Source: Actinomucor elegans | Taxonomy: Eukaryota; Mucoromycota; Mucoromycetes; Mucorales; Mucoraceae | Assembly: GCA_026027325.1 (NCBI GenBank) | Contig: JAMSLZ010000001.1 | Coordinates: forward strand, 2,480,001-2,544,000 | DNA: 64,000 nucleotides | Reading direction: 5' to 3' | In this document: positions 1 to 64,000 of the stretch, one piece after another | Layout of the letters: every line of letters starts with the position of its first letter | Position numbering within the stretch: the stretch's first letter is position 1 | Notes under the pieces: generated by a model | Told to the model about the DNA's origin: nothing | The model's database searches: none | The model's input: the letters and a program-made list of their open reading frames with translations, nothing else | Made by a program: the position numbers and the translations under genes

Positions 1-395
1 CTTCGGAATCTCCTGCACCTGAAACGATAATGGCGTCGGAAGTTTGTGGCATGAATTTAGCAGTGAAGATATTTGCACGGTGACCTACAAGATGTTGGTG
101 TATATTAACAGTAATTTCTTTGCCAACCTTACCTGTATCAATGGTTTCCACCAGCTTGTAGTTTTCAAAAGTTTGGTATATATTCAGTTTTGTATCATCA
201 GATCCAGTCAATAGCTTATCGCCTGTCATAGACCAGCTTCAAAAAAGATATACATATTAGCCGGAGGTTCTTTTTGTAATATCTGCTATTCACTTACTCT
301 AAAGTATTTACACAACCGGTATGTCCTCCAAGCTCTTTTTTGAGCGCCATATGTGATAGTGTAAATCTATCAGAATAAATTTGCTCATCTAACAT
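1..395 (-). CDS. WD40-repeat protein, DCAF6/WDTC1/iqw1-like (5' end only)
   Basis: The first two exons of a minus-strand gene are present and the rest lies beyond position 1. Exon 1 is 298-395 (ATG at 395) and exon 2 runs from 236 off the window; the intron 237-297 has a GTAAGT donor and AAG acceptor. The joined translation reads through GGHTGCVNTLDWSMTG, GSDDTKLNIY and GHRANIFTAKFMP, typical WD40 blades. The combination of a GCVNTL blade followed by HRANIF..KFMP is what I know from DCAF6/WDTC1 and S. pombe iqw1, substrate receptors of CUL4-DDB1 ubiquitin ligases. The exact subfamily is an inference because only about 110 codons are visible. Confidence 0.75.
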
Positions 396-2022
396 ATACC
401 ATTGTCAACTATTTCAGTTTTGGGGTATTTTTCTTAGTAACGAACCAAAAGGGTATTGCTGGACTCGCTTGAGGTTTCTAGGAGCTGCGTCTCCATATAT
501 TCTTCTTTCTCGAAGACATTTCTGTATATTGAGTGACATTTGTATTTGAAATAGTAAAAGAGTGAAATAAAACAACACAAAGGTGACGCAACTATTTTTC
601 TTTTTTTTTTTTTGCATGAATCGTTTCAGCCTATACTGCGCCGTTGTAGTTAATTTTGAGGATTTCTCACTTTTCCGTAAGCTTACTACCTTCCGCTCAA
701 ACTTATTCGCTGAAGAGTATACTTTAGAGATATTTCTTATATTTACATATGTTCAATATTTGATTCATATTTTGCTTTTTGACGGATCAAACTTGTCATC
801 TGCTCAAAATTCATATTTCAATTAACTATATACGAGTATAGCATATACCATCACACCATTGTTATATCATTAAATGTGTGTAAACTTTGATAAGATTAAC
901 ATTAGAAGAAATTTTTGTATTATGACAGTATCGCGTCAAAATGAAGAGAGGGACAATATTTCACATTGTAAATAGAAATTACCAACATTTTTATAATGCA
1001 AGTAATAAACAATTGGAGCGTCACCATTGCTGCCTTTTTTCCCTACATTTTCATTGGATGGCGATTATTGAACAAAGTAATGTATGCTCATGCATTGCCT
1101 TCCACCTGTTCCAATCGTCTTTTGCCGTTGGCTTTAATTCGATTACTGAATAAGAATAAAAATACAAATAATACATCTTAATAATACTTGTAGAAAATGT
1201 ACTTGTACATGGTGTAAGCATAGTTATCTATGTATTATTGAGTTTCTCGTTGTAGCATCAGGTTTCTGATTACTTGAAGAATAATTATCACTCCTACAAT
1301 TGTGAATGTAAAAAAAGTCAATCCAAATATGAGCTTATAGTTTCGAGTATACTCAATGAGAGACACCCATCAATTAACATTTCTGAATTATCATTATTTC
1401 CCTGAAAATATTTGAATTCTGAAAATTAGTTACAAAGGTACCGCTTTGAAATTTTTCATTTTGGGCATTTGTAGCTCTCTCAACCGATCTCCGTCCAAAT
1501 CCTCATTTGATTAATAGTTCGCGCTGGAAATAAGCTGTCGTTGTATGTACATTTTGTTTACAAGAACCATACAAGTAGTTATTATTAATGAACGGCAACA
1601 GATCACTTATATTCCATATAGATCATCCTTACCCATTTCTAGATCGTTCAGCTGATTTCAGTGAAAAAGCACGTTTGTTTATAACATGAATCTCAAGTTG
1701 TGGATTTTAACTATTCGCTATGAAGGTTTTTGGTATTAACAATGAAAATATATCGTTTTGGCCATTTAGCAAGCATAATCCACCTACAAGCTAGTAACAG
1801 CAGCAGTCCTGGTCCATTACTCTCCGATATCCAATCATAGCTACATGTAATTTAACCCTAAATTAAATGTCGAGGATTTAAGTAATCTTGCTCCGGCTAC
1901 AAACGCACTACAAAGTATTTCAATGCGTAAAATCTTCGGTACTTGAACCAAACTTTCAAACAAGACTCAATTCGTTTCGAACCCCCTTTTTCTAATTGAA
2001 ACAAAAATTATAATAATTAACC
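396..2022. other. Intergenic region, no supported gene
   Basis: This AT-rich stretch separates the divergent WD40 gene and VPS11. It contains only short ORFs. The one at 996-1181 (plus, 61 codons) encodes a hydrophobic helix-like segment (VTIAAFFPYIFIGW) and could be a small membrane protein, but no family is recognisable and no splice partner is obvious, so it is not called as a gene. The 600-613 T-tract is a simple homopolymer. Promoters of both flanking genes must lie here, but I see no diagnostic element. Confidence 0.5.
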
Positions 2023-5000
2023 ATGTCTTTAGCGCAATGGAGACAGTTTAACTTTTTTGATAAGCAGCAAACCTCAGATCCTGTGCAGAAAGGCAAATCA
2101 CCTGCTATATTTCAGGTAATATAACATCCTATTCACTCGCTTTTTAATTCTCATCTTGGTGTTAGAAACAAGATATATCAGTATTCGCGACAGGACGCGG
2201 GCATATTATTTTGGCAGATATCCTTTTTAATATAAAATGCTTGATCTAGCATATGTTTTATATTATCTTTAACAGTTCTTACATTCGGCAGGTAGTGTTT
2301 ATATCGTAGATCGTTCTTTCAAGACGCAAAAGTTCCTTGCTTATGACGGTGGACGCGTGACACATTTGAAGCAGCTGAAGCAAAAGAATGTGCTTGTCAC
2401 TGTGGGGGTGAGCCTTAGTTATGCTTTAGAATAACCGCCTTCATCAACTAATCAAGCGTATTATAGGAAGAAGATACAGTGTCTGGTATTCCAGTAGTAA
2501 AATTTTGGGATTTGGATGCTTTAAAGTCGAGTGCGATTGAAGTCAATGATGACATTATTGTACCTACCCTGCTTCGAACCATCAAGATTCAACATGGTGG
2601 AAAAACATATCCAGTAAAGTTAATATAGGCCATGATCAACTAGATACTCATATATCAATAGGTTTCAACATTTACTATACTAGAGAACATGTCACAACTG
2701 GCCATTGGCCTCGCTAACGGTGTCGTCATCTTGATCCGTGGTGATTTATCTAAAGACAAAACCACTAAGCAAAAAGTGATTTATGAAGGCGAAGAACCTA
2801 TTACTGGCCTCGGATTTCGTGAGCAAACCAAATCTACAATTTTGTTTATTGTCACTACCAGTCATATAATGTCTTATAATACAACTGCAGTCAAACCTAC
2901 TGTGGTAAGTAGTGTCAGATAATGTCTAACAGTATACTGTCGACTTACATATATATATATAGACAGTGTTGGATGAGCAAGGATGTGGATTAGGCTGCGC
3001 TGTCATGAACGATCAACAAGAGATGGTAGTGGGCCGCGATGAAGCCATTTACTTATATGACCCAACAGGCAGAGGACCTTGCTTCGCCTATGATACACCC
3101 AAATCTTCTTTGACTTGGTTCAAATCTAGTTATTTGGTTATTGTTTCACCTCCAGTCACAACGTCCACACAGCTCTCTAGTGGAGCGCGTGCTTCGCTCA
3201 ACTTTAATCCCAAACGCACATCGACTAATGAATTGACCAAAATTGCCATCTTTGACACAGCCAACAAGTTTGTTGCGTATGTAGGCACCTTTTTAGGCGG
3301 TATTCGTGGTATATTTTGTGAATGGAACTCCATTTGGGTTGTAGGCATGGATGGCAAGGTAAATCTTGTGATTGTTTCACTCTACATGGATTGACAGATA
3401 CTATATATATAGCTTTATCATTTGGATGAAAAAGATACACCCACCAAGTTGGAGATTCTGTTTAAATTAAATTTGTACGTGCTGGCCATCAACTTGGCTC
3501 ATATGCAAAAATATGATGATACCAGTATTGCCGAGATCTTTAAAAAATATGGTGATCATTTGTACAACAAGGGCGATTATGATGGGTCAATGGAACAGTA
3601 TATTCGAACTATTGGACAACTTGAGCCTTCTTATGTGATCCGAAAGGTACGTTTCATAAAAAAAAAAACAAGATTGCTTATACCTTGATAGTTTCTTGAC
3701 GCGCAAAGAATCTACAACTTGACAAGCTATTTGCAAGAATTGCATTCAAAAGGTTTAGCTAATGCGGATCATACTACACTTTTATTAAACTGCTACACCA
3801 AACTCAAGGACGTATCGCGTCTAGATCAGTTTATCAAGGTATAAATGGGCCTTTAATAATAGTGCTTCTCTAATTGACCTGTACAGACGGACACCGACTT
3901 GAACTTTGACTTGGAAACAGCTATCAGCGTATGCCGTCAAGCAGGCTACTTTGAGCATGCTGTCTATTTAGCCGAGAAGTTTCATGAACACAATTTGTAC
4001 CTTGACATTGTCATTGAAGACACACATCAATATGGTACTGCTTTGGAGTATATCCGTAGATTGAATTCTGGAGAGGCGGAAAAAAATCTGCAGAAGTATA
4101 GTAAAACGTTGCTTTGCCATTTACCACAAGAGACCACTGAGCTACTCATTGAACTATGCACGGGATCACTCAGTTCATCTGGAAGTAATAGCAGTAGTGA
4201 TACGGCTACGGCTAAAGCTGCACTCAACAACCTGCCATTTAGCAATTCGACTGATGCCATTGAACCTCCCATCACGAAAAGCAAACGATCAAGCCAAAAT
4301 ATACCATCACCACGCAAATTTATGCCTGCGTTTGTTGATCGTCCTGACTGTCTGACACAGTTTTTAGAAGCAATCTATGACACATTGTGGGGAAACTCCA
4401 CTAAAACATTCTCTATCTCTGAGCAAGAGGAGCGTAAAACTATTTGGAATACGCTGTTGGAGCTGTATTTGATGGAGAATACGAGACAAGTACGACAAAA
4501 GGCATTGGCGTTGCTGAAGGATGATACTGTCGCTTATGATACCAACCAAGCGCTTGTGCTTTGTCAATTGAAGCAGTTTGATGAAGGTATTGTCTATTTA
4601 TATGAAAAGACAGGAATGTATAAGGATATCTTGAGATATTGGATGGAGAAAGGCGGTACAGATCGTGTTATTGAAGGTGTTCGAAAATATGGGTAAGAAG
4701 CCATGTTTTGTTTCAAAAAAGAGATATTTACATAGCAATAGACCCAAGGATCCCTCATTATATCCAATGGTGTTGACTTATTTTAGCTCAACATCTGAAG
4801 TCATGGCAAAATCGACTCAAGAGTTATTGTCTGTCATGAAACATATTGATGAAAAGGATTTATTACCTCCTATCCAAGTAGTTCAAGCCTTGTCAAGATC
4901 CAATGTTGCGACTATTGGTTTGTTAAAAGACTATATTGGAAAAAAGATTGAACATGAGCGTAGAGAATTGAAACAGAATGAGGAATTGATTGCAAGCTAT

Positions 5001-5456
5001 CGAGAAGAAACTGAAAAGAGAAGAAAAGAGATCGAAGAGTTACAAACAAGGTGAGTCATAGAAATAGAGTTAAAGAAGGTATCACTCATCCACTGTCGAA
5101 CAGTGCTCGTATTTTCCAAGTTCAAAAATGTACCGGGTGTGAAGGTAACCTTGATCTACCTGCTATTCATTTCTTGTGCAGACATTCTTTCCATCAACGG
5201 TAAGCTCAAATAATATCAAGATATTATAAGCATACTAAATAGTGATTATACTAGTTGCCTTGGTGATAATGACCGAGAATGTCCTCAGTGTGCTATCCAG
5301 CATCGTATGATCAGCGAGATCAGGCGTACACAGGAAGCCAATGCAGATAGACATGAACTCTTCTTTGATCAATTGGATCATGAAGAAGATGGGTTCGAAG
5401 TCATTGCTGATTACTTCTCCAAGAATACCATGGCTTTTGCCAAACTTATTGATTAG
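2023..5456 (+). CDS. VPS11: Vacuolar protein sorting-associated protein 11 (HOPS/CORVET subunit, RING-H2)
   Basis: Twelve exons can be joined in one frame: 2023-2115, 2166-2217, 2283-2407, 2467-2613, 2662-2904, 2963-3358, 3413-3646, 3692-3838, 3887-4692, 4742-5050, 5104-5199 and 5255-5456, giving 949 residues, the family's usual size. The N-terminal third is a beta-propeller (ATGRGHIILADSAGSVYIVDR), the middle is clathrin-heavy-chain-like helical repeats, and a coiled segment (EERRELKQNEE-type) precedes a C-terminal RING at about residues 858-896 with the pattern CxGC..C.H..H..C..CPQC. VPS11 is the shared core subunit of HOPS and CORVET tethering complexes at vacuoles and endosomes. Intron 2 is an AT-AC intron (separate entry); the other introns are GT-AG. 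The start was chosen because exon 1 begins MSLAQWRQFNFFD, as in homologues. Confidence 0.93.
2218..2282 (+). other. U12-type AT-AC intron in VPS11
   Basis: This 65-bp intron begins ATATCCTTTTT, an exact match to the U12 5' splice-site consensus ATATCCTT. It ends TTAC after a branch-like ATCTTTAAC whose A lies about 10 nt from the 3' end. The exon before ends in a single G and the exon after starts with ATTCGG; joining them restores D-S-A-G-S-V-Y, the conserved propeller strand of VPS11. No GT donor or in-frame AG choice in this stretch gives a plausible protein. AT-AC introns are removed by the minor spliceosome, whose components are known from Rhizopus/Phycomyces-type fungi. Confidence 0.88.
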
Positions 5457-6573
5457 TTAGATTCTTAATTTTCTGATTCATAGAATCAAGTGAATATTAA
5501 ATACTGTTTGCTTTACCAAATGACGTGTTTGCTAATTGTTTGATCTGTTATGTCTATTTTTCCCAAATTTTATTATCAGTCCTCACATGAGTCGGTTAAA
5601 AGAGATATTGGGCATGATAAGTATAATTATTCAAAGTTTTCGGCATAAAAAGGTTCTAATTAGTCTTTCGCCCCTTGGATCTATCTTGTGCAATCTCTTA
5701 AACCATGATCAGCAATGTTACAGTTGCATGAAATTCATACATAATTGCTAAAGTTACTACAAATCCCATATGTACGTAGTGCACACATGTCGGATAAGAA
5801 CTGACCAACATATGATAAGATTTACGCTTGCTAATATTTATTGCTATATGACTACAGGTACATATAACAGAAATCAGGTACAGAGCATTAGAAGCATTGA
5901 TCCATAGCCGGATATCACGTAAGGATAATCAAAACACCATTCATTATTCGATTACTAAAGTTCTGCTTTGTCATAGAATAATTATAAAAGAACTATGCAA
6001 CTCTCGATTTTAACAAATCGCTTGCTTATTTGATTTACTATAAACAAATACGAATAACCTGCGCTTACCAAGCTTCAGCACTTCTTTTTGGTGTGTCTTT
6101 ATTAAAAGTGATTGTCAAATATGGAAAGAACGGTCAAAATGAGACAAACGAAAAGAAGAAAAATCAGGTTGTTTTGAATTCTGGGAGGCAAACAAAATTG
6201 TCTTATAAGGTTGTGAATAAGCGGTGTTTAATGCCTTTCAAAATCATTAAAACTATCCCGAATTTTTTTGGATCACACAGGATCAAATGTAGGACTATGA
6301 ATGATTAAACAGGCAAATGCTGAGTGTTATAATACCGTTAAATCGATCGATTACTAACCTATAAGGTCTACTAGCATAGCAACAAGAAGGCAACCAAATT
6401 TCGGATGACGGATAAATCTATCCCATCGACCCTGGTTGCCCAAAGCAACGGCTGTCATCTTTTAAAATCCGCTATGTCAGTCTTTTGGCTTGCATACAAA
6501 AGAAATGGGCCCACAAATCTCGACCTTCTCGAGCTTCTTTCTCTTTAAACAACCCCCCCTCTCCTAATCAAAC
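5457..6573. other. Intergenic region, VPS11 to COX15
   Basis: No supported gene. Short plus-strand ORFs at 5536-5751 and 6030-6308 lack any recognisable domain, splice context or compositional bias. Just upstream of COX15 (about 6515-6573) the sequence becomes pyrimidine-rich (TTTCTCTTTAAACAACCCCCCCTCTCC), a common fungal 5' leader feature. Confidence 0.5.
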
Positions 6574-8011
6574 ATGATCCGAACAGCCATTGGCAGATCA
6601 TTACAAGGCATAAGTCGTTTGGCTCGACCTTGTCAAGCTACTGCGATGAGGTCCCTGCACAATACTAGCTTTCGCCCTTCATTACTGAAAAAGCAACCAT
6701 TCTTACAATACAAACAAACGATACAATCTCGGTTCATGACTTCTACTAGCACTAGTGCCGAGGCAGCTTCAGCTGCGGCCATTGCTTCGAAACAAGTATC
6801 CAAACCCGCTGTGGCATATTGGCTTTACTTTAATGCCGGCATGGTATTTGCCATTGTCGTAGTAGGTGGATTGACACGTTTGACAGAAAGTGGATTATCA
6901 ATCACCGAGTGGAACGTGATTTCAGGCATGAAGCCACCTCGTTCTGAGGCAGAATGGATCGAAGAATTTGAAAAGTACAAGCAGTATCCTGAATACAAGC
7001 TGTAAGTTTCAAATTGTGTATTATTTGTTCAGGGCAGAGGCTTAACTATCCCTTATAGGTTGAATCGCCATATGACACTTGAAGAGTTTAAAAACATCTT
7101 TTACTGGGAATGGTCTCACCGTATGATTGGAAGATTCATTGGTGCCTCTTTCATCTTGCCTGGGTTGTATTTTGCTTCGCGTGGACACATGTCAAAACGC
7201 GTTGCCAAGCAAACCTTTGGTATTACTTGTCTTTTGGGTTTCCAGGTAAGAATCAGTCTGCGTTTTAGCGAAGTGTGTATATTGAGATTTTCAACTATAG
7301 GGTTTCATGGGTTGGTATATGGTTAAATCAGGTCTTTCAGAAGCTTTATTGAAAGAGCCTGGAGCTGTTCCTCGTGTCAGCCAATATCGTCTTACTGCTC
7401 ATTTGGCCACCGCTGTTGCCATTTATGCCAGCACCTTGTTTGTCGCATCAGACATTATCCGACAAAACAAGCTTGCCTCTGGTCAATTCTCTAGCATTTC
7501 CGCACTCAATAACCCTGTTCTCAAGCGTTTCCGTATAGCTACACATAGTCTTGGTGCCCTGATGCTCATTACTGTCTTTTCTGGCGGTTTAGTGGCTGGT
7601 CTCGATGCAGGTATGATCTATAACGAATTCCCTTTCATGGGTGAATCTATCATGCCTCCTGTCGCAGAACTCTGGAACGATCATTTCACCAAGCCCTCAG
7701 ATCAAGGTAAATGGCGTAACTTGCTGGAAAACCCTACCACCGTTCAATTTGATCATCGTACCTTGGCTGAAACTACAGCCACATTGACTACCGCCTTATG
7801 GCTGTATTCACGCAAACTGCCCTTACCTAAGAATGTACGTTTGGCCGTGAATACAATGATGGGCGCTGTTGTGGTACAGGTTACCTTGGGTATCTCGACA
7901 TTGATTTATATGGTGCCAATTGAATTGGCTGCAGCACATCAAGCAGGTGCATTGGCTTTGTTAACATCCAACTTTTGGCTGATTCATGCTCTTAAACGTG
8001 TGCCTGTTTAA
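6574..8011 (+). CDS. COX15: Heme A synthase COX15, mitochondrial
   Basis: Three exons (6574-7001, 7059-7245, 7301-8011) encode 441 residues. The first 60 or so are Arg/Ser/Gln-rich and lack acidic residues, as expected of a mitochondrial presequence. Then follow family signatures: [51 protein letters not shown] (heme-ligand His), [16 protein letters not shown] and [11 protein letters not shown], with about eight membrane segments. COX15 oxidises the C8 methyl of heme O to make heme A for cytochrome c oxidase in the inner membrane. All conserved histidines that I can recognise are present, and the length is normal for fungi. Confidence 0.95.
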
Positions 8012-8132
8012 TTTAATAGTTTCTAATAAGTGTACAATGAAATAGACTTTAATGATTTTTTTTTTTGAAAAAAAAAAGAGGCGGTGGTTTTACAAAAGAC
8101 GAGTATTATATGATATTAGTATTATGGATGGA

Positions 8133-11100
8133 TTATAAGAAGCGAGCTAATTCACTTGAACTGATGTTTAACTCGGGTGAATGCGTGTTCAAGTGACGGA
8201 TGAGTTCAAGCAAGGTAGTTCTTGAAGTTTCTTTCAGTTGATCTTGATCTGAAAGCACTTGAGCAAAAATGTGAAGGAACTGAGGCAAGTGGGCAAAAAC
8301 CTACAAGTACAATGAATTAGTATGAATGTTTCACATAGACATAAATAACTTACAAATGGATTTTGATGGTTGAACAAGTGGAAAATACAATCAAAGACAG
8401 GTTGATTTTCCTCAAAATCTGCCTTTAAAGGTAATGCCTGTGTCAAAGTAGGCAAAACTTGGTCTAAAGGCACGGCATCTGGATGAGCCAAGATTAGACG
8501 AGCTACAGCACCAGCAGCATTATCGACAGTATTGGGAAGTGTTTGGTTATTGAACAAGGGAGACAAAGCAGTCAATAATTGGCCGTAATGAGGGCTCAAG
8601 TCAACTTGTGAGTGGATTGTCAAACAACCCAAAGCAAAAGCAGCATTGCTGCGTACCAACTCATCTTCATCACCACAAGCCTTGACGAAAATAGTCATTA
8701 AACGCTCAGTATGAGGTGTGATGGCAGATTTTAAACCACCAATGCATTCACCCAAACAGCCAACAGCCATAGCACGCTCAGTTTGAGATTTGGTAGGCTT
8801 GTAGTATTTGCAAATCAAAGGCATATAAACTTCAAAATACTTGGAGAAATCGGGACCCACAGTTTCGCAAAGAGCAGCGACTAAATCACCAGCAGAAGTG
8901 ATCAACAAAGACTCGCTTTCCAAGTCGTCATCCTCTTCATCATAATCGCCATCATCAAAGGCTTGTTGACAAATAGATTTCTTTTGGAAGATCTCCAAAA
9001 GATTATGAGCGATATCTTCGAGAGTATCTGATATAAGAATGGGGCCCATAAGACGCAAGGCAGTGACAAATTCTTGACAAGTTTGAGATACGACTTGGCG
9101 ATTGTCTTCTTCTTTCCATAACTCCAAAGTCATGGGAATCACAGTATTGATGAGACTGGTTACGTTTTCATGAACAGCATATGTAGCAGGGACACCAACG
9201 GTCCAAGGTGAAGGATTAGACATGACATAGAAAGTCTTAAGGAAAGTAAACAAGCTTTGCATGGCAGATTTGCGTACACCATCATAGAGATGACTTGTCA
9301 ATTTTTGAAGCTCCAACAGAGAAGCATCAACATACGGTAAAAAGTGAGACTTTGTATTGGCAAACAATTCACCCAAAGCATCAACAGCAAATTCTTTTTC
9401 GTCAGCAATAGCCGAGTTAAAGTTGAAGTTTTCGAAATCATCATCATCTTCATCATCCTCCATATCATGGTAATTGCCTGTAGTTAAGTCTACCTCATCT
9501 TCCAAAACAGCGTCATTCTTTTCTTCAGCCTTACAAGACACCAATAACTCGGGAACCACAGTAGGTAAATAAGCTGCAAACTCTTCACCAAAGACGCGAG
9601 CTAAATTGGAAAACAAAGCAAAGGCACATTCGCGTAAACGAGGACTATCCAACTGCAATTGCTCAACAGCCAACACCATTAGATTCTGTACATAAGGACG
9701 GAACACTTCAGCACCTACGGCTTCAGCGATAGAACCTGCAGTATCTGTAGCTACACCTCGCAACAATTGTTCATCTGCACTCTCCTTCATCGACATTAGT
9801 TGTATGATACGAGGCAAAACTTGAGCAAAATAAGGCTGGAAGGCTTCACCGGCAGCATGAGCAGCACTACCAATAGCAGCAATCACTGTAGCTCTTGTTT
9901 CTGTCTCAGTAGCATGATCCAATAATTGCAACAGTTTTTCCATCAGCATGGGCAAATACTGCAAGATATCGGCGCCTAAGCCTTCTAAAATAGCATCCAA
10001 TGCATTACAGGCATGTTTGGTGACCTGTACTTGTGTAGTATCGTTCATCAAATGGAATACCAAGGGCAAAAGTACTTGGTGATGTTCAGAGATATCAGCA
10101 GGCATTTCTTCAGCCAAACAACCCAAGGCCATGCAGGCAGCGCGACGTACAACTACCTCGGGATCTTGGAGACCTGTGCAAACCAAAGGCAACAGCTCAG
10201 AGAGCTTGTTGGCAATAATGTCAGTGCAGCCTTCTACAGTGACAGCAAAGGCCATCATGGATGCTTTGCGATAGTTGGGGTTTGGGTTTTGGATGTAGTT
10301 GAGAACGAACGGCATGACGATGGGAAATACTTGTTGAGGAGGTATATTAGTAGCTAAAGCATTGAGAACCTTGTAAGCAAGCTAAAACAAAAGAAAATAT
10401 GAGTTGTTGTGTGAAAGAAATAGATGCATGAAACTTACACGAGAGGCAGAATCTTCATCTGCATCTTCGGGATCTTCTTCTGTACCGATAGGCATTAATC
10501 TTTCTACAATATGACCAACCAGCTTCAAGTGTCTAATCTTGTTTTGCTTACTAGTAGAAACCGTTAGTATGTAAGACCATATCATACTATGAATAATGAC
10601 TTACTAGACAGCTGCCCACATCAAGAAGGATAAAGCGAAAACACGAAGATTTTCATCTAATTCGCGATTGGAACCAATGGTCAAGAAAAAGTCGATCAAT
10701 TGGGCCAAGTGATCGTTCAACAAGGGTGCATCCTGTTGTAAACATGTTCAGTACAAATGTGATTTGTTAGCTGTTGTTACTTGCCAGCATCAACATAGTA
10801 TCAAAGACTTCAAAAATTTGAGCAGCATTTTCCTCATCGGAATCCTTGATACATTGTTCCAACACATTGACCATACTAGGGATGATTGCCTTGAACATTT
10901 TCTAGTAGCTCCTGTCAGTTTAGGTGTTTCTCTATATGTCTATACTTACAATGGTGGGTTTATCTTCACTATCAACAAATTCGGATAGTTTGCCCAACAC
11001 TAATACGGTTGTGATTCTCACCGACTTACTCTCGGGGTCTACAATCATCTTGTTGAACAACTCAAATAATGATCCAGTATTGTTCATGAAGAAATCGGCA

Positions 11101-11738
11101 GCAACTTCAAATAATGTATACAAGCAGTAGATACCCACTTCACGATGGCCTGGGTTGGCACTAGCACATGATTCCTGTAAAAAGTTCATAAGTGCAGGCC
11201 ATTTTTCATCTGGCAAATCGATACTGGCTACCGAAGAGATAACGCGAGCAATCGAGTGACGAACAGCTTCACTAAGAAAGAGATGTTTAGTTTGTTTGTT
11301 TTTTAAATAAATAAAAAAGAGGCGCGTTGAAGCTTAGTACTTTTGTTCGTTGAGAGAAATAGTCAAAAGTTGGGCTCTCAAGTTGACTTTGATGGCTTCT
11401 TGGATTTGAGACCACCACTTGCTGACACGTTTACGCAACTCGACAGCGGCCAACTGACGCACTTGGAAATGAGGAGATCGGGCTATGATCTCGACGAGTG
11501 CAGGAACGCAGTCTGAAGAAGCATAGTACTGAGTGTTTAAAGCCGAGGTGGCCTAATAAAAAGGGTGTTAGAAAATAAGGTAGAATAGGACAAGATAACT
11601 TACAGTGCGAATAGTTTCCGAGTCCTGAGCCTGAGCAAGTTTGGTTAACAGGTCGTCGAGGCCTGCGAGAAATTGCTAGCCGAGAAACCAGTTAATAGCG
11701 CAAAACGAGAGCTTTCTAAAGATGTATCTTACCTCCAT
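8133..11738 (-). CDS. KAP123: Karyopherin-beta, Kap123/importin-4 type
   Basis: Nine exons on the minus strand: 11733-11738 (just ATGGAG), 11604-11675, 11341-11552, 10950-11271, 10785-10901, 10605-10732, 10439-10550, 8354-10381 and 8133-8300, together 1054 residues. The protein is a chain of HEAT repeats (VRRAACMALGCLAEEM, VQVTKHACNALDAIL). The N-terminal FQVRQLAAVELRKRVSKWW is characteristic of Kap123/IPO4. Two acidic loops (around DMEDDEDDDD and DDGDYDEEDDD) fit cargo-binding acidic insertions. Kap123 imports ribosomal proteins and histones H3/H4 through nuclear pores. Importin-5 is a less likely alternative. The initiator exon of six bases and a GC-AG intron (separate entry) are unusual. 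The gene converges with COX15. Confidence 0.9.
10733..10784 (-). other. GC-AG intron in the KAP123 gene
   Basis: On the minus strand the intron begins GCAAGTAAC, the classical GC-donor consensus, and ends ACAACAG. With the GC donor the upstream exon is 117 nt (39 codons) and the next exon starts GATGCACCC in frame (DAPLLNDHL). Using the GT three bases further in adds four bases and breaks the frame. A branch-like GCTAAC lies inside. Confidence 0.8.
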
Positions 11739-14244
11739 AGTTGGTAGACAGAAAGTTTTGAAAAAGAAATAAAGAAAAAAATTTTGAACTTAAGGTCGCG
11801 TTTTACAAAAGTCCAAATTCATATAAGCAAGTGTGAGACAGTCACTACTAAACAACTGTTGCTGTAAGAAATTCTTGACGCGACATGAAAAGAGCTGTCT
11901 GGGTTCCATGATATGATTTTCTTATTGGGAACGGCGCTTGCTGAAACTTTTAATCAGAATGGTCTCTCAACTGTCAACCTTGTTTTAGATCCCGTTAATT
12001 CGTTTTCTTGGTATTGGTGATATCAGTAATCTGCTTTAAAATAGAAGAAAATGTGTACACTGTGTCTACATGTTTGATAGGCCCAAAGCTCTAATTCCCA
12101 GTGTATATGCATTTCGTTGCTATGGGACGAAATATCTATCTTTTCTCGTGAAGAGCAATTAAAATATAAGGAATAAAGCTTTTACAATTCGATTATTCTC
12201 AGGTCACTAATATCTAAAGGACTTTAAATAATACTAAAAAAAAACTGCCTCCGAAAGAGGCAGCAAGGCGTTTTATTATATTTCGTCAAGCCCGCTGAAA
12301 GCTAGTTTAGTTGAAGTATAAAGCATCCAACTACGAGAACTATTTTTGGTAAGGTTTAGAAGAAGGGCTGTGGCAGGAACTTCATATTGAAATGGAGTAT
12401 AACCAGTTACGTTTATGTTTTGTAAAAACAATGGACATTAACAGTAGTACTATCTACCGGCAAATGATGACAGCTTCGATTAATATACAAAATTAGTGCA
12501 GTTGATATTTTAATAGAGCAGGTCATCTTACGAATCCATACGTTTCTGTATGTCTTGCTCTAAAATATTAATAGTCTTTCATATACGGCTGCATGTTACT
12601 GATTTTTCTGCTCTTGGTTTCTATCGACTGTTACAAGTGTACGACTGCGTCCTTGTCTACCTATATACAGCATCAAGGCCTTTTTCTTTAACTGTTTTAA
12701 TAGATAACATATAGTAACCTGCTAGAAGATTTTTATAGTTTTGCATTTGAATCAGCTGAGCCTTACTGGGATTGACGTGATCTAAAAATGTCATATCTAC
12801 AATTATTTAGCTTTAAAGCGTGAATCTGGGTGCTGTTTAGCGACAAACGGAAATTGGTATTAGGATACTTGTATTAGCAAGCTGGCTCTTATTGATCAAA
12901 GAGAGGGGCTTTGAAAATGTTTACTATTACTTTTTTTTTCATAACTCTCTGCACTCTTGACTATTTTCGTTTTTAAAATTATGTTGGAAGAGTAATACCA
13001 ATATTGCGCCACTACATCAGATGCCTAATCTTGACTCTCTAGGTATAGAGCCCAATCTTAGAGAGAGAGAAAAAAAACCCAAAAGTACATCATTAAACTA
13101 AATATTGAACAAACCCGTAAGAGTTTAAAGTATGATTCTTTAACACGGGTAGAAATAACTGAGAATATACAAATACTTTTTTAATATAAATATTTAATTT
13201 ATGATTGTATTTCTAAAAAGATGCAAAGAGCTGAATGTTATTCAAGACAATTCGATTGATTAAATAAAACGTTTAATAACAATTGCATTACAAGACGAGC
13301 CTTAAAATTCCTCACAGATGATCTTTGTGTATTGTCGTTAAAGTTGATGAGTAAGTCTAAAAAAAAGCAAATGTAATGCTCGGCAACCAATAAAAATCGA
13401 GATGATCACATAGAGATAACTGTAGTAAACTTTGAATCATATTTGCATGATATTTTTGATAACATAAATGCCATTTTAGAGATATCGCTTGTAGTGCGAG
13501 TGTTTGTTATAACCCAAAATAAAGGTTTGTATTTTTCGATATAAACTTGATTAACATAATAAAAAAAAAAATAGAATATATATTAAGGCTCTATCGAGTT
13601 GCTTTAGAGGAAATATAACGTGATATGTAGACCACTCAATAAGCAAAACGATTCCACTATAGGCTCTGATATTATGCGACTATTTTTTTAACCATCACTG
13701 ATTATGAAAAAAAAAGGAGAGGGCTTTGATTTTAGAGCGAAGCTATCTAGGAATAATTTTTGAGTTACCAAGTCTTCCCCAAGTGAAATCGTACTTGGAA
13801 TAATAAAACATATCAAGTGCCTCCCGAATAATGAGACTAACGCGTGTTTCGCAATATCAATCAAGGGTGAGCATGCTTAACGGAGACCCCAATTGAACCA
13901 ATCTGCTTCCATTACTCTATATAAGGTAAAAAGTTCCTTTTTATGTTTTGGTTCAAAGTCCTATAGCCATAATCTATGCGAAAACTAACATATGTCGTGT
14001 ATATCATTCGGGAATATTACTTGTAAGAAATGATAGTACATAGATAGAGTGCTTCTTTAAAGGTTTTCTTAATATAAATGTTTGTTAAAACGGAGCGACA
14101 TCACCTATCAAAAGACTTATGGAAACTCATGACCGATAGGTTGTACCCACACAGTCACTTCTGCTGCTGCTTGGAATTATAAGTAAATTCAAGTAAACCC
14201 TTTTCTTTTCTTTTTTTTCTCTCTTTTATATCCCTATAATTGGA
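11739..14244. other. 2.5-kb intergenic region, no supported gene
   Basis: AT-rich sequence between two divergently transcribed genes with many stops in every frame. The only compact structure I see is a perfect 7-bp hairpin at 12245-12263, described under findings. The segment just before 14245 (14203-14230) is a C/T tract typical of fungal leaders. Confidence 0.5.
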
Positions 14245-15678
14245 ATGCCCAGCAACTCTTCCTCTTCAGCAGTATCGATTGGCACTTCTGCCACACTTAT
14301 CCTGGTGGTAGGCATGCTTATATCAGGTAAGAAAAAGATCTTTCAGACAACTAAGTCAACTAAGCTTTTTTCTTCAAATATAAAAAGGTGTCTGCAATAC
14401 CATTTTAAACAAATTTCAAGACATGCAATGTGTTGGTAATTGTGATGATCCCGATCCGAAAAAGCGACATTATTTCGAACAACCTATCTGGCAAACGTAA
14501 GTGTATTTAGATAAGCACGTGACAAATGGCTTGACGCATATCATAGTCTTAATATGTTTGTGGGTGAATTTGCGGTATGGTCTGTCTATCTTTATCAGCG
14601 TTATCAAAAGCGTCAATCTATGGCTATTGCACCGCCTTCAGCCGTCAATCAATTGGATGCGGCCACTGTAGTGGATGACGTAGATCAAAGTATTATGAAT
14701 AAAGTGGATGATGATCTTCCGGAATTATCTGGCTGGAAAGCCCTTTTGTTTTGGATTCCAACTTTGTGCGATCTAACTGCAACCACTGTAAATATTACCT
14801 GCCATGTTTGTAGCACAAATATCTAATCTTTTGTACACATAAATAGGTGATGAATGTGGGTTTAATTTTAACTTCAGCAAGTGTTTACCAAATGTTAAGA
14901 GGTGCTGTAGTTATCTTTACGGGATTATTCAGTTATTTGTTCTTGAACCGTCGTTTACGTATGTATGAATGGCTGTCTTTGGTCATGGTAGTCGTGGGTG
15001 TGGGTATTGTGGGTTTATCATCTGTTCTCGTACCTCAAAAAAAGCCCGACACTACTATCATGGAGGAATCCTTTGATTATGCTTCATTGCTCGGTGTGGG
15101 CCTGGTCTTGGGAGCGCAACTATTCACTGCTTCTCAGTTTGTCATTGAAGAAAAGATCTTGGTGCGTTACAAAGTAACTCCTTTAAAGGCTGTAGGTCTC
15201 GAGGGCTCCTTTGGGCTCATCTCTGTCTTGGCTGCTATGCCTATCTTGCACATGCTGTTGGCTAAACAGCATCCTGCTTTCGATGTTGTACAGGGATATC
15301 ATGATTTCTTTGACCACCCAAGAGTTTGGCAAACTGGTATCGCTATTAGTGTTTCCATAGCGTTCTTTAATTGGTTTGGTTTGTCTATTACTTCAGCTGT
15401 ATCCGCAACTGCCAGAAGTACCATTGATGCCTGCAGGTAAAAGAAGAGACTAACCAACAAAATTTGAAAGGTTAACTTTGTATTTGATTAGGACATTGTT
15501 TATTTGGATGGTATCATTATTTTTGGGTTGGGAGCATTTCTCTTGGATTCAAGTTATTGGTTTTGCTGTGATGGTGACAGGAACTTTCTACTTTAATGGT
15601 GTACTCAAGTGGCCTTTTATTACTGAAGACGAAGAACGAGAGGATGAGCGCGCTCCTCTTCTGCGCCATGACGAATAA
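14245..15678 (+). CDS. SLC35F6-like drug/metabolite-superfamily transporter (lysosome/vacuole)
   Basis: Five exons (14245-14326, 14388-14496, 14547-14787, 14847-15436, 15492-15678) encode 402 residues with about ten membrane segments. Hallmarks of the SLC35F6 (ANT2BP) family are NTILNKFQDM near the start, YFEQPIWQTLNMFVGEF, PTLCDLTATT, YQMLRGAVVIFTGLFS and DACRTLFIWMVSLFLGWE. The acidic C-terminal tail contains ERAPLL, which fits a [D/E]xxxL[L/I] sorting signal to lysosome/vacuole. Animal SLC35F6 is lysosomal and mitochondrial; its substrate is not firmly known, so none is assigned here. Confidence 0.88.
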
Positions 15679-18600
15679 AATAGTCTGCTTCCGTCACCAG
15701 ATCTATTGAATATCCAATATATACACATTTGCACTTTTTCTTGTAGAATAATAAATGTTTTACATATACCTAATCAATAAAGACTAGATTCACGATACTT
15801 TATCAAAGTGTATTTTTATTTATGGTTTTGGTATAAACGATACACTGAAAGGAATTTTCAGGTACAATAAGCGTGGTTTATTTAAAGTTTTGACAAACAA
15901 AACTGGTAGATATCTCCTGCCTGAAGTGTATAAAACAAAACTGCATTGCAATCAACAGCGTTTTTAAATTGCTGTCAAAAAGTCATATAAAGATTAATCA
16001 TTGAGATTTCTTGATTTTAGTAGACTCATTCAAGAGCTAGACATAACCTTTAATATACTAATGTTTGTTTGCATAGAATTTGATGTATCTTATGGCGCAA
16101 AGATTATTGAATATTCCCGGTCTATCGAATGATCATCGATAATTTATGTTGAAAAGTATACTTGCAAGTTCATTAACAATAAAGTTTTTGCTTTAATACA
16201 AGAATAAACTCTGATGTGGTGAGAATATGATGTATAGTCTTAAACCTGAAAAAATAGTCTCAAGAAATGACCTCTCAAATCTTGGGAAAATGTCGAACCT
16301 AATAACTTTTGCATGTGTAGAATGAACTATCGTATCTACTAGAACTTTTATTCGATTGAAGCACAATTTCATTACATTATTGAGTAAAATACATGCATCT
16401 TAAGCAAGCTAAATTTAGTACTATATATATTGGATCAGATAAGTATCTCATATTCTGAATGAGCTACAAAGGAACTTGTGTTAAAAAAAATTGGCCAACT
16501 ATACCGTCAACATAATCTTTTTCACACACAACAGCGAAAAGGCGCTAAGCCACCTAGGATACTGTTATACCCATCGAGTTTTTTTTTTCATTTTCATTTA
16601 TAATATAAAAGTAATAAATTGGTGGTGATATGGTTTTGCCGCTGGTAATTGACACATAGTGTCTGCCGTAGGCTTAGGAATATATCATCCAGAAAGTTCG
16701 AAAGTCTCAAATCAAGCCTTTCACCGAACAAGTTGCCTTGCTCAAGGATCAGACCCAAGACGAAACCCATAGTACGAACGATCACCTTTTCAAGCTTGAG
16801 TCACCTAAGGATATACGCAGATTAGGATTGAAACGATTCTCCCAGTCTCAAAGAGACAAAACGAATCATTTCCTACGCCCTATAGTGGTAACGTTATTTT
16901 TCAGAAAAATGCAAGCTAAAGAAACACAATAATTGTTGGAAAAGGCCTCGCTTTTATAGTTGTTTAGTTTGAGAGAAAAAAAATTTTTCGCCGACAAAAG
17001 GACTGTGTTTTGAGAATCAGTCACAAATGAATCCCAGAAAATTTACGTAGAACTTTACATTTATCGAATCCAGAAACTTCCATACAGTTTCAGGATACTA
17101 TTACTAGAGGTGTAGAAAAGAATCAACAGATTGGTAATATAAAGACAAGCCAAAATATCGAAAAATATGGTATTTTTATATGTACATCGCTGTATTGTTT
17201 CTTATGCATTTTATTCGTTTTAAGTATATATCAAATGCAAAAGAAATAAATGAAAAAGCTATTGATCATGGTACTGCTGAAACATTTGATACAGTCATTA
17301 AGCTAAAGTAATGATAACTCAAATGAAAATATGCATATTCAGTAATTGTTTTCTCCCATACTTTTGAAAAGTGGTTAGCATCAAAAGAATCGTATTCAAA
17401 AATTTAGCTAAACGAGTTAGTTGTTTGGTTTTCTAGTAATATGTAGAACTGGACATGCTTTTTTTTTCTTTTCTTTTTTTTCAATGAATCAATCTTCATT
17501 AGTATGCATCAACTATTATGTTGACTGATATACGCTGTTAGTTCAGGGTCTCATTTTTCATTGGTGAGTGACAATCGAATTTCGGATTCTATATATTTTG
17601 AGCATTCATATCAAAGAAAAACTTAAATAGATATTTGAGATTTGAAAAACATATCGAACAAAGAAGCATTCTTTTTATTAAGATAGTTTGTGTATTTACA
17701 AATCACTGTAGTAAATATTTATGAAGTTCCTATCCGGTACTTTTTTTATATTTAGCTATAACGCTTTTCTTTTCTATACAAACTGTATACGATTCAAAAA
17801 ATAAATGTAATATATGTAACATTTTTAAGTATTCAAACCCAAAATCTTATTCATCATATTCTATACATTGATTTTAATTCTTAAATATGAAACTGGGTTG
17901 TTTAGGCTTTCGGGATATGCAGTTTATAATTGTCTTTCTAGCACTATAGCTGCATACCTGCTCATTTTGTGATACTTTCAGTTTGTCTTTAACTAAAACT
18001 TGATTAATATTGGGTCAAGAAGAAGTTTTGACACAAAATTTGTAAAGAGATACTGAGTATTTATTTTGGTAATATAACATTTCTCAGAACGAAAAAGAAA
18101 TAGGATCAATTACCAAAATATATTCATAATTAAAGTTCTAACTCACACAATAATCCTTTCTGAACATAAATACTAATCAGATGCGACATTGGTTTAGGAT
18201 CGATTTAGAAATGTATAGATCGTTAAAATTAGTTATAGGCTACAATATAAATACATATCTTTACATTCATTAAAGTATAATATAATTACTATACTTGAGT
18301 CAAGTAATGGTTTTAGTGGATTGAATACATCATCATGAACTTTTAGTAGTCATCAGATGCGAATCCGTCGAGAAATGAAAAAATGCAAGAAACGGCCCAA
18401 TTTTAGACATTTTAAGAATGCCTTTAGACTTATTTTTTTTTTATAAAAAATATAATAAAATAGAATTCATTCGTATATGCAATTCTATACATGCATATAT
18501 ATAAGAGGAAATGATATCCATAGTCTAAGCAGTGTAAAAAGCATGCCTCGAATATGCTGTCCGGTTCAAAAGAAAAAAAAATTGAAAATTTGGATCATTT

Positions 18601-19221
18601 CTTGCATTTCTTCATTTCTCGACGGATTCGCATCTGATGACTAGTAAAAGTTCATGATGACGCATTCCGTCCACTAAAATCATTACTTCATCAAAATATA
18701 ATAGTTGTATTTCATTCATTGATTAAAGACATATGTTTTATATATAATAGCTCGAAAGATCTATAGATCATTTGCCCAATTGAGACCAGACTTTACTTTT
18801 AACTGATACTTCTGTTGTAGCAAAGTAAATTGGCTATATTTGTATTGCTTTTATTATATTATTATTAAATGATTGGCAATAAACTATAAGAAATCTCGAC
18901 TGATTTCAGCGAAACATTTCATTTTATAAATGAATCATACCCCAAATGAGCTGTTGTAGCTTTTTAGAGAGTTTTTTTTTTTTAGTTGCAGTACAGCTAT
19001 TAATTATTAGCAGTAGAAGTATATTTAATCTTTTTTTGTCCATACGGGATTGTAGTAAATTTCTAGTTCAACCAACCAACGTCGAGAGTTTTTTCGTGAC
19101 ATCACTTATTTGAGCGCGTTTAAGCATTACAATTGACGTTTCTGACCGTTTTTTTTGTTCTTTGTAACTTTTTTCTTGCCGCGTCTCTACATTGTCTTTT
19201 TTTACAAAGTCGAAATAGGAA
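15679..19221. other. 3.5-kb intergenic region with one inverted repeat
   Basis: No supported gene. The stretch 16620-16920 has somewhat higher GC and opposite-strand ORFs of 63-64 codons, but neither shows a recognisable motif; it may be a decayed gene or element. A 91-bp inverted repeat at 18302-18688 is listed separately. Everything else is low-complexity AT-rich DNA. Confidence 0.5.
18302..18688. repeat. Inverted repeat with 91-bp arms (MITE-like)
   Basis: The left arm 18302-18392 and the right arm 18598-18688 are reverse complements with only about ten mismatches. Both contain CATCAGATGCGAATCCGTCG or its complement. About 205 bp of AT-rich spacer separate them. No clear target duplication flanks the arms. 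The structure resembles a foldback element or MITE. Confidence 0.75.
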
Positions 19222-22200
19222 ATGGCAGCTTCAAGTGAAGAAGCAATACGATTAAAGCAAGGTATAAAGTGATCCTATTCTAGTACTTTTCAGTTAATTA
19301 ATATTCGCCAATTTCTAGCTTTAAATCAAGATGATTTACAGAAAAAAAATCAAGAACTTTCTAGTACACTAAGAGAGCTAACAGAGAAGAATACTGACTT
19401 GCGCAAGTATTTTTGATGTTGTCGCTGAATTTTAAAACTAACAGCTAATATAGATCAACAAGTCGAAAAAGCGAGATTAGAAAGAGAGAATTTACTCACA
19501 GCAAAATCAGCTATTGAGACTGAAAAAAAGCAAGTTGAACTAGAATTACAAGAGAAAGTTATTAGTGAGCGTCGTCTTCGAGATATTAATGCAAATACAC
19601 TTAATGAGCTCGCTTTACAAAGAGGTACGTATAAAAAGCTGGCGTCGTGTTCTCGGTATTTATACATGCAATAGATACCTTATGTGCAACTCAAAATGAA
19701 CTCAACAGACTACGCATGAGTCAAGTCGATAAGGCTGTCGAGATTCAAGAATTCAACATTGAAAAGATACGAATCACAGTAAGTTGATCTATATGTCTCA
19801 AACGCGTTCTTTTCTTTTTTACTAAAGTACGCGTGATTTAATTAGTCTATTAAAGATAAGCTCGAAGCGCAATTGTCTGCAGCCGAAGATCAAGTCAAAG
19901 TTTATGATGAAAAGATTAGATCACTTCAACAACAATATAACAAGCTCAAAGAAGAAGCTGTAAAGTCTATATTTGAGTTTGATCGGAAGGATAACTAACT
20001 AGTCTTTATAATAGAAATCCGAGCGCAATGAATTAAACAATACCATCCAACAGTTGAAATCTGAGAAATATAAAACATCTGATATAGTAGATGAACTACG
20101 CGCACAACTTGAAGACTCGCGTAATCGTGTCTTGGAAGCAGAAACCAAATACAGCCAGCTTCAACAGCAAAATGATCAACTCGAATTGAATTTGGGCAGT
20201 GTCAGCCAAGCTTACAAGGAATTGCAAGATATCTATAACCAACATGATGCCAGTATCAACAAGCAGGTCGCTTCTTTCGAAGACAAGATCGCCGTCATCT
20301 CCAGAGAGAAAGAAAAGCTAGAGCAGACCAAGAAAGAACTCGAGAGCCAGTTAGCAGAGGAAAAAGAACTGCGTAAAGTACAATTTCAAAACTTCACTGG
20401 CAATGCCAACACACAAGCAGATGAAGATGGTCGTCCTCCAAGTGCACTTTTAAAAATGATCCAAGCATACCAAAAATTGAACAGACATCCAGAAGATATT
20501 TTTCAAGATTATTTCGATTTAAGTCAACGCTACAACGCTGCCATTGAGAAAAACACTGCAGCTTCGGACTCGGTTGATCGCATGGCGCGTCGTCTTAATG
20601 AAAATGAAAATTTGTTTGCGCGTTTGCATCGTGAGTTGCAAGAAACTCGTATCAATAGTGCTGATCTTAATGCCAAGATCAAAGAAGTTCAAGCTGAGCG
20701 TAAACAATCAGAGCAGAAGAGCGAACAACTCGACAATCAGGTCAAAGACTTGCAATTGGAGAACAAGAAATTGGCAGATTCTCTAAATGATACGACATAT
20801 CAGCTACAGCACTTGTTAAGTGAGGTACAAAAACGCGGCGAGCCCATCCCACTGTCATTACGCGAAACATCCACTTTGTTAAAGGACATTGAGATTAAAC
20901 CCAATCTTCCTCACCAACAACTGGTCTTTAGCAACGTCGCTGAGTTGCAAGATCGTAACAAAGATTTGACTAATCAAGTACGTCAATTAACCGACAAGGT
21001 CAAAGAAAGCACCAACAGAATTAGCGAGTTCCAAATTTCAAGATCATCTGATATTGAAGTTTATAAGAACGCCTTAGAAGAATGCCGCAAGACCGTTACA
21101 GAATTATCAGACAAGGCCTCATACTTGCAAAAGAAGTTGGACAATACCAACATCGAATGTGAAAACTACAAGAAGTTGATACATCAGCTCGGTGATGGTG
21201 ACGTTACTGTTAAATTTGAGCAAATCCAAGAAAATCAAGCGCGCCAACGTAAAGAAATGGATATCACCTTGAATGCTTATCGTACAGAAACTGCTAGTGA
21301 AATCAATTTGTTGAAGCAAGAACTAGAATCCAGCCGTCAATCAGAGCGCGATGTGAAAAAGAATCTCAACGAGATGTCTACTTTGAAGCGCCATTTAGAG
21401 CATCGCGTAGAAACCTTAACTGCTAATGCTCGTGAGATGGAGAAAGAACTCAAATCTGCTCATGCTGAAGGCATTGTCTTAAACGATCGTATTGATGCAT
21501 ACCAACGCGAATTGACACAGACCAAGAATGAATTAGACGAAAACAAGACACGCACCGAGATACTTGATCGTGAAAATAGCATGCTCAAATTCCGAGTAGA
21601 TGCCGCTGCTTCTGCTTATAACGACCTCAAAGAAAGTATTCACAAACAGTCTGATGATAAGTCTGAAATGACCAACCTGCTACAAGCTATCAATGCACGT
21701 ATGGATAATCTCAACAATGCTGGAAAAGAGAACTTGCAAAAATCTGCTGAAACCATTGCTACATTGACACGTGAGTTGCAGCACAAACGTGATGCATTAG
21801 CCAATGCCGAAAAGCAAATCGACTGCTACAAAGCCATTGATACGAGCGGCATCCAAGACAAATATAAAGAGGCCACTATCGAAATCCGTTTGTTAAAGAC
21901 CAAGATCACTGAAACCGAAAAGCAGTTGTCCGAAGTGAATCAAGAAAGAATTATAGCACAGAACAAACTGATGGCAGCCGAAGAAGAAATCAAGAAAGCC
22001 ACTACTACGGTTACCACTGACACCACCGATAGTAATGCTTCTTGCAACGAACATCTGCGCTTGTTGGCAGCAGCTGAGGATCGTGTCCGTGCTTTAGAGG
22101 CTGATATTGAATCCTACACCACTGCCATGTCCGAAAGCAATAAAAAGTCAGATGCACTCACTGAGGAACACGATCAATTTGTCAAGCAGACTCAAGTAAC

Positions 22201-24817
22201 TATTGATACTTTGCTTAAGCGAGTGGAGGAAAGTACAACTGCTGTTTCAACTGTGCAAAATGAAGCCGAAATGGCTATTGCCGAATACAAAGCTTTGAAC
22301 GAAAAAGTAACAGCAACACAGCAAGAATTGGTAGAAGAAAAGAAGGCCTTGGAAGAGAAGGTGAAGCAGTTGGATGCCGAGCATACTGCCAAGAAAGAAG
22401 AAATCGAAAACTTGCAGCAGACTCTACAAGACAAGACTGTTGCTTTGACTGATGTACAAGGCAAGCTGGAGTCCGAGTCCAAGGTAGCCGAAGAACAGCG
22501 TCAAACCATCAACACATTACGTGCTGATGTATCCAACTTGACCTTTGAGATCTCTCAATATAAGGCAACCATTGCTGCCTCTACCAACAGAGAAGCTTCC
22601 TTGAAATCTGAATTGGAACGCAAGATCAATGAAGAAAGCGAATCTGAAGAAAGCTGGAAGCAAAAGTTCAACGATTTAGAAAAACAACGTGAAAAGCTAA
22701 GCGATGCCGTCGCCGAATTGGTAGCCAAGCACGCTGAATGGTCTGCCGCACAAGACAAGGAGAATGGTACAGAACGCGCTGAATTCAATAGAGCTGCTGG
22801 AGACGTTATTGAACAATTGCGTGAAGTTAATACAATTCTTCGTCTGGAAAAGGATGCTAGCGAAAACAATTATCAACAAGAACGATTCAAGTTGAGACGT
22901 GCAGAAAGTGAGATGGACTCTGTTAAATCACAGTTGGTTACTTTGCAAGCTGAATTCAATAGACTTGCTGAAGAGAACAAGGAATTGAAGCGAAAGGAGT
23001 TTGAAGCTTCTAATAGTGAAAAGTTGGCTTGTGAAGCTTTTAGATCTCAAAACCAGACTTTAGCTAACGAAAACAAGGCTCTGAGAGAGAGTAAACAAGA
23101 AGCTCTCGCCGAACGCGCCAAGATGGAGGCTGAAATTGCCCCCTTACAACGTATGTATCTATATCAACACGAGTTTATATTATTAACCCTTCTTTTCAAT
23201 ACATAGTCAAGATCAGCACATTGGAAACTCAATTGGATCAATCTAATCAAGAAATTATTGTTCTTACCAAGAGTTTGAAGGACTGGTCTGGCCGTTCAGC
23301 CAAGCTTCTCTCTAAATATAATAGAGTGGATCCTGCTGAAGTAGATAGTATCAAAGCAGAATTAGAAAGTGCTAAATCTCAACTGGAAACACTTCAGAAC
23401 GAGAAGGCTGCAGTTGAAGCTACTGTGGAAACTTTGCAAGCTCAAGTTAATGCCAATGATACTGATCGCGCAAATCTTGTTCAAAGAGCCAATGAGCGAG
23501 GCCGTTTAGCTATGGAACTCAAGCGCAAATACATGGCTAGTGAGAAACAGCTAAACGAGGTTAAGGAAAAGTTGATTGAAGCAGAAAAGAAGGCCCAAGA
23601 TGTTACCTCTGATAATTCTGTAAGTCTCAATATGCGACTATTAACACTAAAATTCTAATGTTATCATGCAGAGCATTCAAAATCTCACCAAAGAAAAAGA
23701 GACATTAGAAGCCCAAGTTAAAGAAGCTAATGAAGCTAAGGATGTACTGAAAGCCGAGTTGGATAAAAAGGCTGATTATGAAAAGAAATACACACAAATT
23801 CTTACCAAAGCCCGTCAATTGCAATTGGAAAAGAGCAAGCTGATGAAGCAGATTCAAGATCAAAAAGCAAATGCTCCTGCTATTGCAACTGCCAACGCTG
23901 AATCGTCTGCTTCCAACTCTCAAGAATCTGCAGCCAAGATTGCCGAGCTTGAAAAGACTTTGGCCACCGTACGCAAAGAGCTCAGTGACAAAAACATTGA
24001 ATTGACGCGTTTACGAGCACAGTATTCCATGTCTCAAGGCAAGACAAATCGCCTGCAAAAAGAACTGGATGCTTTGAAGGTAGCTGCTGCTGCTGCTGCA
24101 GAAGCTGCTGCTGCATCGGCAGCAACACCCCAAGATACCACTACTATAGCCAAGGATGTAGAAGAGGCTGTTGCTACACCTATTGCTGAAGAAGCTCAGG
24201 TTGAACCTGAAGCAGTACCTACGGCTGAAGCTACACCTAAAGCTGAACCAGCATCCATAACTATAGCTGAAGCCACACCTACACCTGAAGTCACTAGTTC
24301 TGCTACAGAGAACGATATCGAGCCTATTATTACAACGCCTGCACCTGTAGATACCGAGATAACCGAAGCTGAAACAGTTACTGTAGAAACTACAACAGTC
24401 TCTCAAGAAACGGCGACACCAGAGGCTGACCTGCTTATGGAAACTGAACCTGCCAAGCAAGCGGAAGAGGAAGTAGCAGCTGCAAGTGAGGAATTCGCTG
24501 TTGCAGAAGAAGTACCTACCACAGAAGAAGCAGAGCATATAGCTGCTGATGAAGAGACACCGGTAGAAGTGGAGGTCCATGAATTAGAAACTGAAAAGGT
24601 AGAATCACCTATTGCTGCAGCATCATCGACTGTTGAAGAGGATGTCGCTGTGGATTCACCTGTTGTATTTAATGAAGAAGAAACAGCAACTGAAGAGGCT
24701 GTGGATGCCGAGTTAGGTGAAGTTGCTGCTGGTGTAAAACGTGATCGAGAAGATGAAAATGACGCTGAAGTATCTGGCACTCAGTCACCTACTAAGAAAT
24801 TGCATACCAATGTTTAA
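19222..24817 (+). CDS. Nucleoprotein TPR / Mlp1-Mlp2 homologue (nuclear basket)
   Basis: Eight exons (19222-19261, 19319-19402, 19445-19624, 19675-19778, 19846-19959, 20015-23150, 23207-23619, 23672-24817) encode 1738 residues. Residues up to about 1490 are almost unbroken heptad coiled coil rich in Glu, Lys and Gln. The middle contains the TPR/MLP1 signature region (PSALLKMIQAYQKLNRHPEDI, SLRETSTLLKDIE, FSNVAELQDRNKDL). The last 250 residues are Ala/Glu/Thr-rich and acidic, ending in a basic KRDRED..SPTKKLH patch that could be a nuclear localisation signal. TPR proteins form the nuclear basket filaments of pores. Intron 2 (19403-19444) needs a GC donor. Length is close to yeast Mlp1/2. Confidence 0.9.
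19403..19444 (+). other. GC-AG intron in the TPR gene
   Basis: This 42-bp intron starts GCAAGTATTT and ends TAACAG. The nearby GT (GTATTT) would leave two bases of a codon, and both available acceptors then run into stops. With GCAAGT the exon ends in phase 1 and the coiled coil continues in frame (NIDQQVEKARLERE). An alternative acceptor eight bases on keeps the frame only if the intron is 50 bp. Confidence 0.7.
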
Positions 24818-25426
24818 ATCCATATATAATAATCATAACCAAATAAAAATATGTCTGTCTGTACATAACATGATATCATCTGATGAGATTTGCACAAGTA
24901 TTCACAGTCGTAAATTTTGTGGTACTGAAAATTGCATTCTATTACTATCATCAAAGTAAAATATTATATTATCATGCGTGCTCTTGCCAGTGTATCTATC
25001 AAATCAAAAATAATGGCAATAGTTGGCTTGCCCTTTGTGACTTATTAAAAATGATACTACTATTCCTTGACTACCATAGTTATTTAAAGCCCTCCTCCTC
25101 CTCCCCCCCCCCCAAAATAATAACCACCAATATTCAAAAAATCCAGTAAAAAATCTTTTTATTTGGTTATATAAACTATTTAATATGCATGTTCTTTGGG
25201 AATGGGCATTGCCGTATCAACCAGTTTTGTTAACCGTAGAAGATTGATGATAGGAATGTATTATTGTAGATACATATCAAGCATATTAACAAAATTCATG
25301 TGAGATCAGATAGTTCATCGAACTATGTAAGTGTTATCTAATAATTTCTTTGACTCAGAGATATTATGGGAAGCATCTATCTTTCTGCTCTTTAGAAAGT
25401 CTGTCCTAAGTTGATTATTTTATATA

Positions 25427-25464
<38 letters not shown>

Positions 25465-26263
25465 CATGGGATATTCCTGCATATGATCAACACATACTGC
25501 TTATAGATCAGGTCTTGATAATGCTGTTTATACCCTGAAATAAAGCACCAGAAGCCAACTGCAATGTGAAAATGGGAACTTGAGGATTTTGTCCAGTAAT
25601 CATCGTATTTTCGACACATTTAATAAGTTTCTCAATCGGCTCCAGTCAAATGCCGTATTTGATTATCAATGCATTTTTTGAATAGACTACTATACCTATT
25701 TGAATCGTTGGTTAATTAAAGCGCCAGGAGCATACTGCGCATTAATGTTTGGCAGTAGAATACTAGCCAACAATGTGTACGGATCTCTCGACCGATCATG
25801 ATCAAAAGTCGCATCTGATTAGTACTCTATGCCCAGCATGAGCTACAGTATCTACCAGAAGTGTTATTTAATTGCAGTATAATAGGCGTAATTTGCTAGT
25901 CAATAACTAGCTTTGGATTATATGTATTCGTTAGACCTGAAGAATTCACTTCCAGAATACGAGACTACCTTTATTCCAGAATTACTCCAGCTCAGAATAA
26001 GCTGCTGCATCTACTAAAGCCTCAAAAATATTCATAGAGAGTATAAAAGAAGAAAGAAAAAAAAAGACATACCAGTACACACTGGCATGGTAACAAAACA
26101 TAAGTGGCATAGATTTGACCGATGCAGTAATTTTAGTATTCTTAATGAGTTACTAACAAAGTAAATAGACAAATATCGTTGAAAAATTATAGAGCGCCAT
26201 TTTTAAATACTATTAAAGAGTTAGGTACTGATAAAAACTGGTTCCCTCACAAATAATTTGTGG

Positions 26264-26293
<30 letters not shown>
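24818..26293. other. Intergenic region with long homopolymer tracts
   Basis: No supported gene. It contains a CCTCC/C-run at 25090-25113, an A-tract at 25428-25460 (about 32 A) and a second A-tract ending at 26293 (about 31 A). Small ORFs are AT-driven and do not show coding bias. Confidence 0.5.
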
Positions 26294-26294
<1 letters not shown>

Positions 26295-26560
26295 CGCGTG
26301 CATCCGCTGTACTTTAGTCCTGTGGGAAGGGGCCATGACTTAGGTCAGCCCTCATTACCGGAGCTGGGTTACGATAGTCAGTAAATAGAGCCCCTCCTCT
26401 CTTCGGCAGAGACCGGTTGATTGGCTCAGTCCTTATCGATGGGACCGCGTGAGTGGTACTGGAACCCGCTTGCTTTCACTGGCACGCGGGTAAGCAAGGC
26501 AAACGAGCACCCCCCGCCGCTACTAGGTAACTTGAGAATTATCGCCCCCCTTTTCTTTTT
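26294..26560 (+). ncRNA. Candidate structured Pol III-type RNA, class unassigned
   Basis: A sharply GC-rich block sits in AT-rich DNA and has no coding potential. It folds as a unit: CTCATTACC (26351-26359) pairs with GGTAA..TGAG (26526-26536), and GGGG at 26329-26332 can pair with the C6 run at 26545-26550. A CTCTC/GAGAG stem carries a TTCG tetraloop near 26402, and CCCGC/GCGGG close a further stem near 26468-26488. A long T-rich run starts at 26551, as at Pol III terminators. GGGAAGG followed by GACTTAGG resembles the CR-I region of nuclear RNase P RNA, and the end-to-end pairing would also suit SRP RNA, but I could not confirm either. Orientation is inferred from the T-run. Confidence 0.4.
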
Positions 26561-26628
26561 TTTTTCTTTTTTTTTTTTTCCTTTTCCCTTTTCCTTCTTC
26601 TTATAATACTTTTTTATTATTCTTCATC

Positions 26629-27327
26629 ATGACTATTAAGAAATCTACAATTCAAGCTGAGAACAGAGAGGTAACATATCATCACGCGTCTGTTGTATAG
26701 ATTCGTGCTAATTTTTTTTTCGCGTCACGTTATAGAGAATTGCTACAGTCATTCAAAACATTACTCAAAATTTGAATGACCTTGCAGACATCTTGCTTCC
26801 GCATACCGTCGCTGAGGCCTCTCCGGAATTAAAGAGAAAGCGCCGAGATCCCAATGCACCCAAACAGCCTCCTTCCAACTTTTTCCTCTTTTCTAATGCC
26901 ATCAGGGAAGAAGTGGATAGAGAGAATCCTGACGCTTCTTTCACTGAAAAGAGCAAGATCTATGGCGCTAGATGGCAACAACTGACAGAAGAAGAAAAGA
27001 GGGTAATGTAACGCAACTATTTTCTGTTTGTATAGGCTACTTACAACGTGTGTTCATTAGCCATATACTGAAAAGGCCAAAGAAGAAAGAGAGAAATATA
27101 ACAAAGAATTGAGCGCTTATGAAAAGAAGATGAATCATGAGCTTGCACAACCCTTTGAAAAGAAGATCAAAGCAGAACCCAAAGTTCAAGCCAAATTAAA
27201 GAAAAAGGCTAAGGGAGTGCCCGCTCCTAAAGAATCTGAAAATGATTCTTTAGACTCTTCCTCTTCTTCATCGTCATCATCATCTTCGTCTTCTTCAGAC
27301 AGTGATTCTGATTCTGACAGCGATTGA
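26629..27327 (+). CDS. HMG-box DNA-binding protein
   Basis: Three exons (26629-26670, 26736-27002, 27061-27327) encode 191 residues. A basic KRKRRDPNAPKQP leads into one HMG box at about residues 50-125 (PSNFFLFSNAIREEV, ARWQQLTEEEKRPYTEKA, KYNKELSAYEKKM). The tail is lysine-rich and then ends in a run of about 14 serines and an SDSDSD repeat, which looks like a casein-kinase-2 target. HMG-box proteins of this kind bend DNA in chromatin. The 45-residue N-terminal extension distinguishes it from the minimal yeast Nhp6. The gene starts directly after the T/C-rich tract that ends the candidate RNA. Confidence 0.85.
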
Positions 27328-27364
27328 ATAGTCCATTAATCAATAAATTCATTTTAGCTATGCC

Positions 27365-29011
27365 TTATTTAGTACGTTTATTATTGTTATTACTTTTTTC
27401 ATTATGAATATCAATTGATTCAGATGCAGACCTCTTTTTACCAATGATAGGGGCATCTTCATCAGGTATTTCAGGCATTAAAAGTGAGCCATCACCAGGA
27501 TATTTGTAAACACTTGGACCAGATGGTTGCTGACCCGACTGACCTTTTTCAGCATTATCTATACTTTGCTCGTACTATTGCAACAGTGATTAGTAAATGT
27601 AGGACGCTAGTTCACAAAAACTATATATGTATATATATATATATATCGTACCTGATCAAGAGCAGGAATATCCATTGAATCCAGAATCATTTGAATGAAT
27701 TCACCCATACTTTTTTCAAACGTTTGCAAGGGAAATCTTTGGGCCAATCTTTCGAAATGCGTTTGCAAGTCCAGCCCTTCTTCCACAACCAGAAACTATG
27801 ACAGTATAAGTGTCTTGTATTACGCATCAATGAGAACACTTACGTCTTTTTCTCGTTCTCTCACTTGTGTTTTAAATAAATGCATTGTCCTTGTCTTTGG
27901 GAACAATAAATGATGATCAGCAGCGCGAATACCCCATTCGTCTACTTGTTGTTCGTCTACTTCTTCTTCCTCATCATCTTCATCCTCTGATTCCTCTTCT
28001 TCGTCTTCGTGCTCTTCATCTTCTACATCACCATACGAAAAAATCTCAAAGATTGGTTCCAAACCAGCCTGTGTATCACAGAGATAACTTTCAATGGCTG
28101 CCTGCGTCAATAGCTCCAGGAACAAATCGTACCAACGCGGTGGCATTCCACCGCCCATGACCTTTTGACCAGCAAACATCATGGGTTTCGCATCGCCATC
28201 CCGATCCAGGGCACGTCTCAACATATCAGCACTGGTTCTCAAAAACGTTGGGATTGCTTCAATCAAGCCTGCTGGTGGTGTTGGTGGAGAGATCGAAGCC
28301 AAGTCCATGGTTCGGAATTGACTCTGGTTGTCTTCAGTGTGATTGTCTTCTTCTAAAGTGTGCAAGGTATGAATTGCCAAAGCAGTTGCTGGTTTATCTT
28401 TGAGGTACGGTGATCGGCAGGCATAGCAGGATTGAATGCGATGACGGCGACAAAAGGCGGGTTCAATTGGTTTACGAAACAGACGTTGACGTACATCACT
28501 TGGCTCTTCGTCTGTCTCGATATGTGAGGCATGGCGACGACAACGCGCTGATGTGTGGGCTATCACATGTTGGCCTGTGGATAGTGCGTCAAAACGGCCA
28601 AATACCAAGTTGGTGAGTTGGCAGAGATGAAGCCGCTGTTCAAAATTGCTGTCGATTTTGAAGTGAGGGGTTTTATTACAGTGGCTGGACAGAATGCCTA
28701 ATAGACGAGTTACACAACCACCGCGTTATCAGCTGAATCAGTGATTTACCTGCTACAATGGATTCGACTGCATTCTTGTCTTGTTCAGCTTTGGATGCTG
28801 TGTCTTGCCATCGTTTTTTACGGATCTCGAGTGTATTGTCTTCAATGGAAAGAGGCAAAGGCTCAGATAACTCTAAAAGCTCGACTCGCGCTTGCTTTAA
28901 TCTTGACTGGATAGACAGATAAAGTAGATAATCCAAGATGATTTTGTTGGTAGAAGGTGACTTTGTTACATGCTGTTCATTGGGTGAAAAGATGAATTTG
29001 GTGGTTTTCAT
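27365..29011 (-). CDS. Acidic hypothetical protein, conserved-looking, function unknown
   Basis: Four exons on the minus strand (28750-29011, 27844-28697, 27652-27795, 27365-27574) join in frame to 489 residues. I do not recognise the family. Visible features are a Cys/His-bearing segment (CRRH..CRRHRIQSCYACRSPYL) that could bind metal, a helical core (PPRWYDLFLELLTQAAIESYL), and a 25-residue block of Asp/Glu. A C-terminal KKRSASES..NNNNKRTK tail looks like a nuclear localisation signal. Its stop lies only 37 bp from the stop of the convergent HMG-box gene. The clean splice sites and absence of stops argue for a live gene, possibly nuclear. Confidence 0.8.
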
Positions 29012-29323
29012 TTCTTTTTTACAAAATGAAAAAGAAGTGTGTTTTTGAAAAAAGAAAAAGTAGGGTTTATCTTTATAATTGCTGTGTTTGGAAATTGGGA
29101 TTGATTAGAATCCTTTTCCTTCCGATATAATCAAGTCACAAAAGCTGGGAAAAACCAGTTCCTGCTTGTCCGGTTTGAACCTGACCGAGTAAACTGACAG
29201 AAAGATGAAAGTCTTAAACATGGATTGCCTCATATAGTAAAGAGGCAAGATAATCACAGTACTACATGACTAATTGAAACGCATAGCGCAGATTTATTAT
29301 ATATAATATGTACATTTTTCGTC

Positions 29324-30256
29324 TTATGCAAAGGCAACATGGCTCACTTTTCTTTGTTCATCTTTTGGTTTCTGTCCCAGCGCACGATTCAGTACCGACA
29401 TGACGTTTTGATACATGAACCAGGCAGTAAACGATACTGCTGAAGTGCACAATTGAACCAAGTTAGTGTTTGATTTTTTCGTTACTGCACTATTATTCTT
29501 GATCGTGGTAGTAGGTAAGAATGAGCTGACGAGGACATTCTTCAAGTAGGATCCTACTAGTACGATCACTTGCCACATCTCTTCTTCGTCCTCTTCTTCG
29601 TCCTCTTCTTTGTCGAAATAAGATGTATGCAATGATCCTTTTACAGGTGATTCTGGAAGATAACTCACTTCTGTAATGTCAGGATGGAAACGTACACTTT
29701 GTTTGCCCGAGTCGGAAGCACATTTAGACCAGTACCGATCGTTTCTTATCCAATAATCTTTCTGTAAAACGAGAGATGCTCTTGGCGACGGCTTCTTCAA
29801 TACAGGCTTGAGGGTAGTTGAATTGATTGGTGGTATTAGAAATGACAATGATGGATGTGTATATTGTGGTTGACTATCAGATGACTCAGGCGGCATATAA
29901 AGTGGGCCATATAACCCTAATCATAGTCAATACAAGATGCAAAAGAAAAAATAGGTAGACTTACAAGTCACGTCAGACTCTTTTTGCCAGTTTACAGTGG
30001 AAGGGTGAATCATTTGATTTGAATAGCCAAGATGTCTGGTACATGATCGGGACATTTGTCTCCATAGCGCGTTCTCATAACGTATCTGGCGATTGCGCTC
30101 AATATTGAGTTTCTTTTTTTCTTTTGTTGTGCCTGTATGGGTGATGATACGAAATATGGTTTTGGACTTTTGTCGCTGTAGTTCTCGATATGCTTGTATG
30201 AGATCTGTTGAAGACCAGTCATGAGATAGATAATCTACGCAAACACAGGCTTTCAT
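29324..30256 (-). CDS. Possible areA-GATA-like (DUF1752)/Reg1-type protein
   Basis: Two exons (29965-30256 and 29324-29916, intron 29917-29964) encode 294 residues. The N-terminal part contains RQIRYENALWRQM, which resembles the DUF1752 motif (RLENxxWR) found in areA and in protein-phosphatase-1 regulators of the Reg1 type. The second exon has KQSVRFHPDITEVSYLP; such a SVRF..VxVSY motif follows DUF1752 in Reg1-like proteins and can dock PP1. An acidic EEDEEEDEEE stretch and a C-terminal hydrophobic segment (AVSFTAWFMYQNVMSVL) follow. The assignment rests on two short motifs only, so the role is an inference. Confidence 0.6.
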
Positions 30257-33200
30257 GATGAAGATAATGAATGAAGAAAAAGAGGCGAAAAGGGAAATCT
30301 AGATCAGGCTTTTTATAGAAAAATAAAATAAAAAAAAAAAGTCGAAACACTTTGTTTAATTAATCTTCTGACGATTTGTTCTCAAAGGGACGACTGTACA
30401 CAGACTAAGTCCTGTTCAGATATTGCAATGTTAACCTATTGCAAGGGTTATTCAGAAGGCTTTCCCTTAAAAGACAATTGCGAAAACGCACTCCAAAAAA
30501 AACATCAGTTAATGTTTTACTGGTATCATATGAAAGCTCATTCTTAAGAGACTCTCTGCTCACAAGTTTCAATTTACACGTTTCATCTACACTAGAGTTT
30601 CATTCTTTTTACTATAGTCAAGAATACTATACATGGGTTATTAAAAAAAAGGGTATATCATAACTAAAAGAGAGTTGATTATCTGATTTCCCCGCCTTTT
30701 TTTTTCTTATTCAAAACAAACCGTTCGTCTTTTATCTCCACAGTGAGTCATGCATTAGATCGTGTTGTGAAACCATCGAATTGGTATGTGTAATTGAAAT
30801 ACTCTACAGCATGGGCCTAACATGCACAGTTGGTTTGATATTCCAGCTGTGCACAATAACATCAAAATATATGTTTAAATGAAAATCGTGATGCGGTAAA
30901 TACAGGTGGTAGTGTCTTCAATAAACGGAGACACCTATTTACTGTGCGCTTGTCCATCTACTATATGACCTCTCATAGGTTATTCGCGTGTGGGAGAACA
31001 AATACATTGTTTTCATTGGCTGGCATGGGAGTTCTTTGACGAAACACCATAAAATAAAACAGTCGTGTCCAGATCAAATCAGTACACACTGTGGAATGTT
31101 GATGTAATACAAGATTGCAAAGCTGTTATGTTTCTGAAATAATAGTCCTCTTTTTTTTGGGTCAAGTTTTCAAGATCTCCTTATGCTTGCTGGCTCTTGG
31201 CCAATGTTTGATCGCTTTGAAACTTTTAGGGTTACTCTCAGCCGCTTGTGTCAGTATATGTTGGTTGAGTACCTTGCTCAATCACAGCTTTGTTTGAGCT
31301 GTGTAGTAATGGCTCAAACAGAATTGGGAAAAAAAAAGTTGGTAGAATAGCTTAGTTTCCCCTCATAAAAAGTATGTTAGACAATATAACCCTACAATCT
31401 ATAATAGAGTTGCTACAAACCTTGAGATGCAGTAGCATATGCAGTCGTTTCAATGAATAGGCTTGGTTATCAATATCTAGACAATTACAAAACATTCTGC
31501 TCTTGCAGAGAAATACTTTCTTTTTATTATCCTTTCTTACGCCACTCAATAGAAAACATACTTTATCATCATGCTGATTAATAGCACAACGCAAAAATGC
31601 GCATCCTTTACCCACTATTTGATGATTTTAGTTTTTAGGTACATACAATGTTAATATTCTGAGTTTAAAGCATTTATTATATTAGAACATAAGTCATTAT
31701 CATAGCACATGGCGTAAAATCTTGACTGATATCTGTCAAGTGTCATACCTGATTGTTACTATATCCTCTCAACAAGCTGCTTCCTCTGTTAAAAGCATTA
31801 TCATAACACTAATAGTGCTGGATAGAAAGATTTTTTACTCCTTTTATTTTAAAAGGAACCTTCTGCTCTTGAAGTTTTAGTGTATATGGTTACCTGATAC
31901 ACCCTGATTTCTACGAAAAGGTCCAGGATGGTGCGTCAGTAATCAAATACGTTATTGGCTTTTTTTTTTTTGCAGCGCGAAGATTGTATTTCGAAAACGT
32001 GGTTTATATTATCATGAAAAACACGTCCAATAGTTTGTTTAAGGAATTATTTATGCTCTATCAATGCATGGTACATGCGTTATGATTGGGTTTTTTTTTT
32101 ATATAAAAAAAAGGTAAATAATACGATTTGATTAACTATAATCAAATCAATTGAATCAAAAACCACATGAAATCTACATAATTAATCTTTATTAAAATAT
32201 ATTTATGTACCGACAAACGTTTGTCTTAAATTATAAGATCAAATTTCGTATCTCTCATAACAACTATAGCTGCACCCAAGATTTGAAGAATTGACAGTAT
32301 CTAATAAAAACCAAGGAAATTTCACAGTGTGCTAAGGTAAGAGTCTCATTCAGTCTCGCCAGGTTCAAAAATTTCCCTTGTCGGAGTTTAATATGTATAA
32401 AAGAAATACTACGTCGTATTTTATTTCATATTTCGTGTTTTTAATAAGGTCCACATTTGAAGACAAAATCCATAATGGAACCTGATAGCATAGAAGCAAC
32501 GCTCAGTATATCCTCATACTAAAATCACTAAATCATATCTATACTAAGTTCTTAATAAATGTATAGGGCAAACCTTTCTGAAAAGAGACATGAATTTTTC
32601 AATTATACTGTTAAAGCATAATGTACACATATTAGTTTAATCAGACAGTAGCTCTAGTGGGTGTAGTGTGTCATTCTAAACATGTGCTAGTCATCAACTA
32701 GAACATGATAGCTTCATAATTGAAATGAATGCACGGCTATTTTGGCATCATCCATGTTTGCACAGAGTATGTTAATACAATTGGCTTATTTTAGTGATTG
32801 TTTTTTTTATCGATTAGGTCTTGAAATCAATACATTTAGCATTTTATTATTAGCTTTCTCTTTGTATTATTCTTTATTTTATTGCGCTTGTTTGCCGATC
32901 CCTTTTACTACCTGTAAATATCATATTCAATTTATTTGATGAAATATTTACTAATCTCAATTTGAGTCACAAAGATAAAATATCTCTTTAGTATGTAACA
33001 GTGTAATTACGTCCTTGAGTATGTAGTTTGAAGAAAGCGCTTTTTCAAGTAGCGGCTGTAGTTTATGGTTTCTCAGCTAGAAGCAATACCTCAATATTAC
33101 TACTTATAGGATGTCTCTTCTATAGTAAATATTGAAACCACCACTATGTTATTTCTAATGCACGGGAGATAAAAAGAAAGCTCATGAAATAAAGCCAAAC

Positions 33201-33445
33201 AAATCCTATAAAAATGTACCAATGTGTACTAGAGATTATTTCTACACCAAATATCCTTATCTATAATCCACCAAAGCTTATACTAGTATGTATCGCAATT
33301 AATTTTGCCTTGTTACTCTTTGCAGAGCGTCATACCTTGCAAAATAAAGCCGCCGCCGCTCTTTGAATTAGTTGGAAGGTGGTTTCGAGATTAAATTTCC
33401 TTGCTGTTTCTCTTTTTACCATTCTAATCTAAAAAAAAAAAAAAA
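30257..33445. other. 3.2-kb intergenic region, no supported gene
   Basis: AT-rich and rich in stops. ORFs at 30439-30663, 31115-31297, 31352-31615 and 32742-32939 have no recognisable motif, splice context or coding composition. Short hairpins occur (for example CACAGCT..AGCTGTG near 31282-31302), but none is followed by a convincing terminator or flanked by a promoter. Confidence 0.45.
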
Positions 33446-34634
33446 ATGGCTCAACCTAATGATGGTATTAAAGTTGTTGACGCTGAACCTCAGCAACCTT
33501 CAGCTGCACCTAGTTCATCTTTGAATGCCAATGCGCTCTTAAATAATACTTTGGACGGTTTCGCTAATTTAGGTTCGCGATTTAATCCTTTTGCTCAAAA
33601 GTTAAACAAAGGTCTTGGCCAAGTCAGACAGGTAAAACAAGACTCTTATGGATAAACAAGCCTTTTTTTTTTTTTTTTTTTTTTTTTTTCATTGACACTT
33701 TGTTATTAGTACGCTCAGGAAAAGCTTGGCACGGCCGAGAATGTTACCGAGTTACCTCAAGAATACAAGGATTTGGAAAAGGTAAACACATATCTATGAC
33801 CAAGTACTTGCTATCTAATCATGTAGTTTAGCGTCTTGATGCACTTCGCAATGTACAAGCCAACTTGTTAAAAGTATCTCGTACTTATAACAACTCTTCC
33901 TACGATTATCCTGTTCAAATCCAAGAATCCTTGATTGGCATTTCCAATACGGTGACGCGCGAGATCCAACACTTGGCCTTATCTTCTACTACCTCTGCTG
34001 CTGACCGTGCTGCTTCTACGCCTGCTGCTACTGCTCCAGAAGCTGAAGAACCCAAAACATTAATGCACGGACTTTCTCGCGTGGCTGCACAAGGCGCTGA
34101 CCAATTAGGACCTGATGAGCCCTTGGGCACTGCGCTTTTCAAATACGCTGCCATTACTGAAAAGGTAGCTGATGCTCGTGTCAAGATGGATCAGGCTATT
34201 GTCGAAAAATTCAACAAGCCCATGCAGACCACACTCAACTCATCTATTGAACAAGCATTGAAGGCACGTCGCAATGTTCAATCGATTCGTTTATCTCTGG
34301 ACGCATGTAAGGCTAGATACCGATCTGCTCGTCCTGAAAAGTCAGAAGCAGCTCGTTTGGAAGTGGAGCAGGCTGAAGATCAATTTGTTGCTGCTGTAGA
34401 AGAAGCTACTAACTTTATGAAGGCTGCACTCGAAAATGTAAGTATTTAACCCTATGCAGGATAATTGTATTAATGCTTGTGCGATAGCCTGAGCCTTTCC
34501 GTAATTTGGCTGATTTGGTTACTGCTCAATTGCAATACTTCAAAGAAGCTCAAAACCTTTTGTCTGATCTTGCTCCAGAATTGGATGAACTTCAAGTTAC
34601 TCAGGAATCTTTGTACAGAAATAGTCGCGCCTAA
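33446..34634 (+). CDS. BAR-domain protein (Gvp36-like)
   Basis: Four exons (33446-33631, 33710-33781, 33832-34437, 34488-34634) encode 336 residues. The N-terminal LDGFANLGSRFNPFAQKLNKGLGQVRQYAQEKLG segment is an amphipathic helix leading into a BAR fold. Conserved stretches include ELPQEYKDLEKRLDALR, LDACKARYRSARPEK and AVEEATNFMKAALENPEPF..LADLVTAQLQYFKEA. BAR dimers sense and bend membranes; the yeast relative Gvp36 acts at Golgi and endocytic membranes. A 28-base T-tract lies in intron 1. An alanine-rich insertion at about residues 140-165 is probably a loop. Confidence 0.88.
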
Positions 34635-34880
34635 AGCATATTTGTTAATCTAAAAATGATATAATAAATCTCTTTGTATTATGCTATTAAGGTCTTTCAT
34701 AGCCGGACAGCATGCTTAAATACATTAGATATTTGTTATTTAATATATACGTTAAACGCGCCTAGTAAGCTTGTACGTGTGTAACACACCTATCTTGTTC
34801 CAGTCGCAGGTTATCATATGAATATATAGGCTTTTTTTTTTCCCCAACATTGCCATTCCATTCGACAATTAAACATAATT

Positions 34881-36767
34881 ATGCCACCCACTAAGAAAAA
34901 ATCACCCTTAGAAGATACAAATAACCAGCAGCAATCAACCAGCCAGTCTACTTCCAAAGAACTCGACATTAATCATTCGTCATGGTTATACCGATTAACG
35001 GCTAGTAATACTCAATTAGATTCCAATCAAGAAGAAAAAGACCGGGGCTCAAAAGAAGAGACTGTTCAACAAGAAATTATAATAGAGCCACCGCATCAAA
35101 CTCAGACTAATGGCAGTGGTGGAGGTTTATGGCTATGGCTCGGATATCCTATGGAGAAACAAGTGCCACTCGAAGATATGGAAACCGATATGAATCACCA
35201 GCAGGCAGTGGGCAATCCGAATGGGTTTTTATCCTACTGGAAATCGTTCTTTACTAGCAGTAAAGCTTCATTAGATGAACCTCTATCAGATTCTGTGATT
35301 ATCGACGAGGAAAAGCCTATGGAAGAAAAGCAACAACAGATCAATGCCCAAAACGCATCAATAGACGACCGTAAACCAGTAGTAGCGCCCTGTCGCAATA
35401 ACGCAGTTGTGCCTACCTTTGATTCTCAATTCAACCTGTCTATACCCTCTAAGAATTGTTCACTATTGTCCAAAGCAATCAATGGCATATATTCTATATT
35501 TACTACACAATCTTCTGCAACGTCTAGCCTGATTGATGAGATGAAACGGCATCCAGAAACCATTGCTGACAAAAAGATTGTTATTATTGGCGTACATGGT
35601 TGGTTTCCTATGAAGCTAGTTCGTAGTATGATTGGGGAACCCACAGGTACGTCTACAAAATTCTGTGAGCAAATGTCTGTAGCTGTCAAGAAATACTTTG
35701 AAACCACACATCAGCTGGTTATACCTGATGAAGCCATTACCAGTATTGCATTACAGTGGGAAGGAAAAGTGCTAGAACGCGTAGAAAAACTATATGAACT
35801 TGTCATGACCGATTGGAAACAGACAATCATGGAAGCTAATATCATTCTGTGGGTTACACATTCACAAGGTACACCAGTGTCTACCATCTTGTTGCGCAAA
35901 TTGATTGAACAAGGATTGATTCAGACGCAACGACAGCCTGTTTGCATGCTGGCTATGGCTGGTATTTCGCATGGTCCCTTTCCCGGACTAAAAGGCAATA
36001 TTTTGGTCAAGGTAAACTAAAACGCGATATGTTATAAAACAAGATAATAATTTGGTTATCAGTATTTTGAAGCAGATGCTGCTCGTGAATTATTCGAATT
36101 CACAGATTCCAGTTCTCCCATATCAACTCAATACCGTGAAGCCATGGCCTTTAATCTTCAACAGCAAGTAAAAACCGTTCTAATAGGCTCCATGCAAGAC
36201 CAGGTTGTTCCTTTGTACTCTGCCATCATGTCAGGTCTAAGTCATCCCAATATTTTGCGCGCTATTTACATTGACGGCCACATGTACTCGAAGAATGACT
36301 TCTTGATTCGCCTTATTACGTTTGCTATACGGCTGCTTAATTTTGGACTCAGTGACCATGGGTTCCTTATTCATATCAGCGCGGTCTTGGCTGGCAATAT
36401 GTATACTCTGGAAGGAGGCCATTCCACTGTTTATGAAGAACTGGATGTATTCATGCTGCCATTACAATACTTGTTTGAAACCCCACCGTTGGGCACACAT
36501 CATCCCATTGTGGTTACTAAGACTGCTGATAAAGTCCTACATCAAGTCAAGGCACGTCTGGATCCATTTCAAGCAAAATTGCGATTGAACCCGTTTCATT
36601 TACCGTGGGCCATGCGCGGTATATGGGATGATCATCGTATCCTGGAAAATGAAACACTAAGAGGAGAATTGGACATTTTACAAGAATTATTTGATAACTG
36701 GCACCCGACAAGTGGTAAATTAAAAGAGATCAAGTTTCGTTTAGAGCCTTTGAAAGCGAGATTATAG
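34881..36767 (+). CDS. YML020W-family alpha/beta-hydrolase-like protein
   Basis: Two exons (34881-36011, 36063-36767) encode 611 residues. A hydrophilic 220-residue N-terminus contains a W-rich patch (GGGLWLWLGYPM, FLSYWKSFF) seen in fungal YML020W proteins. The hydrolase core starts with KIVIIGVHGWFP and has the nucleophile elbow VTHSQGTPVS, Ser at about residue 328, with Thr-His replacing the usual first Gly. GSMQDQVVPLYSA provides the likely acid region, and LEGGHSTVYEE carries a candidate catalytic His. C-terminal DNWHPTSGKLKEIKFRLEPLKA is also typical. The reaction is uncharacterised in this family, so no substrate is assigned. Confidence 0.85.
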
Positions 36768-37049
36768 CTGATATAAATAAAAATGTGTATCCTTATCAAA
36801 TACTTCGCGTTTAGATAAAAAGATATACACATCGTCTTAAAGAATAATCAAATATATAGTACTTACAAGATACATATGGCAGCTGTAATAGAGATCATCA
36901 TCAGGCGGAAAGATTATAAAAGGAGGTAATTGCCTAGGCTTGTGATGATGTTTAGGTAGCCTATTGATATTTTGATAAATGAAGCAAAACTACAACATAC
37001 ATAATCGATCTTTTTTTTCTTCTTCTTCTTTTTCTTCTTCTTTTTGCTC

Positions 37050-37313
37050 ATGTCAACCACTGTGACTAATAGTTCTTCTGCCATTTTCCCTGTTACTGAA
37101 TGGATAGAACCAAAGATGATAATACCTACAGAATATACAGCCACAATATCCTCAGCAGATCACCATTATTTCTTTGGATTGCTCAATAGCAGGAGGTATA
37201 TCAGTCCTAAAAGTGAATTTTTTGCTTCATCGCCTCCATCACCCCATACGGTTAAGGTTAAAGATGAGAAGGACAGTGTACCTGAGAAAGACTCGTATTG
37301 GTTAGGGTGGTAA
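37050..37313 (+). CDS. Small hypothetical protein (87 codons)
   Basis: An uninterrupted ORF starts at an ATG right after a 37-bp C/T tract, which is the leader context seen before other genes here. It encodes a soluble 87-residue protein with no family I recognise; the end KDSYWLGW is aromatic. It may be a real short gene or the first exon of a larger one, but nothing downstream joins convincingly. Confidence 0.4.
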   Translation: MSTTVTNSSSAIFPVTEWIEPKMIIPTEYTATISSADHHYFFGLLNSRRYISPKSEFFASSPPSPHTVKVKDEKDSVPEKDSYWLGW

Positions 37314-37943
37314 AATAGATTTTAGTACTTGTTGGTTGTAGAAGGATGATAACACATCAGTTTGCTATAGTGTTCTTGCCTGTTTACTATGCTGTGCAGT
37401 TAAGAATGAAAGAGGATGACAAGTGGTGCAAGTGGCATTAGCTTTCTTTGTAAGTAGCAATAATAATAATCAAAGCACGACTGTAGTAGCAACCCTTAGT
37501 CCAAAATCATGATGTAAATAAATTTTATTTATAACAAGCTTGTTACAAAGGGGTTTCAAGAGAATGATCTGCAATAACAAGATAATGTTACATAATCGTG
37601 GATAAATATAAAAGCAGTGATTTATACATGATGAAATGAAAGGGGCTTCAGATGCATACTTTTTTAATATGGGTAACAAGATCAAGTCGTAGGGAAGAAA
37701 ACGATGGCAAGTTTGAGATCGTGTTATATTAATCATGGTCAAACACTCAAAAGCTACACTTTCTTGGCATGATCAGTTCATATGCTCAAATGTGTATAAA
37801 CCATTTTCTTGGAGTCAAATTCCAGATGAAAATTACGATATAATAGAATGCAATTGCACTTGTAATTTCGAAAATTTTAAAACTAATAGCTTTCTATCAT
37901 CCAAGCAGCAGCATCAGTATTTTTGACGGTTTAAAATTTAGTG

Positions 37944-38254
37944 TATGGTAAAATTAAAATAAAAGCAGGTAATAAAGTCGATTATATAACTTGGTTATAG
38001 TTTATTCAAAACTTCAATTAAATTAAATTCTTTCTAACTAGTTTTTCTAGCTTGTATTTATACTTGTTGGATTGTGACTGAAGGTTATTTACTTGTGTTC
38101 TTATAAGAAGTATAAGAAGAACGTATCTCTGTTTAAGGACTGTATTGCTCTGTATAAGGTAATCAATGATGCTTTAGTATGTAGTATGTGCTACAGCTAG
38201 GGCGCACAGGCCTCTAGTCTGTCTGTACTTTAATTATATGGCTATTTCACCACA
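37944..38254 (+). repeat. LTR family B copy (solo, degenerate 5' end)
   Basis: About 310 bp matching the better preserved copy at 41175-41476 over its whole length, including the shared internal block around GCTAGGGCGCACAGGCC and the end ATTTCACCACA. The 5' terminus reads TATGGTAAAATT instead of TGCGGTAAAATT. It forms part of the left arm of the palindromic block. Confidence 0.75.
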
Positions 38255-38636
38255 ACTATTTTACCTTTTGAATATAATGATCCCCACACTCCTCGCCGCT
38301 AATCTTGGTCCGCTCATTTGGTTATTATCCCTACTGGTATTCAAATTATACGCAGTCCAACCTTGTTCCTGGCAAATCGTAATATGAATTTAGAATCAAG
38401 CACCGATCGTAAAAAGTATAAAAGAGATGCGTTTTATCACCTTTTGACCAGTTAACCAATTCTTGATCTGTTAATAAAAACTATCAACAGTTTTAAAAGT
38501 ATTTTCTATCTTTCCAAATATCCTTCCACCACCTTTACAACAACGCGCATAGGTAGGGTTGTGTATTATAAAATCACAAATTTACTGAGTAGAAAAATCC
38601 AAAGTTATAGTATAGTGCTTGTAACAATTTTAAAAA

Positions 38637-38932
38637 TGTGGTGAAATCCACATATAGTACTCTGCCTATATATTAAAAAGACGGGATTCATTTAACTATC
38701 CATCAAAAGAGGGAGGAGTTTTGGATCATCGCTGAAAAGACAATTAATGCAGAGTGAATATAGATTAAAAAGACCTTTGATTGTTACTAAGAGACCATTT
38801 CCTTTGACGTATAAATACAAGAGATACAAGCTAGATAGAAAAAAAAAACTTAAGTCACTTTGAATCAATAAACCCCCGTAAAATGGTTCTTACTGATTCA
38901 CTCGCTTTTTATTCATTTTTTTTTTTACTGCA
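38637..38932 (+). repeat. LTR family B-prime copy (solo)
   Basis: A 296-bp repeat bounded by TGTGGTGAAATCC and ACTGCA, closely related to the 286-bp copy at 42855-43140, including GACGGGATTCATTTAA and TGATTCACTCGCTTTTTATT. It lies between the palindrome arms. I see no target duplication, so it may have been moved by rearrangement. Confidence 0.7.
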
Positions 38933-38944
38933 CTTATAAAGGTG

Positions 38945-39215
38945 AAAAAACCAAAACTTAGAAATAAGGACGTCAAGGAGCAACTTATCTGAGCAGAATC
39001 ATAATTTGGGTGGACGAAAGATGGTTGGTCGAGAGTGGTTTGGTCCGCTGAAGCTAAAACTAACTGATTTGAATTGGATGGACAGTATTGGCGTTACAAG
39101 AGAAAAGGAGAGCCAATTAGGCCAAGACATGCCAAGAAAGTAGTTAGTTATAGAGGAGGGAATATCATACGTTGGTCGTACATTATACCATCAGGTGTCA
39201 GATATATAGTGTTGT
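38945..39215 (+). pseudogene. Tc1-like transposase fragment
   Basis: Frame-shifted translation contains DLNWMDGQYWRYKRKGEPI followed by RHAKKVVSYRGGNIIRWS. This corresponds to the stretch after the first catalytic Asp in Tc1 transposases, where a GGGSxMxW motif is usual. Only about 80 codons remain. Confidence 0.55.
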
Positions 39216-39649
39216 AAACGCTCATTGTTGTGGTAGATGGGGTTTATAAAGAAGATAGGAAATACTTTTAAAACTGTTGATAGTTTTTATTAACAGATCA
39301 AGAATTGGTTAACTGGTCAAAAGGTGATAAAACGCATCTCTTTTATACTTTTTACGATCGGTGCTTGATTCTAAATTCATATTACGATTTGCCAGGAACA
39401 AGGTTGGACTGCGTATAATTTGAATACCAGTAGGGATAATAACCAAATGAGCGGACCAAGATTAGCGGCGAGGAGTGTGGGGATCATTATATTCAAAAGG
39501 TAAAATAGTTGTGGTGAAATAGCCATATAATTAAAGTACAGACAGACTAGAGGCCTGTGCGCCCTAGCTGTAGCACATACTACATACTAAAGCATCATTG
39601 ATTACCTTATACAGAGCAATACAGTCCTTAAACAGAGATACGTTCTTCT

Positions 39650-40156
39650 TGTTATATCCGGTGCTAAAGACGAAGGATATTAAAATTTAAAACACAATAA
39701 TAAAAGAATAGACAGTAAATGGAATCAGCTAGTATCCTGATAGTAAAAGTTATTCTTATGTTTATTCACAATTCAAAATCAAGTCTTCTTTATATACATT
39801 TCATCAGAGCTTAATAGTGTAGCATTCAATCTATCAGCACGCATGGCCGTACAACGGAGTCCAATCCCAGCAGCCACTAATAAGCCTTTCAACCACGCAT
39901 TGTTGTAATTGTATAACCCACGCGTTATTCGATATTCAGGTCTTATCTTGAGATACACTCGATACTACTCGATAGTATGATGCTGCGTGTTTCTTGTAAT
40001 GATTATTGGCTAATAGTTCTAAGGATGACACATCGCTTGTATTTATGCAGGCCTCGTTAATCTGTTTGGGTTATCAGATAGAGTCCGTGTATGACATAAA
40101 TGAACAGTTGATTCCTTACTATTATGTCGATGCAAGATAGTAGGTGGAATACAACA
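39650..40156 (+). repeat. Probable LTR family C (solo)
   Basis: The segment runs from TGTTATATCCGG to GGAATACAACA, about 507 bp. It starts exactly where homology to the palindrome's left arm stops. Its first nine bases match the LTR of the retroelement at 63684-63936. There is no clear target duplication and only one copy in this window, so the boundaries are tentative. Confidence 0.4.
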
Positions 40157-40261
40157 ATAAATTAAAATTATTATTAAGTATACAATAAACATTATCAAGA
40201 AAGCAACTGTTCCATTTTGCATGAAAAAGCAACATTATATTTATGCTTTCTCCTAATATAC

Positions 40262-40665
40262 GTACCAAATTTATATGAAACAAGATGTCCGTCATATAGC
40301 TGCAGAAGTGTATAAAGCATTTTATTACCAAGAACCAGAATGTAAATGACTGTATTTGATTATGTTAAAATAGCTTTATTTATATGTCACACTGAGCAAA
40401 TAGACGTTAATTGATAAATACTATCTCTCATACCAAATATTACATCCAATACTATTACCTTTGAATATAATGATCCCCACACTCCTTGCCGCTAATCTTG
40501 GTCCGCTCATTTGGTTATTATCCCTGGTCTTCATTATACGCAGTCCAACCTTGTTCCTGGCAAATCGTAATATGAATTTAGAATCAAGTACCGATCGTGA
40601 AAAAGTATATATAGGAGATACGTTTTATCACCTTTTGACCAGTTAATCAATTCTTGATCTACTGT
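40262..40665 (-). repeat. Partial LTR family A copy
   Basis: Reverse-complement match to the 506-bp LTR of the intact element, from the GCTGCAGAAGTGTATAAAGC region to the GATCAAGAATTG region, diverged by several percent. Both ends are lost. The preceding 100 bp resemble internal sequence of the MITE at 40752 in opposite orientation. Confidence 0.7.
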
Positions 40666-40751
40666 ATGCGAAAAAAGGGTTTCAATGTTTTATAAATTAA
40701 TCTTTTTCTCTTCATATAGCTGTCTAAAATAAAACTATGCAGTTGATGTTA

Positions 40752-40983
40752 GAGGGATATCTCTTATTATTATAAAAAAGAAGTCTATTTTAAACAAAGC
40801 ATAAATGAAAATGTTGCCTTTTATGCATAATGGAACAGTTGCTTTCTTGATTAAATATATTATTTATATTTAAATGAAATATCTAGAAGGATAATACTTT
40901 GTTTAAATTATAAAAATATATACAATTTTATTTATGAATATCTATATTAAAGATAATCGTTTAAAAAATAATAGATATCCCTC
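40752..40983. mobile_element. MITE with TTA target duplication (PIF/Harbinger-like)
   Basis: A 232-bp AT-rich segment has inverted termini GAGGGATATCT / AGATATCCCTC and is flanked by TTA on both sides (40749-40751 and 40984-40986). The related repeat at 52156-52298 has the same flanks joined as GATG-TTA-GTATC without the insert, so it is an empty site. A 3-bp TTA/TWA duplication is typical of PIF/Harbinger elements. It encodes nothing. Confidence 0.88.
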
Positions 40984-41174
40984 TTAGTATCAATAGAGAG
41001 CTAAAACTTTGGTCTTTTTTTCTATAGGTTTTTCTTCATCCTGAACTGTATTTAAAACTAGGGAGTCAAGGAGAAGTTGAGAAATTTTGATTTTTTGATT
41101 TTTCAAAATATGTCGTTACTTAGCATCGCATAAAATTATTTTAAATTGAGCTATCGAAGAAATTTAAAACATGG

Positions 41175-41476
41175 TGCGGTAAAATTAAAATATAAAAGCA
41201 GATAGTAAGTCGATTATAACTTGGTTATAGTTTATTCAACTTAAATGTGATTAATTATTTCTAACTAGTTTTTCTAGCTTGTATTTATACTCGTTGAATT
41301 GTGACTGAAGGTTATTTACTTGTGTTCATATAAAAAGTATAAGAAGGACGTATCTCTGTTTAAGGACTGTATCGCTGTATAAGGTAATCAATGATGCTTT
41401 AGTATGTATGTGCTACAGCTAGGGCGCACAGGCCTCTAGTCTGTCTGTACTTCAATTATGTGGCTATTTCACCACA
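41175..41476 (+). repeat. Solo LTR family B with target duplication CATGG
   Basis: A 302-bp LTR begins TGCGGTAAAATT and ends TTTCACCACA. It is flanked by CATGG at 41170-41174 and 41477-41481. A 5-bp duplication and TG..CA ends mark a retroviral-type integration followed by LTR-LTR recombination. Confidence 0.88.
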
Positions 41477-41608
41477 CATGGTCCAAAACAATGGGGGGAC
41501 ATTCTTTATGAATAGGGAAATTAAAATAAAGAATAAAAGAAGCTGGGGCTCTTCCTGTCCAAATTGAATATTTTCATCACTTTTTTTTATTATAAAAGAA
41601 TTAACATC

Positions 41609-42450
41609 ATGGTTCGTTCTATTACTAAAAAGATAAGCAAGACACTCTCAAGTCACTGTTGTCAAGAAACATTACATACTCAAGAATTCAGAAACAACTA
41701 CCAGACATTTCTCTAGCCACTATTAGTAGATATAAAGCTAAATTTTTTCCTACCACCAAGCCTGCTAGCACTGGAAGGCCATGTTCAGTAAGCAATACAA
41801 CAAAGAAATACATTCAAAATAAGATGAAAACCGGTCAATTCAAATCACTACAAGATATAAAGGCTTATCTTATTTCAGTTGGAATTAATATGACAATCAG
41901 GAGCATTCAGTTAATGCTTCATTCTATGGGCTTCAAAGCAAAAAGAAAGCAGAAGTCTAATTTCATCTTCGAAAGCAATAGAAAAAAGCGACTTGCGTGG
42001 GCTAAACAACATAGGGTGTTAGCCAAGGACAACTGGCGTAAGTGGATATTTTCAGACGAAACAAAGGTTAACATATGGGGTTCAGACGGTATTAAGTACT
42101 ATTGGTCTCAGCTAAATGATGTTGTTCGCCCTCACCATTTAGATCTCCAAATTCAGTAGTGAAGGGGGTAGTGTCATGTTTTGGACTTGTATAACAGCGA
42201 AAGGCCCTGGTTATAGCACTGCAATCATTGAAGGCACGATAAACTCATCTTTATACGTTGAAATACTTCAGCCATCATTTAAAGATACCTTAGACTATTA
42301 TGAGTTGGATTCAAAACATGTTCGTTTTCAACGAGACAAGGCCACGCTCCTCCTAGATCAACTATTGCTAAAAAGTGGTTTACCAAAAACCTGAAATACA
42401 TTGATACAGTAGTTACACTGGCCGGTGCACAAAAAAATAAATTTGCTTTT
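41609..42450 (+). pseudogene. Degenerate Tc1-like transposase 1
   Basis: Translation from ATG 41609 shifts frame by one base within about 50 bp, then continues at 41659-42159 with a helix-turn-helix and the first catalytic block (WRKWIFSDETKVNIWGSDG). A second shift near 42155 is followed by SEGGSVMFWTCIT. The second catalytic block, normally QxDNxPxH, has decayed to FQRDKATLL, and the DLNPIE motif is lost where sequence ends at TGGCCGGTGC. The element is inactive. Confidence 0.82.
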
Positions 42451-42854
42451 TTTAATGTTTCTTAATGTACAGTCACTCGAGTAAGTCCATACTTTAAACA
42501 TATATTTGCTAACATATTTAAACAGTATATGCTAAATTTAAACATGAATTATATAGTAACTACACTTGGAAACTTTACTAAAATTATATTTTGGAATTTT
42601 TGGCTGAGAAAATTAAACGTGCTGTCTTTTAATATCGAGTATAGCCACCTTTAGCTCTAAGGACTTGCTCTATTCTTTTAGGTAAACTGTTATAGTACGG
42701 CTCCATGTCTGCTTTGGTAAATTTGTACCACTCTGTCTCAAATCGTTTGAATAGTTCTTCCTTTGTATTTAGAGGGGTGTCATATTGGCCTAGTTTTGAC
42801 TTAACATGATGCCATAGATGTTCTATCGGATTTAAGTCTGGACTATATGGTGAC

Positions 42855-43140
42855 TGTGGTGAAATCCACATATAACATTCTACATTATATTAAAAAGACG
42901 GGATTCATTTAATAACTATCCATCAAAAGAGGGAGTTTTGAATCACCGCTGAAAATACAATTAATGAAGAATGAACATAGATTAAAAAGACCTTTGATTG
43001 TTACTAAGAGACCATTTCTTTGGAAGTATAAATACAAGAGATAACAAGCTAGATAGAAAAACAAAACTCACTTTGAATCAATAAAACCCCATAAAACGGT
43101 TCTAACTGATTCACTCGCTTTTTATTCAATTTTTACCGCA
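42855..43140 (+). repeat. Solo LTR family B-prime with target duplication GTGAC
   Basis: A 286-bp LTR begins TGTGGTGAAATCC and ends TTTTTACCGCA. GTGAC flanks it at 42850-42854 and 43141-43145. It interrupts the Tc1-2 transposase between WS and QSPYSPDLNP. Its terminal bases match family B in opposite orientation, suggesting related retroelements. Confidence 0.9.
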
Positions 43141-43519
43141 GTGACCACTCGTTCATATACTGTATGTTGTTTGCTTTAAGCCATTTTTTAGTTACTTTGG
43201 AAGTATGTTTTGAGTCGCCATCTTGCTGAAGAATCACATCATCAGGATTCCAGCCGTAGTTAGTCCAAAGTATCCTTTAAACGATGTACCCAAGGTTTCA
43301 ATATAACAGTCTGAATCCATAGTTTTTTGTAGTACTTGACTAGCGTAGCCTACTCCCCGTGATGTCATACAGCTCCATATCATAAGGCTTCCGCCACCAA
43401 ACTTTTTGGTCATACGAGTATTAGGAGGAAGACTGATCTCTGTGGCCTGGCTATTTTCATGTATAAATAGCTCCATGTCAGACTGCCACATGTTTATTTT
43501 CGTTTCATCCGAAAATATA

Positions 43520-45151
43520 CAGTGACTTACAATACTGTCCGCATGTTTTGCAATTTTAACTTCACATTATCATTCCTCACTCGATAATGGCTGCAAAAAT
43601 GTAAAAATAATATTATTTGAAAGCCCAATAAAATCACTACAATAGGTTGAAATCTCAGATCATATGACTTTCCTAATATAGAGTATTAATCGTTTAAAAA
43701 AAGGAACATCATGCGGACAGTATTGTGAGCAGGGGTTCACAAAATTTGTTTATTGATAAATCTGCTTTAATAATCGGTCCAGCGGCCTTTCGCTTTGATG
43801 ACAGCTTCACAGCGTAAAGGCATACTATCAATAACATTCAAACATTCTTCTTTGGTAATTTTGTGGTACCATACGTCTGTAACACGTTCAAAAAGCTCTT
43901 GCATGCCAGAAGGCGGAGTATCATAGTCATTTAGTCGTCTTTTGACTAAGGCCCACATATGCTCGATTGGATTAAGATCAGGAGATTGAGATGGCCAGTC
44001 CATTACTACGTATTTTTGTTTTTTGAGGTAGTCTTTGACCGTACCAGAAGTATGTTTAGGGTCGTTATCCTGTTGAAAGATGATCTGATTGGTTCTTAAT
44101 CCTGTTTCTTGGCAGACCAACTTTACCGTTTTCCTCAGTTCGTCACGCAGAATCGTCCCATAAAGCTCCTTGTCCATTATGGAATCGATCTTACACATCC
44201 ATCCAACTCCAATGCAAGATATGCAACTCCAAATCATGATGCTTCCTCCACCATGCTTTTTTGTTTGCTTTATGTGGCGGTCTTGTAGTGGCTCATTGTC
44301 TCGAATCCAAGCCCAAGTACGACCATCAGAGCAGAAGCGGTTTATCTTAGTCTCATCAGACCAAATAACCCTTCTCCAATCGGCTATCGTATAGTCCTCA
44401 TACTTTTTTGCCCAAGCTAATCGCTCACGTATGTTTTTGGCATTGAGGTTTGGCTTCGTTTCCTTTTCCATGGATCCTAAGCCTTCGGCCTTGAGTGCCC
44501 TACGCACGGTCTGCGGTGAAACAGATAAACCAAAGTCAAATGACAATTGTTTTTGAATACTTATTACGTTTCCCTGGCCTCCTCTTGTAATCTGTCGCAC
44601 GCAATATCTTTTATCCGCTTCTTTAAGCTTTAAAGGTTTACCTCCTTTTGGCTTCTTTCGATTAGGTAAGTGTTCCGCGGCGACTTTATTGACTGTCGTG
44701 CGCCCAACATTGGTGCGATAGGCAACCTGGCGAATGGAATAGCTTGCTTGGAGGCCACCAATGATATTTTGTCGTGTGGCTTCAGATATGGGTCTCATCA
44801 CTTATGAAATAAATTAAGAATGTATAATAAGATTGTGATTTAATGAATTAATGAGAGTATGCGCGATGAAAGATAACTTTGTTTTTGAGTCAATTTCCAT
44901 CATGTTCAACTTATGGGTTGAATTTCGCATCTAAAAATTGACTCACAATACTGTCCGCATGATGTTCCTTTTTTTAAACGATTAATACTCTATATTAGGA
45001 AAGTCATATGATCTGAGGTTTCAATTAATTGTAATGATTTTGTTGGGCTTTCAAATGATATTATTTTTACATTTTTGCAGCCATTATCGAGCGAGTAATG
45101 ATAATGTGAAGCTAAAATTGCAAAACATGCGGACAGTATTGTAAGTCACTG
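43520..45151 (-). mobile_element. Intact Tc1-like transposon 3
   Basis: A 1632-bp element is flanked by TA (43518-43519, 45152-45153). It has 211-bp inverted repeats (43520-43730 and 44941-45151) starting CAGTGACTTACAATACTG. It carries one intact transposase and interrupts the Tc1-2 relic. Each terminal repeat holds two copies of ACAATACTGTCCGCATG in inverted orientation, an arrangement described under findings. Confidence 0.93.
43767..44801 (-). CDS. Tc1-family transposase, DD34E
   Basis: A single uninterrupted ORF of 344 residues lies within the inverted repeats of Tc1-3. Residues 5-50 form a helix-turn-helix (YSIRQVAYRTNVGRTTVNKV), followed by a second DNA-binding region (VSPQTVRRALKAEGLG). 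The catalytic triad is visible: Asp149 in WSDET, Asp245 in QQDNDPKHT and Glu280 in SPDLNPIEHMW, with 34 residues between the last two. GGGSIMIWSCIS is also conserved. These enzymes cut and paste the element at TA sites. Full length with all catalytic residues indicates a potentially active copy. No introns and no frame damage are seen. Confidence 0.93.
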   Translation of the reverse strand: MMRPISEATRQNIIGGLQASYSIRQVAYRTNVGRTTVNKVAAEHLPNRKKPKGGKPLKLKEADKRYCVRQITRGGQGNVISIQKQLSFDFGLSVSPQTVRRALKAEGLGSMEKETKPNLNAKNIRERLAWAKKYEDYTIADWRRVIWSDETKINRFCSDGRTWAWIRDNEPLQDRHIKQTKKHGGGSIMIWSCISCIGVGWMCKIDSIMDKELYGTILRDELRKTVKLVCQETGLRTNQIIFQQDNDPKHTSGTVKDYLKKQKYVVMDWPSQSPDLNPIEHMWALVKRRLNDYDTPPSGMQELFERVTDVWYHKITKEECLNVIDSMPLRCEAVIKAKGRWTDY

Positions 45152-45429
45152 TAACTTTCTTCCATTGAGAATCCATTAAACTCCATTATTGTATATATTT
45201 TTTTAATTTTGTATTAGTTTTTAAGGTGTAAGTTGCAAAAAAACTTGCACCGCGACTCTTTATGGTTCTTTCTCTTAGAGAAAGGTTCTCGTACATATGT
45301 GGCTGGTACGAAACTAGGGGTATTTTAAATCCGAAGTATAATTATAATTATATTAATATATAAAATTAGAAGTGAAAAAAATAAAAAAAAAATAATAGAT
45401 ACATCTTTTAATTTGAATTGTTCTTCATT

Positions 45430-45737
45430 GCTCAACAGTCCAACCATGGTACTTCCTGGCGTATTGGAGTCTATCCTTCATATAATCAACCTTGGTATAT
45501 GGTCGCTTTTTCATAATATAAGCTTTAAGTCCGCCCCAGTTTGATGGATCAACTTTATAGTTCCATTGTAGCTGATTGGATAGCCGAGGGAGTTTAAATA
45601 TTTGTGTGCATCTCGACCATTCCTTAAGTATCCGCTTCCAAGTTTATATTTCAGTGTTACCATAATACATTGAGGCACTATTCTACGGCCTCCACCGGTA
45701 GGTCGAACGTATTCTGGGTCTATTTCGTTTTTCATTT
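45430..45737 (-). pseudogene. Tc1-like transposase 4, C-terminal side of a split relic
   Basis: Minus-strand coding sequence continues the part at 51905-52024 after removal of the retroelement between them. It reads KNEIDPEYVRPTGGGRRIVP, then an HTH-type segment (DAHKYLNSLGYPISYNGTIK) and ends KYHGWTVEQ just before the first catalytic Asp would be expected. The catalytic domain is absent, so it was probably already truncated. Confidence 0.75.
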
Positions 45738-46243
45738 TGTTGTAAAGGTGGTAGATAAAGATTTTGGAAGATAGAAATACTTTTAAAACTGTGGATAGTT
45801 TTTTATTAGAGATCAAGAATTGATTAACTGGTCAAAAGGTGATAAAACGCATCTCTTATATACTTTTTCTCGGTCGGTACTTGATTCTAAATTCATATTA
45901 CGATTTGCCAGGAACAAGGTTGGACTGCGTATAAAGAAGACCAGGGATAATAACCAAATGAGCGGACCAAGATTAGCGGCGAGGAGTGTCGGGATCAATA
46001 TATCCAAAGGTAATAGTATTGAATGTAATATTTGGTGTGAGAGATAGTATTTATCAATTAGCGTCTACTTGCTCAGAGTGATATATAAATAAAGATATTT
46101 TAACATAATCAAATACAGTCATTTACATTCTGGTTCTTGGTAATAATGCTTTATACACTTCTGCAGCTATATATAAGGATATCTATACGATTTTCTATCT
46201 GTACAGTATTCTCTTATTAATATAATTATGAGCGTTTACAACA
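45738..46243 (-). repeat. 3' LTR of Ty3/gypsy element A
   Basis: A 506-bp LTR with ends TGTTGTAAAGG..GTTTACAACA, identical as far as I can read to the copy at 51399-51904. It is the 3' LTR because the coding sequence is on the minus strand. Target duplication CATTT lies at 45733-45737. A purine-rich GGTGGAGGATAA directly upstream on the coding strand is a plausible polypurine tract. Confidence 0.95.
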
Positions 46244-46426
46244 TTATCCTCCACCAGAATCAAACAAACTTGTATTGATTCGGCAAGTGCGTCAGTTCCA
46301 CCAAATAGTACATTCATGCGGCTGAGTTTTGATTAACACGCTCAGGTATACCTCCTTTTACGCACCAATTCAGGGTCTTTTCTTGCATCGTGGCTTTTCT
46401 TGGTTCTTGTTTCATAACTTGCCTAC

Positions 46427-49400
46427 TTATTCTATCTTTCTTTTCTTGTTTGAACGTCTATTCAGTATTCTCTCTTCTCTACTCGTAGTGGCTGCAATAT
46501 TTGCTCTTTTGTTTTTCGACATCTCGATCGCTACATTTGACATCTCATTCCCATTGCATTTAGGAATCTTGGAAGTTCCAACTTTTTTGCGTCTGTTAGG
46601 TTCAGAGTTTTGAATTGACTGTTCGACTCTAGTTTGCTCTAAACGTCGTAATTCTCTTTGCTTATTCCAGTACCGTTGAATGATAGTTGGATCGGTGAAA
46701 TCACTTGCTTTTTGCCAAGTATTTTCTTTCTCAGAATAACCTTTCCACTTAATCAAGTATTCTCGATGACCTTCTTCACCTCGATGATCACGGATACCTT
46801 CGACTTCGTAGTATTCTTCTTCGATACTAGACTCATCCAGGGTAACGACTTTCAATTCTGACGGTACATAGTTTCGGGATAATAATTCATTCTGTTCATC
46901 CTTTAGTTCATACGATCCACCAGTATTTCTTCGAACAACAGTGTAAGGTCCCTCATAAATCGGAGCTAACTTACTAGATCGATTCTGTAATCTGATCATG
47001 ACATGCGTTCCAACTGGAATGTCGACAAGAACACTCTTTTGATTGAACTTTTTGTTGTATTCCTCATTTATCTTCTGAGTTCTTTCGAGGATGGCTGGGA
47101 ATACGATCTTATCCATGTAATCTACGCGTTCTTCCAACTCTCGCATGGTCATAGACTCGATGGGTAGTTTGAACTTCTTCTCGTTACCGTAGTCATCAGG
47201 TAAGTTGACTCTACGTGCAAACATCAAGGAGAAGGGAGAACTCATAGTTTTTGCTTTAATGTGTCGGTTCATGCAGAGCTGTATGATAGGAAGATAATAC
47301 GCCCAACTATGACTGTCTGACTTCATCATTTTTCTTAACGTGTTAGTTGCGGTACGAACTGCATTTTCCGCTGCTCCATTTGCTCGAGGATGATATGGCG
47401 TAGTATATCTTCTATCAATTCCTAGGTTCTTCGAAATACTGTTCATCACAGCATTCTTGAACTCTAGACCATTATCAGACTGGCAAATACGTGGAACACC
47501 AAAATCACCATAGACTCTGACCAACTCTTTTGCAACAGTATCGGATTGTTTGTTCTTCAGAGGTCTGAGAATAACGAATTTCGAACAAATATCTGTTATA
47601 ACCAACATGTAAACATATCCTTCTTCAGTTACGTCAAAAGGTCCAGCCAAGTCGATAGCAATATGATCAAATGGTCGGTTGGCTACAACATTAGATAATG
47701 GGTGATAACCTCTCTTACTGATGTTGTGCTTTTGACATTCAACACACGAACTAACAATGTCTTTTGCTTCTGCGTAGATATTCGCCCAATGGAGACCTTG
47801 TGAATGTAAATCTCGCACAATTGCTTGCGATCCAAAGTGTCCAAATGCATGCGCTTCTTTCAACAGAGCATCTCTCTCTTCTTCAGGAGGAGTCATATAG
47901 TCAGTCAGCTCATCTTTTCTTTCAACTAGTTTAGTCGCGAGTACGTTAATCGTTTTATCTCGGCTAAATCGCTTTTTTCTAATGATGGCTTTCTTTTTAG
48001 GACTTCGTCTGATGATTTTGCTCGTAACACTATCCTCCACCAGTTTGTTTTCATCTTCTAAAGGTGAATACAAACGGCTCAGAATATCAGGCAATTTGTT
48101 CAATATACCGGGGATGTGCACTACATCAAAATCAAAATCCAGAAGAGTCTCGATCCATCCAATTAACATGGGATTTGCGATCTTTTGCGTATGTAAGTAT
48201 ACTAGTGCCTTGTGATCTGTAAATACAGTGAACTTTTTGCCCCATATATACTTGCGAAACTTCAGTAATGCTAACACGACTGCATACAATTCTCTTTTAG
48301 TAGTGCTCCAACGGCGTTGTGAAGGTGACAAGGAGCTCGATACAAATCCTATGTAAAGATCTTGGCCGGCCTCATTCTTTTGAAACAACACTGCCGCGAC
48401 ACCATAAAGTGATGCGTCTGTAGCTACGTAAAACTGTTTTGACAAATCCGGATAATGCAGCATCATCTTCGACTGCAAAATCTCTTTGATAGTTTCAAAG
48501 CTCTTAGTGTGACGATCGGTCCACAGCTCTTCCACATTCTCTGCATTCACTAAACTGGTGAGTGGTTCTGCTACTCTGGAAATCATCGGAACGAATTCTC
48601 TCAGGTAATTGACCAAACCCATAAATTGCTGGATGTGTTTCTTATTTTTATTTGGAAGTGGCCACTTTGAAACATTGGTAAGTTTTGATTGATCCACACG
48701 AACTCCTGAAGCGTCCACTACAAATCCCAACATACGAACTGAATGTTGAAACCATGAACACTTGGATTCTTTCAGGATTAAATTTGCGGAATTTAATCTG
48801 TCAATCACAAACTTTACATCTTTTGCATGCTGTTCGATACTTTCACTGGCAACAATACAGTCATCCACGAAGTTCTGAACGCAATCAATACCTTCAAACA
48901 AGGTTGCCATGACCTTTTGAAATTGCGAGGTTAGCATTTTCACTCCAAAGCACGCTTTTTGAAAGGAAAAGCCATTGCCATTATAAGTAAACGATAGCTT
49001 GTGTACATCCTCGGGTGCCACTTTGAATCGATGATATGCATTCGACAAATCCAAAGTTGTAAACACTTTTTTACCGGCCAAGTTATCAAAGATATCCTTA
49101 ACCAAAGGTACGGGAAAATTGAATGTTGGAGGTAGAATTTGATTCAACGATCTCACATCTAAACACGCTCTATGGCTCACAATCTCACCATCTTTGTTAC
49201 GTTTAGGAACAAGCAGTAATGGGCTGTTGAATGACGTGTTTACTCGGGATCGAATGATTGTGCCTGTTTCCAACCATTCTTTTATTTGCTTATCGAGAAC
49301 TGGTCTTAATGCATAAGGGATGGGGTATTGACGTCTATACGCCGTTGCACCCTCTTTCGTAGGTAATCGAACAATGGATTCAGGCAAAGGACATGAAGAT

Positions 49401-50770
49401 GTTATAGGTATGCTCTGATTAATCTCTAGTGATTCTTTAATTATACTCATGAACTCTGCTCTTTGCTCAGGCGTACCAGCAGGCGAATTGTCAGGTTCAT
49501 GTTTTCTTTCACGTTCAATGTTCAAGTTTTCAAAAATAGCTTCATCACTCAAGGCAGCGTCAGAATGTGCATGATCGTCTTTGATGCGAAAAGCCACTCC
49601 AGTTAATCCGATATTCATTTTGGGAAGAATATCTGTGCCAAGAAGAATGTCAAACTCGAATCCGTCGTTAAAGTTCATTACTTCAAATGAGTGTTTGAAC
49701 TTAATGCCATTTGCATACTTTATTTCCAAAGGATCGGTGATACCAATTCTCTTTGCAGTATTTTGATGAGACAAGAAATTATAAGAACCAGGTAATTTAT
49801 GTACTTTATTTATACGAAGTTTATTCTTCAAAGAAGACAAACTAACAAAGCTACAACTACTTCCTGTATCTACGCGTCCCAGGAGACGTTCAGACTCTAC
49901 AATCAATGGTGTACATAAATTAAATGCGTCATTAGCCTTTAATTTGTCACTCTTCTTGTTCTCATTCAGGTACTTACATTGATAGCTCTGATTCTCAATC
50001 TCGGAGTCGGCCATCTCCAAGTCCTCTTGAACTTGCTGCTCAATTGACTTCTCACTCGAGGAAGCCGCAGGCATCACAGCCAAGACAGTACTGCTACTAC
50101 TGCTTTCAGCAGCACCACAACGATGACCAGGACGCCATGGAGACACACCACAAGTCCAACACTCTTTACCATTCGCCTTCTTCACAGAAGGAGGGCGTTC
50201 AGCTCTTCTCTTAGCGAGAAAACAATCCTTGGTGTCATGGGTCGCATTGTTACCATGATGGATGCACGAAAAGGGTTTCGCCACCTTACTCGCCTTTTGC
50301 ACCCGACGAGCTGCATTCTTGTGATGATGGTAATAGGGGGCCTTTTCTTTGCGTCGCTCAACAACAGGCGCACCAGGAAGAAGAGAAACAGCCTCATTAT
50401 ACGACGTATGGTCGTCACCAAGAATATCACGACCAATCTGTGCGATTTGATCGACAGTGTATTCAGCATTCTCACCAGAAGATCCAGCCTTCACTGAATT
50501 CATTGCAACTCTGATCAGCGTCTGAACAGGTTTGGTCAGCGAGGCCAAAAAACGATCAGCTACTCTAGGACACTCTCTAGGTAGGCCTGCATCAAACATT
50601 GCTGTTTGAAAACGCTTAGCATAGTCGCCCACCGACTCATTGTTTTCCATTACCATGGTAAACACAAGGTCAGTATATCTTCTCAACACAAGGGAAGAAC
50701 CGTGCTGCTTCTTAAACTCTCTACGAGCATCTGCCCATAGGGTACAACCTCTACTCAGCTCATCTTTCAC
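46427..50770 (-). CDS. Element A gag C-terminal part and pol polyprotein with chromodomain
   Basis: One open frame of about 1447 codons. It starts inside the gag domain (VKDELSRGCTLWADARREF), passes a zinc knuckle (CWTCGVSPWRPGHRC), an aspartic protease (DTGSSCSFV), reverse transcriptase (LDVRSLNQILPP, TLDLSNAYHRF, FVDDCIVAS) and RNase H (ATDASLYGVAAVLF, TDHKALVYL). The integrase follows with its HHCC finger (HAFGHFG, CVECQKH) and the catalytic DDE core (DLAGPF, CQSDNGLEF, HPRANGAAE). It ends in a chromodomain (YEVEGIRDH, YLIKWKGYSEKENTW). Chromodomains of such elements target heterochromatin. There is no own ATG: the frame overlaps the upstream gag ORF by four bases in -1 phase. Confidence 0.93.
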   Translation of the reverse strand: MKDELSRGCTLWADARREFKKQHGSSLVLRRYTDLVFTMVMENNESVGDYAKRFQTAMFDAGLPRECPRVADRFLASLTKPVQTLIRVAMNSVKAGSSGENAEYTVDQIAQIGRDILGDDHTSYNEAVSLLPGAPVVERRKEKAPYYHHHKNAARRVQKASKVAKPFSCIHHGNNATHDTKDCFLAKRRAERPPSVKKANGKECWTCGVSPWRPGHRCGAAESSSSSTVLAVMPAASSSEKSIEQQVQEDLEMADSEIENQSYQCKYLNENKKSDKLKANDAFNLCTPLIVESERLLGRVDTGSSCSFVSLSSLKNKLRINKVHKLPGSYNFLSHQNTAKRIGITDPLEIKYANGIKFKHSFEVMNFNDGFEFDILLGTDILPKMNIGLTGVAFRIKDDHAHSDAALSDEAIFENLNIERERKHEPDNSPAGTPEQRAEFMSIIKESLEINQSIPITSSCPLPESIVRLPTKEGATAYRRQYPIPYALRPVLDKQIKEWLETGTIIRSRVNTSFNSPLLLVPKRNKDGEIVSHRACLDVRSLNQILPPTFNFPVPLVKDIFDNLAGKKVFTTLDLSNAYHRFKVAPEDVHKLSFTYNGNGFSFQKACFGVKMLTSQFQKVMATLFEGIDCVQNFVDDCIVASESIEQHAKDVKFVIDRLNSANLILKESKCSWFQHSVRMLGFVVDASGVRVDQSKLTNVSKWPLPNKNKKHIQQFMGLVNYLREFVPMISRVAEPLTSLVNAENVEELWTDRHTKSFETIKEILQSKMMLHYPDLSKQFYVATDASLYGVAAVLFQKNEAGQDLYIGFVSSSLSPSQRRWSTTKRELYAVVLALLKFRKYIWGKKFTVFTDHKALVYLHTQKIANPMLIGWIETLLDFDFDVVHIPGILNKLPDILSRLYSPLEDENKLVEDSVTSKIIRRSPKKKAIIRKKRFSRDKTINVLATKLVERKDELTDYMTPPEEERDALLKEAHAFGHFGSQAIVRDLHSQGLHWANIYAEAKDIVSSCVECQKHNISKRGYHPLSNVVANRPFDHIAIDLAGPFDVTEEGYVYMLVITDICSKFVILRPLKNKQSDTVAKELVRVYGDFGVPRICQSDNGLEFKNAVMNSISKNLGIDRRYTTPYHPRANGAAENAVRTATNTLRKMMKSDSHSWAYYLPIIQLCMNRHIKAKTMSSPFSLMFARRVNLPDDYGNEKKFKLPIESMTMRELEERVDYMDKIVFPAILERTQKINEEYNKKFNQKSVLVDIPVGTHVMIRLQNRSSKLAPIYEGPYTVVRRNTGGSYELKDEQNELLSRNYVPSELKVVTLDESSIEEEYYEVEGIRDHRGEEGHREYLIKWKGYSEKENTWQKASDFTDPTIIQRYWNKQRELRRLEQTRVEQSIQNSEPNRRKKVGTSKIPKCNGNEMSNVAIEMSKNKRANIAATTSREERILNRRSNKKRKIE

Positions 50771-51354
50771 CCAGATGCTTTATCGCCATGGGGAAGGCAA
50801 AGGGGTAAGAAGTTCTTCCACACCTCATCAATGGACATGGAAGAAGACTCAACTACATCCTCAAATTCTCTCAAAAAATGCTCAACAGACTCGAAGGCTT
50901 CGTAACCTGGAAAAGGTTTGACAGCCGAGGTCAAGAGTTGGAACTTGGGCAAGTCGCGACGATTCAATGTCAAACCAGTAGGTGGCTTAACACGATCAAC
51001 CTCACCGATCAATGAACTGCACTCTTGGATCTCACGGAGCATCCTCTTGGAGCGTTCAAGGGCCAACAAGGCTTCATCAGCCGCTACGTCATCTCTGACT
51101 ACACGAGCACGACTAAACGCTTGAAGGTATCGGGTAATATCTGCACGGAGCCCGGCGATATTTGTGTCAATCAGTTGTGGGTCAGTCATGTCAGCAACAG
51201 CATGCTCAGCCGACTCAGACAACAAAGAACTAGCACCAGGAGACTTGATAAACTCATCAAGGTTGCTTGACAAGGTCGATTCATCAAACATGGGGGTGTC
51301 AGGGTTAACACCACAGTTGGCAGAAGAAGAACCAGAAACGTTGTTGGAAGCCAT
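50767..51354 (-). CDS. Element A gag N-terminal part
   Basis: A 195-codon ORF with ATG at 51354, 45 bp after the 5' LTR. It ends ..LPLCLPHGDKASG then UGA at 50767-50769. The break falls in the middle of the conserved gag core, not at the gag-pol border, because the next frame (46427-50770) continues the same domain. Either an indel has occurred or a -1 shift is used near GGG-UGA; see findings. Confidence 0.85.
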   Translation of the reverse strand: MASNNVSGSSSANCGVNPDTPMFDESTLSSNLDEFIKSPGASSLLSESAEHAVADMTDPQLIDTNIAGLRADITRYLQAFSRARVVRDDVAADEALLALERSKRMLREIQECSSLIGEVDRVKPPTGLTLNRRDLPKFQLLTSAVKPFPGYEAFESVEHFLREFEDVVESSSMSIDEVWKNFLPLCLPHGDKASG

Positions 51355-51398
51355 ATCGATAAAAGTAAGGAAATAGGACAGTAATTAAAAGTAAAAAA

Positions 51399-51904
51399 TG
51401 TTGTAAAGGTGGTAGATAAAGATTTTGGAAGATAGAAATACTTTTAAAACTGTGGATAGTTTTTTATTAGAGATCAAGAATTGATTAACTGGTCAAAAGG
51501 TGATAAAACGCATCTCTTATATACTTTTTCTCGGTCGGTACTTGATTCTAAATTCATATTACGATTTGCCAGGAACAAGGTTGGACTGCGTATAAAGAAG
51601 ACCAGGGATAATAACCAAATGAGCGGACCAAGATTAGCGGCGAGGAGTGTCGGGATCAATATATCCAAAGGTAATAGTATTGAATGTAATATTTGGTGTG
51701 AGAGATAGTATTTATCAATTAGCGTCTACTTGCTCAGAGTGATATATAAATAAAGATATTTTAACATAATCAAATACAGTCATTTACATTCTGGTTCTTG
51801 GTAATAATGCTTTATACACTTCTGCAGCTATATATAAGGATATCTATACGATTTTCTATCTGTACAGTATTCTCTTATTAATATAATTATGAGCGTTTAC
51901 AACA
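51399..51904 (-). repeat. 5' LTR of Ty3/gypsy element A
   Basis: A 506-bp LTR identical to the one at 45738-46243 and flanked on its outer side by CATTT (51905-51909). On the coding strand it contains TATATATA and TATAAAG boxes that could serve as promoter. Confidence 0.95.
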
Positions 51905-52150
51905 CATTTGGTTTACTGTCCATTTTGAAACCCCTACACGTTGCGCAATAATACTGGTTGGCTCTTGTTTTAGTACCAGTGATTTGATGCTGTCGCGCTT
52001 GTTATGGGAGATTTTATAAGGCATTATATGGAGCGAAGTATGGTCAATGTTGTAAACATGACTTGTTCAGTGTCCGTCACCAATCAGGTCAATGTTCGAC
52101 AATGCTTATACTCAGCTTGTGCTTTGACAGCTTTGTAATGTCGGTTAAGA
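51905..52150 (-). pseudogene. Tc1-like transposase 4, N-terminal part and terminal repeat
   Basis: Minus-strand ATG at 52024 starts MPYKISHNKRDSIKSLV, followed by a helix-turn-helix (TSIIAQRVGVSKWTVNQM) that runs into the element A insertion and resumes at 45737. The region 52092-52150 is the outer end of the transposon; its reverse complement recurs at the right edge of the window. The relic is split by 6.17 kb of retroelement. Confidence 0.78.
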
Positions 52151-52155
52151 GATAT

Positions 52156-52298
52156 ACTGTATGCGAAAAAAGGGTTTCAATGTTTTATAAATTAACCTTT
52201 TTCTCTTTACACAGCTGTCTAAAATAAAACTATGCGGTTGATGTTAGTATCAATAGAGGGCTAAAACTTTGGCCTTTTTTCCTATAGGTTTTCCTTTA
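52156..52298 (+). repeat. Dispersed repeat with MITE empty site
   Basis: A 143-bp stretch from CTGTATGCGAAAAAAGGG to CTATAGGTTTTCC, also found at 40668-41040. The other copy carries the 232-bp MITE; this one is the empty site. It starts after TA and may be the end of a mariner-like element. It is cut off by the CACTA element. Confidence 0.75.
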
Positions 52299-53077
52299 CA
52301 CTATGGCGAAAATATTGTGTGCTACCCATAATATTATGTGGTAAAACGACGATTTTATTATCATTTACCTACTAATACTATAGATTTACCTACTAATAAT
52401 AATCTGCGAACCAATGAAATTAGAGCAATTATTTTCTATGGCTGCGCAATTAACAGTGCTTTGCTCATTTATTAGTGGTTACTCCTAATATTAGTGGAAA
52501 GCAGACAATAATGTTATGGGTTTAGTCAATATTATAACATAAATTGACAATAAGAAAGAAAAGCCTGAACTCCATTTTATTTGCAAACAATTTTTATGTA
52601 TTCTTGTCTTTTGCCGATGAAAGCCAAATCTTGCAAACTTCTTATAAATGAGTACATGAAATTCTGATGCTTGTACGCAACAACATAATCCTCGTTTATT
52701 TTATTTACTAAAATGAACTCTGCTTTTCGTTTCAACGATCTTTTATGTAAATTCCTAGAAACGTTTAATTTCAACGTTTGTCAAAAATAATGTTGAACAA
52801 TTGTCTTTCAAATGCGTTTATTATTCGTTGAAAAGTCTCTTATACAGGTCAGGTTGCAAAAAATTCTCTTGTAAATTACTCTTTTGGAAACAAGAACGAA
52901 TCGCTAGTTCCATTTAATAAGCTGAGCACTTTCATTGCCGTGATTTAGCCTTTGGCTAATAGCTGTGTATTTAAAATGCTGAATGACATTAAGAATGAGC
53001 TGCCATTAAGTGTCTAATTTACTCAATTTTATGTTTAGTAAAATTATAGAATAAAGAAAGAAAGAAAGAAAAAAAGA

Positions 53078-53175
53078 AAATACATTGCGTTAAAAAAAAA
53101 AGAAATACATTGCGTAAAAAAAAAGAAATATATTGCGTAAAAAAAGAGATAAATTATTGTGTAAAAAAAAAAATA
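53078..53175 (+). repeat. Short tandem repeat, about 20-bp unit
   Basis: Four imperfect units of AAAAAAGAAATACATTGCGT, preceded by a GAAA microsatellite (53057-53077). They lie inside the CACTA element downstream of its transposase. Confidence 0.8.
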
Positions 53176-53914
53176 GGTCAAGTAGCGATTATTAATTGCC
53201 AGTAATCTTAGTCATTATTGCTAGGCGGTTATTTAACTAGATGATTTATTGTCAAAATCATATATCCACTTCTCAAACTACAAAAAAACGCGTTCGTTTT
53301 TGGACTTTCGAGTAATTGATGATTATGATAGAATTCTTAATGACGATCGAAAGCTTCAAAAACATGCACGTTTTTTTAGGTGCTAGAAAACTACAATCGA
53401 TGAACATTTTTGCTGTCTGTTGGAAAATTAATCCGCATTGCTTGATAATAAACTAATTTTACTATAAAGATAAACAAGAGCATTAATCATATTTTACATT
53501 TGGTTTTAAAGATTAACTGGAGCAACTAAATAGTCAATTAACATTATTGAATGATGAATATAGAACTGTATAACTTGGGTTATCCTGGTTCTATATTTCT
53601 GATATTATGAAATAATTTCTTAAACATCAGGGAAATGGGTTAAATTTTTGATTAAGAAATGTTTTTACATTCTGTTGCAAGATTGCTAATACCTTTCTCT
53701 CGAATTAATAACATGATATATAAAAACGAGTTAAATTATCTATAGTTTATATCTACTACAGAAAGTGTAAATACCTATTTTACTTTTGCTATATTATGAT
53801 GAAGTCCTTTTGGAGGGAAGCTTTATATTATTTTCGGTGGTTTAAATACATAATCAATTCAGAGAACAATTTTATTTCAAAATAAAACGCTTTTTGCTCT
53901 TGTCTTCATGCTAT

Positions 53915-56887
53915 TTACAAACGACTTAATATGCCAGCATTTTGCTCTAGATCTTGTTTAAATATATGATGAGAGATGATCTTGAACTCTTTCTCATTAG
54001 ATTCACTTGAACGCACAAGACCTACACTGGCAACAATATCTTCAAACCGACAGACAGCGTAACTGTGTGCACCGCTACTGTGCAGCTCAACCAAAGCAAT
54101 AGTCTTGTCATATTTGGTAGTTGCATTCTTTTTCGCTAAATCAACCAAAGCCAAATACTGTGGTCTACCATTGAATGAATGCTCGAAAAAGAAAACGATA
54201 GAACCAATGAACCAGCTTTCACGAATGGAATTATTTCGACTATTAACAAAGGTTGGTTAATCAAAGAGGTTTTTGTTCTTGAGCTAATTACTTACTTCAA
54301 GTAGCTGGCAGTGATCATCACGTAATTGTTTCCTCGACGATATTCATTTATATGGCTTTTATACATGGTAGACGTATATACATTGCCATATGCCCAGGCA
54401 CGACCAGCGATGGAAATACTATTCAACGAATCAATTTCAGCAATATTTACACCATTTGCTTCAGTACGGCGATAGTAATGCAATAGCGCCTTCAAAAAAG
54501 TTTGAGTGGAGACACCAAAGGGAAGAGTATCCACTGAAATATTACTAAAGGGAGCCCATAATTGTGGATCACTAGCATCACCAGAAGGGTTATTCCTGAA
54601 AGTGGATTCGCTGTATTTTCGAGGAGTGATCAGGTCAAGCTCAGTATGAACATCCCAAGTCTGGCTGTTTATATGATTACGCGTTATGAGTCTTTCCAAG
54701 ATATTACCAGCGTTTGCGCCAGCATCAACCTTTGACTTGATGAGCTTTTTGTATTTTCCGATGCTTCTTTCCATTGATCGGGCGGAATATGCTCTCAACA
54801 CACCTTGTTGTTTGATCATATAGACTATATGCGAAAGGTAGTGTTGAACAGGCTTGAATACACCGGAATGAATACGCTTTGCCTTGATTTCTGCCAACAA
54901 AAATTCTTGCCATTCTTTGATATATCTTTGGAAAGTATGTAAGTAAACTAGATTTATGAGTACAAAAAAAATATATTTACCTTTCCATCAGAATAAGGTC
55001 TTCAATAGAAAGTTCCCATTTAAGAGCCAATGCGACAGCTTTTGTCAGATGAATCAATGGTTTCTTAGCGGATTCTTGAATCAATTCAGGAACGAACAAG
55101 GTGGGAATCATATATAAGAAAATATCAATCCAGTCAACAGCACGTTTGCCACCACTCTTGATAATTGGATCTTCCCATTTGGATGAAAAGGATGTCGGTA
55201 CAGTGGCTCTAGAAGCTTCAACAAGTTTACCAATTTTGATGAGCGATAATTTTGGAATATAGAAAGTATACGGCCATTCATCAGCAGACTTCAATCGGGC
55301 ATCACTCAATTCATCTTCATTGGGCTTATATCGAGTTTTTCTTGCTGCATTGTACTCTTTACCCATGTCGACTGTCAGCATATTGAATACGTGTTGAGCG
55401 ATACCTTGTCCGAGAAGATGCATTTCGTCTAAACCAAAAAAAGTAGCGCCAGTAAAACTGGGAAGTATTGCAAATGGTGTTGCAGACTTGATACTGTAGC
55501 TCTATGAGGTAAAAAGAAAAAGAAATGTTAAAAACTTGTAAAGATTAATGCTGATTATAGTACTTACATTCGCTGCATCTGGGGAAATGAAATCGTTTCT
55601 GCTTCTGATCTCATTGTCGATCGTTAAAAAACAATTATGATAATCATGACGTTCAGCTTGGACACGACAAATACGGCAACCAAACGTAGCCATATGACCA
55701 ATATGATTTGCAAGCTCAGCTGCAGCAGGAAGATCACCAGTAGCCATCACCAAGTTGACTTTAGCTTGACAAACAATTACACCATCCTTTTGTACAAGCA
55801 TGCCTTTGGTAGACAGAGCATGAAACTCATCAATAATAGGCTTTAAAAAGGTATGCATGTACTTTGGGTAGTTTGGACCTGGCAAGATCGCCAATTGAAG
55901 CATGTATTCGTCTTGGTAGCGGTATTCTGGGGGAATGTTCATATTCAAGAGATGGATGATTGTTAACTTGTCCCCTTTATGATTCTTGCTAGTACAGAAA
56001 CCATCGACAAAAAGAACCATTGCGACATCATCTTCACCGGAAAACAGAATGCTATTATCCTTAAAGTACTTGTATGCTGCACCATCAAAGTAATCTTTAT
56101 ATTCACCGTCAGTTGATTTATAGTTGTAGCGGTATTTCATCAAGTCTCTTGTCTTTGCATTCGCAAGCATTTGAGCGACTTGTTCACCAATAGGAAGCAT
56201 CTTCATAGAGCGACGAGGTTTACCATGATCATCAAAGCGATTTTCTTTACAAGCAGGGTTTTTACATTGAATAGTCTCTATATCTTCCTTTTCAAACAGC
56301 ATGCAACCATTGACGCAGACATCATGAAAATGACATTGAATATTGGTTTTTGCTTTAAGAGTACGATCCAAGGTATCAGGGAACATGAGAGTGGATGGTA
56401 GGTAACCTATATATAATGGGAATAAAAGCTGATAAGTACTTTTTTTTTAACTCTATTTGAATAGATACATACCCAATCCATCGGTTTTACGGCTCTCTTC
56501 ATTGTTTTTGATTATGGTACGCATTAGATAGACAAGTTCTCTTTGAGCCTCTCGAGGAATACCATACGTGTCGCAAATATCTCTCAATTGGATGCTATTT
56601 AATTCCGTATTGGTGAAAAGGTTTTGATCCGAGGATTTGACGTTGTAAGCAATTGGAGTAGGCTCTATTTCAAACAAGGTATATTGTTAAATTAAAAGCT
56701 TTAGTAATATATCTGTTAACTCACCTTGGACAGGAATGCTAGCTTCTTGCGTTTGGACGACCCTTTGTTTTCTATGATCACGATTATGGCTATAGTGATT
56801 ACTCCTAGCTTTAACAGTTTTGAATGGCCTCAAACAAGTAGCGCAAGTATATTTATATGGTGTAGCAGAAGAGGAAACTTTGCCCAT
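53915..56887 (-). CDS. CACTA/CMC transposase (tnp2-like), six exons, intact
   Basis: Exons 56725-56887, 56473-56664, 55568-56406, 54981-55501, 54296-54925 and 53915-54239 join in frame to 889 residues without a stop. A C2H2-type finger (YTCATCLRPF..HYSHNRDH) stands at the N-terminus. A Cys-rich segment (CHFHDVCVNGCMLF, CKNPACKENRF) precedes the RNase H-fold core: MVLFVDGFCTSKNHKG supplies the first Asp. LAILPGPNYPKYMHTFLKPIIDE and MATGDLPAAAEL..FGCRICR match tnp2 transposases, and FFGLDEMHLLGQGI follows as in that family. A C-terminal RSMERSIGKYK block is also typical. The enzyme would bind the CACTA ends and catalyse cut-and-paste. Intactness suggests recent activity. Confidence 0.88.
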
Positions 56888-57292
56888 TTAAAGATAAGTA
56901 AAAACAAGTAAATATATCGAATTAATGAATAGCGGTTTTGTTGTTTAGAAAAAGCAGGTCTTAAATACGTTTGCTTGGTCTACAATTGACAGAGTTCTCA
57001 ATGGTAATTCATTGTTTTAGGCTGTTGAATCCTTTGAACTAATCAGCTTTTCATATTACTCAGCCTTCCAGATTATTCAGATATCGAATACATTTTAATG
57101 GATCCTTATGATTTCTAATCAAGCTAATTCCTTTCCAAGTCAGTCATACCTGTCAGTAAGCTTACTTTCCAGAAAGCTCTTTGGACATTAGTAAGGATTA
57201 CTAATGGATAAATGGTAAAGTACGCTTATAAAACAGTTAAATAGCTCAAATCATTCAATCACTTTTCTTTATAATATATTTACTTTATAGCT
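56888..57292. promoter_or_regulatory. Shared divergent promoter region of the CACTA genes
   Basis: A 405-bp gap separates the start codons of the two divergently transcribed element genes. It is AT-rich with several TATA-like sequences (for example near 57270-57285). No specific element can be assigned; the call follows from the arrangement. Confidence 0.4.
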
Positions 57293-58375
57293 ATGTCAAA
57301 CAACAACAACAATAATTGGAGCGTCTACTTTGAGAAGATTGAACAAGAAATCTTAATCAACCGTCGTTTAATTCAAGATTTGATCCAAATATTAGCACCT
57401 CTATTTCCTCGAGAAGCTTCGAGGGTTTCATCTAACGAAGAAATTGAACAAGCACTTGACGATGGTACAATCATATCTGAAGCATGTTACTACATTCAGT
57501 TTTATTAACCTCTTAGCTTGTCATATATAGCTGAACGAGAAGCAATTGCAAATGCTTTGAATCCTAATTTACGTAGTAAACGGTCAATCCCAAAAGTGCT
57601 AGAAGAAGCAAAAGTGCGTTATCAACAAAAGGCAACCAAGACAAATGTCACCCCTTCTGCACCATTAAGGTTATATGCCCTCTTGAAACACCTCAAGTAT
57701 ATAAAAGGCCAACAAAATGAACTGACCGATGATGATGTTCAACCGCAATACAATACGTTGAAATACTTGGCAAGAGATGTCTTGAAAGACATGGAAAGGG
57801 CAAATATAAATATTGTTGGTAAAACTTGGAGTGAAATTGGCGAAGAGGATACCAGCATTCAAGAACGTTATGCTTTGCTTTTAGAGAAACGTGCTTTAGA
57901 TGTGGGCTTGCATCTGCATCTCTGTGTAGAGATGTGGGCTGCCAAGTTACTTTTATCTGAAGCACTCAAAAACAAGAAGACTGTACGTACCAGAAGTAAT
58001 TCTGCTGAAGAAGGTGAAAGTCAACAAAATCAAGAATCTGTTGAAGACAATGAGATTGAATCGTTCTTCAGGTTAGATGCTTTTTTATTTCTGTTTTTAT
58101 ATCTTTATTAATATGCTTGTTATGCAAATAGTGTGGATAATCAGCATATCCTTGTTGATCGTCTAGCTACTTCTGTTGCTCCAGTTGGTCTTGCATCTCC
58201 AATTGCTAGCTTGTTGGATCTACATTCTGCTCGCTCATCAACGAAAAGAAAAGCCATTACGGTTCAACCTGACGTTGGTGAAGATGAGGAGGCTGGATCT
58301 GACAATCGTTCCAAAGAAGCGGATTCCAATAAGCGTAAACCACGCTCTAAGAAAAATACAAAAAAAACGAAATAA
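57293..58375 (+). CDS. Second gene of the CACTA element, function unknown
   Basis: Three exons (57293-57464, 57531-58071, 58132-58375) encode 318 residues. I do not recognise the family. Residues 1-60 start with an Asn run and a helical segment (YFEKIEQEILINRRLIQDLIQIL). The centre has helices such as LRLYALLKHLKYIKGQQNEL and ARDVLKDMERANINIVGKTW. The tail is low-complexity and ends in a strongly basic KRKPRSKKNTKKTK, probably a nuclear localisation or DNA-binding patch. Position inside the element and divergent orientation suggest an accessory role comparable to plant TnpA/TNP1 proteins, but there is no sequence similarity I can claim. Confidence 0.72.
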
Positions 58376-59678
58376 ATATAGACGTTTTTTTATTGGTTTA
58401 AGTAGCTGACGTAGCATTTTTCTGCGGCTTTTCAGTATTAAGAAAAACTTTTTTACACCAATCTTGAGTTTCTTTCTTTTTTTTCGTTTGCTAAATTGGC
58501 ACATTAAACGTAAGGTTTCTTGACATTTGTCACTCTTATTGCGCACAACACTTTAACTGAAGCTTCTGTATAATAGGAATTAACCTCAATGTCAGCTTGT
58601 AATTGTGTTTTTTTTTCCAAGCTTTCGAATATTTCCCTCGTTCTTAATGTCGTAATTATCTATAAATACGTCGTCATTCATACTGCTTATATTCTTATAC
58701 TGACTTGTATTCTTAAATACTTATACCACTTCAGTAATACTTATAGCCAGTAATGCCATATAGCTTTTGAACCTTTACTATTAGTTTTAAAGCTAATAAC
58801 CATTAAGTAAGTGCAATGATTACTAATCCATTAATTTCTTTGTATATTAATCTAATACTGTTATAATAGATTTAGTTGTGTATATATACAAGACGAAGAC
58901 TATTAAAACTGTAGCCCAGTGAATTATAATTGATTGTGTCTGATATAGTGTTGGTAAGTCTGTAGCAATAGCGAGTTTCATTCAAGAATCTAATCATTAC
59001 TTACTTTAGGAAAAGATGATTAAAATATGCTATTATACAAGCGTGGGCCATTCTTCTAAAGGTTAGTTCAAATATACTCTTAAAATATTGTTTCATCAAC
59101 GATAACTGACATTATTTATACAGTTATTTGCTTAATTCATTTACCTGTTACTTGCCAGTGGGACATAAATTCTTTTATACTTGTATGACAATAAGGTAAG
59201 TTAAATACTGTTCGTGTGTGATAGAAAGCTGGTTATTGTATATTCAGCTATTGAAGGCTAGTGTGTATTAGAGTAATATCTGTTGAAGTTATATATTATA
59301 TAAATAAAAAAAATAGCAATTAAATTATTATCTGAATAACCAAAATGACTATAATATTATTAGTAGTGTATTGTGAATATATGATAGAAAACTAATAATA
59401 ATATTGATTATAAATCATCAATATGGAGGGATTAATCCATACTATTATTGACTGGAAACCACTACTATTATACAATTTACCCATAATAATATTGAAGGAA
59501 AACCCTTAATATTATAGTATTTACCCATAATATTATCGAATAAGAGTCACTAATATTATCAACCGCCGAAAAAACACTGCCTAGAAATTGACAATAATTA
59601 TTAGCAGAACTATAGTCGATTTTACCCCTAATATTATCAACTTTTGGGCAAAAAACCGACAATATTTTCGCCATAGTG
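58376..59678. other. Right subterminal region of the CACTA element
   Basis: No gene. From about 59390 to 59650 the motif AATATTAT flanked by ACCC/GGGT recurs at least eight times in direct and inverted form, ending with the 20-bp terminus. Similar but fewer copies occur near the left end (52320-52540). Confidence 0.65.
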
Positions 59679-61691
59679 AGGCAATACAGATTTTGGTGGG
59701 TGATAACCAACTTTGGATATGTTGAACCTATTGCATTCAGTACATTCGCCCAAGATTCGTTGAATATCTTTTCGCATGTTTGTCCAGTGAATACCATCAT
59801 GGTGTAATTGGTTCTCGATGCTTTGTAAACCATAATGTCCTAAAAGGTGTGCTTTAAATACGAGATTATCACGTTCATTTTTAGGTGGTGTAATATAATC
59901 AGCAAACTTTAATGTTCGAAGAATCAGGTCTTCATCGTCATTAGAAGTTTGTTGTGGAGATATAGTAGCGCAAGTATCATTACTCTGATCAGTAAGTAAT
60001 ATTGGTACTGTTGAAGAAGAAGCTAAGAGAGAAGTATTATTTTTATAAATACTAGGGCGTGACTGTTGAGCAAATTGCTTTTTGCTTTTAGCCATAGATC
60101 CCTTTTCACCATCTTTCACGCTTTTCTTTTTGTTTGAAATGCTACCAACATCACCAAGCGCGACTATATCGAGACAACTACCCCCCTCCAGAACATTAAT
60201 CGGTTGATCCTCGTCCGTATAAAGGCGTGAGAGAGCGTCAGGAATAAGATTTTTGAATCCAGGCAGGTGAACTGTATTGAACGTATAGCCAAAAATACCC
60301 TCATACCAACCAGCCATTAAAGCATTAGGTACTTCTTGAGTCTGCAAGTAAATGAGACTTTTATGATCAGTATGCAACGTAAAGGGAATAAGATACAGCC
60401 ACTTGTGGAATTTCGCAAATGCATAAACGACAGCTAACAATTCACGTTTGGTAGTGCTATAGTTGCGTTCGGAAACACTAAGCTTTCGAGAAGCCAAGGC
60501 AACAAACTTAACTTCATTATCGATAATTTGATACAGCATAGCACCAATACCAGACACACTTGCATCTGTTGCAACATGAAATCGTTGACCGATAACTGGA
60601 GGCGAGATAACAGGAGCATTGGCCAGAGCGTATTTAAGAGCTGCAAAAGCTTGTTCGTGTTTGTTTGACCAGACTTTAGTAATATCTTTTACGTTACGTA
60701 GGTCATCTAAATCAGCAGCGAGTTTAGCAAAGAAAGGAATGGATGAACGGAAGAAGTTCATAAACCCGAGAAACTGTTGGATATGACGTCCAGTAGTCAT
60801 TTTAGGCCAGCTTTCTAAGCTTGCTACTTTGCGAGGATCAGGGATCAGTTTACCTTTTATCAACGACCATCCCAATATGTGTATGCTCTGTTGAGCAAAT
60901 ACGATCTTATCAGGATTCAGTACGAGATTAGCACTAGTAAGACGTTTGATCACTTCAGCAACGCAATCTGCATGATATGATAGCGGAGGAAATGTAGAAA
61001 CAACGATGTCATCTACATACACGTTGACGTACGGAAGATCTTCAAAGAGTGTTGTCAGATTGCGTTGGACGACCGATCCAACGAAACTTATGCCATAGCA
61101 CGCTTTGATAAAGCGCATCTGCCGATTGGTATAGGGACAAGTAAAGGACAGTTTCTCGCGATCTTCATCAGCAACTTTAAAACTTGTAAAGCAAGCATGA
61201 ATGTCCAATATAGTGTGGATTGGAGCAGAGCCAATACGTTGATGTATTTCTGAGATGAGAGGTAGTTGTTGTCTATCATTTACAATCAGCAATTGGTTAA
61301 CTAGACGAACATCACAAACCACTCTAGGTTTAGCATACGTGTAATTACCGAATGAGTCCTTCTTTTTGACGCAAAGGATGGGACTATTCCACGATGTATG
61401 AGAAGGAGCTCTTTCAATGACACCTTCCTGTAACCATGTTTCTATTTGGTCAAGGACCGCAGAACGATAGGCTTCAGGCAATGCGTATTGTTTTCTATAA
61501 GCAACACTTCCAGGCTTCGTTTTGAGATGAATAATAGCACCTGGTAAATTGCAGTATGTATTTTTCATATCAATAGAAGAATTGACCTGTAACAACTTGT
61601 TTATTTTATCAAGTAAAGGCTTTCGCTCAGTAATCGTTCCGTATGGATTATCATTTGGTTTGACCTGATCAGGATCAATTGGGTCTGGGAG
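59679..61691 (-). CDS. Element D pol (RT-RNase H-integrase finger), truncated, after in-frame UGA
   Basis: This frame directly continues the gag-protease frame after UGA at 61692-61694. It carries reverse transcriptase (PRVVCDVRLVNQLL, ILDIHACFTSFKVADEDREK, VYVDDIVVST), RNase H (ATDASVSGIGAML, STTKRELLAV, HTDHKSLIYL) and the integrase HHCC finger (HLLGHYGLQ, CTECNRF). Coding ends at GYHPPKSVLP, where the CACTA terminus begins. The integrase DDE core and the 3' LTR are absent, so this copy cannot move by itself. Confidence 0.85.
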
Positions 61692-63629
61692 TCAATGGCC
61701 AATTTGTTCAAAGTGTGAACTAACAAGACCAGTGATACCAATGTTCAATTGAGGTAAGATGTCAAGACCAAAGCAAATAGGAACATCTTCATGAGTAAAG
61801 AAAGGAAAAACTTCAAAAGTATGGTAAAAAGATTTTTTATTATAGAATACTTTTAGAGTGCAAGACCCTATTCTACTGATCGCATTATTGACGTGGCCAA
61901 GCTGGATTGTGCCTTCTTGCTTCACCAAAGGAATAGGTGGAACAAGTGAGTTAAAAAACTCTGGCGTAACCATAGAAAAGCTCGAACCCGAATCGATCAA
62001 ACTGTAGGTAGTAATATTCTCTATAATAGCCGGTACAAAGAGAGAATTAGAAATCTGTCTTGGTGGCAATGAAAATCTTTTGTGATACTTACAAGCTTGT
62101 GCCTGCGCGGCGACCAGAAGCGATTCTTCATCTGAAATATCCATATCGTTGATGCGTTGTGTGGCAACAGCCACAGCAGAAGAAGAAGAAGCATTGGTTG
62201 ATCCAGCAGAAGAAGCAACAGAAGTATTAGTCTCGACGGTAGTGGAAACCGGAGCACGAGGAGCAGCAGAAGAAGTAGTAGTAGTGGTGCGAGAGGCAGA
62301 AGAGGAAAAACGTTCGGGCGACGTGGACATAGCTCTCATTACCAGATTACTGGCAGATTTACCAACACCATTCACTGCAGCAGATGAATCACAGCGATGT
62401 GATGGGTTCCAATTCTTAGCGCCACAACGACGGCAGTCACCAGGACCAGGCTTGGGTACACCTCCCAGTTTAGCAGCGCGACAAGAGTCCGTGCTATGCG
62501 TAGTCGATCGGTGGAAAGAACAGAACAACCCTTTCTTTTCTCTTGTACTAGACGAAGAAGAAGGTTTTGATGCGTACTTCGAGGCAGCAGCACCATTAGG
62601 AAACGATGACGACGATGGTTCATCAGAAACCTTTGACTTTTTTGTGCCAAGAGATTCCCTTTGATCGTCACCAGTACGCTTGTTAGCACGCATAGAAGCC
62701 AAACGACTGTCCAAGTTACGAGCCACAGCGCAAACATACTCGAGATTCTGCGTCTGAGTTTCAGTTCCCATATTCATAGTATATGCCATACGTTCTTGGA
62801 ATGAGTCAGGCAATCCACGCAAGAAGGTAGATATTAACAAGAACGAATCATTCAAGTCAGCACGACGACGTAACGCGTTGAAGCGGTCAATATACTGTTC
62901 AATTGTCTCGGTTGACCGTTTAGTAATGGCCATGAGCTCGTTAGCAGCAGTAGAGCGATCTACACTTGCATTCACACCAAACTTCTTCAAAAAGGCATCT
63001 TTTACAATGGACCAAGTAGCAGCAACACCAGGCACAAAGAAGGTTTCTTTCAAGAATGTTTGATGATCCTCGTTTAAGCAACAGTACTTAAGTAGACGAG
63101 CACCATTGACGTCCAAGTCAAGACCATGACACTCTACAACGACTTCGAAGCGAGAAAGACAGGTACGCAAGTCAGTGAAGATGGTAGACTTGTTGTCAGA
63201 AACCATACCAACCCATTGGATAATAGGTAAGTCATTGGGCACAAACTCAGTACGTAACATAGTACTCTTAGTAGGACCCAGAGAAGCAGAAGCAGGACTA
63301 GCAGTAGAGCTACCAAGGGATTCTTCCATAGCCAGAAGAGATTCCTTGAATAACTTCAAATCCTTTTGTCGAAGAGCAAGATCACCACGAAGTTTCTTGG
63401 CAGCTTCTTCAGAGAGAACACCAGGAGTCACCAACTGGATAGTCATCTTGGCGATTTGAGCAGAGGCTTGACGGATAGCGTCCTTGATCACCTCAACGGA
63501 GTCAGATACGGATAAACCGTCATCAGAGTTGTTCATCTCTACGTCTTGATCAGCAGAGGATTCAACAGCAGCAGGAGGATTAATGACAACGTCATTAGAA
63601 CCAGAAACAGTAGAGATAGGAGCAGACAT
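61692..63629 (-). CDS. Element D gag and aspartic protease
   Basis: A 645-codon ORF with ATG at 63629. The gag core (TFLKETFFVPGVAATWSIVK, IEQYIDRFNALRRRADL) is followed by a zinc-knuckle variant (CRRCGAKNWNPSHRC), a long Ser/Ala/Thr linker and a protease-like domain with DSGSSFSMV and a GLDILPQLNIGITG end. It stops at UGA (61692-61694), and pol continues in the same frame beyond it. Confidence 0.88.
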   Translation of the reverse strand: MSAPISTVSGSNDVVINPPAAVESSADQDVEMNNSDDGLSVSDSVEVIKDAIRQASAQIAKMTIQLVTPGVLSEEAAKKLRGDLALRQKDLKLFKESLLAMEESLGSSTASPASASLGPTKSTMLRTEFVPNDLPIIQWVGMVSDNKSTIFTDLRTCLSRFEVVVECHGLDLDVNGARLLKYCCLNEDHQTFLKETFFVPGVAATWSIVKDAFLKKFGVNASVDRSTAANELMAITKRSTETIEQYIDRFNALRRRADLNDSFLLISTFLRGLPDSFQERMAYTMNMGTETQTQNLEYVCAVARNLDSRLASMRANKRTGDDQRESLGTKKSKVSDEPSSSSFPNGAAASKYASKPSSSSSTREKKGLFCSFHRSTTHSTDSCRAAKLGGVPKPGPGDCRRCGAKNWNPSHRCDSSAAVNGVGKSASNLVMRAMSTSPERFSSSASRTTTTTSSAAPRAPVSTTVETNTSVASSAGSTNASSSSAVAVATQRINDMDISDEESLLVAAQAQACKYHKRFSLPPRQISNSLFVPAIIENITTYSLIDSGSSFSMVTPEFFNSLVPPIPLVKQEGTIQLGHVNNAISRIGSCTLKVFYNKKSFYHTFEVFPFFTHEDVPICFGLDILPQLNIGITGLVSSHFEQIGH

Positions 63630-63683
63630 ATTGAGTAGTAAGTGTATAATAAACCAAAAAGTAGCAGATAAGGTTAAAAAAAA

Positions 63684-63936
63684 TGTTATATCGAATATAA
63701 TAAAGACTGTAAAAATAACCAGACTGATAAAACGAATTGATTTATTAAAGCATTAAAATGATGAGCTATTTATACAAAATTGAAGTTCGGATTTAACTTG
63801 ATATTATAGACGATTGAGTTAGTCAAAGACTGCGCTCATGGAGTTAACAAGGATTTATAGTAATCCATTCTAGTACGACTTTATATTCGGTGATAGATAG
63901 TTTATGAAGGTTAGTTGCACTAAGCATTGATTTCCA
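63684..63936 (-). repeat. 5' LTR of element D
   Basis: A 253-bp LTR bounded on the plus strand by TGTTATATCG and GATTTCCA (TG..CA). On the coding strand a TATAAATA box lies at 63767-63774. No second copy exists in the window because the element is truncated, so the boundaries come from the terminal dinucleotides and the match of the outer flank to the 52092-52150 repeat. Confidence 0.65.
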
Positions 63937-63942
63937 TATATA

Positions 63943-64000
63943 TCTCTTAACCGACGTTACAAAGCTGTCAAAGCACAAGCTGAGTATAAGCATTGTCGAA
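63943..64000 (+). repeat. Terminal repeat of a second Tc1-4 copy (runs off the window)
   Basis: About 57 bp are the reverse complement of 52092-52150 with one or two mismatches (TCTCTTAACCGAC..CATTGTCGAA). It reads outward, so another Tc1-4 element probably continues beyond position 64000. Confidence 0.8.

Follow-up and report, generated by a model that had tools for sequence, protein, structure and literature searches.

The first report of U12-type introns in Rhizopus is said to be that of Russell in 2006. According to the text of PMC2846911, Rhizopus oryzae and Phycomyces blakesleeanus both contain such introns, of the AT-AC and of the GT-AG kind, together with minor snRNAs; the counts tabulated there, which are based on ESTs, are 1 AT-AC and 2-3 GT-AG introns for Rhizopus, and 8-9 AT-AC and 8-12 GT-AG introns for Phycomyces. 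For Rhizophagus irregularis, the text of PMC10639083 gives 205 predicted minor introns, all four minor snRNAs and orthologs of the 25K, 35K, 65K and 20K proteins; the legend of one figure in this survey also names Mucor lusitanicus. That minor introns are known in some Mucoromycota, as the initial annotation of the present locus stated, is in print (PMC2846911, PMC10639083).

The intron analysed here lies in the VPS11 gene of Actinomucor elegans, within a 64,000-nt stretch of DNA (hereafter the window). Going by the text of the two papers, it joins a kind already published for Rhizopus, Phycomyces and Rhizophagus. Rhizopus and Phycomyces are related early-diverging moulds that likewise have AT-AC minor introns, but VPS11 is not named in the passages of PMC2846911 cited here, and the main text of PMC10639083 contains 0 occurrences of 'VPS11'. 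The latter survey classifies annotated introns with intronIC, with borders possibly shifted by ~10 bp; because its classification starts from annotated introns, an intron missing from a gene model could escape it, a consequence that we draw and that the survey text does not state. In the literature searched, we found no paper joining VPS11 to U12-type or minor introns, and none joining Mucorales to U12-type introns; for Mucor and minor introns, the search led to the survey PMC10639083. To these, the present analysis adds one well-supported minor intron from a mould whose genome also holds most of the machinery for it.

The VPS11 gene and its second intron

The vacuolar tethers HOPS and CORVET share VPS11 as a subunit. 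Judged by its sequence, the gene at 2023-5456 of the window is VPS11: Pfam recognizes PEP5_VPS11_N (422.4 bits), TPR_PEP5_VPS11 and VPS11_C in the product, with the N-terminal propeller, the clathrin-repeat and the C-terminal zinc-finger/VPS11_C domains all present. The five best homologs are 75-81% identical, Mucor mucedo being the closest (81%; best 120 of 2188 homologs). The gene model contains 11 introns and encodes 949 aa in a frame that is open from end to end in the spliced translation. For introns 4 and 7, the borders were chosen so that the frame stays open and the product agrees with VPS11 sequences. Intron 2 occupies 2218-2282, and the remaining ten model introns are all GT-AG (Table 1).

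Table 1. Features of the VPS11 locus (window positions), and candidate minor-class introns and snRNA matches elsewhere in the genome (C, contig).
Feature	Location	Strand	Details
VPS11 gene, ATG to stop	2023..5456	+	spliced translation open throughout; Pfam families; homologs
Exon upstream of AT-AC intron	2166..2217	+	ends ...HIILA plus first base of split Asp codon
Putative U12-type AT-AC intron, 65 nt, phase 1	2218..2282	+	motifs, frame, homologs
5' splice site ATATCCTT, then TTT	2218..2225	+	sequence; U11 pairing predicted
Branch site TTATCTTTAAC	2263..2273	+	proposed branch A = 2272, 10 nt from last intron base
3' splice site AC	2281..2282	+	sequence; frame test of joins
Exon downstream of AT-AC intron	2283..2407	+	starts with rest of Asp codon, then SAGSVYIVDR
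DIS3L (RNB) AT-AC intron			branch to AC 14 nt; phase 1; Pfam match across junction
Inositol polyphosphate kinase (IPK) AT-AC intron			branch to AC 15 nt; phase 1; Pfam match just after junction
IBN_N importin-like gene AT-AC intron			branch to AC 17 nt; phase 0; Pfam match across junction
L014, possible AT-AC intron	C1:1961267-1961319	minus	in 5' leader, directly ahead of NDUFB8-like ATG; only 8 nt from branch to AC
U11 snRNA	C23:2162383-2162547		above Rfam cut-off
U6atac snRNA	C24:547942-548079		above Rfam cut-off
U12 snRNA match	C27:195701-195847		below Rfam cut-off

The initial annotation had placed a U12-type AT-AC intron at exactly these borders, and coordinates, motifs, frame and homologs all agree with it. 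The donor ATATCCTT at 2218-2225, described there as the minor-spliceosome consensus, indeed fits the U12-type 5' splice site [A/G]TATCCTT. The branch-like TTATCTTTAAC, which had been put about 10 nt from the AC acceptor, matches TTTTCCTTAAC at 9 of 11 positions (the U12-type branch consensus is TTCCTTAAC), and its branch A lies exactly 10 nt from the 3' splice site; in U12-type introns this spacing is roughly 10-20 nt. Joining at 2218/2282 restores the VPS11 frame and, as had been claimed, a conserved propeller strand: the product, HIILADSAGSVYIVDR, has the same motif and length as intact homologs, the counterparts being HIVLADSKGNVYIVDR in Mucor mucedo and HIVLADSAGSVYIVDR in Blakeslea. Retention of the intron would instead yield HIILADILFNIKCLI and then a stop, soon after HIILADILF. 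A 3,311-base contig (P0002) carries an uninterrupted 1030-aa VPS11 that reads YIILADSKGNVYIVDR at the same junction; because the gene in the window has 11 introns and the P0002 frame is continuous, this contig probably derives from a relative's spliced transcript.

How much of this could be chance? On both strands of the window taken together, a single site fits the combined pattern ATATCCTTN{20,50}TTTAAC, where 0.02 would be expected; a match turned up in 2 of 100 shuffles. Alone, the donor word RTATCCTT is over-represented in the 64,000 nt (13 sites against 5.07 expected; none of 100 shuffles was as high). The best downstream match and the bases after it are identical at two of its sites, 46182 and 51843 (minus strand), and because of this likeness the excess may partly reflect a repeat. 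Within 140 nt of the other 12 sites the top branch score is 8/11, compared with 9 at VPS11; since 132 of 3000 random plus-strand windows score at least 9, the branch says little by itself. What carries the case for the VPS11 intron is the combination of donor, branch, spacing, frame and homology, and the reading frame is a stronger test than the chance of the motif. The excess of donor words would suit a reading in which the motif match is accidental and the sequence has no intron function, VPS11 being broken here or the assembly in error. That reading is hardly credible, as the remainder of the 949-aa frame is intact across 11 introns and numerous homolog models fail, or read DIL, at the very same codon.

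Alternative joins

We tried joins with GT-AG, GC-AG, AT-AC, AT-AG and GT-AC ends, taking donors from 2170-2299 and acceptors up to 2339. From the same donor, the minor spliceosome might use the AG at 2290-2291, which lies 19 nt from the branch A; AT-AG minor introns exist, and this join also keeps the frame open, giving HIILAGSVYIVDR, three residues shorter. However, intact homologs align at the junction without a three-residue gap (a single residue is missing, in P0075 only), and a crude regular expression written for the shorter product matches none of 120 homologs (best 120 of 2188), so that we consider this outcome very improbable.

Frame was also kept by three GT-AG joins, every one from donor 2181, and every one losing VFATGRGHIILAD, most of which is matched in intact VPS11 homologs; the earlier statement that no GT-AG alternative restores the strand thus held. 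U2-type AT-AC introns do exist, as noted in the text of PMC7072748, and it could be argued that the major (U2) spliceosome removes the AT-AC intron, or that another GT-AG or GC-AG intron is used in its place, the three open GT-AG joins being examples. Given that the VPS11 donor is the U12-class octamer, accompanied by a U12-class branch, and given the loss of VFATGRGHIILAD from all three products, we see very little room for either possibility. We are highly confident that 2218-2282 represents a genuine minor-class (U12-dependent) AT-AC intron of VPS11.

The anatomy of the intron and the restoration of the frame can be read directly from the DNA; splicing in this fungus, and the order of its steps, we infer from the known pathway. 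Along that route, the U11 snRNP and the U11/U12 proteins would bind the ATATCCTT donor, U12 would pair with TTATCTTTAAC and bulge the branch A, and U6atac would then take the place of U11 at the donor. Splicing by U11/U12, followed by U4atac-U6atac-U5, would release the 65-nt intron, and the joined exons would restore the beginning of the VPS11 beta-propeller.

Components of the minor spliceosome

The 36.5 Mb assembly (27 contigs) was searched for the minor snRNAs with Rfam models, alongside 14 control genomes. U11 was found at 71.4 bits (Rfam cut-off 39), with a match in one of the 14 controls and none above the cut-off. U6atac reached 67.5 bits (cut-off 33); weak matches occurred in 8 of the 14 controls, again none above the cut-off. 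The U12 match scored 45.7 bits, below the cut-off of 53 (E 1.2e-6), and had no equivalent in the 14 controls. It keeps the branch-pairing stretch GAGUAAGGAUAA / UAAUGAGUAAGGAUAA; its minimum-energy fold was no better than that of shuffled sequences (z 0.22; 110 of 200 shuffles fold equally well). The 5' end of U11, AAAAAGGG, could pair with the VPS11 donor in a predicted duplex of -6.7 kcal/mol. With its branch A omitted, the VPS11 branch is predicted to pair with the genome's own U12 at -12.6 kcal/mol; a consensus-like stretch gives -7.3. In seven candidate introns this comparison was mixed, pairing with the own U12 being better in 4, worse in 2 and equal in 1, and we rejected it as proof of a species-specific match.

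U4atac was not found, either by Rfam (best match 24.2 bits, cut-off 53) or by four pattern searches of the genome; a divergent copy may have been missed by these searches. The best Rfam candidate, at C1:2204793 (E 0.73 genome-wide), owes its score mainly to a 3' AAUUUUUGGAAAA, and its 5' end is not visibly complementary, by eye, to the genome's U6atac; it was rejected as U4atac. Genome-wide patterns built as U6atac complements returned, respectively, the antisense of U6atac itself, nothing, and one site without the expected form. With up to 3 mismatches, such a pattern matched 69 sites, compared with 61 for its reversed version. A K-turn-like motif was present in none of these 69 (the U6atac antisense included), and 6 sites inspected for an Sm-like word, of which three belong to a single repeat, were set aside as unlike U4atac.

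Among the proteins, U11/U12 25K was detected as two exons (36.5 and 24.5 bits, cut-off 22.8) and in none of the 14 controls; the gene also matches the 25K chain of the human U11 snRNP (PDB 8r7n and others; E 1.4e-13, 54 bits). U11/U12 59K (PDCD7), likewise absent from the 14 controls, scored 31.2 bits (cut-off 27) in a 304-aa open frame, and 38.3 bits when the PDCD7/59K piece was searched alone. For 48K, which had been listed among the proteins to look for, the outcome was equivocal: a CHHC zinc finger of the 48K type scored 32 bits (cut-off 21.1), and one of the 14 controls, an archaeon, also passes that cut-off. Against the Protein Data Bank, GTSF1, another CHHC protein, scored better (E 1.1e-7) than the human U11 snRNP 48K chain (E 0.0058), to which the match is limited to the zinc finger. 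Because an archaeal control passes and GTSF1 outscores 48K, the sequence of this finger fits 48K but is not diagnostic of it.

Most of the machinery genes searched for are thus present. The initial annotation had argued that a live AT-AC intron implies an encoded minor spliceosome, and had named the absence of all its components as grounds for abandoning the claim. The claim survived, U11 and U6atac both being above their cut-offs. Its wider form stands for U11, U6atac, 25K and 59K, is left with a below-cut-off match for U12, and is not borne out for U4atac, which the searches did not find.

Other AT-AC introns in the genome

The pattern RTATCCTTN{20,50}CYTTAAC matched 29 sites in the genome, modestly more than the 12 obtained with its reversed version. 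When graded, 4 sites were well supported, 3 possible and 22 unsupported (L019, among the 22, was not scored). The four well-supported introns, all AT-AC and all with open joins, lie in VPS11, DIS3L, IPK and an IBN_N importin-like gene (Table 1). The possible AT-AC introns are L014, in a 5' leader, and L025 and L038, both with no Pfam match. Six of the unsupported matches (L015, L017, L022, L027, L029 and L031) were dismissed as accidental, being six copies of one dispersed repeat; its open frame, HKILAYADDTLVFLK, resembles a reverse transcriptase by its motif. The nearly identical matches L019 (C2:308-353) and L024 (C11:541767-541812) lie on short loci close to the ends of contigs and may belong to a subtelomeric repeat. 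As for GT-AG minor introns, none was convincing among the 4 G-start sites of this pattern, which says nothing against their presence in the genome.

Damaged gene models and putative donor fossils at the junctions

We then compared VPS11 homologs at the AT-AC junction, using the best 120 of 2188, a cut that favours full-length Dikarya. In this sample, the alignment of intact homologs shows a similar motif at the junction and no gap of several residues. Among 35 Mucorales, 8 are intact, 5 are broken and 22 begin downstream; among 19 Glomeromycotina, 4 are intact (the start of one, P0048, is doubtful), 11 broken and 4 truncated. Thus 27/35 Mucorales and 15/19 Glomeromycotina are broken or truncated there. 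Other Mucoromycotina and allies have 4 of 7 intact and 3 broken, and Mortierellomycotina 24 of 30 intact and 6 broken. Basidiobolus (1/1), chytrids (3/3) and unnamed homologs (7/7) are all intact, as are Dikarya (18/18, a figure biased by the best-120 selection). These counts suggest that many public Mucoromycota VPS11 models lack part of the first propeller region.

Under a second criterion, the AT-AC junction ranks lowest of the 11, being fine in 9/35 Mucorales and 4/19 Glomeromycotina. Several GT-AG junctions are poor too, namely those of introns 3, 4, 10 and 11 among Mucorales and of introns 1 and 3 among Glomeromycotina, and truncation alone is therefore no proof of a shared AT-AC intron. 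The junction of intron 1 is nearly as poor (fine in 11/35 Mucorales, with 22 uncovered through the same truncations), that of intron 3 is fine in 15/35 Mucorales (18 uncovered) and broken in 13/19 Glomeromycotina, and those of introns 10 and 11 are, respectively, broken in 11/35 and fine in 16/35 Mucorales.

More specific traces came from the donor itself. Left unspliced, ATATCCTT translates as DIL after G and as NIL after A. DIL stands exactly at the VPS11 junction in 5 of the best 120 homologs of 2188 (Acaulospora P0034, Racocetra P0040, Gigaspora P0051, Actinomortierella P0086 and P0088). In DIS3L (best 120 of 2551 homologs), NIL stands exactly at the AT-AC junction in 7 (Benjaminiella P0123, Apophysomyces P0142 and P0147, Circinella P0149, Mucor velutinosus P0161, Jimgerdemannia P0199, Endogone P0200); the models of P0161, P0199 and P0200 stop soon past NIL, as a retained intron would cause. 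An eighth NIL match, in P0204, is far from the junction and was not counted. At the DIS3L junction, 9/36 Mucorales are broken and two more have NIL with length unchanged; 2/6 other Mucoromycotina and allies and 1/2 Basidiobolus are broken, as against 0/37 Mortierellomycotina and 0/39 remaining homologs. From these protein sequences there is a strong case that DIL and NIL at the junctions are translated, unspliced minor-intron donors.

The VPS11 AT-AC intron is probably old: at the same codon, its unspliced donor appears to persist in models of 3 species of Glomeromycotina and in those of Actinomortierella. Model damage together with DIL and NIL suggests old, shared introns overlooked by annotation. 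We consider it likely that the VPS11 intron dates from the Mucoromycota ancestor or earlier and was kept in many species, as one of a set, DIS3L being a second, that gene finders miss; the scars would be models cut short or with an exon skipped, and fossils reading DIL or NIL(F), from G or A followed by ATATCCTT(TT). Against this wider proposal, the broken models could be ordinary annotation noise, silent on any shared intron, and both the poor GT-AG junctions of introns 1, 3, 10 and 11 and the preference of the best-120 selection for full-length Dikarya lend this some weight. We hold it unlikely, since the AT-AC junction is the poorest of 11 in Mucorales and in Glomeromycotina alike, and noise would hardly place DIL exactly at the VPS11 junction (5/120) and NIL exactly at that of DIS3L (7/120).

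If the proposal of old, overlooked introns is true, such fossils offer a route to hidden minor introns from protein sequences alone. Surveys that start from annotated introns may then undercount minor introns in these fungi, which bears on the speed of minor-intron loss and on which fungi retain them. P0086 and P0088 carry DIL, although 24/30 Mortierellomycotina VPS11 models are intact; other members of that group may have lost the AT-AC intron or changed it to GT-AG, or their models may treat it correctly.

Downstream of VPS11, the window contains the first part of a gene for a COX15-type haem A synthase (6568-7005; Pfam 80.5 bits).
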